Source: Calliopum simillimum | Taxonomy: Eukaryota > Arthropoda > Insecta > Diptera > Lauxaniidae | Length of the DNA stretch: 64,000 nucleotides | Direction of reading: 5' to 3' | Assembly: GCA_951812925.1 (NCBI GenBank) | Contig: OX638372.1 | Span: forward strand, 72,185,407-72,249,406 | Part shown: positions 1 through 64,000 of the stretch, in pieces | Numbering within the stretch: the stretch's first letter is position 1 | Layout of the letters: each line of letters starts with the position of its first letter | Translations under genes and position numbers: made by a program | The notes under the pieces: generated by a model | What the model was told of the DNA's origin: nothing | Database searches by the model: none | Seen by the model: only the letters and a program-made list of their open reading frames with translations

Positions 1-2
1 CT

Positions 3-1124
3 AATGAGTTTAGGCCCATAAGCATATTGTCATCCATCTCTAAAGTCTGCGAGTCTTTGATGGCTAATCAAATACTCATGCATTTAGACAGTCACAATCT
101 TGTATCACCGTTGCAATCTGGTTTTCGTTCAGGGCATAGCTGTTCTACTGCAGTTGTTAAGATTATTGATGACAGAATTTCGTATGATAAAGAATTTATC
201 ACATTGCTCTGTCTTTTAGACTTTTCTAAGGCTTTTGACAGTGTAGACCATGGGTTGTTATGTCAAAAACTAAATAGCCGCTTTGGATTCTCTAATGCTG
301 CTGTCCTTCTTATCAAGAGCTACCTTGTTGGTAGAACCCAAAGAATAAAAATTGGTAATAAATACTCAAAGTACTTATCTATTAATTGTGGAGTGCCACA
401 GGGTTCAGTGTTAGGTCCTCTTTTATTTACCGTATTCGTCAATGATATTTTTTCTGTGTGTCATAGTGTTACTATGAACGCATACGCTGATGATCTCCAA
501 CTCTACCTATCAAGACCCTTTGGTCTGATTGAAGATTTGTGCTTTAGACTGAATGAGGATCTAGACAGAATAAGCAAATGGGCCATTCAAAATGGACTTA
601 GTCTAAATCCATTAAAATCATATGTGTTGCCCATTTCGAGAGAACGCTATCCTTTTGAAGACTTGCCATCAATCTTTCTAAATAAAACTGAGCTAAAATT
701 TGTAGACAAAGTTAAGAACCTAGGATTTCAAATAAATTCTTCCTTAAACTGTGTAGATCACATAAACTATGTTGTGAGTAAAATCTATTGCACCCTAAGA
801 AACCTTAGAATTTCGTCTGCTTTTGTACCCACTGAAACTAAAAAAAGGCTTGTTGTGCAACTTATAGTTCCTATAATAACTTACTCGGAAGTAGCTTATA
901 GTGGATTGGATTCACGATCACTTCATAAGCTTCAAGTTGCCTACAATAATGCTGCCCGTTATGTATACGGTGTTAGTAGGTTTGACCATATCTCTACTTT
1001 GAGTTTTGGGATACTTGACTGTAGTCTAAAGAATTACTTAAATATAAGAAATCTATATATAAATAGGCAAACGAAATCGATTCAGTCCCTGTTTCTATAC
1101 CTAAATCTCAACCGATTTGCTTGA
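3..1124 (+). CDS. LINE reverse transcriptase, partial
   Basis: The frame is open from the first bases of the window, so no start codon is needed; it begins with the RPIS(I/V)L...SK motif typical of the N-side of LINE RT. The catalytic blocks are present: LDFSKAFDSVD (first Asp), GVPQGSVLGPLLF and YADDLQLYL (the paired Asp). A thumb/C-terminal region follows with the block YNNAARYVYG. The frame ends at 1124, just where a tandem repeat begins, so the stop comes from the insertion or from decay. The enzyme would copy LINE RNA at a nicked target; here it is a truncated remnant. No ribosome or promoter signal is visible. Confidence 0.88.
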   Translation, partial: NEFRPISILSSISKVCESLMANQILMHLDSHNLVSPLQSGFRSGHSCSTAVVKIIDDRISYDKEFITLLCLLDFSKAFDSVDHGLLCQKLNSRFGFSNAAVLLIKSYLVGRTQRIKIGNKYSKYLSINCGVPQGSVLGPLLFTVFVNDIFSVCHSVTMNAYADDLQLYLSRPFGLIEDLCFRLNEDLDRISKWAIQNGLSLNPLKSYVLPISRERYPFEDLPSIFLNKTELKFVDKVKNLGFQINSSLNCVDHINYVVSKIYCTLRNLRISSAFVPTETKKRLVVQLIVPIITYSEVAYSGLDSRSLHKLQVAYNNAARYVYGVSRFDHISTLSFGILDCSLKNYLNIRNLYINRQTKSIQSLFLYLNLNRFA

Positions 1125-1728
1125 TTCTTTTTTTGTTGAAAAGGCGATGAGGAGGAGCAGTGCATAGGACTATACTTTTTTTAAGTGGGCGGTGCCACGC
1201 CCCTAAATGGAAAAAACGCTCTCACGGCTCAACCGCTCCATCGATTTTAACGAAATTTGGTATGGAGATAGGGATAGCATTAAAGAACGATAATATGACC
1301 ATTATGTTTTTCAGTGGGCGATGTCACTCCCCTAAATGGAAAAAACGCTCTCACGGCTAAAGAGATTGGATTGGCACTAAGGAACGATAACATGACCATT
1401 AAAAAAACGCTCTCACGGCGAAACTACTGCATACAATTTTAATGAAATTTGGTATAGATATAGGGTTAGCACTATATAGCACGATAGCATGATTGATTTT
1501 TATGAATTTTGGCACAGAAAGATATCAAAAACTGTTTGCTCTTTAGTAGGAGTTACTCGCCTCTAAATAAAAAGCACGATATTGCAACACCGATGAAATC
1601 CTAAGGAAGAATATTAAAAGCTTTTTGTGTTCTATCGACCAATTCAGGGTATAAAAACTTTTTCTTTATTTTATCGTAAATTCGAAATGGTCGAATTTCG
1701 GCCACAAGGCGAACTCTAGTATAAGAAA
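1125..1728. repeat. Tandem repeat insertion inside the LINE
   Basis: Three to four degenerate copies of a roughly 110-140 bp unit, each with AAATGGAAAAAACGCTCTCA and an ACGAAATTTGGTAT-type segment. The first two begin with a palindromic G/C core (GTGGGCGGTGCCACGCCCC). It separates two parts of the LINE protein that are normally adjacent, so it is an insertion. The style resembles the internal arrays of Helentron-like elements elsewhere in the window, but the unit differs. Confidence 0.6.
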
Positions 1729-1965
1729 TTGCGTATTCTTGCACAAAATTATTTATACAAAAAAGCCGGCTTTTTGTATGATAAATTGCTTTTCTGTCAA
1801 TCATCCCGAAATTTGAATTTAATTATACCAACATTTAAGTATCTGAACTCATCCAAACTATTTTTTGTTAACGCTATTCGTATATGGAATTTTCTACCTA
1901 GAGACATAAAACGTGTTTCAATCAGGAAAAACTTTAAGCATTCGTTGTTTCGATACTTTTCTTAA
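1729..1965 (+). pseudogene. LINE C-terminal domain
   Basis: Contains the characteristic C-terminal LINE pattern: NYLYKKAGFLYDKLLFCQSS, then a segment ending in FFVNAIRIWNFLPRDIK. In intact elements this block follows closely on the YNNAARYVYG region of the RT, which here ends about 600 bp upstream. The stop at 1965 followed by a poly(A)-like tail matches a LINE 3' end. Confidence 0.7.
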
Positions 1966-2192
1966 AATCTCATTTGGGCTAGTAATTATTTTTTATTTAT
2001 TGTTTGTTTTATTATAGTCTTTGTAATCATATTTAGTGTTTTTATTATATTTATTTATTATATCAAATATTTTTTCATCATATGTCCGATTTAACATTAT
2101 TGTATACTTGATTGTTGTACTTAAAAGAAAAATTTCTTATGTACTAATTATATTGTCAAATAAATAAAAAAAAAAAAATAAAAGTTAGTGGG

Positions 2193-2621
2193 ATTGAAAA
2201 TGAGCGTATGCAGCTTTAGGAATATTTTTCACAACAATGCAACCAAAATTCTCTGAAATGCTACGAATAGTAAGCGCAAGCTCTGAGCAAAAACTGGTTG
2301 GATTCGGACAAGGGGGCGTGGCAACTCCCATATAAGCTAAAGCTTCAAAACGCTATACTGAAAGCGTTTTTTGAGATAATTGAAATAAATTTTACTCAGG
2401 TACTAAGAACTATAAACGCAAGCTCCCAACAAAAATTGGGTGAAATCAGTCAAGAGGGCGTGGCACCTCCCTTATAAGTAAAAGCTTCAAAACGCTATAC
2501 TGAAAGCGATTTTGAGATAATCCAGCCAAATTTCATTTAGACACTAAGAACTGTAATTTTCAAAATACTGCAGTGTAGGGTATTTAATATTTGGCCAGGC
2601 CAAAGATTACACCCTTACTAG
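2193..2621 (+). mobile_element. Helentron/Helitron-like repeat, copy 1 (5'-truncated)
   Basis: Shares its sequence with the fuller copies at 43521-44342 (opposite strand) and 55379-56237. Contains two or three copies of a roughly 150-bp unit with the GGGCGTGGCACCTCCC core. It ends with the palindrome TTTGGCCAGGCCAAA followed about 12 nt later by CTAG, the hairpin plus CTRR 3' end typical of Helitrons. The 5' end is missing and begins directly after the LINE tail. The family assignment is an inference from structure. Confidence 0.65.
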
Positions 2622-2710
2622 TTATTCTTCTTATTATGCAAAATGAGAACATTTGTTTTTGTGAGTTTTACTAAAATTACATTAACTTATATTTTTTCTT
2701 TGTTAATAAG
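2622..2710 (+). other. Intron end upstream of paraplegin exon
   Basis: Unique AT-rich sequence between the repeat and the acceptor AG at 2709-2710, with a T-rich tract before the acceptor. Confidence 0.6.
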
Positions 2711-2844
2711 GTGTGGCTGTAACTTATGACCGACAGAGTGATGTTACTGGAAGAATTCTTGCATTACTTTTATTATTTGCTTTATTCGCATCAATAGCTA
2801 CACGAATGAAAGGTTTCAAAAGCCCAATTGGAATGGATACATTT
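2711..2844 (+). CDS. SPG7: Paraplegin (m-AAA protease) exon: second membrane segment
   Basis: First paraplegin exon in the window; earlier exons are upstream. Acceptor AG at 2709-2710, donor GT at 2845. Two bases complete a codon from the previous exon, then 44 codons follow, ending in phase 0. The product reads DRQSDVTGRILALLLLFALF, a charged stretch followed by a strongly hydrophobic segment of about 16 residues. This fits the second transmembrane helix that anchors m-AAA proteases in the inner mitochondrial membrane just ahead of the ATPase. The following intron (2845-2901) is only 57 bp. The exon rests on its phase fit and the domain it supplies, since it is short and lowly conserved. Confidence 0.82.
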
Positions 2845-2901
2845 GTGCGTTAGATTTTTGAGTTCACTTTGTTTTTATATTAACGTTATAATTTCTTTTA
2901 G

Positions 2902-3708
<807 letters not shown>

Positions 3709-3746
3709 TTTCTTCCCCTCGTTAAAACTCTGCGTGTTTAAACCAT

Positions 3747-5131
3747 CTAAGTAGTCGACTTCCGTACATCCAATTTCGCCAACTTTGCAACGGGTCGTGT
3801 GAATGTGCTAGATGCTGTTCGTACAGTTGCGCTTCTCACATTTCTATCTTTGGCTTCATACACCGTTTCAACAATACCCAGTGGCCAATTGTTTCGCGGT
3901 AAATTCGGATCTACTATAACAACTATGTCGTCAATTCCAATAGGAGAAGATTGAACCCAACGCTTCCAAAACAAATTCGCAAAGTACTGTACCTTTCTCC
4001 ACTTTCTTAGTGATAAGTCGTCTGTAGTAAATTCACCTAAAGGTTTATTTCCGTTTGATGACCCAAGAATGAAGTGGTTCGGTGTTAGAGCTTCATCCGT
4101 AACGGATTCTAAATCGACATATGTAAGAGGGCGAGAATTAATGATGCGTTCGCATTCGAGAAGTGCATTATACAAAGTGTCTTCTTTGAAAATAAAATTC
4201 GGAGTGATCTGGTAGAGAGTTTTTTTAACAGTTTGAATCAATCTCTCCCAACTACCTCCCATATGTGGCGAGGCTGGAGGATTGAAGTACCATTTTGTTG
4301 AAGATGTGCTAAATTTATTAGCAATGTTTGAAAAATTTATATCCTTAATAGACTTTCTCAACTCAATTTCAGCTCCTCGAAAGATTGTTCCGTTGTTGCA
4401 ATATATTGATATTGGAGTACCTCGTCTTGCTATAAAGTTTTGAATGGCCATGATGCAGCTATCTGTCGTCATGTCTCTTGCAATTTCAAGATGAACTGCG
4501 CGTACAGTGAGACATGTAAAAAGCACACCCCAACGTTTTTCTTCATGTCTAGCAACTTTGACACGAATAGGACCATAGTAGTCGAGTCCAACATGTGTGA
4601 ATGGACGTGTAAACGGTGACAGCCGGGCTTTCGGCATTTGTGCCATTTCAGGAACTTTTGGTGTAGATGTGTTGTTTTTACAACGTTGACAATTCCTTCG
4701 TACCTTTTTAAGTTCGACTCTTAGGCGAGGTATGTAAAATTTTTGACGAATTTCGTTGAGACAAGTGTCATGATGAATATGATGAAATGCTTTATGGAAA
4801 TGTCGAATTAAAAGACTTGTGCAGTAATGGTCCCTTAGTAAAATAATTGGTCTTTTTACGCATTCAACTACTTTAGTTGCCAAATCAATCCTTCCATACA
4901 TTCGAAGTACATCGTTTTCGTCAAGATAAGGAGAACATTGTAAATTATGCTGGTCTTCGCTATGTCTTCATTTTTATTTTTCAATACCGCTATTTCGTCT
5001 TTATAGAAATCGTACTGGATTTGCCGGTAGAGATAATTTTCGGATATTGCCAACAGCTCTGATTTTTCTGGAACACAACTATGCTTCAGCTTGTAACAGA
5101 ATGTAAACAATTTGCAAACTATGTTAAGCAA
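3747..5131 (-). pseudogene. BEL integrase
   Basis: Two frames (4868-5131, 3747-4901). The zinc-binding N-domain shows RHFHKAFHHIHHDTCLNEIR and CQRCK. The catalytic core has GLDYYGPI (first Asp) and GGSWERLIQTVK (Glu). The second Asp position reads IYCNNGTIF, where BEL integrases normally have SDNGT, so the middle catalytic residue appears to be Asn. The C-terminus (PRNNWPLGIV...) is the usual BEL end. Inactive as it stands. Confidence 0.85.
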
Positions 5132-5159
5132 TTTTCCCCAGGAAGTGAATCTATGGTAG

Positions 5160-6991
5160 TCAATGCTTGTGAACCAGCAACAAATGCGGTCTTAACTCTT
5201 CAGAAGGTTGTGAAAATTCGGGTCCTTTCTCAGGCCATGAAAGTTCTGGTTGCTTCAAAAACTCAGGACCAGTGAACCATCTGCTCTGCATATCGATATC
5301 AAATTTTGCTTTCAATTTTGTGGCGTCATCTGCAACGTTAGCTTTTGTTGGAACATATCTCCATTCTGAAATTTTGGTGCTTTCAAGAATTTCTCCAATG
5401 CGAAACATCACAAACTGTTTATAGTTTCTTGGATCTGCTGTCAGCCATGCTAGAACTAATTTCGAGTCGCTCCAAAACCAACGTCTTTCAAAAGTTATCT
5501 GATGCATGCTACATATAATATTTGCTAAGCGGGCACCAAGAACCGCTGCCAGAAGTTCCATGCGTGATATTGAAACTGGTTGCTTTGGGGCTACCTTTAC
5601 TTTTGCACTCACCAAGGAATACTGAAGTACGCCTCCAGAATTGACCAAAAAGTATCCGACAGCAGCATAGGCTAATTCGCTTGCATCAACGAATATATGG
5701 AGTTGAATAGAAGAATCAACCGTTATCTGGTACCATCTTGGAATCTTGGTATTTTCAATAGTTGGCAAAAGTTTCACCCAAATAAGCCATTTTCGAAATG
5801 CATCGTCAGTTATCTCATCGTTCCAGCCATCTGTAGTTCTCCACACTTCTTGTAAAATAATCTTTAAATAAACAACATAAGGTGACAAGAAACCAAGTGA
5901 ATCAAATACAGACATTAAGGTTCTCAATACTTCTTTTTTTGTAGGCTTTCTATCTCCAGGTAGGAGCTCATTATTAAGTCTGTTCAGTTTTAAGGAGTAC
6001 GTAAAGTTATCAGTTGCAGTTGACCACCACATTCCCAGTACTTTTTCAGTTGACATTTGGATATCTTGATTACCAAAAGAAATACAATTTTGTTCTTGTA
6101 ACTCACCGAGGTTTTCCATAACGACCTTAGAGTTTGATTTAAAATTCCTGATGAAGAAGCCTCCTTCACTGTGGATAAAAGCCACATCTTTTGCCAACTT
6201 TATAGCTTCGGATTCTGTGTCTGCACAATCCAAAAGGTCGTCGACATAGTGATGATTTATTATTGAGTCAACTGCTCTTGGATATTTTGCGTTAAACTCA
6301 TCGGCATTTCGATTCTTTACGTACTGCGCCGAACAGGGAGAGCATGCTGCACCAAAAGTCATAACCTGCATAACGTAGATGTACGGATTCCTGTTGTCTT
6401 CGTTATTTCGCCAAAGAAATCGTTGAGCACTTTGGTCTTCTTTTCGGACTAGCACCTGATGGAACATTTCCTTGATGTTTCCACAAATGGCAACTTTTCT
6501 CATACGGAACCCACATAACACTGACAGTAGTGGAGCTGTTAAATCTGGTCCTTTGAGTAGCATTGAATTCAAAGATGTTCCTCGTACCTTTGCAGCAGCA
6601 TCCCAAACTAAACACACCTTACCAGGTTTATTGGGGTTGGTAACTGTAAAGATTGGTAGATACCAAATGACACCACCTCCTCGTCACTCAATTTTCGCGC
6701 ATATCCTTTTGTGACTAAATCGTCAATATACTTCGTTAACACTGGAATGTGATCAGGACTTAACTTTTTCTCTAAGCAATGAAGTCGTCTCAAGGCCATG
6801 GGGTAACTATTTGGAAATTCTGTAAGTTTTGACTTCCAAATTAGTCCCGTTTCAAAACGTTTCCCAATGCGTTTAGTAGTGGAATGCATTACTTCTTTTG
6901 CTCGTGCTATGTCTGGTGCCTCTATGTCAATTCTTCTTCCAAAGTTTTCGAGTGAGAGGTATTCGGATACAATATTGTGTAACTTTTCCAT
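5160..6991 (-). pseudogene. BEL reverse transcriptase and RNase H
   Basis: Two frames (6608-6991 and 5160-6617) joined by one frameshift near 6650. The N-side has LYxEKKLSPDHIPVLTKYIDD-like sequence. The RT core has CLVWDAAAKVRGTSLN, the BEL-specific FHQVLVRKEDQSAQRFLWR and the catalytic YVDDLLD. RNase H follows with DASELAYAAVGY and the active-site segment SRMELLAAVLGARLA, then WSDSKLVLAWL. All catalytic Asp residues I can see are intact, but the frame is broken. Confidence 0.88.
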
Positions 6992-7048
6992 CTCATAGTC
7001 GCAATCACATTGCTCATAATTGTGGATGTTAAGGGCGCTATCACTTGT

Positions 7049-8278
7049 TTAACCGCCACCATGCACTACCCAACCAAGTCTTGTCTTGGATGCACTTGGA
7101 TCTGTGGACTTTCCTTCGGCAGTCTTTAAAGTATTGCAGACATAGCCGTTATTTAGACCAATTAGAATTTTAGGTTCTGCTTTAACATACGGCAAATATG
7201 GGATCTTCTTTAAATGGCTAAATGAGGACAACTGCTGTTTTGTGGCGCTTTGAACTGGCAACGCCAATTGATCAACTGTGCGCACATCAAGTAATTCAAA
7301 TTTCTTAGCATTTTCCTCACGTGCAGATACCCAAACGCAAACTTGCATTGACTCATTTTCGGTTCTTGACGTATTAGATGTCCACTTTAAGAAAAGAGCT
7401 TTTGGTTGCCCTTCTAGGCTAAGTTTATCGCAAACCTCTTTTACAATAAGCGTTACATTGGAGCCATCGTCTAAAAATGCATAGGTGTCTACAGATGTAC
7501 CTTTGTGATGCAAAGTGACAGGTAAAATTTTGAAATATGTATTCATCGTATAGTTAGGACAAGAATGGGCGCTGACTCTTGTGGGATCTCTTGCAAATTT
7601 ATGAAGAAGTTTGTTGTGTCTAGCTTCACAGCCTTCTACTGAACATTTATCTTTAGAGCAACGGAAGCTACCATGGTTTTTGAGGCATAAACGACATAGA
7701 TTAAACTTCTTTACCATGTCCCATCTTTTCGTTAACTTCATTGCAGTAAACTGGCTACAAGATTCAACATAGTGTTGCTCGTCACATATCGGGCATCTAT
7801 TTTGCACTGCATTCTTTTCCGACTCATGTGCATGTAAACTTCCACTGCTAAATTTTAAAGGAAACAAAGATGAGCTCACCTGTGAAACAGCTTCAGCGAC
7901 ATTGTATAACCATTGCGAAAACATTGAAATATTTGCATCGCGATCAATGATATACATAGCCCAATTGAGTTTCGTTTGTGCGGGTAGTTTGTCCACTAGT
8001 TCTTGCAGAAGTAACTGGTTATTCATGTGTGCGTCTAGACCTGAAGCCTCCATTGTAGAACACAGGTTCCTCACCAATATTGCATATGAAACGAGAGTTT
8101 CAAGCTTATCTGCCTTCGGTGCTGGTTCGGAGCGGATTTTATCAAGCATAGAGTTTATTATCACACTAGGCCGCCCAAACATCATTTTAAGCGTTTGTAT
8201 AATTTCGGGAACGTTCGTTGGCAGCAAAAGATGGCTACTCACAAGCTCATATGCCTTTCCCTTAAGGCATTTTTGCAA
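7049..8278 (-). pseudogene. BEL Gag C-terminal part and aspartic protease
   Basis: Overlaps the upstream Gag fragment in a different frame (about 40 bp). Carries the zinc-knuckle block CPICDEQHYVESC...CRLCLKNH...CSKDKC...CEARHNKLLH typical of BEL Gag-Pol, then the protease active site AFLDDGSNVTLI (D-D-G-S). It ends with TRLGWVVHGG, a conserved BEL segment leading to RT, where a TAA interrupts the frame. The same frame continues past that stop toward RT. Confidence 0.85.
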
Positions 8279-8889
8279 TCGCAGGAGATTTTCAGCTGAA
8301 GAATATCCACATATTTTAGTGCTTTCTTGAAAGGAACTATAAAACAGCGGCCACTCCTCAGGTTTGCCGTTGAAAGTGCTTGCCTTGCAGCTAACTGAGA
8401 GTTAGATATAACTAAATCTTCCTCTTTCGAAGCGATAGGAAATGAAAGTTTTGAAACCCATTCTCTGGTTCGGTCTGGTGCATGACTGCAGCTTCCTTTT
8501 TCTTCGATTTGCTTTTCACTGCCAGCAGATAAGATCTCAAATTTTTTCTGCAGATATTTTTGCTCCAAAGCCTTTTCTTCTTCAAGGAGCTTTAACTCAA
8601 GATCTATATTGCGGCGTTTCGAAGATCTTGTTGAGCATAATGAGAAAGTCTTTGTTCCTCTTTCAACGCGTTCATTTTTGTGATCCTCCATTTTGTCTAA
8701 AGGTGCTGTTTTGCTATTGCACTTGTAGCATTTCCATGGCTGATCATTGATTGTAGCATCGACTCCGGCGCATTCAAAGTGATACCAAATATCACATTTG
8801 TCGCATTGGACCATCTGCATTGAATCTTCAGCCTTGCACTGGCCACAGCTAAATGTCTTTCGAGCTGGAGGAGCTCTGAACATTTTCAC
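8239..8889 (-). pseudogene. BEL Gag N-terminal part with PHD finger
   Basis: 216 residues from the ATG at 8889. Near the N-terminus is a textbook C4HC3 PHD finger: CGQC, then CDKC, WYHFEC, and W-K-C-Y-K-C, with all eight ligands in place. A charged coiled-coil-like stretch follows (ELKLLEEEKALEQKYLQKKF). A short distance downstream the frame breaks and Gag continues in another frame at 8278. PHD fingers usually read histone H3 tails; in a Gag this could steer integration or nuclear retention, which is inference only. Confidence 0.8.
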
Positions 8890-8926
8890 GTTGACGGATT
8901 TATAATTTCAATTTAATTTTGAAGAA

Positions 8927-9109
8927 TGGTGGAATTAAACGATTTGGAATTTCGAATTTATTGAATCAACTTCAAAATTAAATGTTTCTTTTCTCGTTTT
9001 TAATTCCAAGTGAAAAATTATTCTATTTTTTTATAAGGGTAAATCAAAGTGAAATTGATAAAATTAAAATAAATTTGAAAAGTTGTTTTTTATGAAGGTG
9101 TCGGCAACA
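8927..9109 (-). repeat. BEL 5' LTR
   Basis: 183 bp; differs from the other LTR by a few substitutions (TGGTGG for TGTTGG at its edge) and a small indel near its start, so the insertion is not brand new. I could not match a primer-binding site to a specific tRNA at 8900-8926. Confidence 0.88.
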
Positions 9110-9114
9110 GGTGT

Positions 9115-9363
9115 GGAATCGACCATTGATTTTATGTTCGCCGGGGTTCTTTTAATATGTATGTCATTTTATCCATCTGTGCCATACTTTCCGATACATG
9201 ACACGCCTGTTTTTTGAGTGATTTGAATAAAATTTTCGAGTACCCCATTTTTTCTTTGCGGAATTCTGTTAACCATCGTATTTCGACATGTTTTCAATAA
9301 AAAATTTCAAAATCCTTAGAGCACTTCAGAAATGATCGGCTAACGAACGATTTTCATGTTGCT
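9115..9363. other. Intron sequence, no gene seen
   Basis: AT-rich flank between the BEL element and a mariner remnant; no recognisable feature. Confidence 0.5.
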
Positions 9364-9890
9364 TTAGCCGAAGAAAATAAGGATAATTCTTAAAAATAGT
9401 TCCAAATGAATTTTTTTTTTCCGGAATTGTAAAAATGACGTGTGAAAAGTATTATTCCAGTGATTTTCCAACATTTTGATCCCGTCCGAAAAGTAATTTT
9501 CCGGAAGGTCTGCAAAATACTCCTCCGCGGCGTCGATGATATCCTCGCGCGATCTGAATTTTTTATTGATGAGCCATCTTTTGAGGTTTGGGAACAGATA
9601 ATAATCCGAGGGAGCCAAATCGGGCAATTAAGGTAGATGGGGAAGCAATTCGAGCCCTAAATCGTTGATTTTAGTTAGCCATGGTTGTGATGTGTGTCGG
9701 TGATTTCGGCCTTCAATCGCTCCAATAATGCACAGTTATACTCGCTGTTGATGGTTTTTCCTTTTTCGAGGCAGTCCACGAAGAGTATGCCATGACAATG
9801 CCAGAAAACCGACGCCACACAGTGCGTTGAGCCCATACAAACAATGGTCAAAAATAGAAGGAGTGGTTGGATATCGATGAAATTTGGCAC
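9364..9890 (-). pseudogene. Mariner transposase remnant (irritans-like)
   Basis: Two frames on the minus strand. 9675-9890 reads SVFWHCHGILFVDCLEKGKT, the mariner VFWDxxGIxxxDxLxxG block. 9364-9627 has PDLAPSDYYLFPNLKRWL, the catalytic DLAPSDY block, and the helical C-terminus up to NHWNN. N-terminal DNA-binding domain and terminal repeats were not found, so this is a 3' fragment. Confidence 0.85.
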
Positions 9891-10130
9891 TTTAAGTAAT
9901 TTGGGGTCGGTGAGCTCAAAAACGATCAGATTTGTTGTAAACTTTATAGTTTTGCTAAAAACCAGGAATTTAGGACGATTTTCTTAAGCCCCATACAAAA
10001 CGATTTTTTATTTATTTTTAAAATATACGTTTTTGAAATATACGTTGTAAAAATAATGTTTTTTTTACTTTTGAGACCATTTGTGTTAATAAAAACAAAG
10101 AAAAATTTTCAACATAAATTTTATATTTGA
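9891..10130. other. Intron sequence, no gene seen
   Basis: AT-rich; nothing recognised. Confidence 0.5.
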
Positions 10131-10131
10131 G

Positions 10132-10382
10132 CCATTCAAAATGACAATGGTGCAACTCCGAAACGAGGGAAAAGTAATATCATATGAATTATGTGCCATT
10201 ATGATCGGTTATTTGGTCGATATAATTTTTTAAACATAATCTCAACAATTCCAAATCATGAAGTAAATTTTTCGTGAAAACAGAAATCAATTTTATTCAT
10301 CCCTAACAAAATGTCAGCCAATTAATATTATGACAATACTTTTGCCTCGTTTTGGAGTTGCACCATTGTCATTTTGAACGGC
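10132..10382. mobile_element. MITE with 38-bp terminal inverted repeats
   Basis: Starts GCCATTCAAAATGACAATGG and ends with its inverse (CCATTGTCATTTTGAACGGC); arms continue through TGCAACTCC and the AAACGAGG-type end with two or three mismatches. About 250 bp, non-coding. No superfamily could be assigned and no clear target duplication was seen. Confidence 0.75.
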
Positions 10383-10763
10383 TTATGCAAATTTTGCATT
10401 TTAAGCATTTAAAAAAAAAAAAAAAAAATATTTGTAGGACGAAGTAGGAAAAGTTATCTGCAGTTCCTGGCTATGTAGAATACGTACTAAAACATTAAAA
10501 AAAAAACTGCACTAAGTTTTATAGTATTTGTTTTGTTTTTTTTTCATCGAAATTTTTCAATTTCTGAAGTTTTTCATTTGATAATATCATATATTAAAAT
10601 CACTACAATATATATCAAATTATATACATATATTCAGAATTTTTAAGTGTGTTACTTAATGACATTTATATATTGAAAATTGATTTTTTAATTGAACTTT
10701 TAGTCATATATTTGCAAAGATCGATTTACATATAAATCTATCAACGCATTTTCTAACACATAA

Positions 10764-11960
10764 CAGGTCATTCAATAAGTCCCTAGGATAAGTAAGAAAA
10801 AACAAAATTTTGACAAAACTCGATTTTATTATTCAACATAGTTGCCTTCGAGGGCGATACAACGAGTATAGCGATTTTCCAACTTTTCGATACCACTTTT
10901 CTAGTACAATTTCTCTTTCTCGTCAAAATAGCCATCAGTTACAGAGATTACTTCATCATTGGACTTAAATTTCTTTCCAGCAAGCATTCTCTTGAGATCT
11001 GAAAACAGGAAAAAGTCGCTGGGGGCTAAATCTGAAGAATACGGTGGGTGGATAAGCAATTTGAAGCCCAATTCATTCAATTTTGCCATCGCATCGTTTT
11101 CATCGATTTGTGACACGGTGCATTGTCTTGGTGAAACAACACTTTTTTCTTTTGCAAATGTGGCCGATTCTTGCGATTTCAGCCTTTAATCGATCCAAAA
11201 GTGCACAGTAATGGTCGCTGTTGATGGTGGTTCCTTTTTGGAGATAGTCGATGAATATTATTCCCTTTGCATCCCAAAATACAGACGCCATTACCTTACT
11301 GGCCGACTGTTGCGTTTTTGCTCGCTTTGAATTCGGTTCGTCGACTGCTGTCTATTCAGCTGACTTGGATTTTGGTGTGTAATAGTGCAGCCATGTTTCA
11401 TTGTCACATATCGATGATAAAATTCGATTTTTTGCGGCTTAACAGCGCCAAACACTCCTCTGAAGCATTAATTCGATGTTGTTTTTGGTCTACTGTGAGC
11501 TTACGCGGCACCCACTTTGCACTGAGCTTTTGCATACCCAAATGTTCATGTAAAATGGTAAAAACACTACCATCTGATATCTTTACAATGTCAGCTAGCT
11601 CGTGCACCTTCAATTTGCGATCGTTCATAACCAATATGTGGATTTTTTTTACGTTTTCTGGAATAATAGCCTTATTTGAGCGTCAACTGCGCTCTGCATC
11701 ATTTGTGCTGGTACAGAAACGTTCAAACTCAGCAATCCACTTTTCTACCATTTGTCTCAATGGAGCAGGGTTCAGATAATGTTTATCAAACAATTGTTTG
11801 GTTTCCACTGCATTTTTTTTCATCAAAAAGCAATGCTTTATCAAAGCTCGAAATTCACTTTTTTCCATTTTTTTTTTTTTTCACTAACAAAAGTTGCTTC
11901 ACACAAAATGCTATAACTCACGAATTAATAGTCAGATTGCTGTCAAATTTATACACGTAT
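10764..11960 (-). mobile_element. Mariner (irritans-like), nearly full-length, dead
   Basis: Minus-strand transposase in four broken frames. 11683-11868 is the N-terminal HTH (starts MEKSEFRALIKHCFLMKKNA). 11404-11634 has HELADIVKISDGSVFTILHE and LGMQKLSAKWVPRKLT. 11100-11291 has ASVFWDAKGIIFIDYLQKGT. 10901-11116 has PYSSDLAPSDFFLFSDLKRM. These follow the mariner order. One end begins GGTCATTCAATAAGTCC near 10766; I could not locate its inverted partner, so the right boundary is approximate. Confidence 0.85.
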
Positions 11961-13130
<1,170 letters not shown>

Positions 13131-13489
13131 TGATTCAAATAAGATAATTTTTCTGCCTGTTTCATTCTGGACAATCGATCAATTGGTCATATAAAAATTA
13201 TACATGTTACTTCGCAATTGTCTTTTAAAAGAATAATTTTACCTAAGTATTTGCGGTTCAATTACCAAATTATATATCATTCCACACTTAAATCATTTCA
13301 TGAAAGAATGTACATACTAGGTGTACAAATATGAAACCGGTAATGACATCTAGTGGTCGATAGCCGTATATGTATGAGCTTCCGAACTGTACCAAATGTC
13401 TTAATTGTTCATTCTGTCATCGGTCAACAATATTCAGTTCACAATTTGTCAAGTTTCATACAACAACGCATTTTTTCTGCTCGTAAAGA

Positions 13490-14037
13490 TGTCGAATTTT
13501 GTGCCTGAAAACTCTCATTTGCGGGAAGCGTTGATTTTCTGTTTCCATTTAAAGAAAAACGCTTTTGAATCGCATCGAATGCTTATCGAAGCTTACGGCG
13601 AGCATGCTCTTGGTCGTACACAGTGCAATGAGTGGTTCAATAAATTTAAAAGTGGTGATTTTGATGTGATAAATGAGGAGCGCGGCCGGCCACCGAAAAA
13701 GTTCGAAGACACCGAATTGCAAACATTATTGCACGAAGATGATGGTCAAACGCAACAACAGCTTGCTGAACAACTTAATGTGACACAACAAACCGTTTCC
13801 TTGCGTTTGAAGGCCATGGGAAAGATTTTAAAGGTCGGTAGATAGGTGCCACATGAACTAGCCGACAGGCAGCAAGAAAACCGAAAAACCACTTGTGAAT
13901 TGCTGCTCGCCAGGCAAAACAGAAAAGGTTTTCTCCATCGAATCATCACTGGCGATGAAAAGTGGATTTATTTCAACAATCCCAAACGAAAAAAATCATA
14001 TTTGAGCCCCGGCCAACGACCCAAATCAACGCCAATG
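13490..14037 (+). pseudogene. Mariner transposase, N-terminal half (mauritiana-like)
   Basis: Begins at the ATG at 13490 (MSNFVPENSHLREALIF). HTH and linker follow: FKSGDFDVINEERGRPPKKF, then LAEQLNVTQQTVSLRLKAMG. A TAG at 13843-13845 stands where mariners have Trp (GRWVPHEL), a single-base change. The frame resumes with VPHELADRQQENRK and reaches the first catalytic Asp (IITGDEKWIYF). It stops at about residue 183, where the inverted copy of the gene start begins. The second and third catalytic residues are missing. Confidence 0.88.
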
Positions 14038-14139
14038 CTTCCCGCTAATGAGAGTTTTCAGGCACAAAATTCGACATCTTTACGAGCGGAAAAATGCGTT
14101 GTTGTATGAAACTTGACAAATTGTGAACTGAATATTAGC

Positions 14140-14428
14140 CGTGTTTTTTTTGACGCGTATATACAATTGTGGATACCTTCAAATTGCGATAACTCATGAA
14201 CAGTAAGTCACACAATAGAACTCTAAGAAACTTTTTTATGGAGAATCACGTTCTCTTTCATTTTACATTTAAAAAAATTTATTTTTAAGGAGGTATTTTA
14301 TAAAAACTGGTTAGCGCCGATAAATGGCAAAAAATCACTTTTTTTAAATAACTTCTAAATAATTATTTTTTTTTTACAAAAGATTAAAATCCACAATTGT
14401 ATATACGCGTCAAAAAAAACACGGCTAT
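14140..14428. mobile_element. MITE inserted in the mariner right arm
   Basis: About 288 bp with near-perfect 37-bp terminal inverted repeats beginning AGCCGTGTTTTTTTTGACGC. Flanked by ATT on both sides; comparison with the intact left arm shows the pre-insertion sequence, confirming a 3-bp duplication. Non-coding. Confidence 0.85.
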
Positions 14429-14543
14429 TGTTGACAGATGACAGAATGAACAATTAAGACATTTGGTACGGTTCGGAAGCTCATACATATACGGCTATCG
14501 ACCACTAGATGTCATTACCGGTTTCATATTTGTACACCTAGTA

Positions 14544-14769
14544 GCATAATGTCCCGAATATTATATGGCTGATGGTATTTCATATTTTGCGTTAGAAAAT
14601 TCAGAATGATTCGATAAGAGTGCAAATTTTTTGGTGGAAAAATGTTTATAAAAAGTGTATCGACAAAATGTAAATGTGTGTATAGTAGGCCGGATCAATA
14701 TGTTCGGAAGGCAAAAAATTGGTAAATTGGAAAATTCTAAAAAACTTTGCCCTAGAAACCATTAGTCTA
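14544..14769. other. Intron sequence, no gene seen
   Basis: AT-rich flank; nothing recognised except a TAGGCCGGATC stretch at 14687 (see rejected items). Confidence 0.45.
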
Positions 14770-17320
14770 AAATCAGGGTTTGATCTGCTGACTATAAAAT
14801 AGCTATAGCAACGAAAATTTGCTGAACTGTGCTGCGTCAGTTATTGCGATTTACATTTTGGGCTTACTGCTTGCTGTGCTTTTTTTCAACGATCGAAGTC
14901 AAAGCAATTCAAGCAAGCACATTTTTGTTTTTGTGCTCTGCTATTGCTTTTGTTATTGAAAATAGCAAAGTTTTAACCAAGCAAGCACAAACACGAAGCG
15001 AAGCGTAACTCCAATTGTGCTTTTGCTTTTTATTTAACTCGGCTCACAGTGCTGTCACTCCATACAACGGAACGGCATTTCCACAATTTTGGTTCGATTT
15101 CAATAAGATTTACCATACTGATACATTTTTTTACGTTGTTTTCAGAAATGCAATTAATTTTTAAATGCAATGAATAGAACAAAAGATATTCAAATAAATA
15201 AAACCACGAAAGTTAACTGGAAAAAATGTTTGTGCATCCTTTTAGGCTGTAAAAACCATATTAAAATTTTAATAGTTCATAGTGTTTTTGACATATAAAA
15301 GTATGCTGTAAAAAAAAATCAAATTTAAAAAAATTCAAAAGCAATTGAAAAAAATTTTGTGGTGTAAATTTTATAAAATCATTGATTTTTACGTAAATAC
15401 GGGATATTCAGATAAATATTTAAAGTAAACGGGGAAAAACGGGGTTGTGAATTTTTCCTATATTAAAATATGGAATGTGTACTATCTGTACGTTTTATGA
15501 CAATGCCCGCATGTCCCATCTTTTTTTTTCCTGCTCTAAAGAAAATTAGCATTTTCCGGTTTTTAATAATTGAAAACTTTTTTTTTATATTTTTTAAAAT
15601 AACTTTAATTTGGCTAAAAAAATTTGCAAACAAAAAATATTAAAAATAAATGGATATGTAGGCTTTTGTATGCATTTTATTTTATAACAATTGCTTTTGA
15701 GGTTTAGGAGCAGCAATTATTTTTAAAAAGTTATGCGATTAGCAAATTTTCTTACTTGATTTCTTTTCGAAAAAAAATTCGACTTTAATAAGCTGTAACA
15801 CTTACAAATCACACTAGTTTTCAATAATTTTCAGGGAATTTCTTAATTGGACTATTTGCTGTAGAATGGCATAAACAAAATTTTAAATTTGAACAAAAAT
15901 TTTGTACGCAAATGCCTTCTATCGCAGCACTGTGCGGCTGTTTGAACTTCGGCTTTTCGCTGTACACAGCAGAAACAACTTTCAGGATTGCCACATGTTT
16001 TTTTTTTTAAATTTGCTTAAACCATACATCTCACCTGGTTTTTTAAAAAATCAAAATTTTCTTTCAATAAATTGCTCAAATCATAATTTTTTCTCTATAA
16101 ATTGACATCTTGGGTCCAAAAACGACGAAACAAAAATTTAGGGTTGCCATATTAGGGTTGCCAGACTTTTTTTCGCAAAATTGCATTCCTTTGTTAACTT
16201 TCTTTATTGAATGTTGTAGAATCGACCCAAGAACCCATAGTAAATTTTTTGGGGTTGCCGCCTGGTTTTTTTTAATAAAATCAAAGTTTTTTTCAATAAA
16301 ATGTTTAAAATCATCATTTTCTCTCTATAAATTGAAATCTTGGGTCCAAAAACGACGAAACAAAAATTTAGGGTTGCCATATTAGGGTTGCCAGACGTTT
16401 TTTCGCAAAATTGCATTTCTTTGTTAACTTTCTTTATTGAATGTTATAGAATCGAACCAAAAACCCGCAGTAAATTTTTTGGGGCTGCCACCTGGTTTTT
16501 TTTAATAAAATCAAAATTTTTTTTTGGGGTTGGGGTGGTATTTTGCAAAAAAAAAGTCTGGCAATCCTAATATGGCAACCCTAAATTTTTGTTTGTCGTT
16601 TTTGGACCCAAGATGTCAATTTATAGAGAGAAAATGATGATTTTAAGCATTTTATTGAAAGAAATTTTGATATTATTAAAAAAACCAGGTGGCAACCCCA
16701 AAAAATTTGCTATGGGTTTTTGGGTCGATTCTATAACATTCAATAAAGAAAGTTAATGAAGAAATGCAATTTTGCGAAAAAACGTCTGGCAACCCTAAAA
16801 TTTTGTTTCGTCATTTTTGGACCCAAGATGTCAATTTATAAAGAGAAAATGATGATTTTTAGCAATTTATTGAAAAAAAGTTTTGATTTTATTAAAAAAA
16901 CAAGGTGGCAACCCTAAAAAATATGTTAGATTTTTTAAAAGTTTATCTAAGCGGTTTAAGGCTACAATAATTATTTTTTTTTTTAAATGTACGGTTTAAG
17001 CTAATTTTACAAAATAAAACCAGGTGACAACCTGAATGTTTTTGTTTCCTTTTGCTATTGCTTCGTTCTCTTTCGAAAAGCATAGCGGCAGCGAAGCAAA
17101 CATTTTGAAATTATCGACTTCAACTGTAGCAGCAAGCGATCGGATTTCGTAAAAGAGCTTCGGCTCTGCTACTGCTTATGAATTGAAAAAACAGCACAGC
17201 AGACAGTTCAATTTTAAATTTGTGCTTCGACTGTAGTGCTGTGCTGCGTAATTTTTCTATAGTCGCAGAACAGCAAATCAATAGGCTAAAAAATAGCTCA
17301 GCAAAATCAAACCTTGTTTT
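14770..17320. mobile_element. Large foldback composite element
   Basis: The two ends are inverted, diverged copies: left AGGGTTTGATCTGCTGA..., right inverse of TCAGCAAAATCAAACCTT. Both continue into GC-rich segments full of AGCAAGCA/AGCACA words (14820-15060 and 17050-17290). The centre holds inverted tandem repeats (16080-16925). No transposase was found. The outer boundary and nature are inferences. Confidence 0.5.
16080..16925. repeat. Four copies of a ~230-bp unit, two forward, two inverted
   Basis: The unit contains CTTGGGTCCAAAAACGACGA, GGGTTGCCATATTAGGGTTG, TTTCTTTATTGAATGTT and a GGTTGCCGCCTGG-type segment. Two head-to-tail copies start near 16095 and 16325. From about 16545 the same unit runs inverted, again about twice, to 16925. 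The whole block is a palindrome centred near 16540 that could fold into a long hairpin. The short ORFs here are by-products of the repeat. Confidence 0.85.
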
Positions 17321-18124
17321 TACTTTGAACTTGTGACTCACCGTTCATGAGTTACCGTAATTTTAAACTCAACACATCGCTGTGCCTACTCATAAGCCGC
17401 ATGCACAATTTACTAATTTTTTTCAAATTTTGAATTAAGATATCTCCTGAGTTATAAGTCGTACGAAAACAATTAAGGGATCATTTTGATAGAAAATTTT
17501 ATAAGCTACAATATTGCGCCACAATATTTTTCTCAAAATGTAACTGTTCATGAGAGATTTGTAAAAAACTGATTTTGGACGCCATTTTTCCAATATGGCG
17601 GCGCGAGCGAACAAGACTCGAGGTAGCAAAGTTGAAATTCTGAAAGAGCACATCGAAATCTATAAAATAACTCATTTGCACAAATCCCGCAAAACTTTAA
17701 AGGTAACATCATTTTATTCTCCCAAATGATTGTACTATACATATTTTAAAGTTCTTAAGTTCATGATAAAAATGCATTTTGAAAAAAGGAAAATCAACAA
17801 AACATTCTTTATTATTTTTAATAAATATAGGTTTCTATGCCAATAGCTTTTTCCATAAAAAATGGTTATCCTGTTTGTATTTCATTTGAAGTATACAAGA
17901 GGTAAGATATACTAAACAATAACAAATCACAATGTTGTTTTATGAGACCACCTACATATTAGTATTGTAGAAACATTTTTCACGATAAAAATAAATAAAT
18001 TGTTAAGTTTCTTATGAATTCCAAAAAACTTTTCACCAAGTTTTGATTTTAAGAACTCTTTTTTATGCAGGGTTTGCATTAAAACTTTGAACTGCTATAA
18101 CTTCTTTGTGTGTAAACTTATGCC
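17321..18124. other. Intron sequence, no gene seen
   Basis: AT-rich; a diverged copy of the repeat seen near 12100 lies at 17500-17575. Otherwise nothing recognised. Confidence 0.5.
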
Positions 18125-18399
18125 CGTAATTTCAACAAATAGATATCTAACCGTGTTAAGATCTATTAGGTATCTCTTTTCCATTAGTTATCTGATACTC
18201 TGTAATTTCAACGATCTTTTTTACCTACGTGTAATTACCTAACAAATGTGTGAAGAAATATGGCAACACAATGCCTTACACGTCAAAAAAATTATTTTGA
18301 AATTGAAAAAAAAAAAAAAACACGTTAGCAAAACAAAAATTTGTGAAACTTATTACAAAACTCAGCGATGGAAACACATCTAGGAAATTTTGCAATGTC

Positions 18400-18580
18400 A
18401 TAAAAGCGCTTTTTGAGTATTTAAAATGTAATCGGATGCTAATAGGAGTTTTAATATAGTGGGAGTACAGCCCTGTAATTACTTTGGATACACGTCTTAT
18501 AATTTTACTTGCGGTCGTCTGGTGCATCCCGCCGAAATCTGCAATTGTGGTTTGGAAGCTACCAGAAGCATAAAATCACA
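18400..18580 (-). pseudogene. Harbinger (HARBI1-like) nuclease N-terminal fragment
   Basis: In one minus-strand frame the sequence reads FYASGSFQTTIADFGGMHQT then TASKIIRRVSKVI. This is the HTH-like region of Harbinger nucleases (ATGSFQxxxGDxxGxSxxTxSRIIxRVS). It ends in decay at about 18400, before the catalytic DDE part. Confidence 0.72.
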
Positions 18581-18608
18581 ATGCAATTAGTAGCTGTAGC
18601 TTACATTC

Positions 18609-18725
18609 GAGTTGCGGGTTTTGCGAATTTTTAGAAGAAAAACATCCATCAGACATACTTCGTCTACTTCGGAAACTATGTCTGATGGATGTTTTTCTTC
18701 TAAAAATTCGCAAAACCCGCAACTC
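18609..18725. repeat. Perfect 49-bp inverted repeat (hairpin)
   Basis: Arms 18609-18657 and 18677-18725 are exact inverses with a 19-nt loop (starts CTTCGTCTACTTCGG). Arms begin GAGTTGCGGGTTTTGCG. As RNA this would be an uninterrupted 49-bp stem. Confidence 0.92.
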
Positions 18726-18869
18726 AAATAGTTCTAAATTCATATTTTGTTTTTATTTTAAATTTAATTTATTTACCTATGGGATACATGACGTCAAACT
18801 TTGGTGTAGAGTTTCACTTGACTTTACGTATTAGGTATGGTGTACCTATGACTTGAAATTACGAATATT

Positions 18870-19239
18870 TTTTTACACGACAGAGAAACTAGGTCGTACT
18901 ATTGAATATGATCTTGGTCGTTCAAAAGACATAAGGAAAAAATGTAGGCCTTTCTAAGCCCTTTATAACAATACATCATTTTTGAACATCAGCTGCCGAA
19001 GTTATGGAAAAGAGTCCATTTTGGCTGTTTTTTGAGTAGTCCAAAAAATAAATTTTTATGGCACCCACATTCTCTCAGGGAAAGTTTTCAAATATGGGGC
19101 GGTTTTTCCAAACTTTTTTTTTGTATGGAGACCGACCCGGCCTAATGAACATGCCCGATTCACAAATACTGAAAATAATTCTTTTCTAAAGATATATTAA
19201 CAGAAATCAAAAACTAGCCGAAAATTAAATTATGTATGT
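18870..19239. other. Intron sequence, no gene seen
   Basis: AT-rich; no recognisable feature. Confidence 0.45.
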
Positions 19240-19244
19240 GTTTC

Positions 19245-19408
19245 TGTTAAAGTTGATTTGATTCAGTTTGATGAATTTTATTAGAATGAAAAAATAAAAT
19301 TTTCATACATCATATTTCAAGTTCATCTCAAACAAAACTTAGATTTGTGGAATACAAAGTATAAAAACTTAAAGTATAAATGGGAGTTATTATTTGTGGA
19401 TTTCAACA
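19245..19408 (-). repeat. Copia 3' LTR
   Basis: 164 bp, + strand start TGTTAAAGTTGATTTG, end GATTTCAACA. Directly followed (19409-19418) by CTTCCCCTCG, the complement of the element's polypurine tract. Confidence 0.93.
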
Positions 19409-19461
19409 CTTCCCCTCGAATAATGCCTCTCACAAATAAAAACAAATAATATTTAATTATC

Positions 19462-21501
19462 TTAATCAACACCTAATTTGGTTTGTAAAAACTTATGTTT
19501 TGATTTCTGCAAAACCTTGGTTAAAACATCTGCTGTATTTTCAGTTGATGGTATATATTTTAATTCAAGTTGTCCTGCTTGATAAACATCCCGGACATGA
19601 TGTATCCTAATATCAATGTGTTTACTTCTTGAATGAAAGACAGGATTTTTCACCAACTGCTGCGCACTAATATTATCACCATATAAAATTGTTGGATGTG
19701 TAACTAAATTTTTAAATCCAAGTTCTTGAAACATATTTCGAAGGTAAATAATTTCTTTGGTTGCAGCTGAAATCGCCATGTATTCCGCCTCTGTGCTACT
19801 AAGTGCAACTGTTGGTTGTTTCTTAGATTCATATGCAATTGCACCTCCAGCAAGAAGAAATACAAATCCTGTGTAAGATTTCCTATCGTCACAGCTTCCA
19901 GCCCAATCAGCATCCGCAAATCCAAATAAAATTTTTTTCGTTACGTTGTAATTTAATCCAGAATCAATAGTATTAGATAGGTATCTCAATATATGTTTAG
20001 CTCCCACTAAATGTTCCTTGTGAGGATTCTTATTGAACTGTGCTAATTTATTGACTGAATGTAAAATATCAGGTCTCGTACAAATACCAATGTACATTAG
20101 TGAACCAATTAACGACTGATATTTTGTTAAGTCAATTTTTTCGCAATCCTTGCAATCATTGCAGTTTTTGAGTCTCATACCTGGGTCTAAAGGTGTACTG
20201 CATTTCTTGCATTCTGTCATGGAGTTTTCTTGCAGAAGTTCTCTTATAAAATTTCTTTGTGAAACTCTTAAAGGTCCTGTAGGATGTTTTCTTTCTATCT
20301 CCATCCCTAGGAAATATTCAACTGGACCTTTATCAACGATTTCTAGATTTGATTTGAGTTCTGATTTGATCCTATTCATAGTTTTCAAATTTGAGCACGC
20401 CAACAAAATATCATCAACATATACAATTATTATAATATATTCCTCTTTGTTGTTCATGGTATAAGCACAGTGATCTGTATTACTTCTCCCAAATCCTATT
20501 TGCTTAAGGATTTGATTAAGTTTCTCGTTCCATTTGCGACCTGATTGTTTTAATCCATATAAGGATTTTTGCAATTTACACACTTTTTCTGGATGATCAG
20601 GATCTTCAAATCCTTCAGGCTGGTCCATGTAAATATCGGTATCAATTTCACCATTTAGGTAAGCAGTAGTTACATCTAGTTGATGTACATATAATTCAAA
20701 TTCCACTGCCAACGCTAAGAGAATTCGTACAGTAGAATATCTTGTTACCGGGAAAAAAATTTCCGTATAATTTATTCCATACTTCTGACTGCAACCTTTT
20801 GCTACAAGTCTTGATTTATATCGTTGGATCTGTCCATTCTTATCCTTGTTGATTGCAAAGACCCACTTACATTTAATAATAGAAGTATTAGTTGGTCTTT
20901 CTACCAAAATCCAAGTTTTCTTTCCGATCAATGAGTCATATTCTGATTTCATGGACTCAATCCACTTCGATCTATCACTTCTTCGTAGAATTTCTCTAAC
21001 ACTTGATGGAACCTCAGTATTATTTAATATAATTTCTTTAGAATCTTCTTGTTTTCTTCTGTTGTTTGCTTCTCTATAAGATGTCATAACAAAATCTTTA
21101 TATTTTGAATTTTGAATTAAAGAGCGGTCTCTTAATCTTTTACTTTGTTGGAGATCTTCTGTTTGTTCTTCTCCTTTTCTCTTCCAGATTCGAATTTGTC
21201 CTTCATCGGTTGGCCTTTGCGTTTGTAAATTTGCATTTTCTTCACTAAATCTACCAGGACCTTCATTGCTGTTTTGATCTATTTGATTTAAATTTTCGTT
21301 CTCTTCATCTAAATTTACATTTTCTTCATGTAATTGATTTAAATTCTCGTTTTCTTCATCTAAATTTACATTCTCTTCATCTAATTGATTTAAATCTCCG
21401 TTTTCTTCATCTAAATTTTCAATGGTATCTTCAGAATCAACTTGTTGTAATCCTTTATGAAATTTGAAATCTGGCTCAAGGTCCTTAAATATATAGTAAC
21501 T
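19462..21501 (-). CDS. Copia reverse transcriptase and RNase H
   Basis: The frame is open from 21501 to the stop at 19462; the first ATG is at 21087. Upstream of RT lies an acidic linker built from repeats of about 12 residues (NLDEENENLNQL). RT: KWVFAINKDKNGQIQRYKSR, LDVTTAYLNGEI (first Asp), SLYGLKQSGRKWN and IVYVDDILLA (YVDD). RNase H: FADADWAGSCDDRKSYTG, ALSSTEAEYMA, YGDNISAQQL and SKHIDIRIHHVRD. No stop interrupts the 541 residues after the ATG. Confidence 0.93.
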   Translation of the reverse strand, partial: SYYIFKDLEPDFKFHKGLQQVDSEDTIENLDEENGDLNQLDEENVNLDEENENLNQLHEENVNLDEENENLNQIDQNSNEGPGRFSEENANLQTQRPTDEGQIRIWKRKGEEQTEDLQQSKRLRDRSLIQNSKYKDFVMTSYREANNRRKQEDSKEIILNNTEVPSSVREILRRSDRSKWIESMKSEYDSLIGKKTWILVERPTNTSIIKCKWVFAINKDKNGQIQRYKSRLVAKGCSQKYGINYTEIFFPVTRYSTVRILLALAVEFELYVHQLDVTTAYLNGEIDTDIYMDQPEGFEDPDHPEKVCKLQKSLYGLKQSGRKWNEKLNQILKQIGFGRSNTDHCAYTMNNKEEYIIIIVYVDDILLACSNLKTMNRIKSELKSNLEIVDKGPVEYFLGMEIERKHPTGPLRVSQRNFIRELLQENSMTECKKCSTPLDPGMRLKNCNDCKDCEKIDLTKYQSLIGSLMYIGICTRPDILHSVNKLAQFNKNPHKEHLVGAKHILRYLSNTIDSGLNYNVTKKILFGFADADWAGSCDDRKSYTGFVFLLAGGAIAYESKKQPTVALSSTEAEYMAISAATKEIIYLRNMFQELGFKNLVTHPTILYGDNISAQQLVKNPVFHSRSKHIDIRIHHVRDVYQAGQLELKYIPSTENTADVLTKVLQKSKHKFLQTKLGVD

Positions 21502-21971
21502 CTACCTCTTTTTCTCTTGCTTTGATTTTCTCTTCAAATTTCACATCTCTTGATAATATAACTTTTCTCTGTTCTTTAATATATATCCTGTATCTTTCAT
21601 CTTCGTCGTATCCAATTAGATATCCTTTAGAGGCCTTTGGATCCATCTTCGCCTTTTTTTCTTTTGGGATATGAAAGTAGCATTCACTTGTAATGATCTT
21701 TAAGTGTTTGATCCTTGGTTTCTTGCCTTTCCATAACTCATATGGACTTTTTAAGTCATCTGAAGACTTTCCAGTACGATTTAATATATAAACTGCTGCA
21801 TTGATTAGTTCTGCCCAAATCGCTTCTGGAAATGTAATATCTGAATTTGAGTATTTAAAAGTTCTAGCCATTTCTACAATCGTTCGATTGTCTCTTTCAC
21901 TGGCACCATTTTGTTGTGGAGTGTAAGGTGCAGTTAATTTTTGTGTGATTCCATTCATATTTAGAATTCTC
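21485..21971 (-). pseudogene. Copia integrase C-part
   Basis: Continues the integrase after the insertion: RILNMNGITQKLTAPYTPQQ, with NGASERDNRTIVEMART carrying the catalytic Glu of DD35E. The GKKPRIKHLK and GYLIGYDEDERYRIY segments typical of copia follow. A TAA at 21485 and an overlapping frame (open from 21501) show a one-base frameshift before the RT. Confidence 0.9.
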
Positions 21972-22110
21972 AAAATGGTTTATGTTGACTATATGAAAAT
22001 TATACTAATTTTATGAACTTTAGTCAATGTTTTGCAAGAATCGAAAATTCCATGCATTTTCCAACTTAGAATATTATGACAATTAGGAGAAGAGAAAAAA
22101 CTACTGAACA

Positions 22111-22165
22111 TGGCTATGGTGACATATGTTTCGGTTACCGCCACGTAACCATCATCAGACCAATT
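22111..22165 (-). ncRNA. Hammerhead-ribozyme-like motif, unit 1
   Basis: Minus strand: TGGT-CTGATGA-T-GGTTAC-GTGGCG-GTAACC-GAAA-CATATG-TC-ACCA. The conserved CUGAUGA and GAAA are present, stem II has 6 perfect pairs, stem III is very short and stem I begins with 4 pairs (UGGU/ACCA). Predicted cleavage after the C of UC, between 22121 and 22120. One unpaired U sits between CUGAUGA and stem II, unlike the textbook core, so activity is uncertain. Confidence 0.55.
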
Positions 22166-22650
22166 TATGTTTTATTTAATTTATTTTAAATTAAATGAAA
22201 TAACAATTGAAAAATTTTTTTTTTTTTTTGAACTTTTTGTCTGAGGCCGGGATCGATCTATGAACCTTTCGAAATCAATCTCTCTACATAGCGCATTTAT
22301 CAACGGACTGCGCTGTGTGCCCTCGGAAAAATTGGTAGCTTAAGTGCCTATATGCATGTAGCGTGGTTTCATTCTCTATACTCCTTTGACATCATTCATG
22401 TTGTGTTTGTTTGGTAAGGCTCAGCCATTGGCTGAGAATCAATACCGTTATATTATATGACTGACAAGTGTTGCCAGTTGCACATATTTGGCGTGTTCTC
22501 CATGATTACTTAAAATGGTTTATGTTGACTATATGAAAATTATACTAATTTTATGAACTTTAGTCAATGTTTTGCAAGAATCGAAAATTCCATGCATTTT
22601 CCAACTTAGAATATTATGACAATTAGGAGAAGAGAAAAAACTACTGAACA

Positions 22651-22705
22651 TGGCTATGGTGACATATGTTTCGGTTACCGCCACGTAACCATCATCAGAC
22701 CAATT
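22651..22705 (-). ncRNA. Hammerhead-ribozyme-like motif, unit 2
   Basis: Identical to unit 1 at exactly 540 bp spacing. Cleavage at both would release a 540-nt monomer from a tandem transcript. Confidence 0.55.
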
Positions 22706-23267
22706 TATGTTTTATTTAATTTAATTTAAATTAAATGAAATAACAATTGAAAAATTTTTTTTTTTTTTGAACTTTTTGTCTGAGGCCGGGATCGATCTAT
22801 GAACCTTTCGAAATCAATCTCTCTACATAGCGCATTTATCAACGGACTGCGCTGTGTGCCCTCGGAAAAATTGGTAGCTTAAGTGCCTATATGCATGTAG
22901 CGTGGTTTCATTCTCTATACTCCTTTGACATCATTCATGTTGTGTTTGTTTGGTAAGGCTCAGCCATTGGCTGAGAATCAATACCGTTATATTATATGAC
23001 TGACAAGTGTTGCCAGTTGCACATATGTATTTGGCGTGTTCTCCATGATTACTTAAAATGGTTTATGTTGACTATATGAAAATTATACTAATTTTATGAA
23101 CTTTAGTCAATGTTTTGCAAGAATCGAAAATTCTATGCATTTTCCAACTTAGAATATTATGACAATTAGGAGAAGAGAAGAAAAAAAAAAAAAAAAAAAA
23201 AAAAACAAAAGTATAGAGAATGAAACCACGCTACATGCATATAGGCACTTAAGCTACCAATTTTTCC

Positions 23268-23352
23268 GAGGGCACACAGCGCAGTCCGTTGATAAATGCG
23301 CTATGTAGAGAGATTGATTTCGAAAGGTTCATAGATCGATCCCGGCCTCAGA
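23268..23352 (+). promoter_or_regulatory. tRNA-like pol III module (A and B boxes)
   Basis: A-box-like AGCGCAGTCCGTTGA at about 23278-23292 and B-box-like GATCGATCC at 23334-23342, about 45 bp apart, as in tRNA-derived SINEs. Located upstream of the hammerhead-like core on the same strand. The two tandem units carry the same module on the minus strand at 22242-22326 and 22782-22866. Confidence 0.5.
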
Positions 23353-23419
23353 CAAAAAGTTTAAAAATTTTTCAATTGTTATTTCATTTAATTTAAAATA
23401 AATTAAATAAAACATAAAT

Positions 23420-23465
23420 TGGTCTGATGATGGTTACGTGGCGGTAACCGAAACATATGTCACCA
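23420..23465 (+). ncRNA. Hammerhead-ribozyme-like motif, inverted partial unit
   Basis: Same sequence on the + strand: CTGATGA 23424-23430, stem II 23432-23437/23444-23449, GAAA 23450-23453, UC 23460-23461. No change in the core relative to units 1 and 2. Confidence 0.55.
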
Positions 23466-23594
23466 TAGCCATGTTCAGTAGTTTTTTCTCTTCTCCTAAT
23501 TGTCATAATATTCTAAGTTGGAAAATGCATGGAATTTTCGATTCTTGCAAAACATTGACTAAAGTTCATAAAATTAGTATAATTTAGAATTCTC

Positions 23595-24847
23595 TTCACT
23601 TCCATGTTATCGAATTCACCTCCATTATCGCTTAAAAATTCTTTGATACGATGACCTTCCGTTTTTGCGAATTCTAAAACTTCTTTCAGCTTATCCTTTG
23701 CTTCTGATTTTTCTTGTAAGAAGAAACAATATCGGAACTTAGTGTATGCATCTTTAAAAATTATGAAATACCTTTTCTTGTTAAAGGATTCCGGAAATGG
23801 TCCGCATATATCAGCTGATAACAATTCGCCTGGAATAATTGTTCTTGGTTTTATTCCAAATGGTTGACGATGACATTTTCCCAATATGCAGGACTCACAA
23901 ATACTGCTATCCATCTTGATGTTGATTCCTAATTCTTTCTCAAGCATTTTCTTAATGTGACGTTTATCTTGATGTCCCCAACGTTCATGGTAAAGTTGAA
24001 GCATCGAATCTTTGCAAAATGTAGAGTGGGCTTGAACTCCACATTCTGGCAAAACTGCTCTAATATTTGCTTTGAATAAACTTCCGTTTAAATCTCGTGA
24101 ACCTTGAAGTATTCTTTTTCCTTTTATCGAAAGCCAGCAATTTGTTGAAGTTGACTTAAATTCACTGTCTTGATTTCTGTCTTGGGCTGCTAGTACTGAA
24201 AACAAATTTCTGGATATATCTGGAACGTACCACACATCCTTTAGAGTAAGAAATATTTTTTCTTTATTAACTGTTGAAACAATTTTTACTTCGCCTTTGC
24301 CAACTGCATTTAAAAGTTCTTTTCCTGCCGCCTTAATGCAACACGCACTTTTAAATTCCTCAAATGACCTAAATAAGCTGAAGTCATTTGTTATATGTCT
24401 GGTTGCTCCATTATCTATCCACCAATCTGATAATTCTTGATCAACTGAATGAGCTTCACCGCAGATTAAGTTAAGAGCAATGCTCGTCTCATGTGCTATG
24501 GATTTGATTTCACCTTTATTAGCTTTTGTTGGTCTTCCATCACTAATCCACTTTCTGCATTCCCGAACCCAATGTCCTTTTCTTTTGCAATAGTTACATT
24601 TATCATTTTCTTTATCGTCCTTCTTTTCATATTTTTGGTAAGATTTCTGTTTTTTCTTTTGCGATTTTATAAAAAATGCCTCATGATTTTTGTTTTCAAC
24701 AGTCTTTCCAAAATTTCTTTCAAACATGCAGAGTTGGTTAGTCATCTCTTCAAAATTTCTGTCTTCATTTTTTGTAAGCAGCATCCAACTTGATTTGAAA
24801 TTCTCATATTGCAATGGTAGAATTTGCAAAATTTTACATACCAACAA
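23595..24847 (-). pseudogene. Copia Gag knuckle, protease and integrase N-part
   Basis: Reads in order: Gag C-terminal helices, zinc knuckle CNYCKRKGHWVRECRKW, protease DWWIDNGATRHITND (where copia usually has D-S-G-A; here D-N-G-A), GAG-pre-integrase LYHERWGHQDKRHIKK and CESCILGKCHRQPFG, then the integrase core with SADICGPFP (first Asp) and FLSDNGGEFDN (second Asp). The frame is cut at RILN by the insertion at 21972-23581 and resumes beyond it. The altered protease motif may already impair the polyprotein. Confidence 0.9.
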
Positions 24848-24865
24848 TAAATCCGGTAAAAGGTT

Positions 24866-25330
24866 TTAATTTTTCGCTTTTAAACCGTTGTTGAGTTCAT
24901 TCCACAAATTCTTTAATTTGGCGATATGGGTTGAGATGTCATCAGTAGATGTCCAATTAAAAGAAAAAAATTCAATGCAAATGCCAAAAAGTTGATCCTT
25001 CGATGTTGCCTCGAACTGGATTTTCAACGCCTCCCAAGCATCAGCAGCCGTCTCCTTGTCCATTACCTTCTGATAGACCTCGTCGGTTACTGAGCTGGTT
25101 ATCATGGATTTTGCATAGCTGTTGGCTTTTCTATATAAATTATTTGTTTCCTTATAAATGCTTTTTTCTTCTGCAGTTGCTGTATCTGCTGGTTCTATTG
25201 GTTTCTCCAATCGTCGATCGATTACATCTAATGCTCCCTCATGGTAGTCTATTAAATCCCGGATTTTTCGTTTCCAAATTGGCCAATCGATTTCGCTTGC
25301 CAAGGGCTTGATGTGTTTTGATAGATCCAT
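24866..25330 (-). CDS. Copia Gag, N-terminal part
   Basis: 154 residues from the ATG at 25330 (MDLSKHIKPLASEIDWPIWK), the copia Gag start pattern with a Trp-rich W-P-I-W-K-R-K-I motif. Helical capsid region, with DAWEALKIQFE like the copia UBN2 Gag domain. It ends at a stop at 24866-24868, and the frame shifts into the next ORF, which lacks a strong start. The break is probably mutation. Confidence 0.88.
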   Translation of the reverse strand: MDLSKHIKPLASEIDWPIWKRKIRDLIDYHEGALDVIDRRLEKPIEPADTATAEEKSIYKETNNLYRKANSYAKSMITSSVTDEVYQKVMDKETAADAWEALKIQFEATSKDQLFGICIEFFSFNWTSTDDISTHIAKLKNLWNELNNGLKAKN

Positions 25331-25397
25331 ATTTTTATTGATAATCTTCTGTATTGATTATTTAAAAGGACGATTATATTTATTAAATTTATTGAGC

Positions 25398-25412
25398 TCC
25401 TGGGCCCATAAA
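25398..25412 (-). promoter_or_regulatory. Copia primer-binding site (initiator tRNA-Met, internal)
   Basis: The + strand reads CCTGGGCCCATAA just inside the 5' LTR. This matches the anticodon arm of insect initiator tRNA-Met (CTGGGCCCATAAC), so the element strand is complementary to it. Drosophila copia is known to prime from an internally cleaved initiator tRNA in this region. Confidence 0.85.
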
Positions 25413-25413
25413 C

Positions 25414-25577
25414 TGTTAAAGTTGGTTTGATTCAGTTTGATGAATTTTATTAGAATGAAAAAATAAAATTTTCATACATCATATTTCAAGTTCATCTCAA
25501 ACAAAACTTAGATTTGTGGAATACAAAGTATAAAAACTTAAAGTATAAATGGGAGTTATTATTTGTGGATTTCAACA
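25414..25577 (-). repeat. Copia 5' LTR
   Basis: 164 bp; only about one difference from the other LTR visible by eye (GTTGG for GTTGA). Confidence 0.93.
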
Positions 25578-25615
25578 GTTTCAACCAATTTAAGATTTTT
25601 TTTTTTTTATTTCAG

Positions 25616-25938
25616 GGGGAACTGAAAAGCGATCGCATGCTTTAACACCTGTCGAAAGAAAAGTAATCGCTTATCATGAATCGGGACATGCTTTAATTGG
25701 TTGGCTGTTACCGAACTCCGATATTTTATTAAAGGTCACGATTGTTCCACGAACTAGTTTAGCACTGGGGTTTGCCCAATATACACCCAGCGAGCAACAA
25801 CTTTATACCAAAGATGAACTCTTTGATAAAATGTGTATGGCACTTGGTGGGAGAGCTGCGGAAAGTGTAACATTTAATCGAATCACCACAGGAGCTCAAA
25901 ACGACTTAGAAAAAGTTACAAAAATTGCATACTCTCAG
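25616..25938 (+). CDS. SPG7: Paraplegin exon: zinc metalloprotease domain
   Basis: One base carried over from the previous exon plus 323 bases gives 108 codons, ending in phase 0. It holds the M41 protease active site HESGH (zinc ligands His and His, catalytic Glu). The motif [20 protein letters not shown] follows, then [12 protein letters not shown], and [12 protein letters not shown], which carries the third zinc ligand Asp. The acceptor follows a long T tract and the exon begins 39 bp after the right LTR of the copia element. The donor is GTAATT and the next intron is just 53 bp. Confidence 0.96.
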
Positions 25939-25991
25939 GTAATTTACTTAAATGTATTTAACTTAGTTACCTTTATACGTGCGTATTTCAG

Positions 25992-26183
25992 ATAAAAAAG
26001 TTTGGTATGAATGATGTTGTTGGGCCCGTGTACTTCAGTGATTCTGATAAAAACAATTCGATTGAGAAACCGTTTTCAAAAGCATTGGAAAGTATCATAG
26101 ATATTGAAGCAAGGAAAACTGTTGAATCTGCTTATAACAAGGCAGAAGAACTTTTAATAAACAATAAAGACAAATTGAAAAAG
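25992..26183 (+). CDS. SPG7: Paraplegin exon: C-terminal helical part of protease
   Basis: 64 codons, phase 0 at both ends; acceptor TTTCAG, donor GTTTGT at 26184. Reads [15 protein letters not shown] near the start, then a charged helical stretch with [17 protein letters not shown]. This matches the helical tail of M41 proteases that packs beneath the catalytic domain. It is linked to exon 25616-25938 by a 53-bp intron and to the final exon across 12.4 kb. Confidence 0.93.
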
Positions 26184-26950
26184 GTTTGTGGAAAAAATTA
26201 TACTAAGTAATACAAAATTTTTAACTTAAGAAAATTACCCGTGTAACAGGTAACTTACCAGATCTATTTATTTATTTATTAAATTCGATCTACATATTAA
26301 CAAATCTTACAAACTAAAATAAGAATCAATAAATTCAAGCTTACATTAAAGCCAATCTTTTAACTTGTGCATTATCAGTTCTACGAAAGAATGTATACAG
26401 AAAATAACTGACTTTGAAGGGAAGTGCATTAAAGCAACACTTTATCACATAAAAATTCGGGAAATCTCAATTCTGTATAAATTTTTGATTGATAGCGGTT
26501 CTCATTTTTACCGATTCTATGGACAAAAAAAAAATAGGTTCACACTGTTTAATATTTCAAATAATTCCCTTTTTTTGCAAAATAGCTTTAGTTGGTATCA
26601 CTCGATCTCCGTTTTGGATAATAGATGGCATTGCAAATAAAAATTATATCAAAAATAGAACAAAGTGGGTCGTGGAAGCAGGGGCGTGGAGAGAAAATCC
26701 GGGCCCGGGGGTATTTATATACCGGGCCCCTCCAATACTAGTATTTTTTTATTTGATACTAACCCACAGGATGCCCAAGAGATATATGAAATGTTTAAAG
26801 TTGTGATTTTGTTTGCTTCCCGCCCATATTCATAAAATAAAAGTGTTCGATCAATGCTTGAAAAATATACTAAAAAAAGGCAAATCATTTTAACTGCCCG
26901 TTGCACACTGGGGCTATGGAAATGATTTGGTTCAAAACCACCCAGACATC
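26184..26950. other. Intron start, no gene seen
   Basis: AT-rich. A GC-rich inverted patch (CCGGGCCCGGGGG ... CCGGGCCCCTCC, about 26698-26732) recurs near 31466-31636, so the 26.7-31.6 kb block may be one repeat family carrying insertions. Confidence 0.45.
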
Positions 26951-27548
26951 GCAATTTTCATCGAAATATAAAAATTCTTAAAGTGGGATATTCGTTTTGT
27001 CATACTGAAGAATTGTACGAAGCTTAATTTCCTAAATGTGACTTTATCAATTTGCCGAGTGACCTTGAAAAATGTTATTCAATGTTCGAAAAATAGAGAT
27101 ACCATTAAAAATCTTTTTTTACTCAAGAGGAAAGCATCTTACGAAAAAAGTTTACTAGGCAAAAAATGCTTAGAATCGTCCAAGCAATACGTGAGATTTT
27201 TTTGGATTTTTTTGGTAACTTTTTTTTTTTTTGAATAATTTAAAAAATTTTTTTTTTGTTTTTCAAAAATTATTCAAAAAAAAAAGTTTAAAAAAATTCC
27301 AAAAAAATCACACGTATTGCTTGGACGATTCTCAGCATTTTATGCCTAGTACACTTTTATCGTAAGATGCTTTCCTCTTGAGTAAAAACATATTTTTGCC
27401 TTCCGCGGGCGTTCAAAAGCCAAAATCTCCCATTTAGCGTCCGAATCCCATCTTGAGTCATATTTAGGAAATTAAGCTTCGTATCATTCTTCAGTATGAC
27501 AAAACGATTATCCCACTTTAAGAATTTTTATATTTCGATGAAAATTGC
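26951..27548. mobile_element. Foldback element with ~290-bp arms
   Basis: The segment from GCAATTTTCATCGAAATAT (26951) returns inverted up to 27548. Arms share CTCAAGAGGAAAGCATCTTA, CGTCCAAGCAATACGTG and TTAAGAATTTTTATATTTCG-type segments. They meet at an A/T-rich centre near 27245. The right arm has a 50-60 bp extra segment. No coding capacity. Confidence 0.82.
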
Positions 27549-27819
27549 AATTTGTTGGTGGTTTTGAACATGGAGTCCCCAGTGTGCGTTGGCTCGGGCT
27601 TTGAAATCGATTTTCATGTGAGCCTGAACCTAACCTAAAAGCCCTTAATTTAGAGGCCCGTGGGGACCCGTAAATCACACGAAGGTTTAGGAGCACGAAC
27701 TTGGAAAAAATTCTGTTCTTAAATAAAAATACAGAAAATAATGTATAAGTAAAGTGTTAAGAATGAAAATGGATTAAGTTAAGTCAAACTAAAAAAACTT
27801 ATTAGATTTTTCCAAAAAT
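27549..27819. other. Intron sequence, no gene seen
   Basis: Moderate GC, then AT-rich; nothing recognised. Confidence 0.4.
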
Positions 27820-28280
27820 AGTCCGGGTGCCCACACTTAAAAAAAATCTTATAGAATAACAGGCTGAAACTTTCATAATCGCTTAATTACATTGAGACCT
27901 ACAAACTTTACCATTGTGACAAATACGTCGAGTGGGGCGTTTTGGCTGTGGCAGCTGTCAAACATGTCAAAGTTATGACCCCCCCTGGACTGATGAATAA
28001 CCGGTTAATTTTTTGTGAATCCACAGTTTTTTATTATTATTAAATGATAAAACAGTCGACCTACTAAAAGAGGGGGTCGTTTGGCGGGGCCTACGCGCTC
28101 AACATGTAATAGTTACACCTACCAACGAATTAATAAATAGCCAGCTAATTCTTTCAGAATTTGCTGTTTTTTCATAGTACTGTCACGCAATTATATTGAC
28201 CTACAATTTGAAAGGGCCGTTTTCCTCAACCTACACCCTAAACATGTATGACTTTTAGGGGGGTCGGACTGATAAATAAC
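27820..28280. repeat. Left long TIR
   Basis: Inverse of 30922-31385 with few mismatches. GC content is higher than in the interior. Confidence 0.92.
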
Positions 28281-29317
28281 TGTAGGTCAGAAAGAGAGTA
28301 ACATTTTTAATAGTATTTGATGATCAAAAAAGTCATTGACCTACAAAAAATATGGGCCCTATCTCATAACCTACAAAAAAATGTATCAAATTATCCAACC
28401 TATGACATCTGCGTGTATGGTATAATATTAAATTTTAATTTACAGTTAATCTATCAATTTAAGACAAAAACTACAAGAATAGTTTTTTGTTTATCTCAGT
28501 CACACGAATTTTTTTTTGCTAAATACATTTTTTAATAAATTAATAAATAATAAACTATAAAAAAAATTGATATACATTGAACTATGCAATAGAGACGCAC
28601 TTTTCGTCAGTATTTAAATATAAAAGTGTGAGAAAGCTTATTATATTTGTAGAAGTCATAATATGAACATTGTATATTTCAATTAAAAATTAAAAACAAT
28701 TAAATTGTTTAAATAATTGCAAGTTGTTAAGTTGTCAATTTATGCAAAAATGTTTAAAATACAAAATACAAATCGAAAAAAGATTAAACAAACAATAGCA
28801 GTTGTTGTTGTTGTTTTAATTAATCATTTAGTTAAAAACACACTTTGACTTGTAAAACAAAACTCTGTGGCGCACAACCCACGTGTTACTTACTGCAATT
28901 TGTAGCCGTATGATTGATTTTTCAAAAATTTCTCTGTTGATTTGTTTACGCTCAATAATTTTTAATTAAATTGTATTTAAAATTGATAACTATACAGATT
29001 TTTTTAAGAAATAGTTTTCGCTAATGAATAACTTATGTATTTATCGACTATTTTTTTTTACTTTGTTAATCCTGTGAGTCGCACATACGCCGATATATCG
29101 GCTTGAAATATTCTTTGCTGGGTTATGGGATTACTGGGTTGTTAGGTTGCTTGTTTAAATATTGTTGGTTTAAAGGAAAAAAGAAAGCTTAACAATTTAC
29201 TACAATATAGCGATTTTTAAAAAATTAAATGAAATTCAAGTTTATTTATTTATAACCTACGCCAATAGTAGTTTATTTATAATCTACGCCATGCGATTTA
29301 TGCTTTAACTTATAATT

Positions 29318-29441
29318 TAATCGAAATCGTCGTCAAATGCACTGCTATCACTCTCTTCATCGTCATCAGTATTCTCGGCACTACTACATTCGGCAGAATC
29401 ATTATCTAATTCGGCATCAGCATCAGTAATATTAAACTCTG
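29318..29441 (-). CDS. Possible acidic terminal exon
   Basis: A frame behind the acceptor TTGCAG at 29442 reads an Asp/Glu/Ser-rich tail (DADAELDNDSAECSS ... DDDFD) and stops at 29318. The phase does not match the predicted donor at 29525, so either a small deletion or a different donor is involved. Confidence 0.3.
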
Positions 29442-29524
29442 CAAGGGATAAAATTGTTAATTAAATATGTAAGTATTATAACATACAGTTGTGACAATTT
29501 AATGAATATAAAAGAGAATAATAC

Positions 29525-29651
29525 CTTAATACCATTACAGTACAATCGTAATTCAATTGGCAAATATGATATATGATTTTTGTATCTGCTTCTTCATGGG
29601 CTTCACAGCTCATGTTGTAGTCAATGGTTCTCTTCATTTTGCCATTAGTAG
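29525..29651 (-). CDS. Probable second exon of the long-TIR protein
   Basis: After a 72-bp intron (acceptor TTATTAG/C) the frame continues in phase as ATNGKMKRTIDYN, then CEAHEEADTKIIYHICQLN. The HEEADTK motif looks like a conserved acidic core. It ends at AAG/GTATTA (29525). The splice sites are predicted by eye. Confidence 0.45.
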
Positions 29652-29723
29652 CTAATAAATAAAAAATATTTTATTTTAAAATCTGGTGAAATATTTAAAA
29701 CAAAGAATAAAATATATAAATAC

Positions 29724-30534
29724 CTTCGTATATGTAGCATTTATCAAAATTCAACTTTACAATTGTACCATCGCAGATTGCTGAATGATTATCTAAAGCC
29801 CAATCTTCAATAAGAAACTCAACAAACCTCTCTTTAAAGTTCGGACTTTTCAGTAGTTTGCCAAAATCGTGTGGCCTTTTATTTGCGCTCCGGACATCGT
29901 AAAAAGCATCGTCTTCACCTCGCAAACTGCGTTCATAATCTTTTATACTTGGTTTTTGATATCTGTCGAAGATAATATGAATTTCTTTGCCTTTTTTCAC
30001 CAATATTTGAAGTATGTGCCTCGAAATTGATGAATACCTATCTGGCACATTTTTAAGAGTGTGTAGCAAATGAAACCCATCGATTATATGGATATCCGCT
30101 GGCGGGAGATCTTCTTTCTTGTTCTGATGAGCAACAAGAGTTTCCATAATTACAGATTTTGGAGTTTTACAAATTTCACCAGTACTATGACATAGCGAAA
30201 AAGGCATAGGCGCCAAAGGATAAGTCAGGGCTTTTTCCAAATCAATGTTTTGTTTGCGAGCCATATAAAGCAATCGACCAAAAATATCTCTTTGAATTTT
30301 TACTTCTGTTATTTTACCATTAATACAAACTTTTTTACTAATAACCTTGTTAGCAAAATTTAAGATTTTATTTTTTGGGATTGACTTTTCAAACCTATCA
30401 GCATTTGTGACACTCTCTGCAATAAACTGTTGGTGCTGCATTTCGCCTTTACTTTCTACAGTCGATAAAAATTCATATATGTCATTTGATACAGACTGCC
30501 CTGTTGCTATATTACATAGAATTTCAATGTACAA
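29724..30534 (-). CDS. Unrecognised protein of the long-TIR element, main exon
   Basis: About 270 codons from an ATG at 30534 to a donor-like GAAG/GTATTT at 29724. I do not recognise a named family. Visible: IHIIDGFHLLHTL, and a basic segment KEIHIIFDRYQKPSIKDYER-R. The FDRY..SIK pattern recalls uncharacterised proteins repeated in invertebrate genomes (memory-based, weak). No transposase catalytic triad is obvious. No signal peptide or membrane segment. The frame is intact over 270 residues, unlike most elements here. Upstream exons may be missing. Confidence 0.6.
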
Positions 30535-30921
30535 TGTTAAAAATTTATAAACAATATTATGGTTTTAATAACGGTAAAATATGTAATTGGCAATGTAAGT
30601 CAGATAAAAATTGTTTAAACGAAAACCCATCAACAAAAATATAGTATATGTATTTTTTAATTGTAATTTACAGCCAAACCATTGATTTTCCGAAATAAAC
30701 CCACCAATACTTTTTTGTTGAACTTTTTGAGCTCGATAATTTTTATTCGAAACATTTTTTTCTAAATTGAAAATTAAACATGTTATGGTTGTTGGATCGT
30801 TTGAAAAACAAAATTTAAGTGTTTTTTTTTTTTTTTTTATTACTGCTCCATTTTTTTTTGTAGGTCACTTATAACATTGTAAACTATGTTGTATTTTAAA
30901 CAAAAAAAAAAAAAAAAAAAA

Positions 30922-31385
30922 TGGTTATTTATAAGTCCGACCCCCCCTAAAAGTCATACATGTTTAGGGCGTAGGTTGAGGAAAACGGCCCTTTCAAATT
31001 GTAGGTCAATATAATTGCGTGACAGTACTATGAAAAAACAACAAATTCTGAAAGAATTAGCTGGCTATTTATTAATCCGTTGGTAGGTGTAACTATTACA
31101 TGTTGAGCGCGTAGGCCCCGCCAAACGACCCCCTCTTTTTGTAGGTCGACTGTTTTATCATTTAATAATAATAAAAAACTGTGGATTCACAAAAAATTAA
31201 CCAGTTATTCATCAGTCCAGGGGGGGTCATAACTTTGACATGTTTGACAGCTGCCACAGCCAAAACGCCCCACTCGACGTATTTGTCACAATGGTAAAGT
31301 TTGTAGGTCTCAATGTAATTAAGCGATTATGAAAGTTTCAGCCTGTTATTCTATAAGATTTTTTTTAAGTGTGGGCACCCGGACT
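30922..31385. repeat. Right long TIR
   Basis: Inverse of 27820-28280; preceded by a 20-bp A tract. Confidence 0.92.
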
Positions 31386-31734
31386 AAAAGCTTAAGTGAG
31401 CAGACAATGCGTAATCTTTGTTTTTCTCGTTTGAAAAAAAAAAAAATAATAATAATAATAATTGTGCGGGCCCGGGCTTTTTCTCAAGTGCTTGTTTCGT
31501 GTTCGTCGGTTGGGCCTGTTTCCTCAAGTTGAGCGTAAATATAATTTCGTATGCTTGCAAAAAACTACTATAATTTTATTAATGAAGATTTTGTTTCTGC
31601 TTAAGTCCGGCCCCTCCAAAAAACTCCGGGCCCGGGGGAATCCCACCCTTACCCCCCCCCCCCTTCTCGTCAGGCCTGCGTGGAAGGCATTGCTCGAACG
31701 AAAAGCGTTCTATCATCAGTATGCTATGATGTGA
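31386..31734. other. Intron sequence with GC patches
   Basis: Contains (AAT)n, two CGGGCCCGGG patches (31467, 31627) and a C12-13 run near 31654. No gene seen. Confidence 0.45.
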
Positions 31735-31960
31735 GTTCCGAAGCCAACGAGAAATAGCCAAAATAATTGGAAGATCTCAAAAGTTTGTTTGTAATGGACA
31801 CAAAAACCACAATTAAATTGCGGTAGATCACGAAAAACAACTGAAAAGATCATATTTTTTTGCCCAGGGATCATATCTGGGGTCCGTTTTAGTCTAATGC
31901 AGTCATCCAAGCAGAGTTTGGAGTTCCAGTTTCTAACAGAACTGGGCGGCCAAAATTATT
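31735..31960 (+). pseudogene. Tc1-like transposase N-terminal fragment
   Basis: Reads QREIAKIIGRSQKFVCN, the HTH of Tc1-like transposases, then weaker matches after the linker. Truncated and interrupted by stops. It could be the front of the element whose tail lies at 35933-36320. Confidence 0.55.
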
Positions 31961-32179
31961 TGTGTGCTAAAATAGAATCTTGATGATGCAAATAAATGTG
32001 AAACATTTATTTTTCCCATAAAAATTTATTTTTAAGAAAGTTATGGCATAAAGAAAGAAGTGCTTATGTTTAAAATAAATACTTTTGGGTCTACAACTTA
32101 AAAAGCTTGTTTTTTTTTTTTTGCTCAAAATATGCATTTTGATAAAAAAAATGAATTAATACATTATTCAAAGTATTGT

Positions 32180-32400
32180 TCATTGGAAGATCGAGTAATG
32201 TTTCCAATCTTCAAACTTATTTGGCTGCCCAGGACGTTCTTTGTCTTCGATGTCAAAATCACCATTTTTAAATCGTGCGAACCACTTTTTACACACTCTA
32301 ACCTCTGGAGCATATTCTTCTTTTTTTTTTAATTAAAAACTTTCCCGCAAATGCTGTTTTGTTGGCACGTATTTTGACATTTTCAGCGTAATAAAAAATT
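32180..32400 (-). pseudogene. Mariner transposase N-terminal fragment
   Basis: The minus strand encodes the mariner WFARFKNGDFDIEDKERPGQ pattern, followed by PNKFEDW-like sequence. Only the N-terminal part remains. Confidence 0.6.
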
Positions 32401-32519
32401 GGTTTATATTGTATCAACTGCTGTTCACTTTGACAGATCGAATCTAATAGAATTTTTGGCGCTCTTTAAGATGCAATAGCTTTCAATGACAACAAATCAG
32501 ACATATATTAAGGAGTGAG

Positions 32520-33040
32520 ATCGAAAAAAGCCTTCCATTAGAGATTTGATAGTTGTCCCATCTTTCTTTAAAATCTTCGACATTTTGGGACACCTTTTTT
32601 GTGATCTTTAAGTTTCTTTTCACATGAGCCCAATATCTCTCCACTGGTCTTAGCTCCGGACACTTTGGAGGTTGGCCTCTCTTGGTACAAAAACTATGTT
32701 ATTACTTTGGTACCACTCCAGAGCTTTCTTGCCATAGTGACATGATGCCAAATCAGGCCAAAAATATGTGGACACTTTGTGCTCTCTTATGAAAGGAAGA
32801 AGTCTTTTTTTCAAACATGCTTTGATGTTTATTTCGGTATTTATAGTGCCCACTGTAACAAATGACTTGCTTCTTTTGCTGCAACTGCATATAGCTTGCC
32901 ATACCAGGAATTTTTTAGGAAATTTTGTCTGCTTTTGGATTCTAAATTGTTCTTCGACATTTCCTCCAGCATCAGCAACAGAAATATTTTGACCCGGAAG
33001 CGGCGTAAAATCTGCCAGTACAAACGTTTCGTCGTCCATT
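32520..33040 (-). pseudogene. Tc1-like catalytic domain
   Basis: MDDETFVLADFTPLPG (first catalytic Asp region), FLVWQAICSC, STYFWPDLASCHYGKKALEW (second Asp region) and VFVPREANLQS, then ERYWAHVKRNLK in a shifted frame. The third catalytic residue lies in the shifted part. Confidence 0.7.
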
Positions 33041-33043
33041 ATA

Positions 33044-33947
33044 TTGGGTGCACAACTTAAAAACCGGAATTTGACGGTGGATGTCCGTACTAACAAATAT
33101 CGTGAAAGCTCGAACTTTATATATATGTCATTTTGAAGGTACATTTGACAGCTGTCAAAATCAGTCAACAAAACAATTTTATCTTGTGTGCATTATTATT
33201 ATTTTTCACGATGAATAACTTCGAAAATTGGAGAAAAAGACAGCATTTGCGGGAGGTTCTGTTGGGTCATTTTTTTGCAAAGAAAACTGCTGCGGAAAGT
33301 CATAGTTTGCTTGTAGAAGTTTATGGGGACTATGCTCCAGCTGAATCAAGCTGTCGTGAGTGGTTTCGACGGTTTAAAAGTGGTGATTTTGATGTCGAAG
33401 ACAAAGAACGTCCTGGTCAGGACCAGCTAGGTGTGATCCATTATGAGCTGTTGCCAGGTGGCCAAACCATTAATGCTCAACTCTATCGTCAACAATTGAT
33501 CCGATTGAAGCAGAAAATCCAGGCAGAGCGGCCAACGTATGCGACCAGATACGAGTCAATCATTTTCCACCACGATAACGCTCGGCCACATATTGCTGCC
33601 CCAGTCAAAAATTACCTAGAAAACAACGGATGGGAAATCTATACAAATTTTGCCTCACCCGCCTTATAGCCCAGACCTTGCACCATCAGACTACCATTTG
33701 TTCCGATCAATGCAGAATGCCCTATCAGGAATACAGTTCACTTAAGTTCAAGATATCGAAAATTGGCTCGATTCATTTTTGGCCGCCAAGCCGGCCCAAT
33801 TTTTTTGGGATGGAATTCATAAATTGCCTGAAAGATGGGGAAATGTTGTAGCTTCCAATGGACAATACTTTGAATAAAATATATTGTAACATTTTTCCAC
33901 AACAAAGCATCAAATTTCGCTAAAAAGTTTTTAAGTTGTACACCCAA
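33044..33947 (+). mobile_element. Internally deleted mariner nested in the Tc1-like element
   Basis: Inverted ends TTGGGTG(C/T)ACAACTTAAAAAC with TA on both sides (33042-33043, 33948-33949). About 900 bp, shorter than a 1.3-kb mariner because the transposase gene is missing its middle. It splits the Tc1-like gene at a TA, so it is younger. Confidence 0.88.
33211..33669 (+). pseudogene. Mariner transposase with internal deletion
   Basis: From ATG 33211: LREVLLGHFFAKKTAAESHS, WFRRFKSGDFDVEDKERPGQ (HTH and linker), then directly DQLGVIHYELLPGGQTINAQ and IIFHHDNARPH (second catalytic Asp). About 120 residues that carry the first Asp (TGDEKW) are missing but the frame is preserved, so a shortened protein of 152 residues could be made. 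A stop at 33667 precedes the DLAPSDY block, which follows in another frame. Confidence 0.85.
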
Positions 33948-34559
33948 TACAACATGAATATTTTGTGTAAACTTTTTGCAGCCTTCCTCTCTGGAACTTT
34001 TTGGACTTTGTATGTTTTCAAACCTGCATTGGCTTTAACTTTTCGCACCAAATAGTCAGAGCACTGGGCTAACCGGGCAGCTTTTCTAGCACATGTGTTT
34101 GGAGATCTTTTCAATATGCTTTAAATTTTCTTGGCTTGCCCAATATCATATAGTCCTTGTTTGTTTTCTGAACCAGGTTTCCTATCGATGGTCAAATTCT
34201 CCTGAAACTGTTTAATAACAATGGAAACAGTTTGACGGCAGACCTTCAATTCTTTGGCCAATTTTTTGTAGGATCAATTTGGATTTTTTTATAAATTTTT
34301 AATAATTTTAAGACGTACTTCTTTTTCTTCACTCGTTTTGATCAAACTCACAGCAAATCAACATGTTTGTCATTAAAAATAATAACTGACATATTTTTCA
34401 AAGATAACTAGATCAAAGAAATTTTTAAATTTTGCACCCAAAAACAAATTATTAGGTAAAACGTGTGTTAAGATTTAAAAAAAAGATTAAAAAAGTAAGC
34501 CGTAATGTTTTTGTTTTTACGGAAATAAACACCGATCCGCGGTGCCCTCAATGATCCGG

Positions 34560-35932
34560 GCTCTGTAACTCATCAAAATGAGGGAGTAGCCTGATCAAAG
34601 TTGAGCAAGTGTGCAATTTGTGGAGGGCGACAATTGAGCTTTTTATTGAGTGCCAGCGATTAAATAGCCGAACAGGCAAGGTGCCGATGCAAATCATTGA
34701 GGGCATCGCGGATAGTTCCAGGGTCCCAAGAGTCAGGCAAAAAGTTCACAATGGCTTTCCTATGTCACCCCGGAAATCCACCCTAATACGCCTGTGTGGC
34801 TTTGGTTTACTGACAACCCGATAAGATGGATGTTCAGGGTTATGGCAGATCAGAAGGAACTGCTGTGTTAATAGGGTGTTGTGTGGTTCGACTTTTAGGA
34901 GCCCCGTCTCATTATGCAGGTAATCTGGATCGGACATAAGGTGACAACCGGTAGCTGTACGCAGGGCACTATTTAGTCTAGATTGGAGGTTGCTCCACTG
35001 TGTTTTGCTGTTTCGATCAGGGTCTCCATATCCTTTCCCCATGAGGTTCCGGCAACGGCACTCAGCACACGGTTTCTCTTACTCAATTTAGAGCAGACCT
35101 CACTTGCGTGGCTGGAAAATTTGTATAAGTTATCTAGTGTCACCCCGAGGATTTTCGGATACTTTATGGTAGGTATTCGGTCATTATTTATATGGATGTT
35201 GAGGGTTTGATTTACCTCGCTAGTCCATGAAGTGAAGAGCGCCGCGGAGGATTTTTGCGTGGCAAGTTGTAGTCTTCGGTCTTCGAAGAACTGCTAAAAG
35301 ATACGCATTTATCTTCTGCTCAGCCTCCGAAATTGTTTTGGCTGAGACCAAAGTGACCTCGGACGGAGGGGGTGGTTAACAGATAGAAATTAAAAAGCAG
35401 AGGCGAAAGCACACCCTATTGCGGCACGCCCATCTTAAGTTTTCAGAATTCAGATCTAGCGTTTCCAAATTCCACTAAAGCCCGTCTACCATATAAATAG
35501 AAACCTTTTGGTTTTGACGGGAAGGGTCGTGTTGAGAAGATCTGCAAGGAGGATGTCAAGGTCGACAGTGTCAAAGGCCTTTGATAGATCTAGTGCCTCT
35601 GCAATCGTTCGCTGATGCGGCCTTTTGCAGTTAAGACCCTCTGTAATTACAGATGTGATCTCAGCCAGTGCGGTGGTGGTGCTATGGTTCTGTCTGAAGC
35701 CATGTTGATGGCCAGCGAGTTTAAGGTGCTGCTGAAGTTGCGGCAGGAAAAGTGCTTCCAGCACCTTCACAGCAGGACATAAAACTGAAATGGGCCGACA
35801 TGAAGTGCCCAAGTCAGCAGGCTTGCCCGATTTAATTATAGGGACTACACGGGCATCCTTTCACACTGCGAGCGATGGTGAGGTTGCAGATCTCTGTGAA
35901 ATAACGCATGGCCGACGGAGGAAACTTCTTCA
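34560..35932 (-). pseudogene. LINE reverse transcriptase fragment (jockey-like)
   Basis: Minus strand, several frames. 35486-35812: CRPISVLCPAVKVLEALFLP, HGFRQNHSTTTALAEIT, LDLSKAFDTVDLDILL (first catalytic Asp). After it a GVPQ*GVLSPLLF motif near 35410-35440 is followed by the C-terminal part. 34746-35042 has GKGYGDPDRNSKTQWSNLQS and later segments. The YADD part lies in decayed sequence near 35300-35400. Stops and frameshifts; 5'-truncated. Confidence 0.75.
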
Positions 35933-36320
35933 ACATAAAGGTGGCAATATAATGCTGTGGAGATTTTTTTTTTCTTAAGGTAGTTTGGGCTTATGTACTG
36001 CATCAGGAAAATAATGGAATCAATTTTTTACTTTACGTCCGTATCTTTGAGAAAGTCATGCTTGCATATGCTGAATGGAGTATGCCATTAAAATGGTAAT
36101 TTCAGCTAAATAATGACCCAAAACACATTTCGTGTCATGCAAAAAAAATGGAATTCGAATAATGTGGAATTAATGATCAGTGCAAAAAACAAGGAGGAGT
36201 TTGGGCAAAAGCTCAGCAAGCTTGGTGCAATGTTCCGAAAAGCACTTGCCAGGCCTTGGTGCACCTAATGCCAAAACGATGTCGAGCAGTGATTTATAAT
36301 AAGGGAATGCTACTAAATAT
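35933..36320 (+). pseudogene. Tc1-like transposase C-terminal fragment
   Basis: Reads HKGGNIMLWRFF (Tc1 GGGSIMVWGCF), then in other frames NNDPKHISCHAKK (Tc1 QDNDPKHTS, second Asp) and VWAKAQQAWCNVPKSTCQAL then VHLMPKRCRAVIYNKG, the Tc1 C-terminal end. Abuts the LINE fragment on the left. Confidence 0.75.
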
Positions 36321-37210
36321 TATGTATGTATGTATTCTCCATTAACTTCTAGGAGCAGCATATTCCAATATGAAACATCTCCATTTGCGATCCCTTGCGA
36401 TGACTTTCCCGATTCTTGGATTTCCTTTTCCAGCGACCTTTTCCAGTTGGTTTTGGGTCCACCACGTCCTCTACTGCCTTGTGGATTCCACTCAAGAGCC
36501 TGGCGACAAACTTTGCTGTGTGGTTTCCGGAGAGTGTGACCAATCCATCTCCACTTGCGCAGCTTGACCTCGTTTGCTATAGTCCTCTGATTGCATTTTT
36601 GATGTAGCTCGGCATTTGATATAGTGCGAGGCCACCAAACCTTTAGTATACGCCTTAAGTATTTGTTGACGAACACTTGCAGCTTGTTCGTTAGTTGTTC
36701 AGTAACAAGCAATGTTTCGCACCCATATAACAAAACCGACTTCACATTCGCATCAACAATGAGCACTTTTGTGGCCTTTGCGGCAATACCTCTTCGCTGC
36801 AGTGGAACCCAAATGTTTTCTCAGGTGACACTGTCGAAGGCAGTGCTGTAGTCTACGAAGACAAGTTAAAGCGCAGCACGCCACTTACATGATTGTTCGA
36901 CAATTATTCTAAGGGTGTTGATTTGATCCACGCATGATTGGTTTGGCCGGAATCCTGCTTGTTGCCTTCGGTTGGCCGTATCAAGTTTTTCGCTTACCGT
37001 GTTTAGAAGCACTTTTGTCAGTAATTTTTTATGGTACTAAGAGCAAAGTAATTCCTCTATAATTTCGGCACTCGCTAAGGTCACCTTTTTTCGGCAATTT
37101 TACTAGCATGCCATGTAGCCAATCTTCTGGCAAACGCTCTTCGCTCCAGATTCTGGAAATCAGAGGATGAAGAATCTTAGCTGATGTAATGGGGCATGCT
37201 TTTAGCGGCG
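36320..37210 (-). pseudogene. RTE-type LINE 3' fragment with internal deletion
   Basis: 36320-36766 encodes the RTE C-terminal domain: KSVLLYGCETLLVTEQLTNK, NKYLRRILKVWWP and WRWIGHTLRKP. Upstream, 36840-37200 gives QAGFRPNQSCVDQINTLRII and FVDYSTAFDSV (first RT Asp). The catalytic YxDD region between them is missing, so an internal deletion joins the two parts. Confidence 0.75.
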
Positions 37211-37539
37211 AATAGATGGTTTATTGATTATTGCGTAAAAAAAATCGGTTTTTAATAAATAATTCTTAAACGGTAAATTTTTTTTTAACATAATGAAAAT
37301 TACATGTAGAACATATGACTCTTCATAAAAAAGATTTTGACACTTTTCCCCGTGAGACTCACGGTTCGTAAGTTATCGCAATTTGATTATACTTGCGGCC
37401 ACATTTTGAGAGGTAACCCATGAAAAATATATTCCCCCATTCCAAAATATATGTAAAAATTAGGTTTTAACTAAAAACTCGATCGATACGATTTTTTACT
37501 GCCGGATCTTAGACTTAGTAAATGAATGGAAAAAAATGA
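37211..37539. other. Intron sequence, no gene seen
   Basis: AT-rich; nothing recognised. Confidence 0.4.
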
Positions 37540-38380
37540 AAAAAAAGTATGGTACTGGCCTTATTCATGGATTTTAAAAGAGCGTTTGATCAAAACATCT
37601 TGCTTTAAAATCTTTGAATCTACGGAATACATGAAACAGAAAACAATTGGGTTAAAACTTACCTAACATATAGAACACAGAAGACGAAAGTTAACAACAC
37701 GATATCTGATCCTGTGAATATTGAACGAGGATTACCGCAAGGTCCTATGTTGGAGGCATTATTGTTCATAATTTATGTAAATGATTTGCCTAATATTGTT
37801 AAATAATGCAAAATAGTTCTATATGCTGATGATACTTTGGCCGAGTGTGAAAATAAACTAAAAACTTATTTATTAAAGATAACTCAATGGCTTAAAATGA
37901 ATGAACTAAAATTAAATGAATATAAAACAAAGTTAATGGAAATAAATTCATACAACCGTAGAGTTAAGCAATGAAGCGGATTGGAAAAGAATGCTTTATA
38001 AAATATAAACTAGTCATCCTTCATAACAAACATAAATTCATCAACCATTTCGAGTGTTTGTAAAAAAATCGCCAGAAAAATTTGAGTTTTCAAACGAAGC
38101 AGAAGTGAAATCGACTTATTGACCGCGATAAATATATATAACACGATTGTATAGCCACATTTTGAATATTGCTTGTGGTAACGAAACGTAGTTAGAGAGA
38201 CTTCAAAGGATGCAAAACAATGAAAAGTATTCTAAAATGTTGTCTGTATACTTCAGTAAGATGGATGATGGAAACCTTAAAGTGCTTAAATGTTAAGCAG
38301 AGATTAAAACTCAACACTTTGATTGCTGTATACAAAATAAAAACAAGATATGCTCCAATTTTTCCATGATTTTACCCAAA
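37540..38380 (+). pseudogene. Decayed LINE reverse transcriptase
   Basis: Across several + frames: DFKRAFD-like start, INIERGLPQG-like motif (GLPQGPMLEALLFIIYVND), VLYADDTLAE with the paired Asp, and NELKLNEYKTKLM. Stops occur throughout. Ends with KIKTRYAP-like sequence about 200 bp before the paraplegin terminal exon. Probably jockey/CR1-like. Confidence 0.72.
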
Positions 38381-38575
38381 TTACACATTTTGTTTGATTT
38401 AATGTAATTTTTAAAAACCCGTTATTTTTTTTTTATTACTTAACAATCAATTTGAATAAATTCTGCATTGTGACTTCATATTTCCATTACATTATTTTAT
38501 ATATATTATAATAAATGTGATTTTACACCATTTTTAATAACGCGTACTCGCAATTTTGTTTTTTCTTTAACACAG

Positions 38576-38725
38576 CTGGCGGAAGCTTTACTGGAAAAAG
38601 AGACGTTAAATTACAATGAAATCGTTAAGCTGATTGGCCCACCCTTAAATGTTAACAACAAACGCACTGTAGAACCAGTTTTTTTTGAGGAGACATTAAA
38701 AAGCTTAAGCAGCGATGATAAATAA
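38576..38725 (+). CDS. SPG7: Paraplegin terminal exon
   Basis: 49 codons and a TAA stop in phase with the previous exon (acceptor CACAG at 38571-38575). Starts LAEALLEKETLNYNEIVKLI then GPP, the highly conserved end of m-AAA proteases (ALLEKExxxxxEIxxLIGPP). A short variable tail of about 26 residues ends in SLSSDDK. A poly(A) signal follows 90 bp later. Finding this exon 12.4 kb downstream of the rest shows that the gene spans at least 36 kb in this window. Confidence 0.95.
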   Translation: MAEALLEKETLNYNEIVKLIGPPLNVNNKRTVEPVFFEETLKSLSSDDK

Positions 38726-38814
38726 CAAATGAAACCTTGATATTAATATATATCTAATGCAAATTTTGCTTTGTATTTAGAGAAATATCTAATAACAACT
38801 ATGTACAATATTTT

Positions 38815-38820
38815 AATAAA
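38815..38820 (+). promoter_or_regulatory. Polyadenylation signal of paraplegin
   Basis: Canonical AATAAA 90 bp after the stop codon, followed by T-rich sequence (TTTTTTGTTTTG) of the kind expected downstream of a cleavage site. Confidence 0.7.
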
Positions 38821-38825
38821 TAAGT

Positions 38826-39344
38826 TTTTTGTTTTGTATTATAAAATTTTATTATTTTCTATGCTACACAGTTGCCTTGAAGAGTCGGTAGGTGTGATGA
38901 AAGTGCGCAAAAAATCGGCTTTCGGAGTTTAATTTATACTAGTTAAGTGGTCTAAAAATACAAACCGCGAAATCGTAGCTTATCGTCTTCGCGACAGTTT
39001 TTGCTATTTTTTGAAGCTATACAGAGTGGGCGGGAATCGGTAGAACACCGGAAAATGTAAGATTCCTGGGACTACATATTCTGAACAAGTTTTCTTAGTT
39101 CCATTTTTCGAAAGTCGCAAAACGAACGAAAATGTAGATATCGCAAGGTTGGGATATAGCTTTATGATAACCGGTATAAGATCGGAACCCTTTCATGTAT
39201 TTTAATAATATTGGTGTCATATGAAAGGTACTTTAATTGGCTATAAAGTCGGAGTACAAAAATTTCAAAGGTTTTGCTAATTTTCATTAAAATTTCTTAG
39301 GTGTACTTATATGTTTTCCTATAAAATAAAATTTGCTAATGAAG
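38826..39344. other. Paraplegin downstream flank
   Basis: Intergenic; no gene recognised up to the LTR at 39345. Confidence 0.45.
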
Positions 39345-39723
39345 TGTTGTGCGTGTTTATTTATTTTATATCACGCCACTGTACTTTCAAATTATTATTA
39401 TGCACATGCGTTCATGCACCCACATAATCATAAAGCTACTATTGTTGTTGTTATTCTTATTTGCTAAGATATTGAACATAAGAGGTTACTTTATGATTCT
39501 TCTTATATTTATGATTTTTGAGCAATAAGATATCTTGTAAACCTTAACGATGATGTTCAAGGAACAATATTAAAATAATATTTAAAAAAAGCTAACTGAA
39601 TATTTTCATTAAAAAACCTTAGAAAGTCTTAGTCCACTTTGCTTTAATTTAGCTAGTAGCGATATCAATATCGCACAGCTGTTCAGGATTAGGTAGGGCC
39701 TAATTCTATTAAGCGAATCTACA
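39345..39723 (+). repeat. 5' LTR of gutted element
   Basis: 379 bp; matches the right LTR but lacks about 32 bp near position 64 and about 17 bp near its end. Both LTRs share TAAAGCTACTATTGTTGTTG and GATATCAATATCGCACAGC. Confidence 0.9.
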
Positions 39724-40779
39724 TTTCCTGCTAAACGTCGAGTTTTTAAAAAAAAAATGTTTTTTTCAACTAAGAAATAAAAAAAAAAAGTTTGCTTGCC
39801 GCGAATTTTTAATCGTTTTTTTTTTTAAAAAAAAAGTTTCTTTTTCTCGATACGGACTTGAAATCGTTTTTTTTAAAGAGCACCAAAGAGGTGGAAAATC
39901 TACTTTACATCAAAATATTGAAAATGACTGCGCACAAAAACCACCATCAGAATGGAACTGGAGCCCTTTATTTTCGTTGGAATTAACACCATTTTTTTGA
40001 AGCTCAACAACTTTGAAAATAAACAAAAAAAATATAAAAAACAAAAATGTGTATGTTTGAAAAAAAAGAACTGAGTATAAATTTAAATTAAGAAAAAGAA
40101 ATTAAATTGAAATTATATAAAATAAAAAAAAAAAACAACAAACTTAAAATGTGCATGAATTGTAAAATTAGAAATTAAAAAAAGAATTAATGGGTGCTGT
40201 TATTGATTCCGTTCGATAAGGAAATTTTCGCGGAAAGAAATATCGTTCGATATGAAAACTACTATTCTTGATTCCGACGGTAGAGGAATATCGAACGAAA
40301 ATATTGGGAACGCTGATATAAGAACATCTCTAACATTTTGACAGATGACAAAGGATAAAAAAAAATTAGAAGTGTCAACAGAGAAAAATTGTGAATCTTT
40401 AATAATTTTTTGTAAACATCAAGTGGATAAAATAGCTTTTTAGTGCGATTTAAGGTTTAATTCTCTATACATTTTAGAGTTAGGTGAAGACGCGTGTTGC
40501 TCTAAAGTTGTTTTTTGTGAAAAAGTGTTTGTTGATCATTTTTTTCTAAGTGATTACATTTCATCATTTGGTCACCGCAGCGAGGGTTGGATGTGAAAGT
40601 GCCTTCTTTTTTTATAAGTTGTTTATCTAATCAGAATAAAGATGAATTGTTTCCTTTATTTAATGAAATAAAATGAAGTGTTTCTTTTATGAATTTTGAG
40701 TTTTATTTTAAAAAAAAAATTTTTAATTTTTAATTAAACCGACTATTGTTTAGTAGCAAAGGTTTTAAAATTGTTATTA

Positions 40780-42642
40780 CAGTAGACCCCGCTTAATTGA
40801 CTTCATGAAAAATGCAAACTTTTCGGTTCAATTAACCGGGGAATCAATTAAGCCCGGTTAATTGATCCGACTGATCAATTAAAAGAATCCCGGATAATTC
40901 ATCGAGTGAGTCAATTAAACATAGAAAAAATTAGCGTTCGGCGATTTCAGTTTTAATTTAATGGTTTTTTTTATGTGTTCAAAGCCTTAAGAATTTCATT
41001 AAGTGATAAGCTCCATAAGGAAATATCAAATATGTTTGTATATTGTACATTAAAAAGTGCATTAGGTACATAAAAGGAACTTCAATTCACCTTAAAATAA
41101 AATAATGAAAATTAATACAAAATTCGGGTATGTGCGTAGTAAAGTAGTAGACTTAGAGCTGAGCATATAAATTTGGAAAAACTAGGTGTAATGGATATGC
41201 ATATGGGAATCGATAGCTTAGGATATGTTTTTTACGAATCTGCCGTGCTGAATCGGATGCCTAAGCACATGACCGGCCTGAAAATGTTGCGAAAATCAGT
41301 TTTTTTGCAAATATCTCGCTAACGGCTACTTCTATAGAAAATTGTTGGGACAATTTTGTAATTGTGTGCGTATAAAAAGTTATTGAGGGTCAAATTTTTA
41401 AATTTTTTTATAATTTCTAGTGGCATTAGAAATAAAATAGCAACGGACGTGATTTTGAATATTTAAAACCTTTAAGGCCATCTGCTTTTCTGGATATAGT
41501 ATGGTCTATAACTTAATTCGTGCGGTTTTTTTTTTCAAAATTTAAACGTTTATTTAAGAAAAACATGTACAATAGTATTATTCAATGTATTGTCCATCAT
41601 TAGCCACTATTTTTTTCCATCTTTCTGGTGACATATGGATTCCGCGCCAAAAGAACTGCTCCGGTTTTGAGGCCAAAAATGAATCAAGCCAATTTCTGAT
41701 AGCCTGTTCTGAAGTGAAGAGTATCTGATCTCATATTCCGGTCGGTTTTCGGCTATGGCTCTATTTAAACGGATCAATTGTGTTCGATAGAGGTCACCTG
41801 TGAGCATTATATCACCATGGATGTTTGCCTTTGGTTGGGAAGGTACTGGTTGTCCGGGCTTCACATATGAATGTTTGCATTTCGGGTTGTCGTAATGGAT
41901 CTTTCTTTCATCCCCAGTCACGATCCGATGCAAAAATGACTTTCGGCAACAGTTTTCTTCATATTAAAGTAAAGAAGAAGAACTCCCCGCAAAAACACTT
42001 TTTCAGGCGACATATTTGAGTGAAAAAAAAAAAAAATATTATTGTTTACGCTTCAAATGAATGACATATACTGAAAAAGACGCACAATGGCAGCAGCTTT
42101 CGGAATATTGGAACGATGGAATAATAATCATGTAACGCCATCTCTTAGCAAACCGCACGAATTAAGTTATAGACCAAGGCACAATCCACTTTCGTCGGCG
42201 TTTAAAATATCAGTTTGATCAAAACCCTTTAATAATCCGAGAAGAACTAAGTTATTGAAATCATTTGCACCTTTTGCGTTTTCTGAAGATTTTTCTCCAT
42301 GGACTTTACGAAAGACGACATCTTAACGGTTTTGCCTTTGCCATAGCTGGTTTTTAGGATTAAAATTTTTATTAAGCTGTATTGAAAACTGTTTAGATTT
42401 TTCCGTCGTTATATTTTTTGTTCTTTTTATATAGTTGATCTTTAAAAAGGGGTATTTTACATGTATTTGGCATTTGGAAACCATTTTCTTCCTATCAATT
42501 AACCGGGGAAACCAACTAAGCGGGAATCAATTAACAGGGGATTTGGGTGCCTTTTTCAATGAGGAGAGTTTCACTAGGATTTTTTTAGGTCAATTATCCG
42601 GGGAAGTCAATTAAAAGGGGGTCAATTAAGCGGGGTCTACTG
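40780..42642. mobile_element. Pogo/Tigger-like non-autonomous element (middle nest)
   Basis: Inverted ends CAGTAGACCCCGCTTAATTG, a Tigger/pogo-type terminus, with a TA before the left end. Interior has many sub-terminal repeats of CAATTAA(C/G)CGGGG. No transposase remains. It contains a mariner. Confidence 0.78.
41503..42175 (-). mobile_element. Internally deleted mariner (inner nest)
   Basis: Inverted ends GGTCTATAACTTAATTCGTG. The minus strand encodes mauritiana-like transposase scraps in one frame at 41607-41933: HRIVTGDER (first catalytic Asp), CKHSYVKPGQP, then after a deletion TGDLYRTQLIRLNRAIAENR. A shifted tail has IGLIHFWPQ. About 670 bp in all. Confidence 0.85.
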
Positions 42643-42977
42643 TGTATATTTAGCTTATTTTCCCTATCAATAACAACAGCAAAATTAACAAAAAAGCATA
42701 CATTTTTAACTTTTTATTGTCGTTCCGTCACAAAAATTTCGCGGAACTAAAACACTGAAATATATCTATCCGTCGGAATCAAGAATACACAAAAATTAAC
42801 GTCACTTCGATGTCAGGGTTGTTAAATTTGTCAAACTATTTGCGGAAACAAGAATGCCAAATTTATCTCTTTTGCGGAACAGTGATGACAGATGTATCTA
42901 CTTTTCGGAATCAATAATAGCAAAATTTGTTTCCGCGCGGAAAATGCTTTCCGACGGAATCAAGAATAGCACCCAAT

Positions 42978-43520
42978 AAAAGAACAATACAAAAGAATAA
43001 AACAAAAACACTAATGGAAAAACAACACACTATAAAAAAATAAATACTTTGTTAAATTTAAAAAAAAAAAAACATTCAAAAATACTTCAATTATTATAAA
43101 CTAAAACAACAAAAAAAATCAACATTTAATGAAAAAACAAACGGAAACTAAACAATAAAAAAAAATTTTCGAAATTGAAATTGCCAACGGTAAAACACAA
43201 ATAATAAAAAAATTGCGAAATTGAAATTGCCGACGGCAAAACATAAAAAAAAACCAAAAAGTGGATATTTTTTTTCATAAAAAATAACTTTAATTGAATT
43301 GTTGAATTAAAATATAAATAATGAAATCAAAAAATATATAATGCAAAAACAGAAATTAAAAAAATAAACTTTTTTTTACAAAAAAAAATCGAGTTAAAAA
43401 AAACTGGAAAAATGGACAAATAATAATACAAACTTGACAAAACAAAAACTAAAAAAATATACAAATACAAAAACTGAATTAATAAAAAAAAGACCCAAAA
43501 ACTGTTTAAATTAGTAAAAA
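42978..43520. other. A-rich interior of the LTR element
   Basis: Extremely A-rich (AAAAACAAAAA-type) low-complexity sequence; no coding signal. Short CCGACGGCAAAA motifs recur (43180-43245) and again near 44865-44910. Confidence 0.5.
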
Positions 43521-44164
43521 ACTAGTAAGGGTGTAAATTATGGCCTGGCTAAAAAATAAATACCCTACACTGCAGTATTTTGAAAATTTTGCTTATATGA
43601 GAGTTGCCACGCCCTCTTGTCCGAGTACACCCAGTTTTTGTTCAGAGCTTGCATTTATAGTTTTTAGTGTCAGAGTGAAATTTAGTTGGATTATCTCAAA
43701 AAACTTTTTCAGTATAGCATTTTGAAACTTTTGCTTATATGGGAGGTGCCACGCCCCCTTGTACGATTTCAACCAATTTTTGCTGAGAGCTTTCATTTAT
43801 AATTTGTAGTGTCTGAGTCGAAGTTGGTTCGAATATCTCAAAAAACGCTTTCAGTATAGCGTTTTGAAGCTTTTGCTTGTATGGGAGGTGCTACGCGCTC
43901 TTGTCCAAATTCGTTCAGTTTTTTATCAGAGTTTGCGCTTACAATTTGTAGTACTTATGTGTATTGTGGTTGCATTGTCGTGAAAAATACTCCTAAAATT
44001 GCATTTTGAATATAATTTTTGTATGGGCGGTAGGCGTGTCTGTTGACCGATTTTGCTCATTTTCAATCCCCCGAGCTAACTTTGACGACGGAGGCAGTGT
44101 ACCAAATTTTATTGAATTATGTTGCTCAGTTTTCCCAAAAAGTGTATTTCAACACACAGCCAGC

Positions 44165-44196
<32 letters not shown>

Positions 44197-44342
44197 CAGC
44201 CAGCCAGACAGACGGACATGGCTATATCGACTCAGGAGGTGACGCTGATCAAGAATATATATACTTTTCTATATCTGCCACGCCTCCTTCTCTGCGTTAC
44301 AAACGGAAGGACAAAGTGAATATACCCTGGGTGTAGGGTATA
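43521..44342 (-). mobile_element. Helentron/Helitron-like repeat, copy 2 (full)
   Basis: About 820 bp. Reading the minus strand it starts TACCCTACACCCAGGGTATA, then a (GGCTGGCT)n minisatellite, tandem ~150-bp units with GGGCGTGGCACCTCCC-type cores, the GGCCAGGCC palindrome and CTAG. Ends match copy 3 at 55379-56237. The CAGC minisatellite (44158-44212) is read in all frames as Ser-Gln-Pro-Ala repeats and is not a protein. Confidence 0.78.
44158..44212. repeat. (CAGC)n minisatellite
   Basis: About 55 bp of CAGC/CACC repeats inside Helentron-like copy 2; shorter versions occur in copy 3 (55508-55540) and at 60000-60011. Confidence 0.9.
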
Positions 44343-45663
44343 AAAAAAAAAATTAAGAGAAAAAAAAAGACTTAGAAAGTGTTTATATGATTAAAAAAAT
44401 TAAATAAAGTTAAAAAAAAAAACACGAATAAAAGAACAAAAAAAAAAAAAGAACTATAAGTGAACAAAAAATAAAAATAATAAAAAAAACATCATTTGAA
44501 ATCATCTTTATAGCTTCTTTAAAACAGCTGAAACGGCAAAGCAGATAAATAAAATGCGAGAAATTTAATAAGAACTAATTTTTTTTTTTTTTTACTTTGT
44601 AATAGTTTAAAAAAAAATGAAATGTGAAAAGGTTTAAAATTTGAGCATATATTGTTATGTATTTTATTTTTATTTTTTTTTATCTTCTATTAAATTTAAT
44701 TTGTAACTAATAGGAAAATATAAAAAAAAAGTTTTAAAACATGTTTTGAAAATAAAAAAAAACGCATAAAATAGCCAAATTGTTAATTTTTTTTGCTCTC
44801 ACTGGTAAAGAATTTTCTTTTCTTCGTTTGCAAACACAAAAATATCAAATCATTTTTACCGACGGCAAAAAGAAAAATTTGAAAATTTTTTATTTTTACC
44901 GACGGCTAAATACATAAATTGCATATTATTTTTGCCGAAACAAAACAACTTGTCAAACCGTACACATTAGTTTGGCTTATGAGCAAAATTTGATTTCATT
45001 TACTATTTGCTTATTTTTAAATCACGTTTTACTTCGTGGAAATTATAGTGAAATTATTTTTTTTTAAATATTTTCTTTTTTTTTAAATAAAATCATTTTT
45101 TTTTTTCTTTGCTCACAATATTTTTTTTATTTGTGTAGTCATGTCAAAATCATTTGCAAGAAATAGTTTATATGCAAACTTAAAAAAAATGCGGTTGAAA
45201 TTTTGGCAATTATGTAAATGCTCAAATAAAACATATTTTCCGATAGAATAAACCATGAGAAAATTTTTTTTGATAATTTGTCTTTTCACCAAAATTCCAT
45301 ACCTACCATTCCAAGTACTAATCATGTATTTATACCCCTAAAAATTACAAAATTAAACCACACCGGACGTAAAAATATGCCTTGTCTTAAATATGATAAT
45401 AAAAGTGCACTAAAATCTTTTTAAAATAAAATTAAAATGTTCTAGAACTTAATATACGTGATCTTATTGTTTACGGAAAAATCGCTTTAGGGCAATTCTT
45501 TCCGAGACTAGTAAATGATGTCGGCAATCAGATTACGCAAAGTTACTAAATTATGAGCTCTATTAATAAATTGATGTGAATAAATAAATTAAAATGCAAG
45601 GAAAATATCAAAATGTGACCATAGCGCTTATCCCAAAAGGGCAAAAATTCAAATACTTCCTCT
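44343..45663. other. A/T-rich interior of the LTR element
   Basis: Long A and T runs; nothing coding recognised. Confidence 0.5.
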
Positions 45664-45776
45664 CTGTTAGAACGGCAACAAATTCTAAGAAAGTTTCATA
45701 ATAATCCTGTATCAGGCCACCCAGGCATCAAAATATTGCTTTCGGAATCATTTGGGAAATACATTTATTATGATAA
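45664..45776 (+). pseudogene. Gypsy integrase zinc-domain scrap
   Basis: Reads LLERQQILRKFHNNPVSGHP then GIKILLSESFGKYIYYD, the H-x-x-P..GHPG pattern of the Ty3/gypsy integrase N-domain. In + orientation, agreeing with the LTRs and polypurine run. Confidence 0.7.
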
Positions 45777-46274
45777 AACGCAAAAATTAAAAATTGAATA
45801 AAAAACAAAAATGATTTGGTATTTTAGATTAAATATAGCATAAGGAAAAATAGCAGATAAAAACAAAATTAATTGATTCGTGCGCACGACTCAAATAAAA
45901 AAAAGTAAATTTTTTAGGCATAAGTATAATTATTTTTATTTTAATTTAGATAAAAATGTACCTCTAAGAAGTTGATCATTAAAAAGAATATTAAAAAAAT
46001 AACATATTTAAGTACTTATAATTATTTTTTTTTTTTTAAGTTAAAAAAAATGTATCGTATGTAATATATTTTTTTTTTATGGTGTAATTTAAAACAACAA
46101 ATATTAATAGCAATTTATTTTATTAAATAATTTTTATTATTGTAACTATATTTTTAGTTTATATGTACTTTAAAAATAAAAGAAACAACAACATGGTAAT
46201 CAACAAAAATTATAATGCAAATTTAACAAAAAAAAATTTTAAAAATAATTTTTTTTTTTTTTGAAAAAGGGAGG
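45777..46274. other. A/T-rich interior end of the LTR element
   Basis: Low complexity; contains the purine run before the 3' LTR. Confidence 0.5.
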
Positions 46275-46699
46275 TGTTGTGCGTGTATATTTATTTTATA
46301 TCACGCCACTGTACTTTCAAATTAGTACTCACAGTTGTACGTATGTATATGCATTATTATGCACATGCGTTCATGCACCCACATAATCATAAAGCTACTA
46401 TTGTTGTTGTTATTCTTATTTGCTAAGATATTCAACATAAGAGGTTACTTTATGATTCTTCTTATATTTATGATTTTTAAGCAATAAGATATCTTGTAAA
46501 CCTTAACGATTATGTTCAAGGAACAATATTAAAATAATATTTAAAAAAAGCTAACTAAATATTTTAATTAAAAAACCTTAGAAAGTCTTAGTCCACTTTG
46601 CTTTAATTTATTGCAAGTGCTAAGCCAGCTAGTAGCGATATCAATATCGCACAGCTGTTCAGGATTAGGTAGGGCCTAATTCTATTAAGCGAATCTACA
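46275..46699 (+). repeat. 3' LTR of gutted element
   Basis: 425 bp, the more complete LTR; includes an extra ATGTATATGCATTATTATGC-type segment. Confidence 0.9.
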
Positions 46700-47263
46700 T
46701 TTCGTTACAGAAGGAAATCGGGAACAAATTGCATATCAAATGAAAGGAAATAGATTAAGTTTCTATAATTTGTTACTAAAGCTACGGGTTAATAAGATGA
46801 GGAAAAATAGTTCTTTTAAAAAAACTGGCCAAAATTTTCGAAAATTCGCCCTATCGGCATTTCCGCCAAAAGATCCACCGTGAGTCAAAAATTTATATCA
46901 TCATATCTCTGAAACTATTTAGCGTACATGGATGAGATTTGGTACTTATGTAACAAGCACCGAGACAAATAATGTGTACTGGGAAAAAAGGGGGTATCAC
47001 ACCCCCACAAAAATCACTTCATCATGTCTCCGAAAATATTTATCGCACATGAATGAGATTTGATACGGGTTGGGGTCTTTTGACAGAATTTCAAAATCTT
47101 GAAAATCAAAATCTTGAAAAGTCAAAATCTTGTAAATTAAAATCTTGAAAAAAACATCAAAATTGCCGAGTAATTTAACATTATAGTAGGGGTAAAATTT
47201 AAACCCGTCAGACATCCAATACCGGCTTCGCGGCAGCCTTAGAAGGGATCCCATTTGATACAT
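46700..47263. repeat. Unassigned intergenic sequence with two-copy repeat
   Basis: A unit of about 110-130 bp (ATCATCATATCTCTGAAACT ... CATGGATGAGATTTGGTAC) occurs twice, at about 46897 and 47017. Also a (AAATCTTGAAAA)n minisatellite at 47085-47150. No gene. Confidence 0.5.
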
Positions 47264-47405
47264 CGTCGACTGAGTATCATTTTGCCGTAAACGCCACTTT
47301 GTTGAAAAAGCAAAAAAACATAACTTGTGTAGAGATGAGCACAAGTTATCTGATTTTGTTTTTTCAACGAAGTGGCGTTTACGGCAAAATAATACTCAGC
47401 CGACG
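47264..47405. repeat. Long hairpin (about 65-bp arms)
   Basis: Near-perfect inverted repeat with arms carrying CGTCG-CTGAGTAT and TTTTGCCGTAAACGCCACTT, centred near 47335 with almost no loop. Confidence 0.85.
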
Positions 47406-47418
47406 ACATGTATACTAG

Positions 47419-47917
47419 GCATGCGCTTATTTTATGATTTTCGTTGATGCCACCCCTGAAATCCTTCCATTGATCATAACAACAAACACTATGCAGTTTC
47501 ACGGCAATCGGATAACGATAACCCGGTCCTCAAGAGAGCTCAAGGTCAAGATGAGGTTTCAGGCAAAAAATAATGAAAATTTTTCTTAGTTAAATTCCTT
47601 TCTAACAAGCTATAATTGTTTAATATCGGGTAATTTACGAATTCTATGAATTTTTCTTTTATCGAAATTAGCAAAATTGCCTCAAAATACCATATGTAGT
47701 AGTATGACATTTTGCGGCAATTTTGCTAATGTGACTAATTTAATTAGGTTAAAAAAAAAAATTTCATTATTTTTTGCCTGAAACCTCAACTTGACCTCTC
47801 TTAAGGGCCGGGTTATCGTTATCCGATTGCCGTGAAACTTCATAGTGTTTGTTCTTATGACCAAAGGAAGGATCTCAGGGGGTGGCATTAACGAAAATCG
47901 TAAAATAAGCGGATGCC
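47419..47917. mobile_element. Foldback MITE with ~170-bp arms
   Basis: Ends GGCAT(G)CGCTTATTTTA-type in inverse; arms share AACACTATG(C)AGTTTCACGGCAATC-like and CGGATAACGATAACCCGG segments. The middle contains another small hairpin around ATTAGCAAAATTGCC. Confidence 0.8.
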
Positions 47918-48534
47918 TAATGGATACAGAGCGCCAGGGCAAATAATGTTCTCTGGGAAAATGGGCGATGCCACGCCACTAAAAAAAGAAATGCACAATT
48001 AATGAGATTTGGTTCACATGTACACATGGACAAATGACATCCTTTGGAGAAATTGGTGATGCCATCTCAACTTAACAAGATAAACAGATCCAACATTCAC
48101 TGAGAAATCCTGGTTTTTTGAAAGATTTTCAATTTAAAATTTGTATGGTGGAAAAAATTTCACTTTCATATTGCCACATATCGATTCAGATAATGTACAG
48201 AAGTACAGAAGATATTTGAATCAAGTACATTATAAAGTAACATTATTGCATAAGATTCTAAAACTAGTCGCACTAAAAAATCTGACTTGTTTCGCTGAAT
48301 TCTGACTTTCTTTGACTAGGCACGAAAACTACTTGTATTTTTGTCACGTTCGTTTTGTGTATTTTTTTTGCGTGTATCTTGGAACCAGGACTTTACCTGC
48401 TATTAAAGTTGGCACTAATGATAGTGCTACCTAAGAGCTATAATGTAAATTAAAAACTAAAATAAAAATATGTTTTACTTCAATTTTTTTTGCACTTTAA
48501 ATGTGTACGACGCACAGTGTGAGATTTTACCAAT
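47918..48534. other. Intergenic, no gene seen
   Basis: AT-rich; nothing recognised. Confidence 0.4.
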
Positions 48535-49302
48535 CTAGGACGTCAAAATTCAATTTTAGCTGTAGTTTCAAAGATATCGAGCTGAAATTGTATATGTGCT
48601 TTAATTCTTTATGCGGAGGTTTGGTTCAGAGATGAACAAAATCGGACAAAATCTACTTACACCTCCCATACAAATGTAACTTTTTTTTGTAAAAAAAATT
48701 GAAAAAAATGGGAGTGATTAAAACAGATAACATACATTTTTTTTTTCATGATTTCAGTGCAAATGCTCATTATAACACTTCAGTCATTGTAAAAAAAGTA
48801 GCCTTTGGGCAAAAAATGGGCAAGATTTTATTTTTTAAATCTATTCTATGAGTATGCATGCTCATACAATATGCTTTGTCATAGCCTAACCACGCCCAAC
48901 TTGTAAGTTATAGTCTATGAAAATTCAAGATTTTTGAAATTTGTCTTACCTTATTATAAAATAATTTGATTAAAATACTTAAGTGCAAAAGTAAGGGTTG
49001 TGTATAGCAAAAATTATTAGTGAAAGTATTGACCTTTTATGCAAAAAACTTTTTGCCAAAAAACAAACGCGCACAACTTCAATTTGATCGCTTAAAGTTT
49101 TGTTATCGATGCAAGCTTGAAATTTTGTTTTTGCATTCTGTTCAATAGTACGTGTTTGATAGCTGTTACCATGCCAATGACATTTATTTTATTCTTTTTT
49201 ATGCTTATTTTCGTAACAATTGGAGTATTTTCTAACAAATTACAAAATATGATCGATTTTGAAGCACATTGTTTTTTTTTTTTTTTCATTTTGACGTCCT
49301 AG
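48535..49302. mobile_element. Non-autonomous TIR element
   Basis: Perfect 15-bp inverted ends CTAGGACGTCAAAAT (48535-48549 and 49288-49302). Interior AT-rich and non-coding, about 770 bp. Superfamily unknown. Confidence 0.65.
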
Positions 49303-49949
49303 ATTTCATATGACACCAATATTAAACAGTGTGTAATATATGAAGTCATGGAAATGTAACAAATGTCCACTATCATTCCGTGATAGTACACCAAAAAATA
49401 TGAGATACGTGTTCTCCCGTTTTGCACCTACACGTGCAATTTTTTTTTTTTTTTTAGGTATCGACACATTTTTTCAGGCTCATATTTTGCAAACCGTTCG
49501 GAATTTTGTTTTTCTCTTTGAGGCAAAGTTGTAGCTCTTGTCATGGCCAACAAAAATTGTATACACATAAAATCGAAAAAGGCCAAAATCACAAAAATGC
49601 TGAAAAAAAGTCGACTTTTTTTTAACCTTTTTTCCCTATTCAGGTCCATAGGTAGCAAACTGTTCAAAATTCAAGCAAATTATCAACTACAAATATGTAC
49701 CTAATATAATATTCAATTTAAAGCTTTTGTAATATCCAATTCAAACGTCTGGTTTTCTTCAAATCATTCATCGAATTAATATTTTATTTTTCAAACATGA
49801 ATTTCAAATATTTCAGTAATCAATTTTAAAGATTCTATTAAGTAAAGTATTGTTTGCAGTAGGTGCTTACAGTTCGGCCACGCTACAATTTACTCACGAT
49901 CTCGTGAGGGACCTGTAAAAAATTAATTTTAGTAAGTATTCAAAAAAAA
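49303..49949. other. Intergenic, no gene seen
   Basis: AT-rich; the 3' LTR expected for the gypsy element next door was not recognised here. Confidence 0.4.
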
Positions 49950-50642
49950 TAAATATCATTATTTTAATCTATATCTGATTCAGGTAGATTAAATGGTTTT
50001 AATTTGTCAGCTGACGTTATTCCGACATATGATTTTTGCGAACGTTTTGACCCAGTGTTGCCAACTTAGTGCTTTTCGCACTAGATCTAGTGCTTTTTGG
50101 GATTATTACCCGTAAAATTTTTGGGCTAGTGCTTTTTAATTTTTAGTGCTTTTTCCAGCGCTTTTTTCTTTCTTCTTGAAGACTTTGTTTTGCTCGTTGA
50201 ATGAAGTTCATAAAATGCTGATGTGAACAGGCTTTTAATTTAGAATTAGAAAATAGTGCTACGTCCTTTTGGATCAATGAAAAAGGTTTCAAAGATTCTT
50301 TAGACCTAAACCCTTTTGAAGATCTAGCAAATTTAGTCCTACGTGTGTTGTCATTGCCATATTCCAATGCTGAAGTAAAAGAGTATTAAGTTCCATGGCT
50401 GCGTTTAAATTAAAAATAAGAAACAAACTTTCATTCAATTCTGTAAATTCTTTACTCCATATTAAATATGGATTAAAATAGAATAGTTGCCGCTGCGCCA
50501 CTTATGAATTACCAGATGAAACACTGTTAAAAGCAAATAGTCTGCAAGCATACTAGAAATCAGAATATTACATAGAAACCTTTGGCTAGGACGATCCCAA
50601 AAGTAGTGAAAATAATTTAACAGATTTGTTTTTATATATATA

Positions 50643-51956
50643 CGAGGGGCCTAACAAAAGAACGCTTAGTTGAATTGAAAAAACTTTTAAATTTATAACT
50701 TCATTCTTCATCTATTTGTATTTTTCCAACGTAATCGCCATTTATTTTGATACATTTTTGAAGTCGATAAATCCATATTGAAAAACAGTTTTCAAAATCG
50801 GCTTTTTGCAGTTTTGCAATTTCATCATTAACCGCATTTATTATCTCCTCATTGCTGTTGAAGACTCTCCATCTCAATTTTTTTTTATTTTTGGAAACAA
50901 CCAAAAGTCACAAGGCGCTAGACCTGGGGAATAAGGTGCTGGACGAATTTCTTTGATGCCTGAAAGCGCAACAAAATCGGTCGTTTTTTCAGCAGTGTGC
51001 GCTGGTGCATTATCGTGATGTAGAAAGTAGCGGCGTAGCTCCTTTTTTTGTCTTTTTCCCAATAAATTTTGGAAAACTTCTGGTAAACAGGTTTCATTAT
51101 ACCATTTAGCAGTAACCGTCTGACCTTTTTCCAAAGGAATAGCAGCTACAGCTTTCTCTCTGATGAAGTAAACTGACATCATTACTTTTGTTGCTAACTT
51201 TCTTTTGCTTTACTTTAACAGGTGAACTTGCACCTTCTGGGCTCCATACCATGGGTTGTTGTTTGGTTTCAGGGTTGTACTTCTAAAACCATGTCTAATC
51301 ACCTGTTACTATTTTCTTGAAAGTGTTAGACTCTCCGTTTTTGAAATTTTCAAAAAAAATACTTAGTAAAACGCACACGTGCCTCTTATTGAGCATCTCT
51401 TAAAATTCTAGGAACCCATCGTGCAGATTTCTTCGTGTATCCAAGATCATTTTTTAATATTCGCGATACAGCCATGGCATTCAAGCCCAGTTTCTCAGCA
51501 ATGATTTCCTGGGTCAATCTTGGATCTTCGTCGATTTTGGACTTAACCAGCGCTACACATTCATAATCAGTCGAAGATTTTGGGCGGCCTTCTCGAGGTT
51601 CGTCCTCCACAGAAAAATGACCTGTCTGGAATCTTTGGAACTACTTTGAAATAGTCACGAGGGATGGCGCATTAACTTCAGATGCTATTTGGCATTCATT
51701 AAATATTTCCATAGGCTTGAGAATACGTCCAAATCCAAAAAATGTAGCAAACCGAATCTCTTGCTGCGTTGGCATTGGAATATCTGCTGACATTTTTTCT
51801 CGAACTTTACGTTTTCTTCTCTCTATTTTGACCGATCTTTCTGAAAATTAAAATGATATATCGTAAGACTACTTTTAACAAATAATACGCAATTTTTTTA
51901 TTTACTAAAAATTTATAACATGACACCAACTAAGCGAACTTTTGTTAGGCCCTACG
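50643..51956 (-). mobile_element. Mariner nested in the hAT
   Basis: Inverted ends CG(A/T)(G/A)GGCCTAACAAAAG, TA on each side (50641-50642, 51957-51958), 1,314 bp, the normal mariner length. The transposase is on the minus strand in several frames. Confidence 0.9.
50701..51792 (-). pseudogene. Mariner-family transposase, broken frames
   Basis: N-part begins near 51792. 51386-51610: VEDEPREGRPKSSTDYE-like linker, LTQEIIAEKLGLNAMAVSRI and KKSARWVPRILRDAQ. 50874-51182: YFLHHDNAPAHTAEKTTDF (second Asp) and RPAPYSPGLAPCDFWLFPKI (third residue block, PCDF). 50701-50904 is the C-terminus. The middle segment holding the first Asp (about 51190-51380) is in a third frame. Confidence 0.85.
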
Positions 51957-52557
51957 TATAAAACCTTTTACTCAGAAGATCACCCTGGCGAATTTTGGTT
52001 TGAATGTGTAATCTGACGTTCTTGGAGTCATGAAAAATGTGCCGGTTATGGAAGTGATATTTTTATAAGCAACTTCTATACCAAATAAACATGTGGGACA
52101 ATATGGACTATATAGTCCACATAACACTACACTTTTTTTTCTCTTGATTTTGAATATTTTCAGTTTTTTAATTTTTTTTCTTTACCCTGATGAGATATTT
52201 GTCTAAAAGTGAATCAAAAGAAAGGCGAATCGTTCCCTTTAACGAATAACATAAATTTAATTGTTTTGTTTTATGTTTTTGAGTTTTATTTAAAAAAGAA
52301 AGATTGGTGGTCCATATTTCCCTCCCTTACCCTAATAATTATTTATTGAAAATTCTTTTTATAAAAGAATTGATTCATAATAAAAATGTTTTTATTAAAA
52401 ATTACTAAACTTGTCTGTACACGTACGAAACTTATTCGTTTTCTTTAATTTTTTTTTTTTGCAAATTAGAATTTAGTGCTTTTTTTGGGAAAAAACGCGT
52501 TTTTTTGCCGGATTTGGTGCGTTTTCAAATTAAAAAGTTGGCAACACTGTTTTGACC

Positions 52558-52759
52558 CAACTAGATCATGAATAACATATCTGTCATTACCAAGACATTT
52601 TGTTATTTTAAATGGACCACGATTCTTCGGTAATAATTTACGACTCCCTTCAGCATTCTTATTATTTTGTCGAACAAATACAAATTGTCCTTCTTTAAAA
52701 TCAAAATTAGTAGATCTTTTTTTATCATACAACATCTTTTGGTATTGTTGATTGCTTTT
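52558..52759 (-). pseudogene. Gypsy integrase C-terminal part
   Basis: FDFKEGQFVFVRQNNKN and KNRGPFKITKCLGNDRYVIH are the gypsy GPF/Y-type module. It is split from its last 30 or so residues by the hAT at 50053-52549; those residues continue in frame at about 50044 down to a stop near 49958. Confidence 0.8.
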
Positions 52760-52763
52760 TATA

Positions 52764-53526
52764 GGCCCTATTGCGGCTATCGATTGGCAGTAGATAAACG
52801 CTCTTTTTCGATTATCGATTGTTTTTTCTATTGCGTTCAGCGTTTAGTAGAATATTTGTCGACTGTGAATAGCAACGTAATCGATGGCTGTTCTATCATT
52901 TTGTTTTGTAGGTGAATTTATTTTGCCGGAGTTTTTGTGCAAATGGTTTCACAGCAAATAATTGTAATAAATAATACTTAAAAAGGTATTTTGCTAATTG
53001 AAGAGCAAATGTATTGAGCAACAAAAGGCAACTTGAACGGTTCGTGGAATTAATGACAAAACGTTGTTTTGTAGTTTCTAGTATTGACGTAGATTTGAAG
53101 GTGTTTTTCATTTGGCCATCCAATATTGCAAATGCAATTTTCGGAATACTAACATATTTTCTTCTATGTATTTCCAAAGAATTGAATGAGTCCCTCAGTC
53201 GGCATCTTTTCCTAGGCAACTCCACATAATTTTTGTCTTCTCTACAGTATCGCCGGACCACTAAAGCTCCAAGCAACTAACTTTTTTTATATAAATTTGT
53301 CCCAAAACATTTAAAATTTAATTAAGTTGAAATAAAGTTTTTCAGTAAATAGGAAAATAAACAGCTGTCCATTGATTTCCTATGCAGCTGTCAAAATATA
53401 ATATTCACAGCATTTAAAGTCACAATGATAATTTTTTCTACTAAGCTCACAATACCAAAATAGCGTTTATCGATCACGATCGATGGCCATCGATTTTATC
53501 GACAATAGATAACCGCAATAGGGGCC
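52764..53526. mobile_element. Non-autonomous TIR element in gypsy integrase
   Basis: 763 bp with inverted ends GGCCC(C)TATTGCGG(C/T)TATC and the 4-bp duplication TATA (52760-52763, 53527-53530). Removing it plus one TATA rejoins the gypsy integrase frame, which confirms the boundaries. Interior non-coding, rich in ATCGAT words. Superfamily unknown. Confidence 0.85.
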
Positions 53527-53530
53527 TATA

Positions 53531-54117
53531 TTTTGACTGGCTTCTTGCCTTTTTAAAGAAACATTTGTACTTAAACTGATCGACTTGAAAACTTCATTGC
53601 TTAGAAAAGAGTCTTGCTTGCCTCTGAGTTGGAAGCCAAACAAAAGCTCGTTAGGAGTTTTACCAGACGATTTATTAACAGATGAGTTTAATCCCCACTG
53701 AACTTGACTTATTCTTTCATCCCATTTCACTTCTTCTTTTACAGAAGTACAAATAGCTGATAAAATTGTTCTATTGTATCTTTCTGCTTGTCCATTTACT
53801 CTTGTAGTTGTAGTCGCATTATGAATAACTTCTATACCAATTTTCTAGCAAAAAACTCCAAACTTTTTACAAGTAAAACAACTTCCTCGGTCACACACAA
53901 TTCGACGAGGCACCCCAAAAGTACAAATAATTTCCTCAAAAAATTTGATTAATGGATCAACTTTTGTACTCTCTACAGATTTCAAAAGACAATATTTGGT
54001 AAAACCATCAATAATAACAATCAAATAATAATTTTTATGTACTCTTCGTACAAATGGTTCTATATGATCAACATGGAGTGTATCAAATGGAATTGGAACT
54101 TTTTCAATTGGATGCAA
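53531..54117 (-). pseudogene. Gypsy integrase core
   Basis: IPFDTLHVDHIEPF (first catalytic Asp), VIIDGFTKYCLLKSV and VPRRIVCDRGSCFTCK (second Asp), then a frameshift and RYNRTILSAICTSVKEE-like sequence with the Glu region. KWDERISQVQWGLNSSVNKS and KTPNELLFGF are the usual downstream blocks. Ends at a TIR insertion (52764-53526). Confidence 0.8.
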
Positions 54118-54247
54118 TAGTCCAGCTTGCTTTCCTGCCGAAATTTTGTTATACGAACACTATAAGCAACATGAAATATATCGATTAACATATTTCTTCA
54201 TTTTTGCAAACCAAAACTTTTCTTGAATTAGTCCAAGTGATGATTAA

Positions 54248-55181
54248 CAGGGCTCGGATTGTGATGCCCTTAAAAACATCAAAAAATGGCTGAAAAAGAA
54301 TGACAAAGTGCCCTTAAAAACCCTAAAAAAATTACCCATAAGAATGAAAAAATGCACTAAAAAACAAATTTATTAATTTGCGTTCCAATTACAACGTAAA
54401 TTTTTTAATTTTCAAAATTACACGACCTTTTACTCTCAGTTAAAATGTTGCTATACGGTGTGTACCGAAAAACTTCTTTCTACTTTTGTACTAATGAGAT
54501 GGGCATATTTCAAAGAAAGAATTTGATTTAAGTTGGCTATTTCCAAAAATGTTCAGCAACATGACTCAAACTTTTATATCCAGACTTTTTATCCAATACG
54601 TAAATAAATTTTCTAAAAATATTCCCACCAGCATTAACGCGTTAAGCTTTTCTTTTATACTTTTAATCAAAGCAATTCCATTTTCCAAAGACAATGATGT
54701 TGACCATACCTTCTGGTATGGATTAAGAACTAGTTTTGATGTACGCTAATCAACCCTTTATTTTATCTCTGGAAAAATTTCGTTGAGCCTCTCCAACTGC
54801 TTTGGATCAATACTTTCAAATGTATCTACGACTTTTTTTACTGTTTCGAAGAACAAAGATGCAACGCTCTCAATTTAAAACTTATTGTAGAAAAGTGACA
54901 AAAACATAAAAGTCCGACAAAATGCCTCAAAAAATTGCATAAACTATGAAAAATTACATAAAAACTAAAAATAAACATAAAAAAACACAAAAAAGCCTCA
55001 AAAGAATGCCGTTAACAATGGAAAATGACCTAAAAACCAAAAATGGCTAAAAAAGGCAAAAAAATGCCATAAAAACTTTTAGGTTTGAAACGTAGGGATC
55101 ATGAACGGTGTTTCTGTGTTATCAGAAAACGTCTATGTAAGAGCAGAAAAAAGATGACATTTCATCGAAATCCGAGCCCTG
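54248..55181. mobile_element. hAT-like non-autonomous element
   Basis: Inverted ends CAGGGCTCGGATT (54248-54260 and 55169-55181). Interior is AT-rich with many CTTAAAAA/ATAAAAA words and no gene. I saw no matching 8-bp duplication, so the hAT label rests on the CAGGG end. Confidence 0.65.
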
Positions 55182-55331
55182 CTTATGAGTATGAGTCAAT
55201 TTCTGACCCTCATGAAAAAATAAGTCATTATTTTCATTTACAAGTTTCGTTAAATTCATTTTTTCTTCCGCATTTAAGTCATTACGTAGAAGTTTACCCA
55301 ATATAGCATCTGTTTCGCAACCTTCTAACAT
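55122..55331 (-). pseudogene. Gypsy segment preceding RT
   Basis: LNAEEKMNLTKLVNENNDLF then FHEGQKLTHTHKQ is the segment just upstream of the RT in Ty3/gypsy polyproteins. The frame runs into a hAT-like insertion at 55181 and RT itself is absent. Confidence 0.65.
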
Positions 55332-55378
55332 ATTAATTTCATCATAGTTATAGGAACAAGAGGTAACAAAGTTAATTT

Positions 55379-56237
55379 TTATACCCTACACCCAGGGTAT
55401 ATTCACTTTGTCCTTCCGTTTGAAACGCAGAGAAGGAGGCGTGGCAGATATAGAAAAGTATATATATTCTTGATCAGCGTCACCTCCTGAGTCGATATAG
55501 CCATGTCTGTCTGGCTGGCTGGGTGGCTGGCTGGGTGGTATATTGCCTTCGTCGTCAAAGATAGCTCGGGGGATTGAAAATGGGCCAAATCGGTCAACGG
55601 ACACGCCTACCGCCCATACAAAAAATATATTCAAAATGCAATTTTAGGAGTATTTTTCATGACAATGCAACCAACATACGCATAAATACTAAGAATTGTA
55701 AGCGCAAGCTCTGAGAAAAAATTTAACGAATTCGGAAAAGAGGGCGTGGCACCTCCCATATAAGCAAAAGCTTCAAAACGCTATACTGAAAGCGTTTTTT
55801 TAGATATTCGAACCAAATTCGACCCAGACACTAAGTATCATAAATGAAAGCTCTCGACAAAAATTGGGTGCAATCGGACAAGGGGGCGTGGCACCTCCCA
55901 TACAAGCAGAAGTTTCAAAATGCTATACTGAAAAAGTTTTTTGAGATAATCCAACCAAACTTCACTCAAATACTGAAGACTATAAATGCACGCTCTAAGC
56001 TAAAACTAGACGAACTCGGACAAGAGGGCGTGGCACCTCCTATATAAGCAAAAGCTTCAAAACACTACTGAAAACGTTTTTCACTCAGACACTTAAAACT
56101 ATAAATCCAAGCTCTGGACAAAAACTGGGTGAACTCGGACAAGAGAGCGTAGCACCTCCCATGTGAGCAAAATTTTAAAAATACTGCAGTGTAGGGTATT
56201 TAATGTTTGGCCAGGCCAAATTTTACACCCTTACTAG
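55379..56237 (+). mobile_element. Helentron/Helitron-like repeat, copy 3 (full)
   Basis: Starts TACCCTACACCCAGGGTATA, has the GGCTGG minisatellite, then five or so ~150-bp units with (A/G)AGGGCGTGGCACCTCC cores, the TTTGGCCAGGCCAAA hairpin (56208-56222) and CTTACTAG. Inserted in gypsy protease sequence. Copy 1 and copy 2 share both ends or the 3' end. Confidence 0.82.
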
Positions 56238-56239
56238 TT

Positions 56240-57600
56240 TCATCTTTAACTTGAAGAAAATTTTCTTCTAAATTTATTACAGCTTTAAATGGTTTGAGAA
56301 TATTTTGGCATAAGAGAGCATCAAAAGTTTTGTTTTGGAACTTCGTGATTTTCCAAGACATGCGATTTTTTTCCTTTAATTCTTAAGGTAAAGGAGTAAT
56401 TACTTCTTCGCAAATTGAAGTTTACCCGCTGAGAGTGGTAAACTCAGATTTGTCTTTTATTTTAATTCTATCATAGTAGGTTAATTCATTTTCATCTAAT
56501 AAAGAAATTGTTGATCTGGTATCAACTAAACATTTAAGTATTGTCCCATTTATTGTTAAATTTATTATCGGTAGGTATGATCCTGGGCTGTTAACTGAAA
56601 ATTTTCGGGTTGAGGTTCGTTTTGAATGTGGTGAACGTCCATTGGTTCTTGCCTATTCTGTCGGGAATTGCCTGAGTTCTTATGTGAATTATGTGTCTGT
56701 CTGCTGGGGTTTTGATTAGAAGAGTATTGTCCTCTTCGTTGAAAACTGTTATTACCCTTATACTGTTGATGGTTGTTGTTCACTTGTTGGGCCTTATATT
56801 GGACATTTTTATTAAAGCTTTGATTCTGTTGACTCCTTACATTAACATTTGAGTTAAAGCTATTATTGCTTTTATTTACATTTTGCAAACTTTTTTTGTT
56901 CTTTATAGTGATGAGCAAAATTAGTCTTGGTCTTGCGTCTTGTTCTTGGTCTTGCTAATTTTGCGAGACCAAGACCAAGATGCTGATATTTTTGAAAGAC
57001 CAAGACTAAGACTGCTATGGTCTTGGTCTTGGTCTTGCTCACGATAATTATCAAGACCAAGACTGCTTTTCAGTCTTGCTAATTTATAATTAAAAGTTGT
57101 TTCACGCCCGTTTTGAAGATAAAATCATCTCTCGATTTGAATTTTGGCATCTTAAAAACCCAACTGCTTTGGAAAAATATGGTTTTGAATACTCAATATC
57201 TCTGAAAATTTTTTCAAGACCAAGACCAAGACCGAGACCAAGACTTAATGAGCAAGATCAAGACCAAGACCAAGACTTAATATCAAAACCAAGACCAAGA
57301 CTCAATGTGCAAGAACAAGACCAAGACCAAGACTGCTATGGTCTTGCTCTTGGTCTTGGTTTGCTCATCACTAGTTCTTTATACACAGAGTTATTTAATT
57401 TGTTTAAATTGCCGTAATCTTGTCCAACCAAATCACTGACAATGTTTCTGATCTCTGTCAGATTACATTTCTTCATGATTGTGTAGGCCAAGGGTCCAGC
57501 TACAAATTTTTTAACCTTTTAGACGATCATAGCACTGAATATTTCTAGCATAACTTGGCTATTTTCTTCCTATGCTACATATTCGGTGGTATACTCTACC
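56240..57600 (-). pseudogene. Gypsy Gag and aspartic protease
   Basis: 57382-57600 reads KKFVAGPLAYTIMKKCNLTE of Gag; after a hAT-like insertion the Gag tail is Asn/Gln-rich (56565-56918: NNNHQQYKGNNSFQRRGQY). The protease active site reads CLVDTRSTISLL at about 56500-56530, where DTG would be expected, so Gly is replaced by Arg. No CCHC knuckle was seen. Confidence 0.65.
56907..57373. mobile_element. hAT-like MITE built from an AAGACC minisatellite
   Basis: 467 bp, ends TAGTGATGAGCAAA in inverse, flanked by the perfect 8-bp duplication GTTCTTTA (56899-56906, 57374-57381). Both arms consist of CAAGAC/GGTCTTG hexamer runs in inverted orientation. The Arg-Pro and Asp-Gln repeat ORFs here are by-products. 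Confidence 0.88.
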
Positions 57601-57606
57601 AATCTT

Positions 57607-58505
57607 CTTATACCCCGTTTACACCGGAGATTTACGGCTATTTCGAGATTTAGCTCTATATCTTGCCATATATCTCGTGATTTACCATACAAAAAAATAT
57701 ATCTACTTCCAACGTGATTTATTTTATATCTCCTCATATTACTCGGCAGGGCTAACTTTTTTTCTTATTTTCAAGCATGTGGCACCTCAAAGCTTTGATA
57801 ATTTGAAGTTTTGTTGATATTTATTTGTCATTTAATTGTTTACTTTCGTCAGAGAAGCAAAGAAACGCGTAAGTTTTGTATTTATTATCAAAAACTCTTT
57901 TATTATTGTTTTCTGCTTAGCTACACAAATGGAAATGGATAGGACAAGTGTCCTCAAGAAAACACACAGCAAAGTTTGCCGCCACTCGTATACCCAAGCA
58001 AATGTCTTTGTATGGACATCGTCAAGTTTTGGCTATAGTGGGCGCAAATGATGGTGGTGCTCTTCGTTTGGAATAAAAGTATATCTTAGTTTTCATATTT
58101 AGTATGAATTTTTTATTATGTAAGATTTTTACGGAATAAACCATGTCATTGAGATTGTATTAACAAATGTTATACGAATTACTATGATTTTTTCATACTC
58201 ATAGCGTTTAATCCTTTTATATTAGTTCCTGTAGTCCTTCTGAATGATTCCAACTTAGATTTTGGGTACTTAGCAAATGTTTAAATGCATCTCAAAGATG
58301 CAGTGTTTTACCACATGAATCAGGATTCCACAAAGTTTTTATATTTCGTTGTGAGCAAATATGTAAATAAAAACAAATGTCACACACCAATTGACATTTA
58401 ACTGTCAAAACTAAATCTCTTTCGGCCAGTGTAAACAGGTAGGATTTAGCAACGAGATTTATTCATATCTTCATAGCTAAATCTTTGGTGTAAACATAGT
58501 ATAAG
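57607..58505. mobile_element. Non-autonomous TIR element
   Basis: About 900 bp; inverted ends CTTATAC(C/T)..GTTTACACC..AGATTTA. Subterminal repeats of GAGATTTA/TAAATCTC. Nothing coding. It abuts the gypsy Gag remnant. Confidence 0.7.
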
Positions 58506-58625
58506 GGCTGTCCATAAATTAAGTCACACGAATTTCACGAGAGGCCCCTCTGTCACAGTTTGTCACAAATTTTTGAACCCGCTCCCTCCCCTAAAAGTGT
58601 GACGTAATTTATGGACAGCCCCTTA
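58505..58625. mobile_element. Small MITE
   Basis: About 120 bp; inverted ends GGGCTGTCCATAAATTA(A/C)GTC, right end followed by TTAA. Non-coding. Confidence 0.75.
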
Positions 58626-58924
58626 AAATAGTTGAGCGGGTTGTAAAAAAAAAAAATAGTTATTGATATATTATTGAACTGTTTCAACGGGAGCAGTGGA
58701 AATCATATAAAAATATTTGCATAAATTCACCAAAAAAAGAAGAAACGATCATCAACTTCCCTTATTTTTCTCAATACTTTTTCGAATATGATTGTTCGTT
58801 TTTTGTGTTTTGCACTGAATTCTGCTATATTTTGCAGCTTGAGTGTCAAAATCTTGCATTTTTAGCAGTATCAAAAGAAATTGGTTTTAAAGCATCAACT
58901 TTGTTGTTGATGCGCTAGTTGCCG
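58626..58924. other. Intergenic, no gene seen
   Basis: Nothing recognised. Confidence 0.4.
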
Positions 58925-59856
58925 ATTACACTATGCAACAGCCAAATCTCCCAGTGAATGCCACTATCCATTTCATATGTAAAATGGGCTGCTGATTCCG
59001 AAAATCGAATTAGTTTTTTTTTTATTTCGTGTCGTTTTCGAGATATCGGTCATTTTCGGTTTTCGGACCAAAAAAAAAAAAGATAGTTCCATTTAAATAC
59101 AAATATCTCAAGAACCAAAGTTTGTATTCAAACGTTTTATATGTCATATTAAAGGTAATTAAATTACCTACAAATAATATTCACATCACTTTTTGGTTGG
59201 TTTGTTAGTTTCGGCGAAATAAATTGATTTCTAAAAAAACAATTTTTTTTTTCGAAAAAATTAACAAAAAATCAAAATCAACTGCAGATTTATACAAGAA
59301 GAAATAACTTTTTTATAATTTTTTTTTGTTTTTGTATCATAGACTATATATTTGTGAAGAAAATAAGATACCATTTAAAAAAATCGATGGGAAAATGCAA
59401 AAGTTGTATACAATTCATTGATAAATTACTAAAATGCGTTTTTGCCTATTTTTTTCGGTATTTTTTAGTAAACTGTCGATAATTTGAAACTTTTTGTAAA
59501 ACACATGACAAAATCAAAAAAATTCTTAAAGTTAGCGTTAAAACAAAATACTCGTGTCTCGTCGTTTTTCTCCAGCACGTCAGATTTTTTTTAATCGATT
59601 TTCGAAGGTTTTTAATCCACTGTACATGAAAAAAACAAAAATAACGCATTCTAACTATATGATCCTTACATTTGAGGTGTATCATGTGTTCAGTAAACTT
59701 ATGCAGGATATTACGAGGAATATTTTTGTAGATAATTTTAACCCGAACGAAATAATGCGATTTTCGGAATCAGCAGCCCATTTTACATATAAAGTGAACA
59801 ATGGCATTCCCTGAGGAAAAAATTTTTACTCATTAGTTGCATAGTGTTATATGCGT
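58925..59856. mobile_element. Non-autonomous element with long TIRs
   Basis: Ends near ACACTATGCAAC in inverse; arms share GGAATGCCA-like sequence and TATGTAAAATGGGCTGCTGA then TTCCGAAAATCG. The interior is AT-rich and non-coding. Confidence 0.72.
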
Positions 59857-59989
59857 ATCGATTACTTGTTGGCTGCGTTCAGGAATGCTATGCATTGTCA
59901 ACATTTTGTAGTTCTGTGTTTAAGTTGCTTTGCAACTGACGTTTAGGAAGTCGCCCTATCTGACTTAGTTTTCCCGTTAAATATTTCAA

Positions 59990-60890
59990 TGTGCATACAC
60001 CCAGCCAGCCAAACGGACATGATTATATCAACTCAAGTTTATTCTTGAATATTGATGTGGTCCCCTTCAAAGTAATTGCCATCGACTGCCACGCACTTAT
60101 GCCAGCGCTTGATCCAGCTCTCACAACATTTTTGATACTCAATTTTCGGTATGCCCATCAGTGCCGTTTTCGATTTTTGTATTATTTCCGATCGGCTGCT
60201 AAAACGCGTTCCGCGTAGTGGTTTTTTCCGTCGATCGAACAAAAAAAAGTCACAGGGAGCTAAATCTGGCGAATTTGATGGCTGCGGAATTGTATTAGTT
60301 GAGTTTTTGGTGAGAAACTCACGGATAATGATGGCATTGTGCGACAGTGCATTGTTGACGGTCTGCTTTTCTGGCGAAAATTCGTTGTGTACAATACCGT
60401 TGTAATCCATGAAAACCGTGAGAATTACCTTCTTTTTCGACTGAAAACGACGTGGTTTTTTCGGCCTTGGCCCATCGGGGAGTCGGCATCATCTCGCCTG
60501 ATGTCTGGATTGAGTGTCGTACTCGTAAGCCCACGTCTCGTCACCAGTACTGATTTTGGCATTGAATCCATTTTTAACACAAAATTTAATACACACACGT
60601 TGTTGCAAAATTAAATCCATTGCAAAAATCGAAATTCGCAAAAAAAAAAAAACAGATACATTCAAAGTTGCGTTACATTTACAATTGCCAAGCTAGGAAG
60701 CTGAAATTCGCAGGGAATATTGTTAAAAAATTGTAATCGGACAGCAGGGGGCGCCACACGGTGATGATTCCGGGAACTTTTTGATCAAGGTAGTATACAT
60801 ATAATTTTCCATACCTGCCCTGTCACGCCTTCTTCTCTACGTTACATACGTAAGAACAATGTGAATATACTCTGGGTGTAGGTAATAACT
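59990..60890 (-). mobile_element. Helentron-like fragment split by a mariner
   Basis: 59996-60037 (CAGCCAGCCAAACGGACATG ... ATATCAACTCA) and 60790-60890 (TACATATAATTTTCCATACC ... TCTGGGTGTAGG) are adjacent in copy 2 (44200-44340). The mariner between them interrupts the repeat, giving relative ages. Confidence 0.75.
60038..60789 (-). mobile_element. Mariner-like element, internally deleted
   Basis: Minus-strand frames: 60039-60410 has MDYNGIVHNEFSPEKQTVNN and NSPDLAPCDFFLFDRRKKPL, then WIKRWHKCVAVDGNYFEGDH, the mariner C-terminal half. Upstream, GDETWAYEYDTQSRHQ-like sequence (first Asp) is read in other frames at 60490-60560. One end is TTGATCAAAAAGTTCCCGG. The N-terminal HTH is missing. 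Confidence 0.82.
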
Positions 60891-61367
60891 ACTTAAGGAA
60901 AAGGATATTAGTATACACCCTTTGTGTATAAAGTATTTTATAACTTGATTAGCAAAATTCAAAAATTGCAAATTAAACCAAAAAGCAACCTTTGATTTTG
61001 GTCAGCATTATGCAATTCTCGTTCTAGCCAAGAACATAATATTGCATCTCTTAGTGCAATATTTGGACGTATGTCGTCAGGTTCATCATACATGGTTCCC
61101 CCGGTCCTGACTTTTTTCTAAATTGGATGTGCTAAGATGGTAGCGAGTTCCTCTCTTCACAGCTTATTTATTATGTAACAATTAATCAATTATAAAATAA
61201 TCACAAGTAAACCAAATTATTTTAGAATAAATTTTAACAATCCTTGAATTTTATATGGATAACACTTTCTAAAACACAAGAATATTGCTTTTATATTTCA
61301 CAATTTCATTTAAATAAATATCATTTAAATAAGTTAATATTAATTTGAATATTTTTAAATATTAAAG
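60891..61367. other. Intergenic, no gene seen
   Basis: AT-rich; nothing recognised. Confidence 0.4.
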
Positions 61368-61562
61368 TTAATAATTAGTGTTAACAGATTCGTCAAAAGG
61401 GCCCATCCTTTCTCCATAGTCGTGTAAATCTTCATCAATAATTTCATCAGAGTCATCTGTGACATCTTTTGTGTCAGGACAAAAACTACAACGGCTTTCA
61501 TTAACTCCGTAATTTATACAAGTAGATCCTACGCATTCACAACATCCATCATGAAACCATCT
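61368..61562 (-). CDS. Possible terminal exon with second half of a PHD finger
   Basis: Preceded on the minus strand by a 12-bp T run and CAG at 61563, a good acceptor. The frame reads WFHDGCCECVGSTCINYGVN then SRCSFC, the H-x-x-C ... C-x-x-C half of a C4HC3 PHD finger. An acidic tail (DDSDEIIDEDLHDYGER) and a TAA follow. The first half would be in an upstream exon that I did not find in 61563-64000. It could be a host gene or a transposon-borne PHD. Confidence 0.4.
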   Translation of the reverse strand, partial: RWFHDGCCECVGSTCINYGVNESRCSFCPDTKDVTDDSDEIIDEDLHDYGERMGPFDESVNTNY

Positions 61563-61719
61563 GAAAAAAAAAAAAAAATAGTTTGACAATGACGTAAATA
61601 ATAAAAAAAAAATTTATTTCAATTCAAAAGCAACAAATGTACGAACTGCACGCAGGAAAAAATTTAAATCAAATTTTCTTGAACTCAAAAAAACACAGTG
61701 TAAAATTACTCTTGAGCAC

Positions 61720-61810
61720 TTACTGAATATGTAGTATTTTGAAAATTTTACTTGTACAGGAGGTGCACGCCCTCTTGATCTTGATTGATAAGTTGTCACA
61801 CACATTTTTC
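61720..61810 (-). repeat. Short Helentron-like unit fragment
   Basis: Contains ATGTAGTATTTTGAAAATTTT and GGAGGTGCACGCCCTCTTG, as at the end of copy 2 (43565-43625). About 90 bp only. Confidence 0.55.
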
Positions 61811-62139
61811 ATTCGTCGGATTTTAGCGTTTGTAGCGAACGAATTTTATCCGACTCTGCAGCCATGCTTCTTCGTTTTCACATTCGCTTGATTTTGACAT
61901 TTGAAGTGTGGTTGTGTTTGCGTTTTTACATAGGCAAACTAACACATTCGTTAACCATGCTATGAAAAATTTAGTCGAGTCGGTTCGTTGACGAGTCGGC
62001 AAAATTTTGAACGGTGCTAGAGCCCTTAGTTTAGATTGAATAAAGAATTTTTTGTTTTTATTCCATTCCTCTGACATTGAAATTAGCTTGTGCTCTACGC
62101 TTTTTCGCTGACGGCTCCTATCAAAATTGTGTTGGAAAT
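61811..62139. other. Unassigned sequence upstream of Harbinger fragment
   Basis: An antisense ORF (61823-62308) exists but overlaps the Harbinger nuclease on the opposite strand and shows no domain. Confidence 0.35.
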
Positions 62140-62515
62140 GACTTTGAGTTGGGCTTTGCTCAAACAACGGTTTCAGCAGTTTTAAAAGAAATTTCAAAAA
62201 TATTTGAGCGCCACTTGCCCCGAGTAACATGGAAATGACAGAAGACGAGAAGCAAGAGGCAAGAAATTTTTTTTTTTTTTTAAGAAAATCTGTATTTCCT
62301 GGATTCATTGGATGTTTTGATGGAACTCATATTGGCATCGTTGCATCGGTTGAGTTGAAGCATCAATATTAAAACAGAAAAGGCTTTTACAGCCTAAATG
62401 CAATGATTGTATGTGGAATCTGCAAAAAGTCTATAAGTATTCCCTAATTTTTTTATAATGCAGGTTTGTGATCACAATATGGTGATAAGAAAAGTTGATG
62501 GTAGATTTTCAAACT
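62140..62515 (+). pseudogene. Harbinger (HARBI1-like) nuclease fragment
   Basis: Across + frames: EMTEDEKQEARNFF-like sequence, then KSVFPGFIGCFDGTHIGIVA (first catalytic Asp in CFDGTH), NRKGFYSLNAMI. A 58-bp GT-AG intron (62409 to 62463) would join MI to VCDHNMVIRKVDGRF, the next conserved block. It has stops (a TAA before NRKGF) and frame breaks, and the rest of the DDE domain is missing. Confidence 0.78.
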
Positions 62516-63020
62516 AATAAACATGGATTTAATTTAAACAAACATCAATTTTTTATATGAAAGATTTCCCCAGTTTCCTGTTGGTTATTTCTGAATTTGT
62601 GACTTGGTAACCTTGATTCTAGATATTTCAAACTTCAAGATTGACATTTTAGCTTCAAATTCTGAATTGGTAGCCTTGGCGTTTGGCGAATCGAATATTC
62701 GTGAACCAAGAATGATAAAAGAAAGATTGCGACATCAGGCTCATGAAATTTGATTTGTTCTTCACTGACGTCATCTTAAACGCGTTCCTATTGGTTGAAA
62801 TTTTGAGCAGCTAAAACTATAAAATTATGTGAAGAGCACAACAGTGGAACAAATTGATTTATATCTGTACACTATTTGATAGTACGTACAGGGGCCCTAT
62901 TCTCTAACTTGCTATCTCCTATTCTCCATCGCCAAAACTCTAAAAATTCGAATTTGGAGATTGTAAGCTAAATTCCGATTCTCGTTGCTAGCAATCTCTA
63001 AATTTGTAGCTTATTTTTAG
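62516..63020. other. Intergenic, no gene seen
   Basis: AT-rich. A GGGGCCCTATTCTC stretch at 62891 may start another element that runs off the window. Confidence 0.35.
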
Positions 63021-63022
63021 AG

Positions 63023-63103
63023 ATTCAATGCGCCATCTAGTTTTCAATTTCAAATTTTTTTCGACTCTAGCGTAAAAAATATGTGTTAAAATTTTACTGA
63101 AAA
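63023..63103. repeat. Direct repeat, copy 1
   Basis: TCAATGCGCCATCTAGTTTT ... TTCGACTCTAGCGTAAAAAA; repeated at 63847-63920. The two copies enclose both SINE-like modules and may be LTR-like or two copies of one repeat. Confidence 0.7.
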
Positions 63104-63144
63104 ATAATTTTAATTAAACAATATGCTATTGAAATAAATGTACT

Positions 63145-63240
63145 ATAGTAGCACAGTGGTTAGAGCATCGCCAAAAAACAACAAGGTCTCAAGTTCGACA
63201 CCGCAACATAAAATTTTTTTTTATATTTTTACTATGTGTA
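63145..63240 (+). repeat. tRNA-derived SINE-like module
   Basis: A box TAGCACAGTGGTTAGAGC (63149-63166) and B box AAGTTCGACACCG (63191-63203), 30 bp apart, but no acceptor stem or convincing clover leaf. Followed by an A/T-rich tail. Reads as a tRNA-derived SINE rather than a tRNA gene. Confidence 0.65.
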
Positions 63241-63724
63241 ATCAGTAAAAAATACTGGGATTTTCCATAAATTTTTACGGTTTAGTTTGTCCGTGTGAGA
63301 AGTTCAACAAATATTTCGGCCGATACATCGAAGGATTAGACACCTGTCGCTGTCTTCTCATTTTTTCTGAAAGCCTTTCTCGATTCGATCTTTATAAGAT
63401 AAGATTCCATGTCATAAATGAATTCATATACGTTTGTTGTACTTTACGAATAAAATGTTAGTTTAAGCACAAAACTACAATATAATACAAAAACGCTTTA
63501 TTAACCTTGTGGAATAGCCTTTGTAGGAATTCATAAAATAAAATGTACTACCTGGGAGTGGCGGGTGCAACATTTGTAAGCATTGTTGTTTGACGTTATA
63601 TTCCTTAGCTAAAAAATTTCTAAAACTTTCACAAAGATAAGGAATGCAATACATAATAGCGGGAAAAAATAAACTTAAACATATTTCATGAATATTTGTA
63701 TTAAAAAAAAAAAACTTCACAAAT

Positions 63725-63805
63725 AATTATCTTGCCCGCTGTGAGATTCGAACCTTGAACATTTAGCTTGAAAAACAAAAATACAACCACTAGGCTATTC
63801 CATTT
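63725..63805 (-). repeat. tRNA-derived SINE-like module, opposite strand
   Basis: Minus strand: A box TAGCCTAGTGGTTG (63784-63797), B box GGTTCGAATCTC (63743-63754), then CAGCGGGCAAG. Convergent with the module at 63145. Confidence 0.68.
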
Positions 63806-63846
63806 ATTTTTTATAATGAAATATAAATGTATTATATTCAAATGAT

Positions 63847-63920
63847 TCAATGCGCCATCTAATTTTCAATTTCAAATTTTTTCGACTCTAGCGTAAAAAA
63901 TTTGTATTAAAATTTTAGCT
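63847..63920. repeat. Direct repeat, copy 2
   Basis: Matches 63023-63103 with a few substitutions; runs on toward the window end. Confidence 0.7.
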
Positions 63921-64000
63921 GAGTTTTCTCCAAAAGTGTTTATTTTTTTATTCTCTAAAACTCGTATGCCAAAAATTTGAAGTAAACAATCTAATTTTTG

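Follow-up and report, generated by a model that had tools for sequence, protein, structure and literature searches.

A copia integrase in the genome of the lauxaniid fly Calliopum simillimum is interrupted at 21972-23581 by a 1,610-bp insertion built of direct and inverted copies of one short unit. Positions are those of the window, the whole stretch of 64,000 nucleotides that was analysed (contig OX638372.1, 72,185,407 to 72,249,406, forward strand). The locus raises the question of what kind of element makes such an insertion, and of which machinery would have placed it in the chromosome. The initial annotation, made from the letters alone, saw in it a non-coding retroelement with a promoter and a ribozyme of its own, mobilised in trans. 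For the mobilisation of animal retrozymes, the accessible text of a 2020 study names Penelope only as a strong candidate (PMC7229834).

Methods

The sample of genomic copies comprised 57 clusters: 40 loci (L039-L078) among the matches listed of 937 places, all on one contig, 16 further loci and the window. These 16 were taken from 29 loci (L010-L038), of which the remaining 13 belong to the same arrays, and the edge-cut loci L019 and L025 were dropped. A search for genome copies by sequence scored 40 of 1708 candidates. Copies were picked by exact or near-exact match to the ribozyme core, which leaves old copies under-sampled and core conservation biased; random change of the core among copies can be judged solely outside it, the copies being selected by core. 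Clusters with fewer than 120 matched nucleotides, and matches to the A-run only, were excluded at the first tabulation. Published work is cited from its accessible parts.

Results

Anatomy of the insertion in the window

When the flanks are joined with one copy of the 13-bp target duplication ATTTAGAATTCTC, a single unbroken copia integrase frame results, so that 21972-23581 is an insertion into a copia element (Pfam). The left (21959-21971) and right (23582-23594) copies of the duplication match perfectly, and the repeat match and the rejoined frame together confirm the perfect duplication within copia integrase that was first annotated. The host copia element itself has exon-like frames of an AAA/M41 protease on either side (2902-3531 and 25594-25995; Pfam). 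Its best-scoring relatives from named animals are those of Zeugodacus, Ceratitis and Musca, at 50-52% identity, and a plant entry, at 38% identity, outscored them.

The insertion consists of tandem unit 1 (21972-22511, 540 bp), whose outer end corresponds to unit position 149 (a long end), tandem unit 2 (22512-23054, 543 bp), a third unit that is 5'-truncated and has no ribozyme (23055-23180), an A-tract at the head-to-head junction (23181-23209), and an inverted partial unit of 372 bp (23210-23581), whose outer end corresponds to unit position 120 (a short end). The succession of two near-identical head-to-tail units, truncated third, A-tract and inverted partial unit thus stands as originally described. 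The orientation needs correction: the tandem units and their ribozymes lie on the minus strand and the inverted piece on the plus strand. Between the two full units, the differences are an insertion of 4 nt, one A and one substitution, and the A-run of the inverted arm is 10 nt shorter than that of the tandem arm. The unit has 33.9% GC, and its fold as a whole beats all 100 shuffles (z -3.10).

Elsewhere in the window, remnants of a BEL/Pao element and of mariner-type transposases were identified at 3747-8907, 13405-13845, 33106-33669 and 60039-60488 (Pfam). Tandem repeats of 142 bp with similar sequence (GGAGGTGCCACGCCC) lie at 43577-43952 and 55684-56081, apparently in opposite orientation, and a 230-bp AT-rich tandem repeat of 2.2 copies, in which a scan found no hammerhead motif, lies at 16032-16523.

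A rule for the outer ends of genomic copies

A search for other copies had been proposed with the initial annotation, and it yielded 937 ribozyme cores with a free loop II in the 690-Mb host genome (468 and 469 on the two strands), with many near-identical copies; a reversed control pattern of the core had no match in that genome. Among the matches listed, opposite-strand neighbours within 2.7 kb formed 17 pairs, counted by eye, and all were minus then plus, that is, head to head.

In the 57 clusters, 42 were head to head, none was tail to tail and 15 were single-strand. One outer end fell at 108-130 (near 123) and the other at 147-156 (near 151) in 39 of the 42 head-to-head clusters, and the window insertion, with ends at 149 and 120, obeys the same rule. 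By end classes set after the first tabulation had been seen (short, 100-135; long, 140-162), no head-to-head cluster had two short ends, none had two long ends, and three (L052, L061 and L068) fitted neither class. The 57 clusters count L068 and L074 twice, both being split by inserts (1,498 and 2,044 nt); once merged by hand, each has one short and one long end, which gives 55 insertions, 43 of them head to head and 41 with a short plus a long end, L052 and L061 being the remaining exceptions.

The short end was on the left in 19 of the 39 clusters and on the right in 20. Target duplications measured 10-16 bp in 37 of the 39 and 8 bp in one, and in one none was found; random placements gave a duplication of at least 10 bp in 1.1% of 840 cases. 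The target is AT-rich and the duplications are about 13 bp. With the short end set to the left, TTAAA or GTAAA directly followed the duplication in 9 of 26 insertions.

Likeness to Penelope insertions

The end pairing, the duplications and the head-to-head anatomy match the published "tail" signature of Penelope. A rotifer Penelope insertion has two direct pseudo-LTRs (pLTRs) and one inverted, together with a 9-bp duplication and, at one inverted end, a tail of 31 bp; pLTRs apparently sufficed to integrate a foreign gene (PMC3846280). Furthermore, a purified Penelope protein from the anole cuts and extends both strands, and its reverse transcription begins internally, at two neighbouring sites by which the tail is defined (PMC11167929). 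In that system mutation of the hammerhead did not prevent insertion in vitro, and the start sites were alike on both strands (PMC11167929); it therefore lends no support to a need for the ribozyme or to a rule of one site per strand.

No frame with reverse transcriptase (RT) plus GIY-YIG is present within the unit, whose longest reading frame is 60 aa; two unit frames had no relatives in a protein database, and one unit had no match among plasmids and phages. Among the 26 window ORFs of at least 120 aa, Pfam shows no GIY-YIG, and RVT_1 is confined to a Pao frame and one unassigned 124-aa fragment at 35486-35860. As the anatomy is Penelope-like and a reading frame is lacking, we infer a Penelope-type mobilisation in trans.

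The same likeness would also arise if the units were pLTRs of an autonomous Penelope in the same genome and the arrays its internally deleted copies. Hammerheads are found in Penelope pLTRs, which form tandems accompanied by an inverted copy and a tail (PMC3846280, PMC11167929). Counted from the start of the ORF, the hammerhead of the anole element cuts at 26 nt and reverse transcription begins at 111-118 nt, which by arithmetic puts about 85-92 nt between them (PMC11167929); the ends of the present element lie 108-156 nt downstream of the predicted cut. However, Penelope hammerheads are described as minimal, without helix III or loop contacts (PMC6155905, PMC7761336), and the present motif has a palindromic helix III and an internal loop in stem I. 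Moreover, foreign sequence longer than 66 nt separates matched unit pieces in only two of the 40 loci L039-L078: the insert of L074 (2,044 nt) has, by eye, a LINE-type endonuclease-like frame, and that of L068 (1,498 nt) resembles a DNA transposon. We regard the pLTR reading as rather unlikely.

These two loci are of interest in themselves. In L074 (1563-4481), a 14-bp direct repeat encloses two retrozyme arms and, between them, about 2.0 kb with the LINE-type endonuclease-like frame, an apparent capture from read-through RNA to judge by this layout. The insert of L068 (156-1653) interrupts a retrozyme unit exactly where the cut is predicted; an 8-bp direct repeat stands at its edges, its inverted ends are similar, and it is probably a nested DNA transposon.

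Templates and subfamilies

Whole units within one array differed by 0.77 substitutions and no indels (13 pairs, 6 of them from L019), and whole units of different insertions by 3.65 substitutions and 0.99 indels (136 of 153 pairs, those with fewer than 40 substitutions). Opposite arms diverged by 0.43% within an insertion (n=11) against 1.64% between insertions (160 pairs) in subfamily A, and by 0.85% (n=4) against 3.7% (31 pairs) in subfamily B. The arm comparison left out L042, L052, L061, L076 and arms shorter than 60 nt; the arms of L042 and L076 align poorly, with 78 differences in 395 and 88 in 207 positions. These figures suggest one template per insertion, and unequal exchange or conversion could also have made the arrays uniform. 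Since the arms extend from the end past the cut site, the template was uncut there, which means a circle or an uncut multimer. We do not assume a single circle behind every insertion: the 4-nt difference between units and the 10-nt difference between A-runs in the window insertion contradict its simplest form, and the 2.0 kb of LINE-like sequence in L074 is not expected from a one-unit circle.

Loci L039, L041, L044, L053, L056, L062, L072 and L073 make up a second subfamily that is about 86-91% similar to the window unit and obeys the same end rule. In 21 of 27 intervals of 20 nt, subfamily B (12 insertions) has diverged by 5-51% from the unit in the window. Divergence is low at 461-500 (1-2%), at 121-140, between both ends (1.3%), and at 361-380 (1.3%).

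A hammerhead motif in each full unit

A hammerhead motif is present on the minus strand in unit 1 (22104-22173; core at 22158, predicted cut between 22121 and 22120) and unit 2 (22644-22713; core at 22698, predicted cut between 22661 and 22660), and on the plus strand in the inverted unit (23409-23478; core from 23424, predicted cut after 23461). The three motifs are identical across 70 nt and read, in unit sense, AACAU-AAAU-UGGU-CUGAUGA-U-GGUUAC-GUGGCG-GUAACC-GAA-AC-AUAU-GU-C/ACCA-UAGCC-AUGUU, where the slash marks the predicted cut. Around the core stand a 6-bp stem II, a stem I of 4+5 bp with an internal loop, and a 2-bp stem III, whose ACAUAUGU is self-complementary. The core has the type I features CUGANGA, GAAA, H17 and the pairs 1.1-2.1, 10.1-11.1 and 15.1-16.1, and deviates by one extra U between A9 and 10.1, that is, between CUGAUGA and stem II; an extra U after A9 reportedly raised the rate of a viroid hammerhead 3-4-fold (PMC3705267). 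The core, 6-bp stem II, GAAA and tiny stem III are thus as initially noticed; the U had gone unmentioned there, and the third unit carries no ribozyme.

In simulated DNA with the dinucleotide make-up of the window, comparable motifs (at least 6 pairs in stem II, 2 in stem III and 4 in stem I) occurred 7 times in 1.98 Gb, a chance of about 4 in a million per unit, both strands counted. The motif therefore exceeds chance. A covariance-model search, named as a check in the initial annotation, came out negative, which is one of the outcomes listed there as speaking against the reading: Rfam gave no hammerhead match for the window element even at E <= 10, in a search that had no positive control, nor for the loci of 14 relatives at E <= 5. 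Viral and genome contigs, searched with the ribozyme and box-region patterns, gave 7 loci in one search and 1 locus in another, none with a pairing stem II.

Folded alone, the 70-nt stretch prefers another hairpin (-17.0 kcal/mol) over the hammerhead (-10.5). Two copies paired through ACAUAUGU form a hammerhead dimer of -32.8 kcal/mol, close to the value for two alternative hairpins; this dimer is not the best two-strand fold, which is a self-dimer of the alternative fold (-38.7). Of 9 lengths of a growing transcript between 43 and 67 nt, stem II belongs to the best fold in 8 and is absent at 52; at 70 nt it is lost, and several of the folds that have it include pairs within the hammerhead core as well. 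A short helix III with a palindromic loop is known from axolotl and mosquito repeats and is thought to act as a dimer (PMC7229834, PMC3088659); an Aedes hammerhead of consensus and dimer type was inactive in vitro (PMC3088659).

The hammerhead likeness might be incidental, and what is conserved might be a simple hairpin or a binding site, as the silence of Rfam and the greater stability of the 17-bp alternative hairpin in the monomer would allow. That hairpin, however, is no better than those of shuffled sequences (z -1.27; 23 of 200 as good), and the motif is rare in simulation. Furthermore, the inner arms of stem I, which lie outside the search pattern, are kept in subfamily B (0 of 125 positions changed; 1 of 63 copies changed overall) while most of the unit differs by 5-51%. 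We concede that conservation does not extend to the outer part of stem I, where 19 of 90 positions on the 3' side have changed in subfamily B without compensation. An incidental likeness appears improbable to us; the element carries a type I hammerhead-like motif, for which self-cleavage and circles are predicted.

Promoter and route of insertion

The tRNA-like promoter and pol III transcription of the initial annotation did not hold up. The A/B-box-like stretch on the minus strand (22249-22315) is not above chance: its score of 13 of 17 was matched or beaten by 95.4% of 2,000 random 540-mers and is reached elsewhere within the same 540-bp unit. ARAGORN found no tRNA in the window and Rfam no tRNA family in 21900-23650 at E <= 10. 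Between the box-like stretch and the ribozyme lies A15 followed by T5 (22210-22229, minus strand), and a T6 run (22635-22640, minus strand) lies 20 nt past a predicted cleavage site. In 51 of 63 genomic copies the 110 nt ahead of the ribozyme contain an A-run followed by T4 or more, and in all 63 a run of T4 or longer comes within 35 nt after the predicted cut. Given these T runs around the ribozyme, a pol III transcript would hardly span the unit of 530-540 nt. The box region also diverges by 10-23% between subfamilies in three of four 20-nt intervals, the fourth (361-380) by 1.3%. On the negative ARAGORN and Rfam searches, the equal scores of random 540-mers and the T runs, we rejected this promoter. 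Published retrozymes reportedly have no promoters of their own and depend on read-through (PMC7761336).

The same results make it very improbable that the element is a tRNA-derived, pol III-transcribed SINE with a hammerhead, the model of the initial annotation, for which schistosome Sm-alpha, a fusion of tRNA-Gln-like sequence and hammerhead (PMC2770079), is the precedent. What favours it is the order of box-like stretch, A15 and ribozyme, and an 8-nt direct repeat that flanks the first two; a shared word of that length turned up in 33 of 1500 random pairs and in 6 of 180 placements within the unit. The repeat itself, AATTTTTC, stands on either side of the box-like stretch and A15 (22210-22333) and perhaps marks an old nested SINE-like insertion; that a tRNA-derived SINE is nested in the unit between the two copies of AATTTTTC is only weakly indicated.

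LINE-driven insertion with twin priming, which also yields inverted segments, is the least probable account and was rejected as the main route: a 4-nt ATTT overlap at one junction of the window insertion would suit it, but it predicts variable inner starts, whereas 39 of the 42 head-to-head clusters rely on one and the same pair of sites, about 28 nt from each other, with one site per arm and either way round, and no A-tail stands at the outer ends of the 26 insertions compared. Mobilisation by Penelope or LINE, as originally put forward, would thus be narrowed to the Penelope type, in keeping with the anatomy (39 of 42 with paired ends, 37 of 39 with duplications).

Discussion

We consider it quite probable that the element is a non-autonomous, non-coding retrozyme of the metazoan type whose RNA, circular or multimeric, is copied in trans by a Penelope-like enzyme. 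Read-through transcripts would provide multimers that fold into hammerheads, probably dimeric ones, and monomers released by hammerhead cleavage could circularise. An enzyme of Penelope type, encoded elsewhere, would then cut both target strands and prime one cDNA on each, at two neighbouring starts in the same RNA; copying would run around the circle or along the multimer, and both cDNAs would finally be joined at their heads. The strict form of the pairing, in which two cDNAs come from one circular or multimeric hammerhead RNA, one per strand and one per start site about 28 nt apart, is a proposal whose chances we would put at about even.

Metazoan non-LTR retrozymes (PMC7229834) likewise consist of non-coding tandem units with a hammerhead of type I, are poor in GC, lack LTRs, have target duplications exceeding 4 bp and, as in the axolotl, show a weak helix III with a palindromic tetraloop. 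Their published units measure about 150-450 bp against 529-543 bp here, which lies outside that size criterion; the present core has an extra U, and the accessible text of that study does not mention head-to-head short and long ends. Penelope-like elements (PMC3846280, PMC11167929) share the partial tandems, the inverted terminal copy, a tail of about 30 nt at one of the inverted ends, the AT-rich target and a hammerhead upstream of the RT starts, but the present element has no RT or endonuclease frame. Schistosome Sm-alpha (PMC2770079, PMC8490949) is also a non-coding repeat with a type I hammerhead, and differs in that the element described here has no supported tRNA-like promoter. Among insects, the pDo500 satellite of cave crickets (PMC2808323) is a repeat with a hammerhead, and the hammerheads of Aedes repeats (PMC3088659) are dipteran, with a palindromic stem III, and may need a dimer. 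Interspersed insertions with target duplications, as shown here, set the present element apart from both (PMC2808323, PMC3088659).

In the limited open-access literature searched, we saw no report of one-short, one-long pairing for any retrozyme. The 937 ribozyme cores and the near-identical insertions make mobilisation in trans testable, the prediction being that the enzyme begins reverse transcription near unit positions 123 and 151. The pairing of one short with one long end constrains the poorly known mechanism of Penelope and would fit a dimeric enzyme holding one RNA. If the strict form of the pairing is true, the retrozyme would be a clean natural record both of the Penelope pairing rule and of the mobilisation of a retrozyme by a Penelope enzyme.
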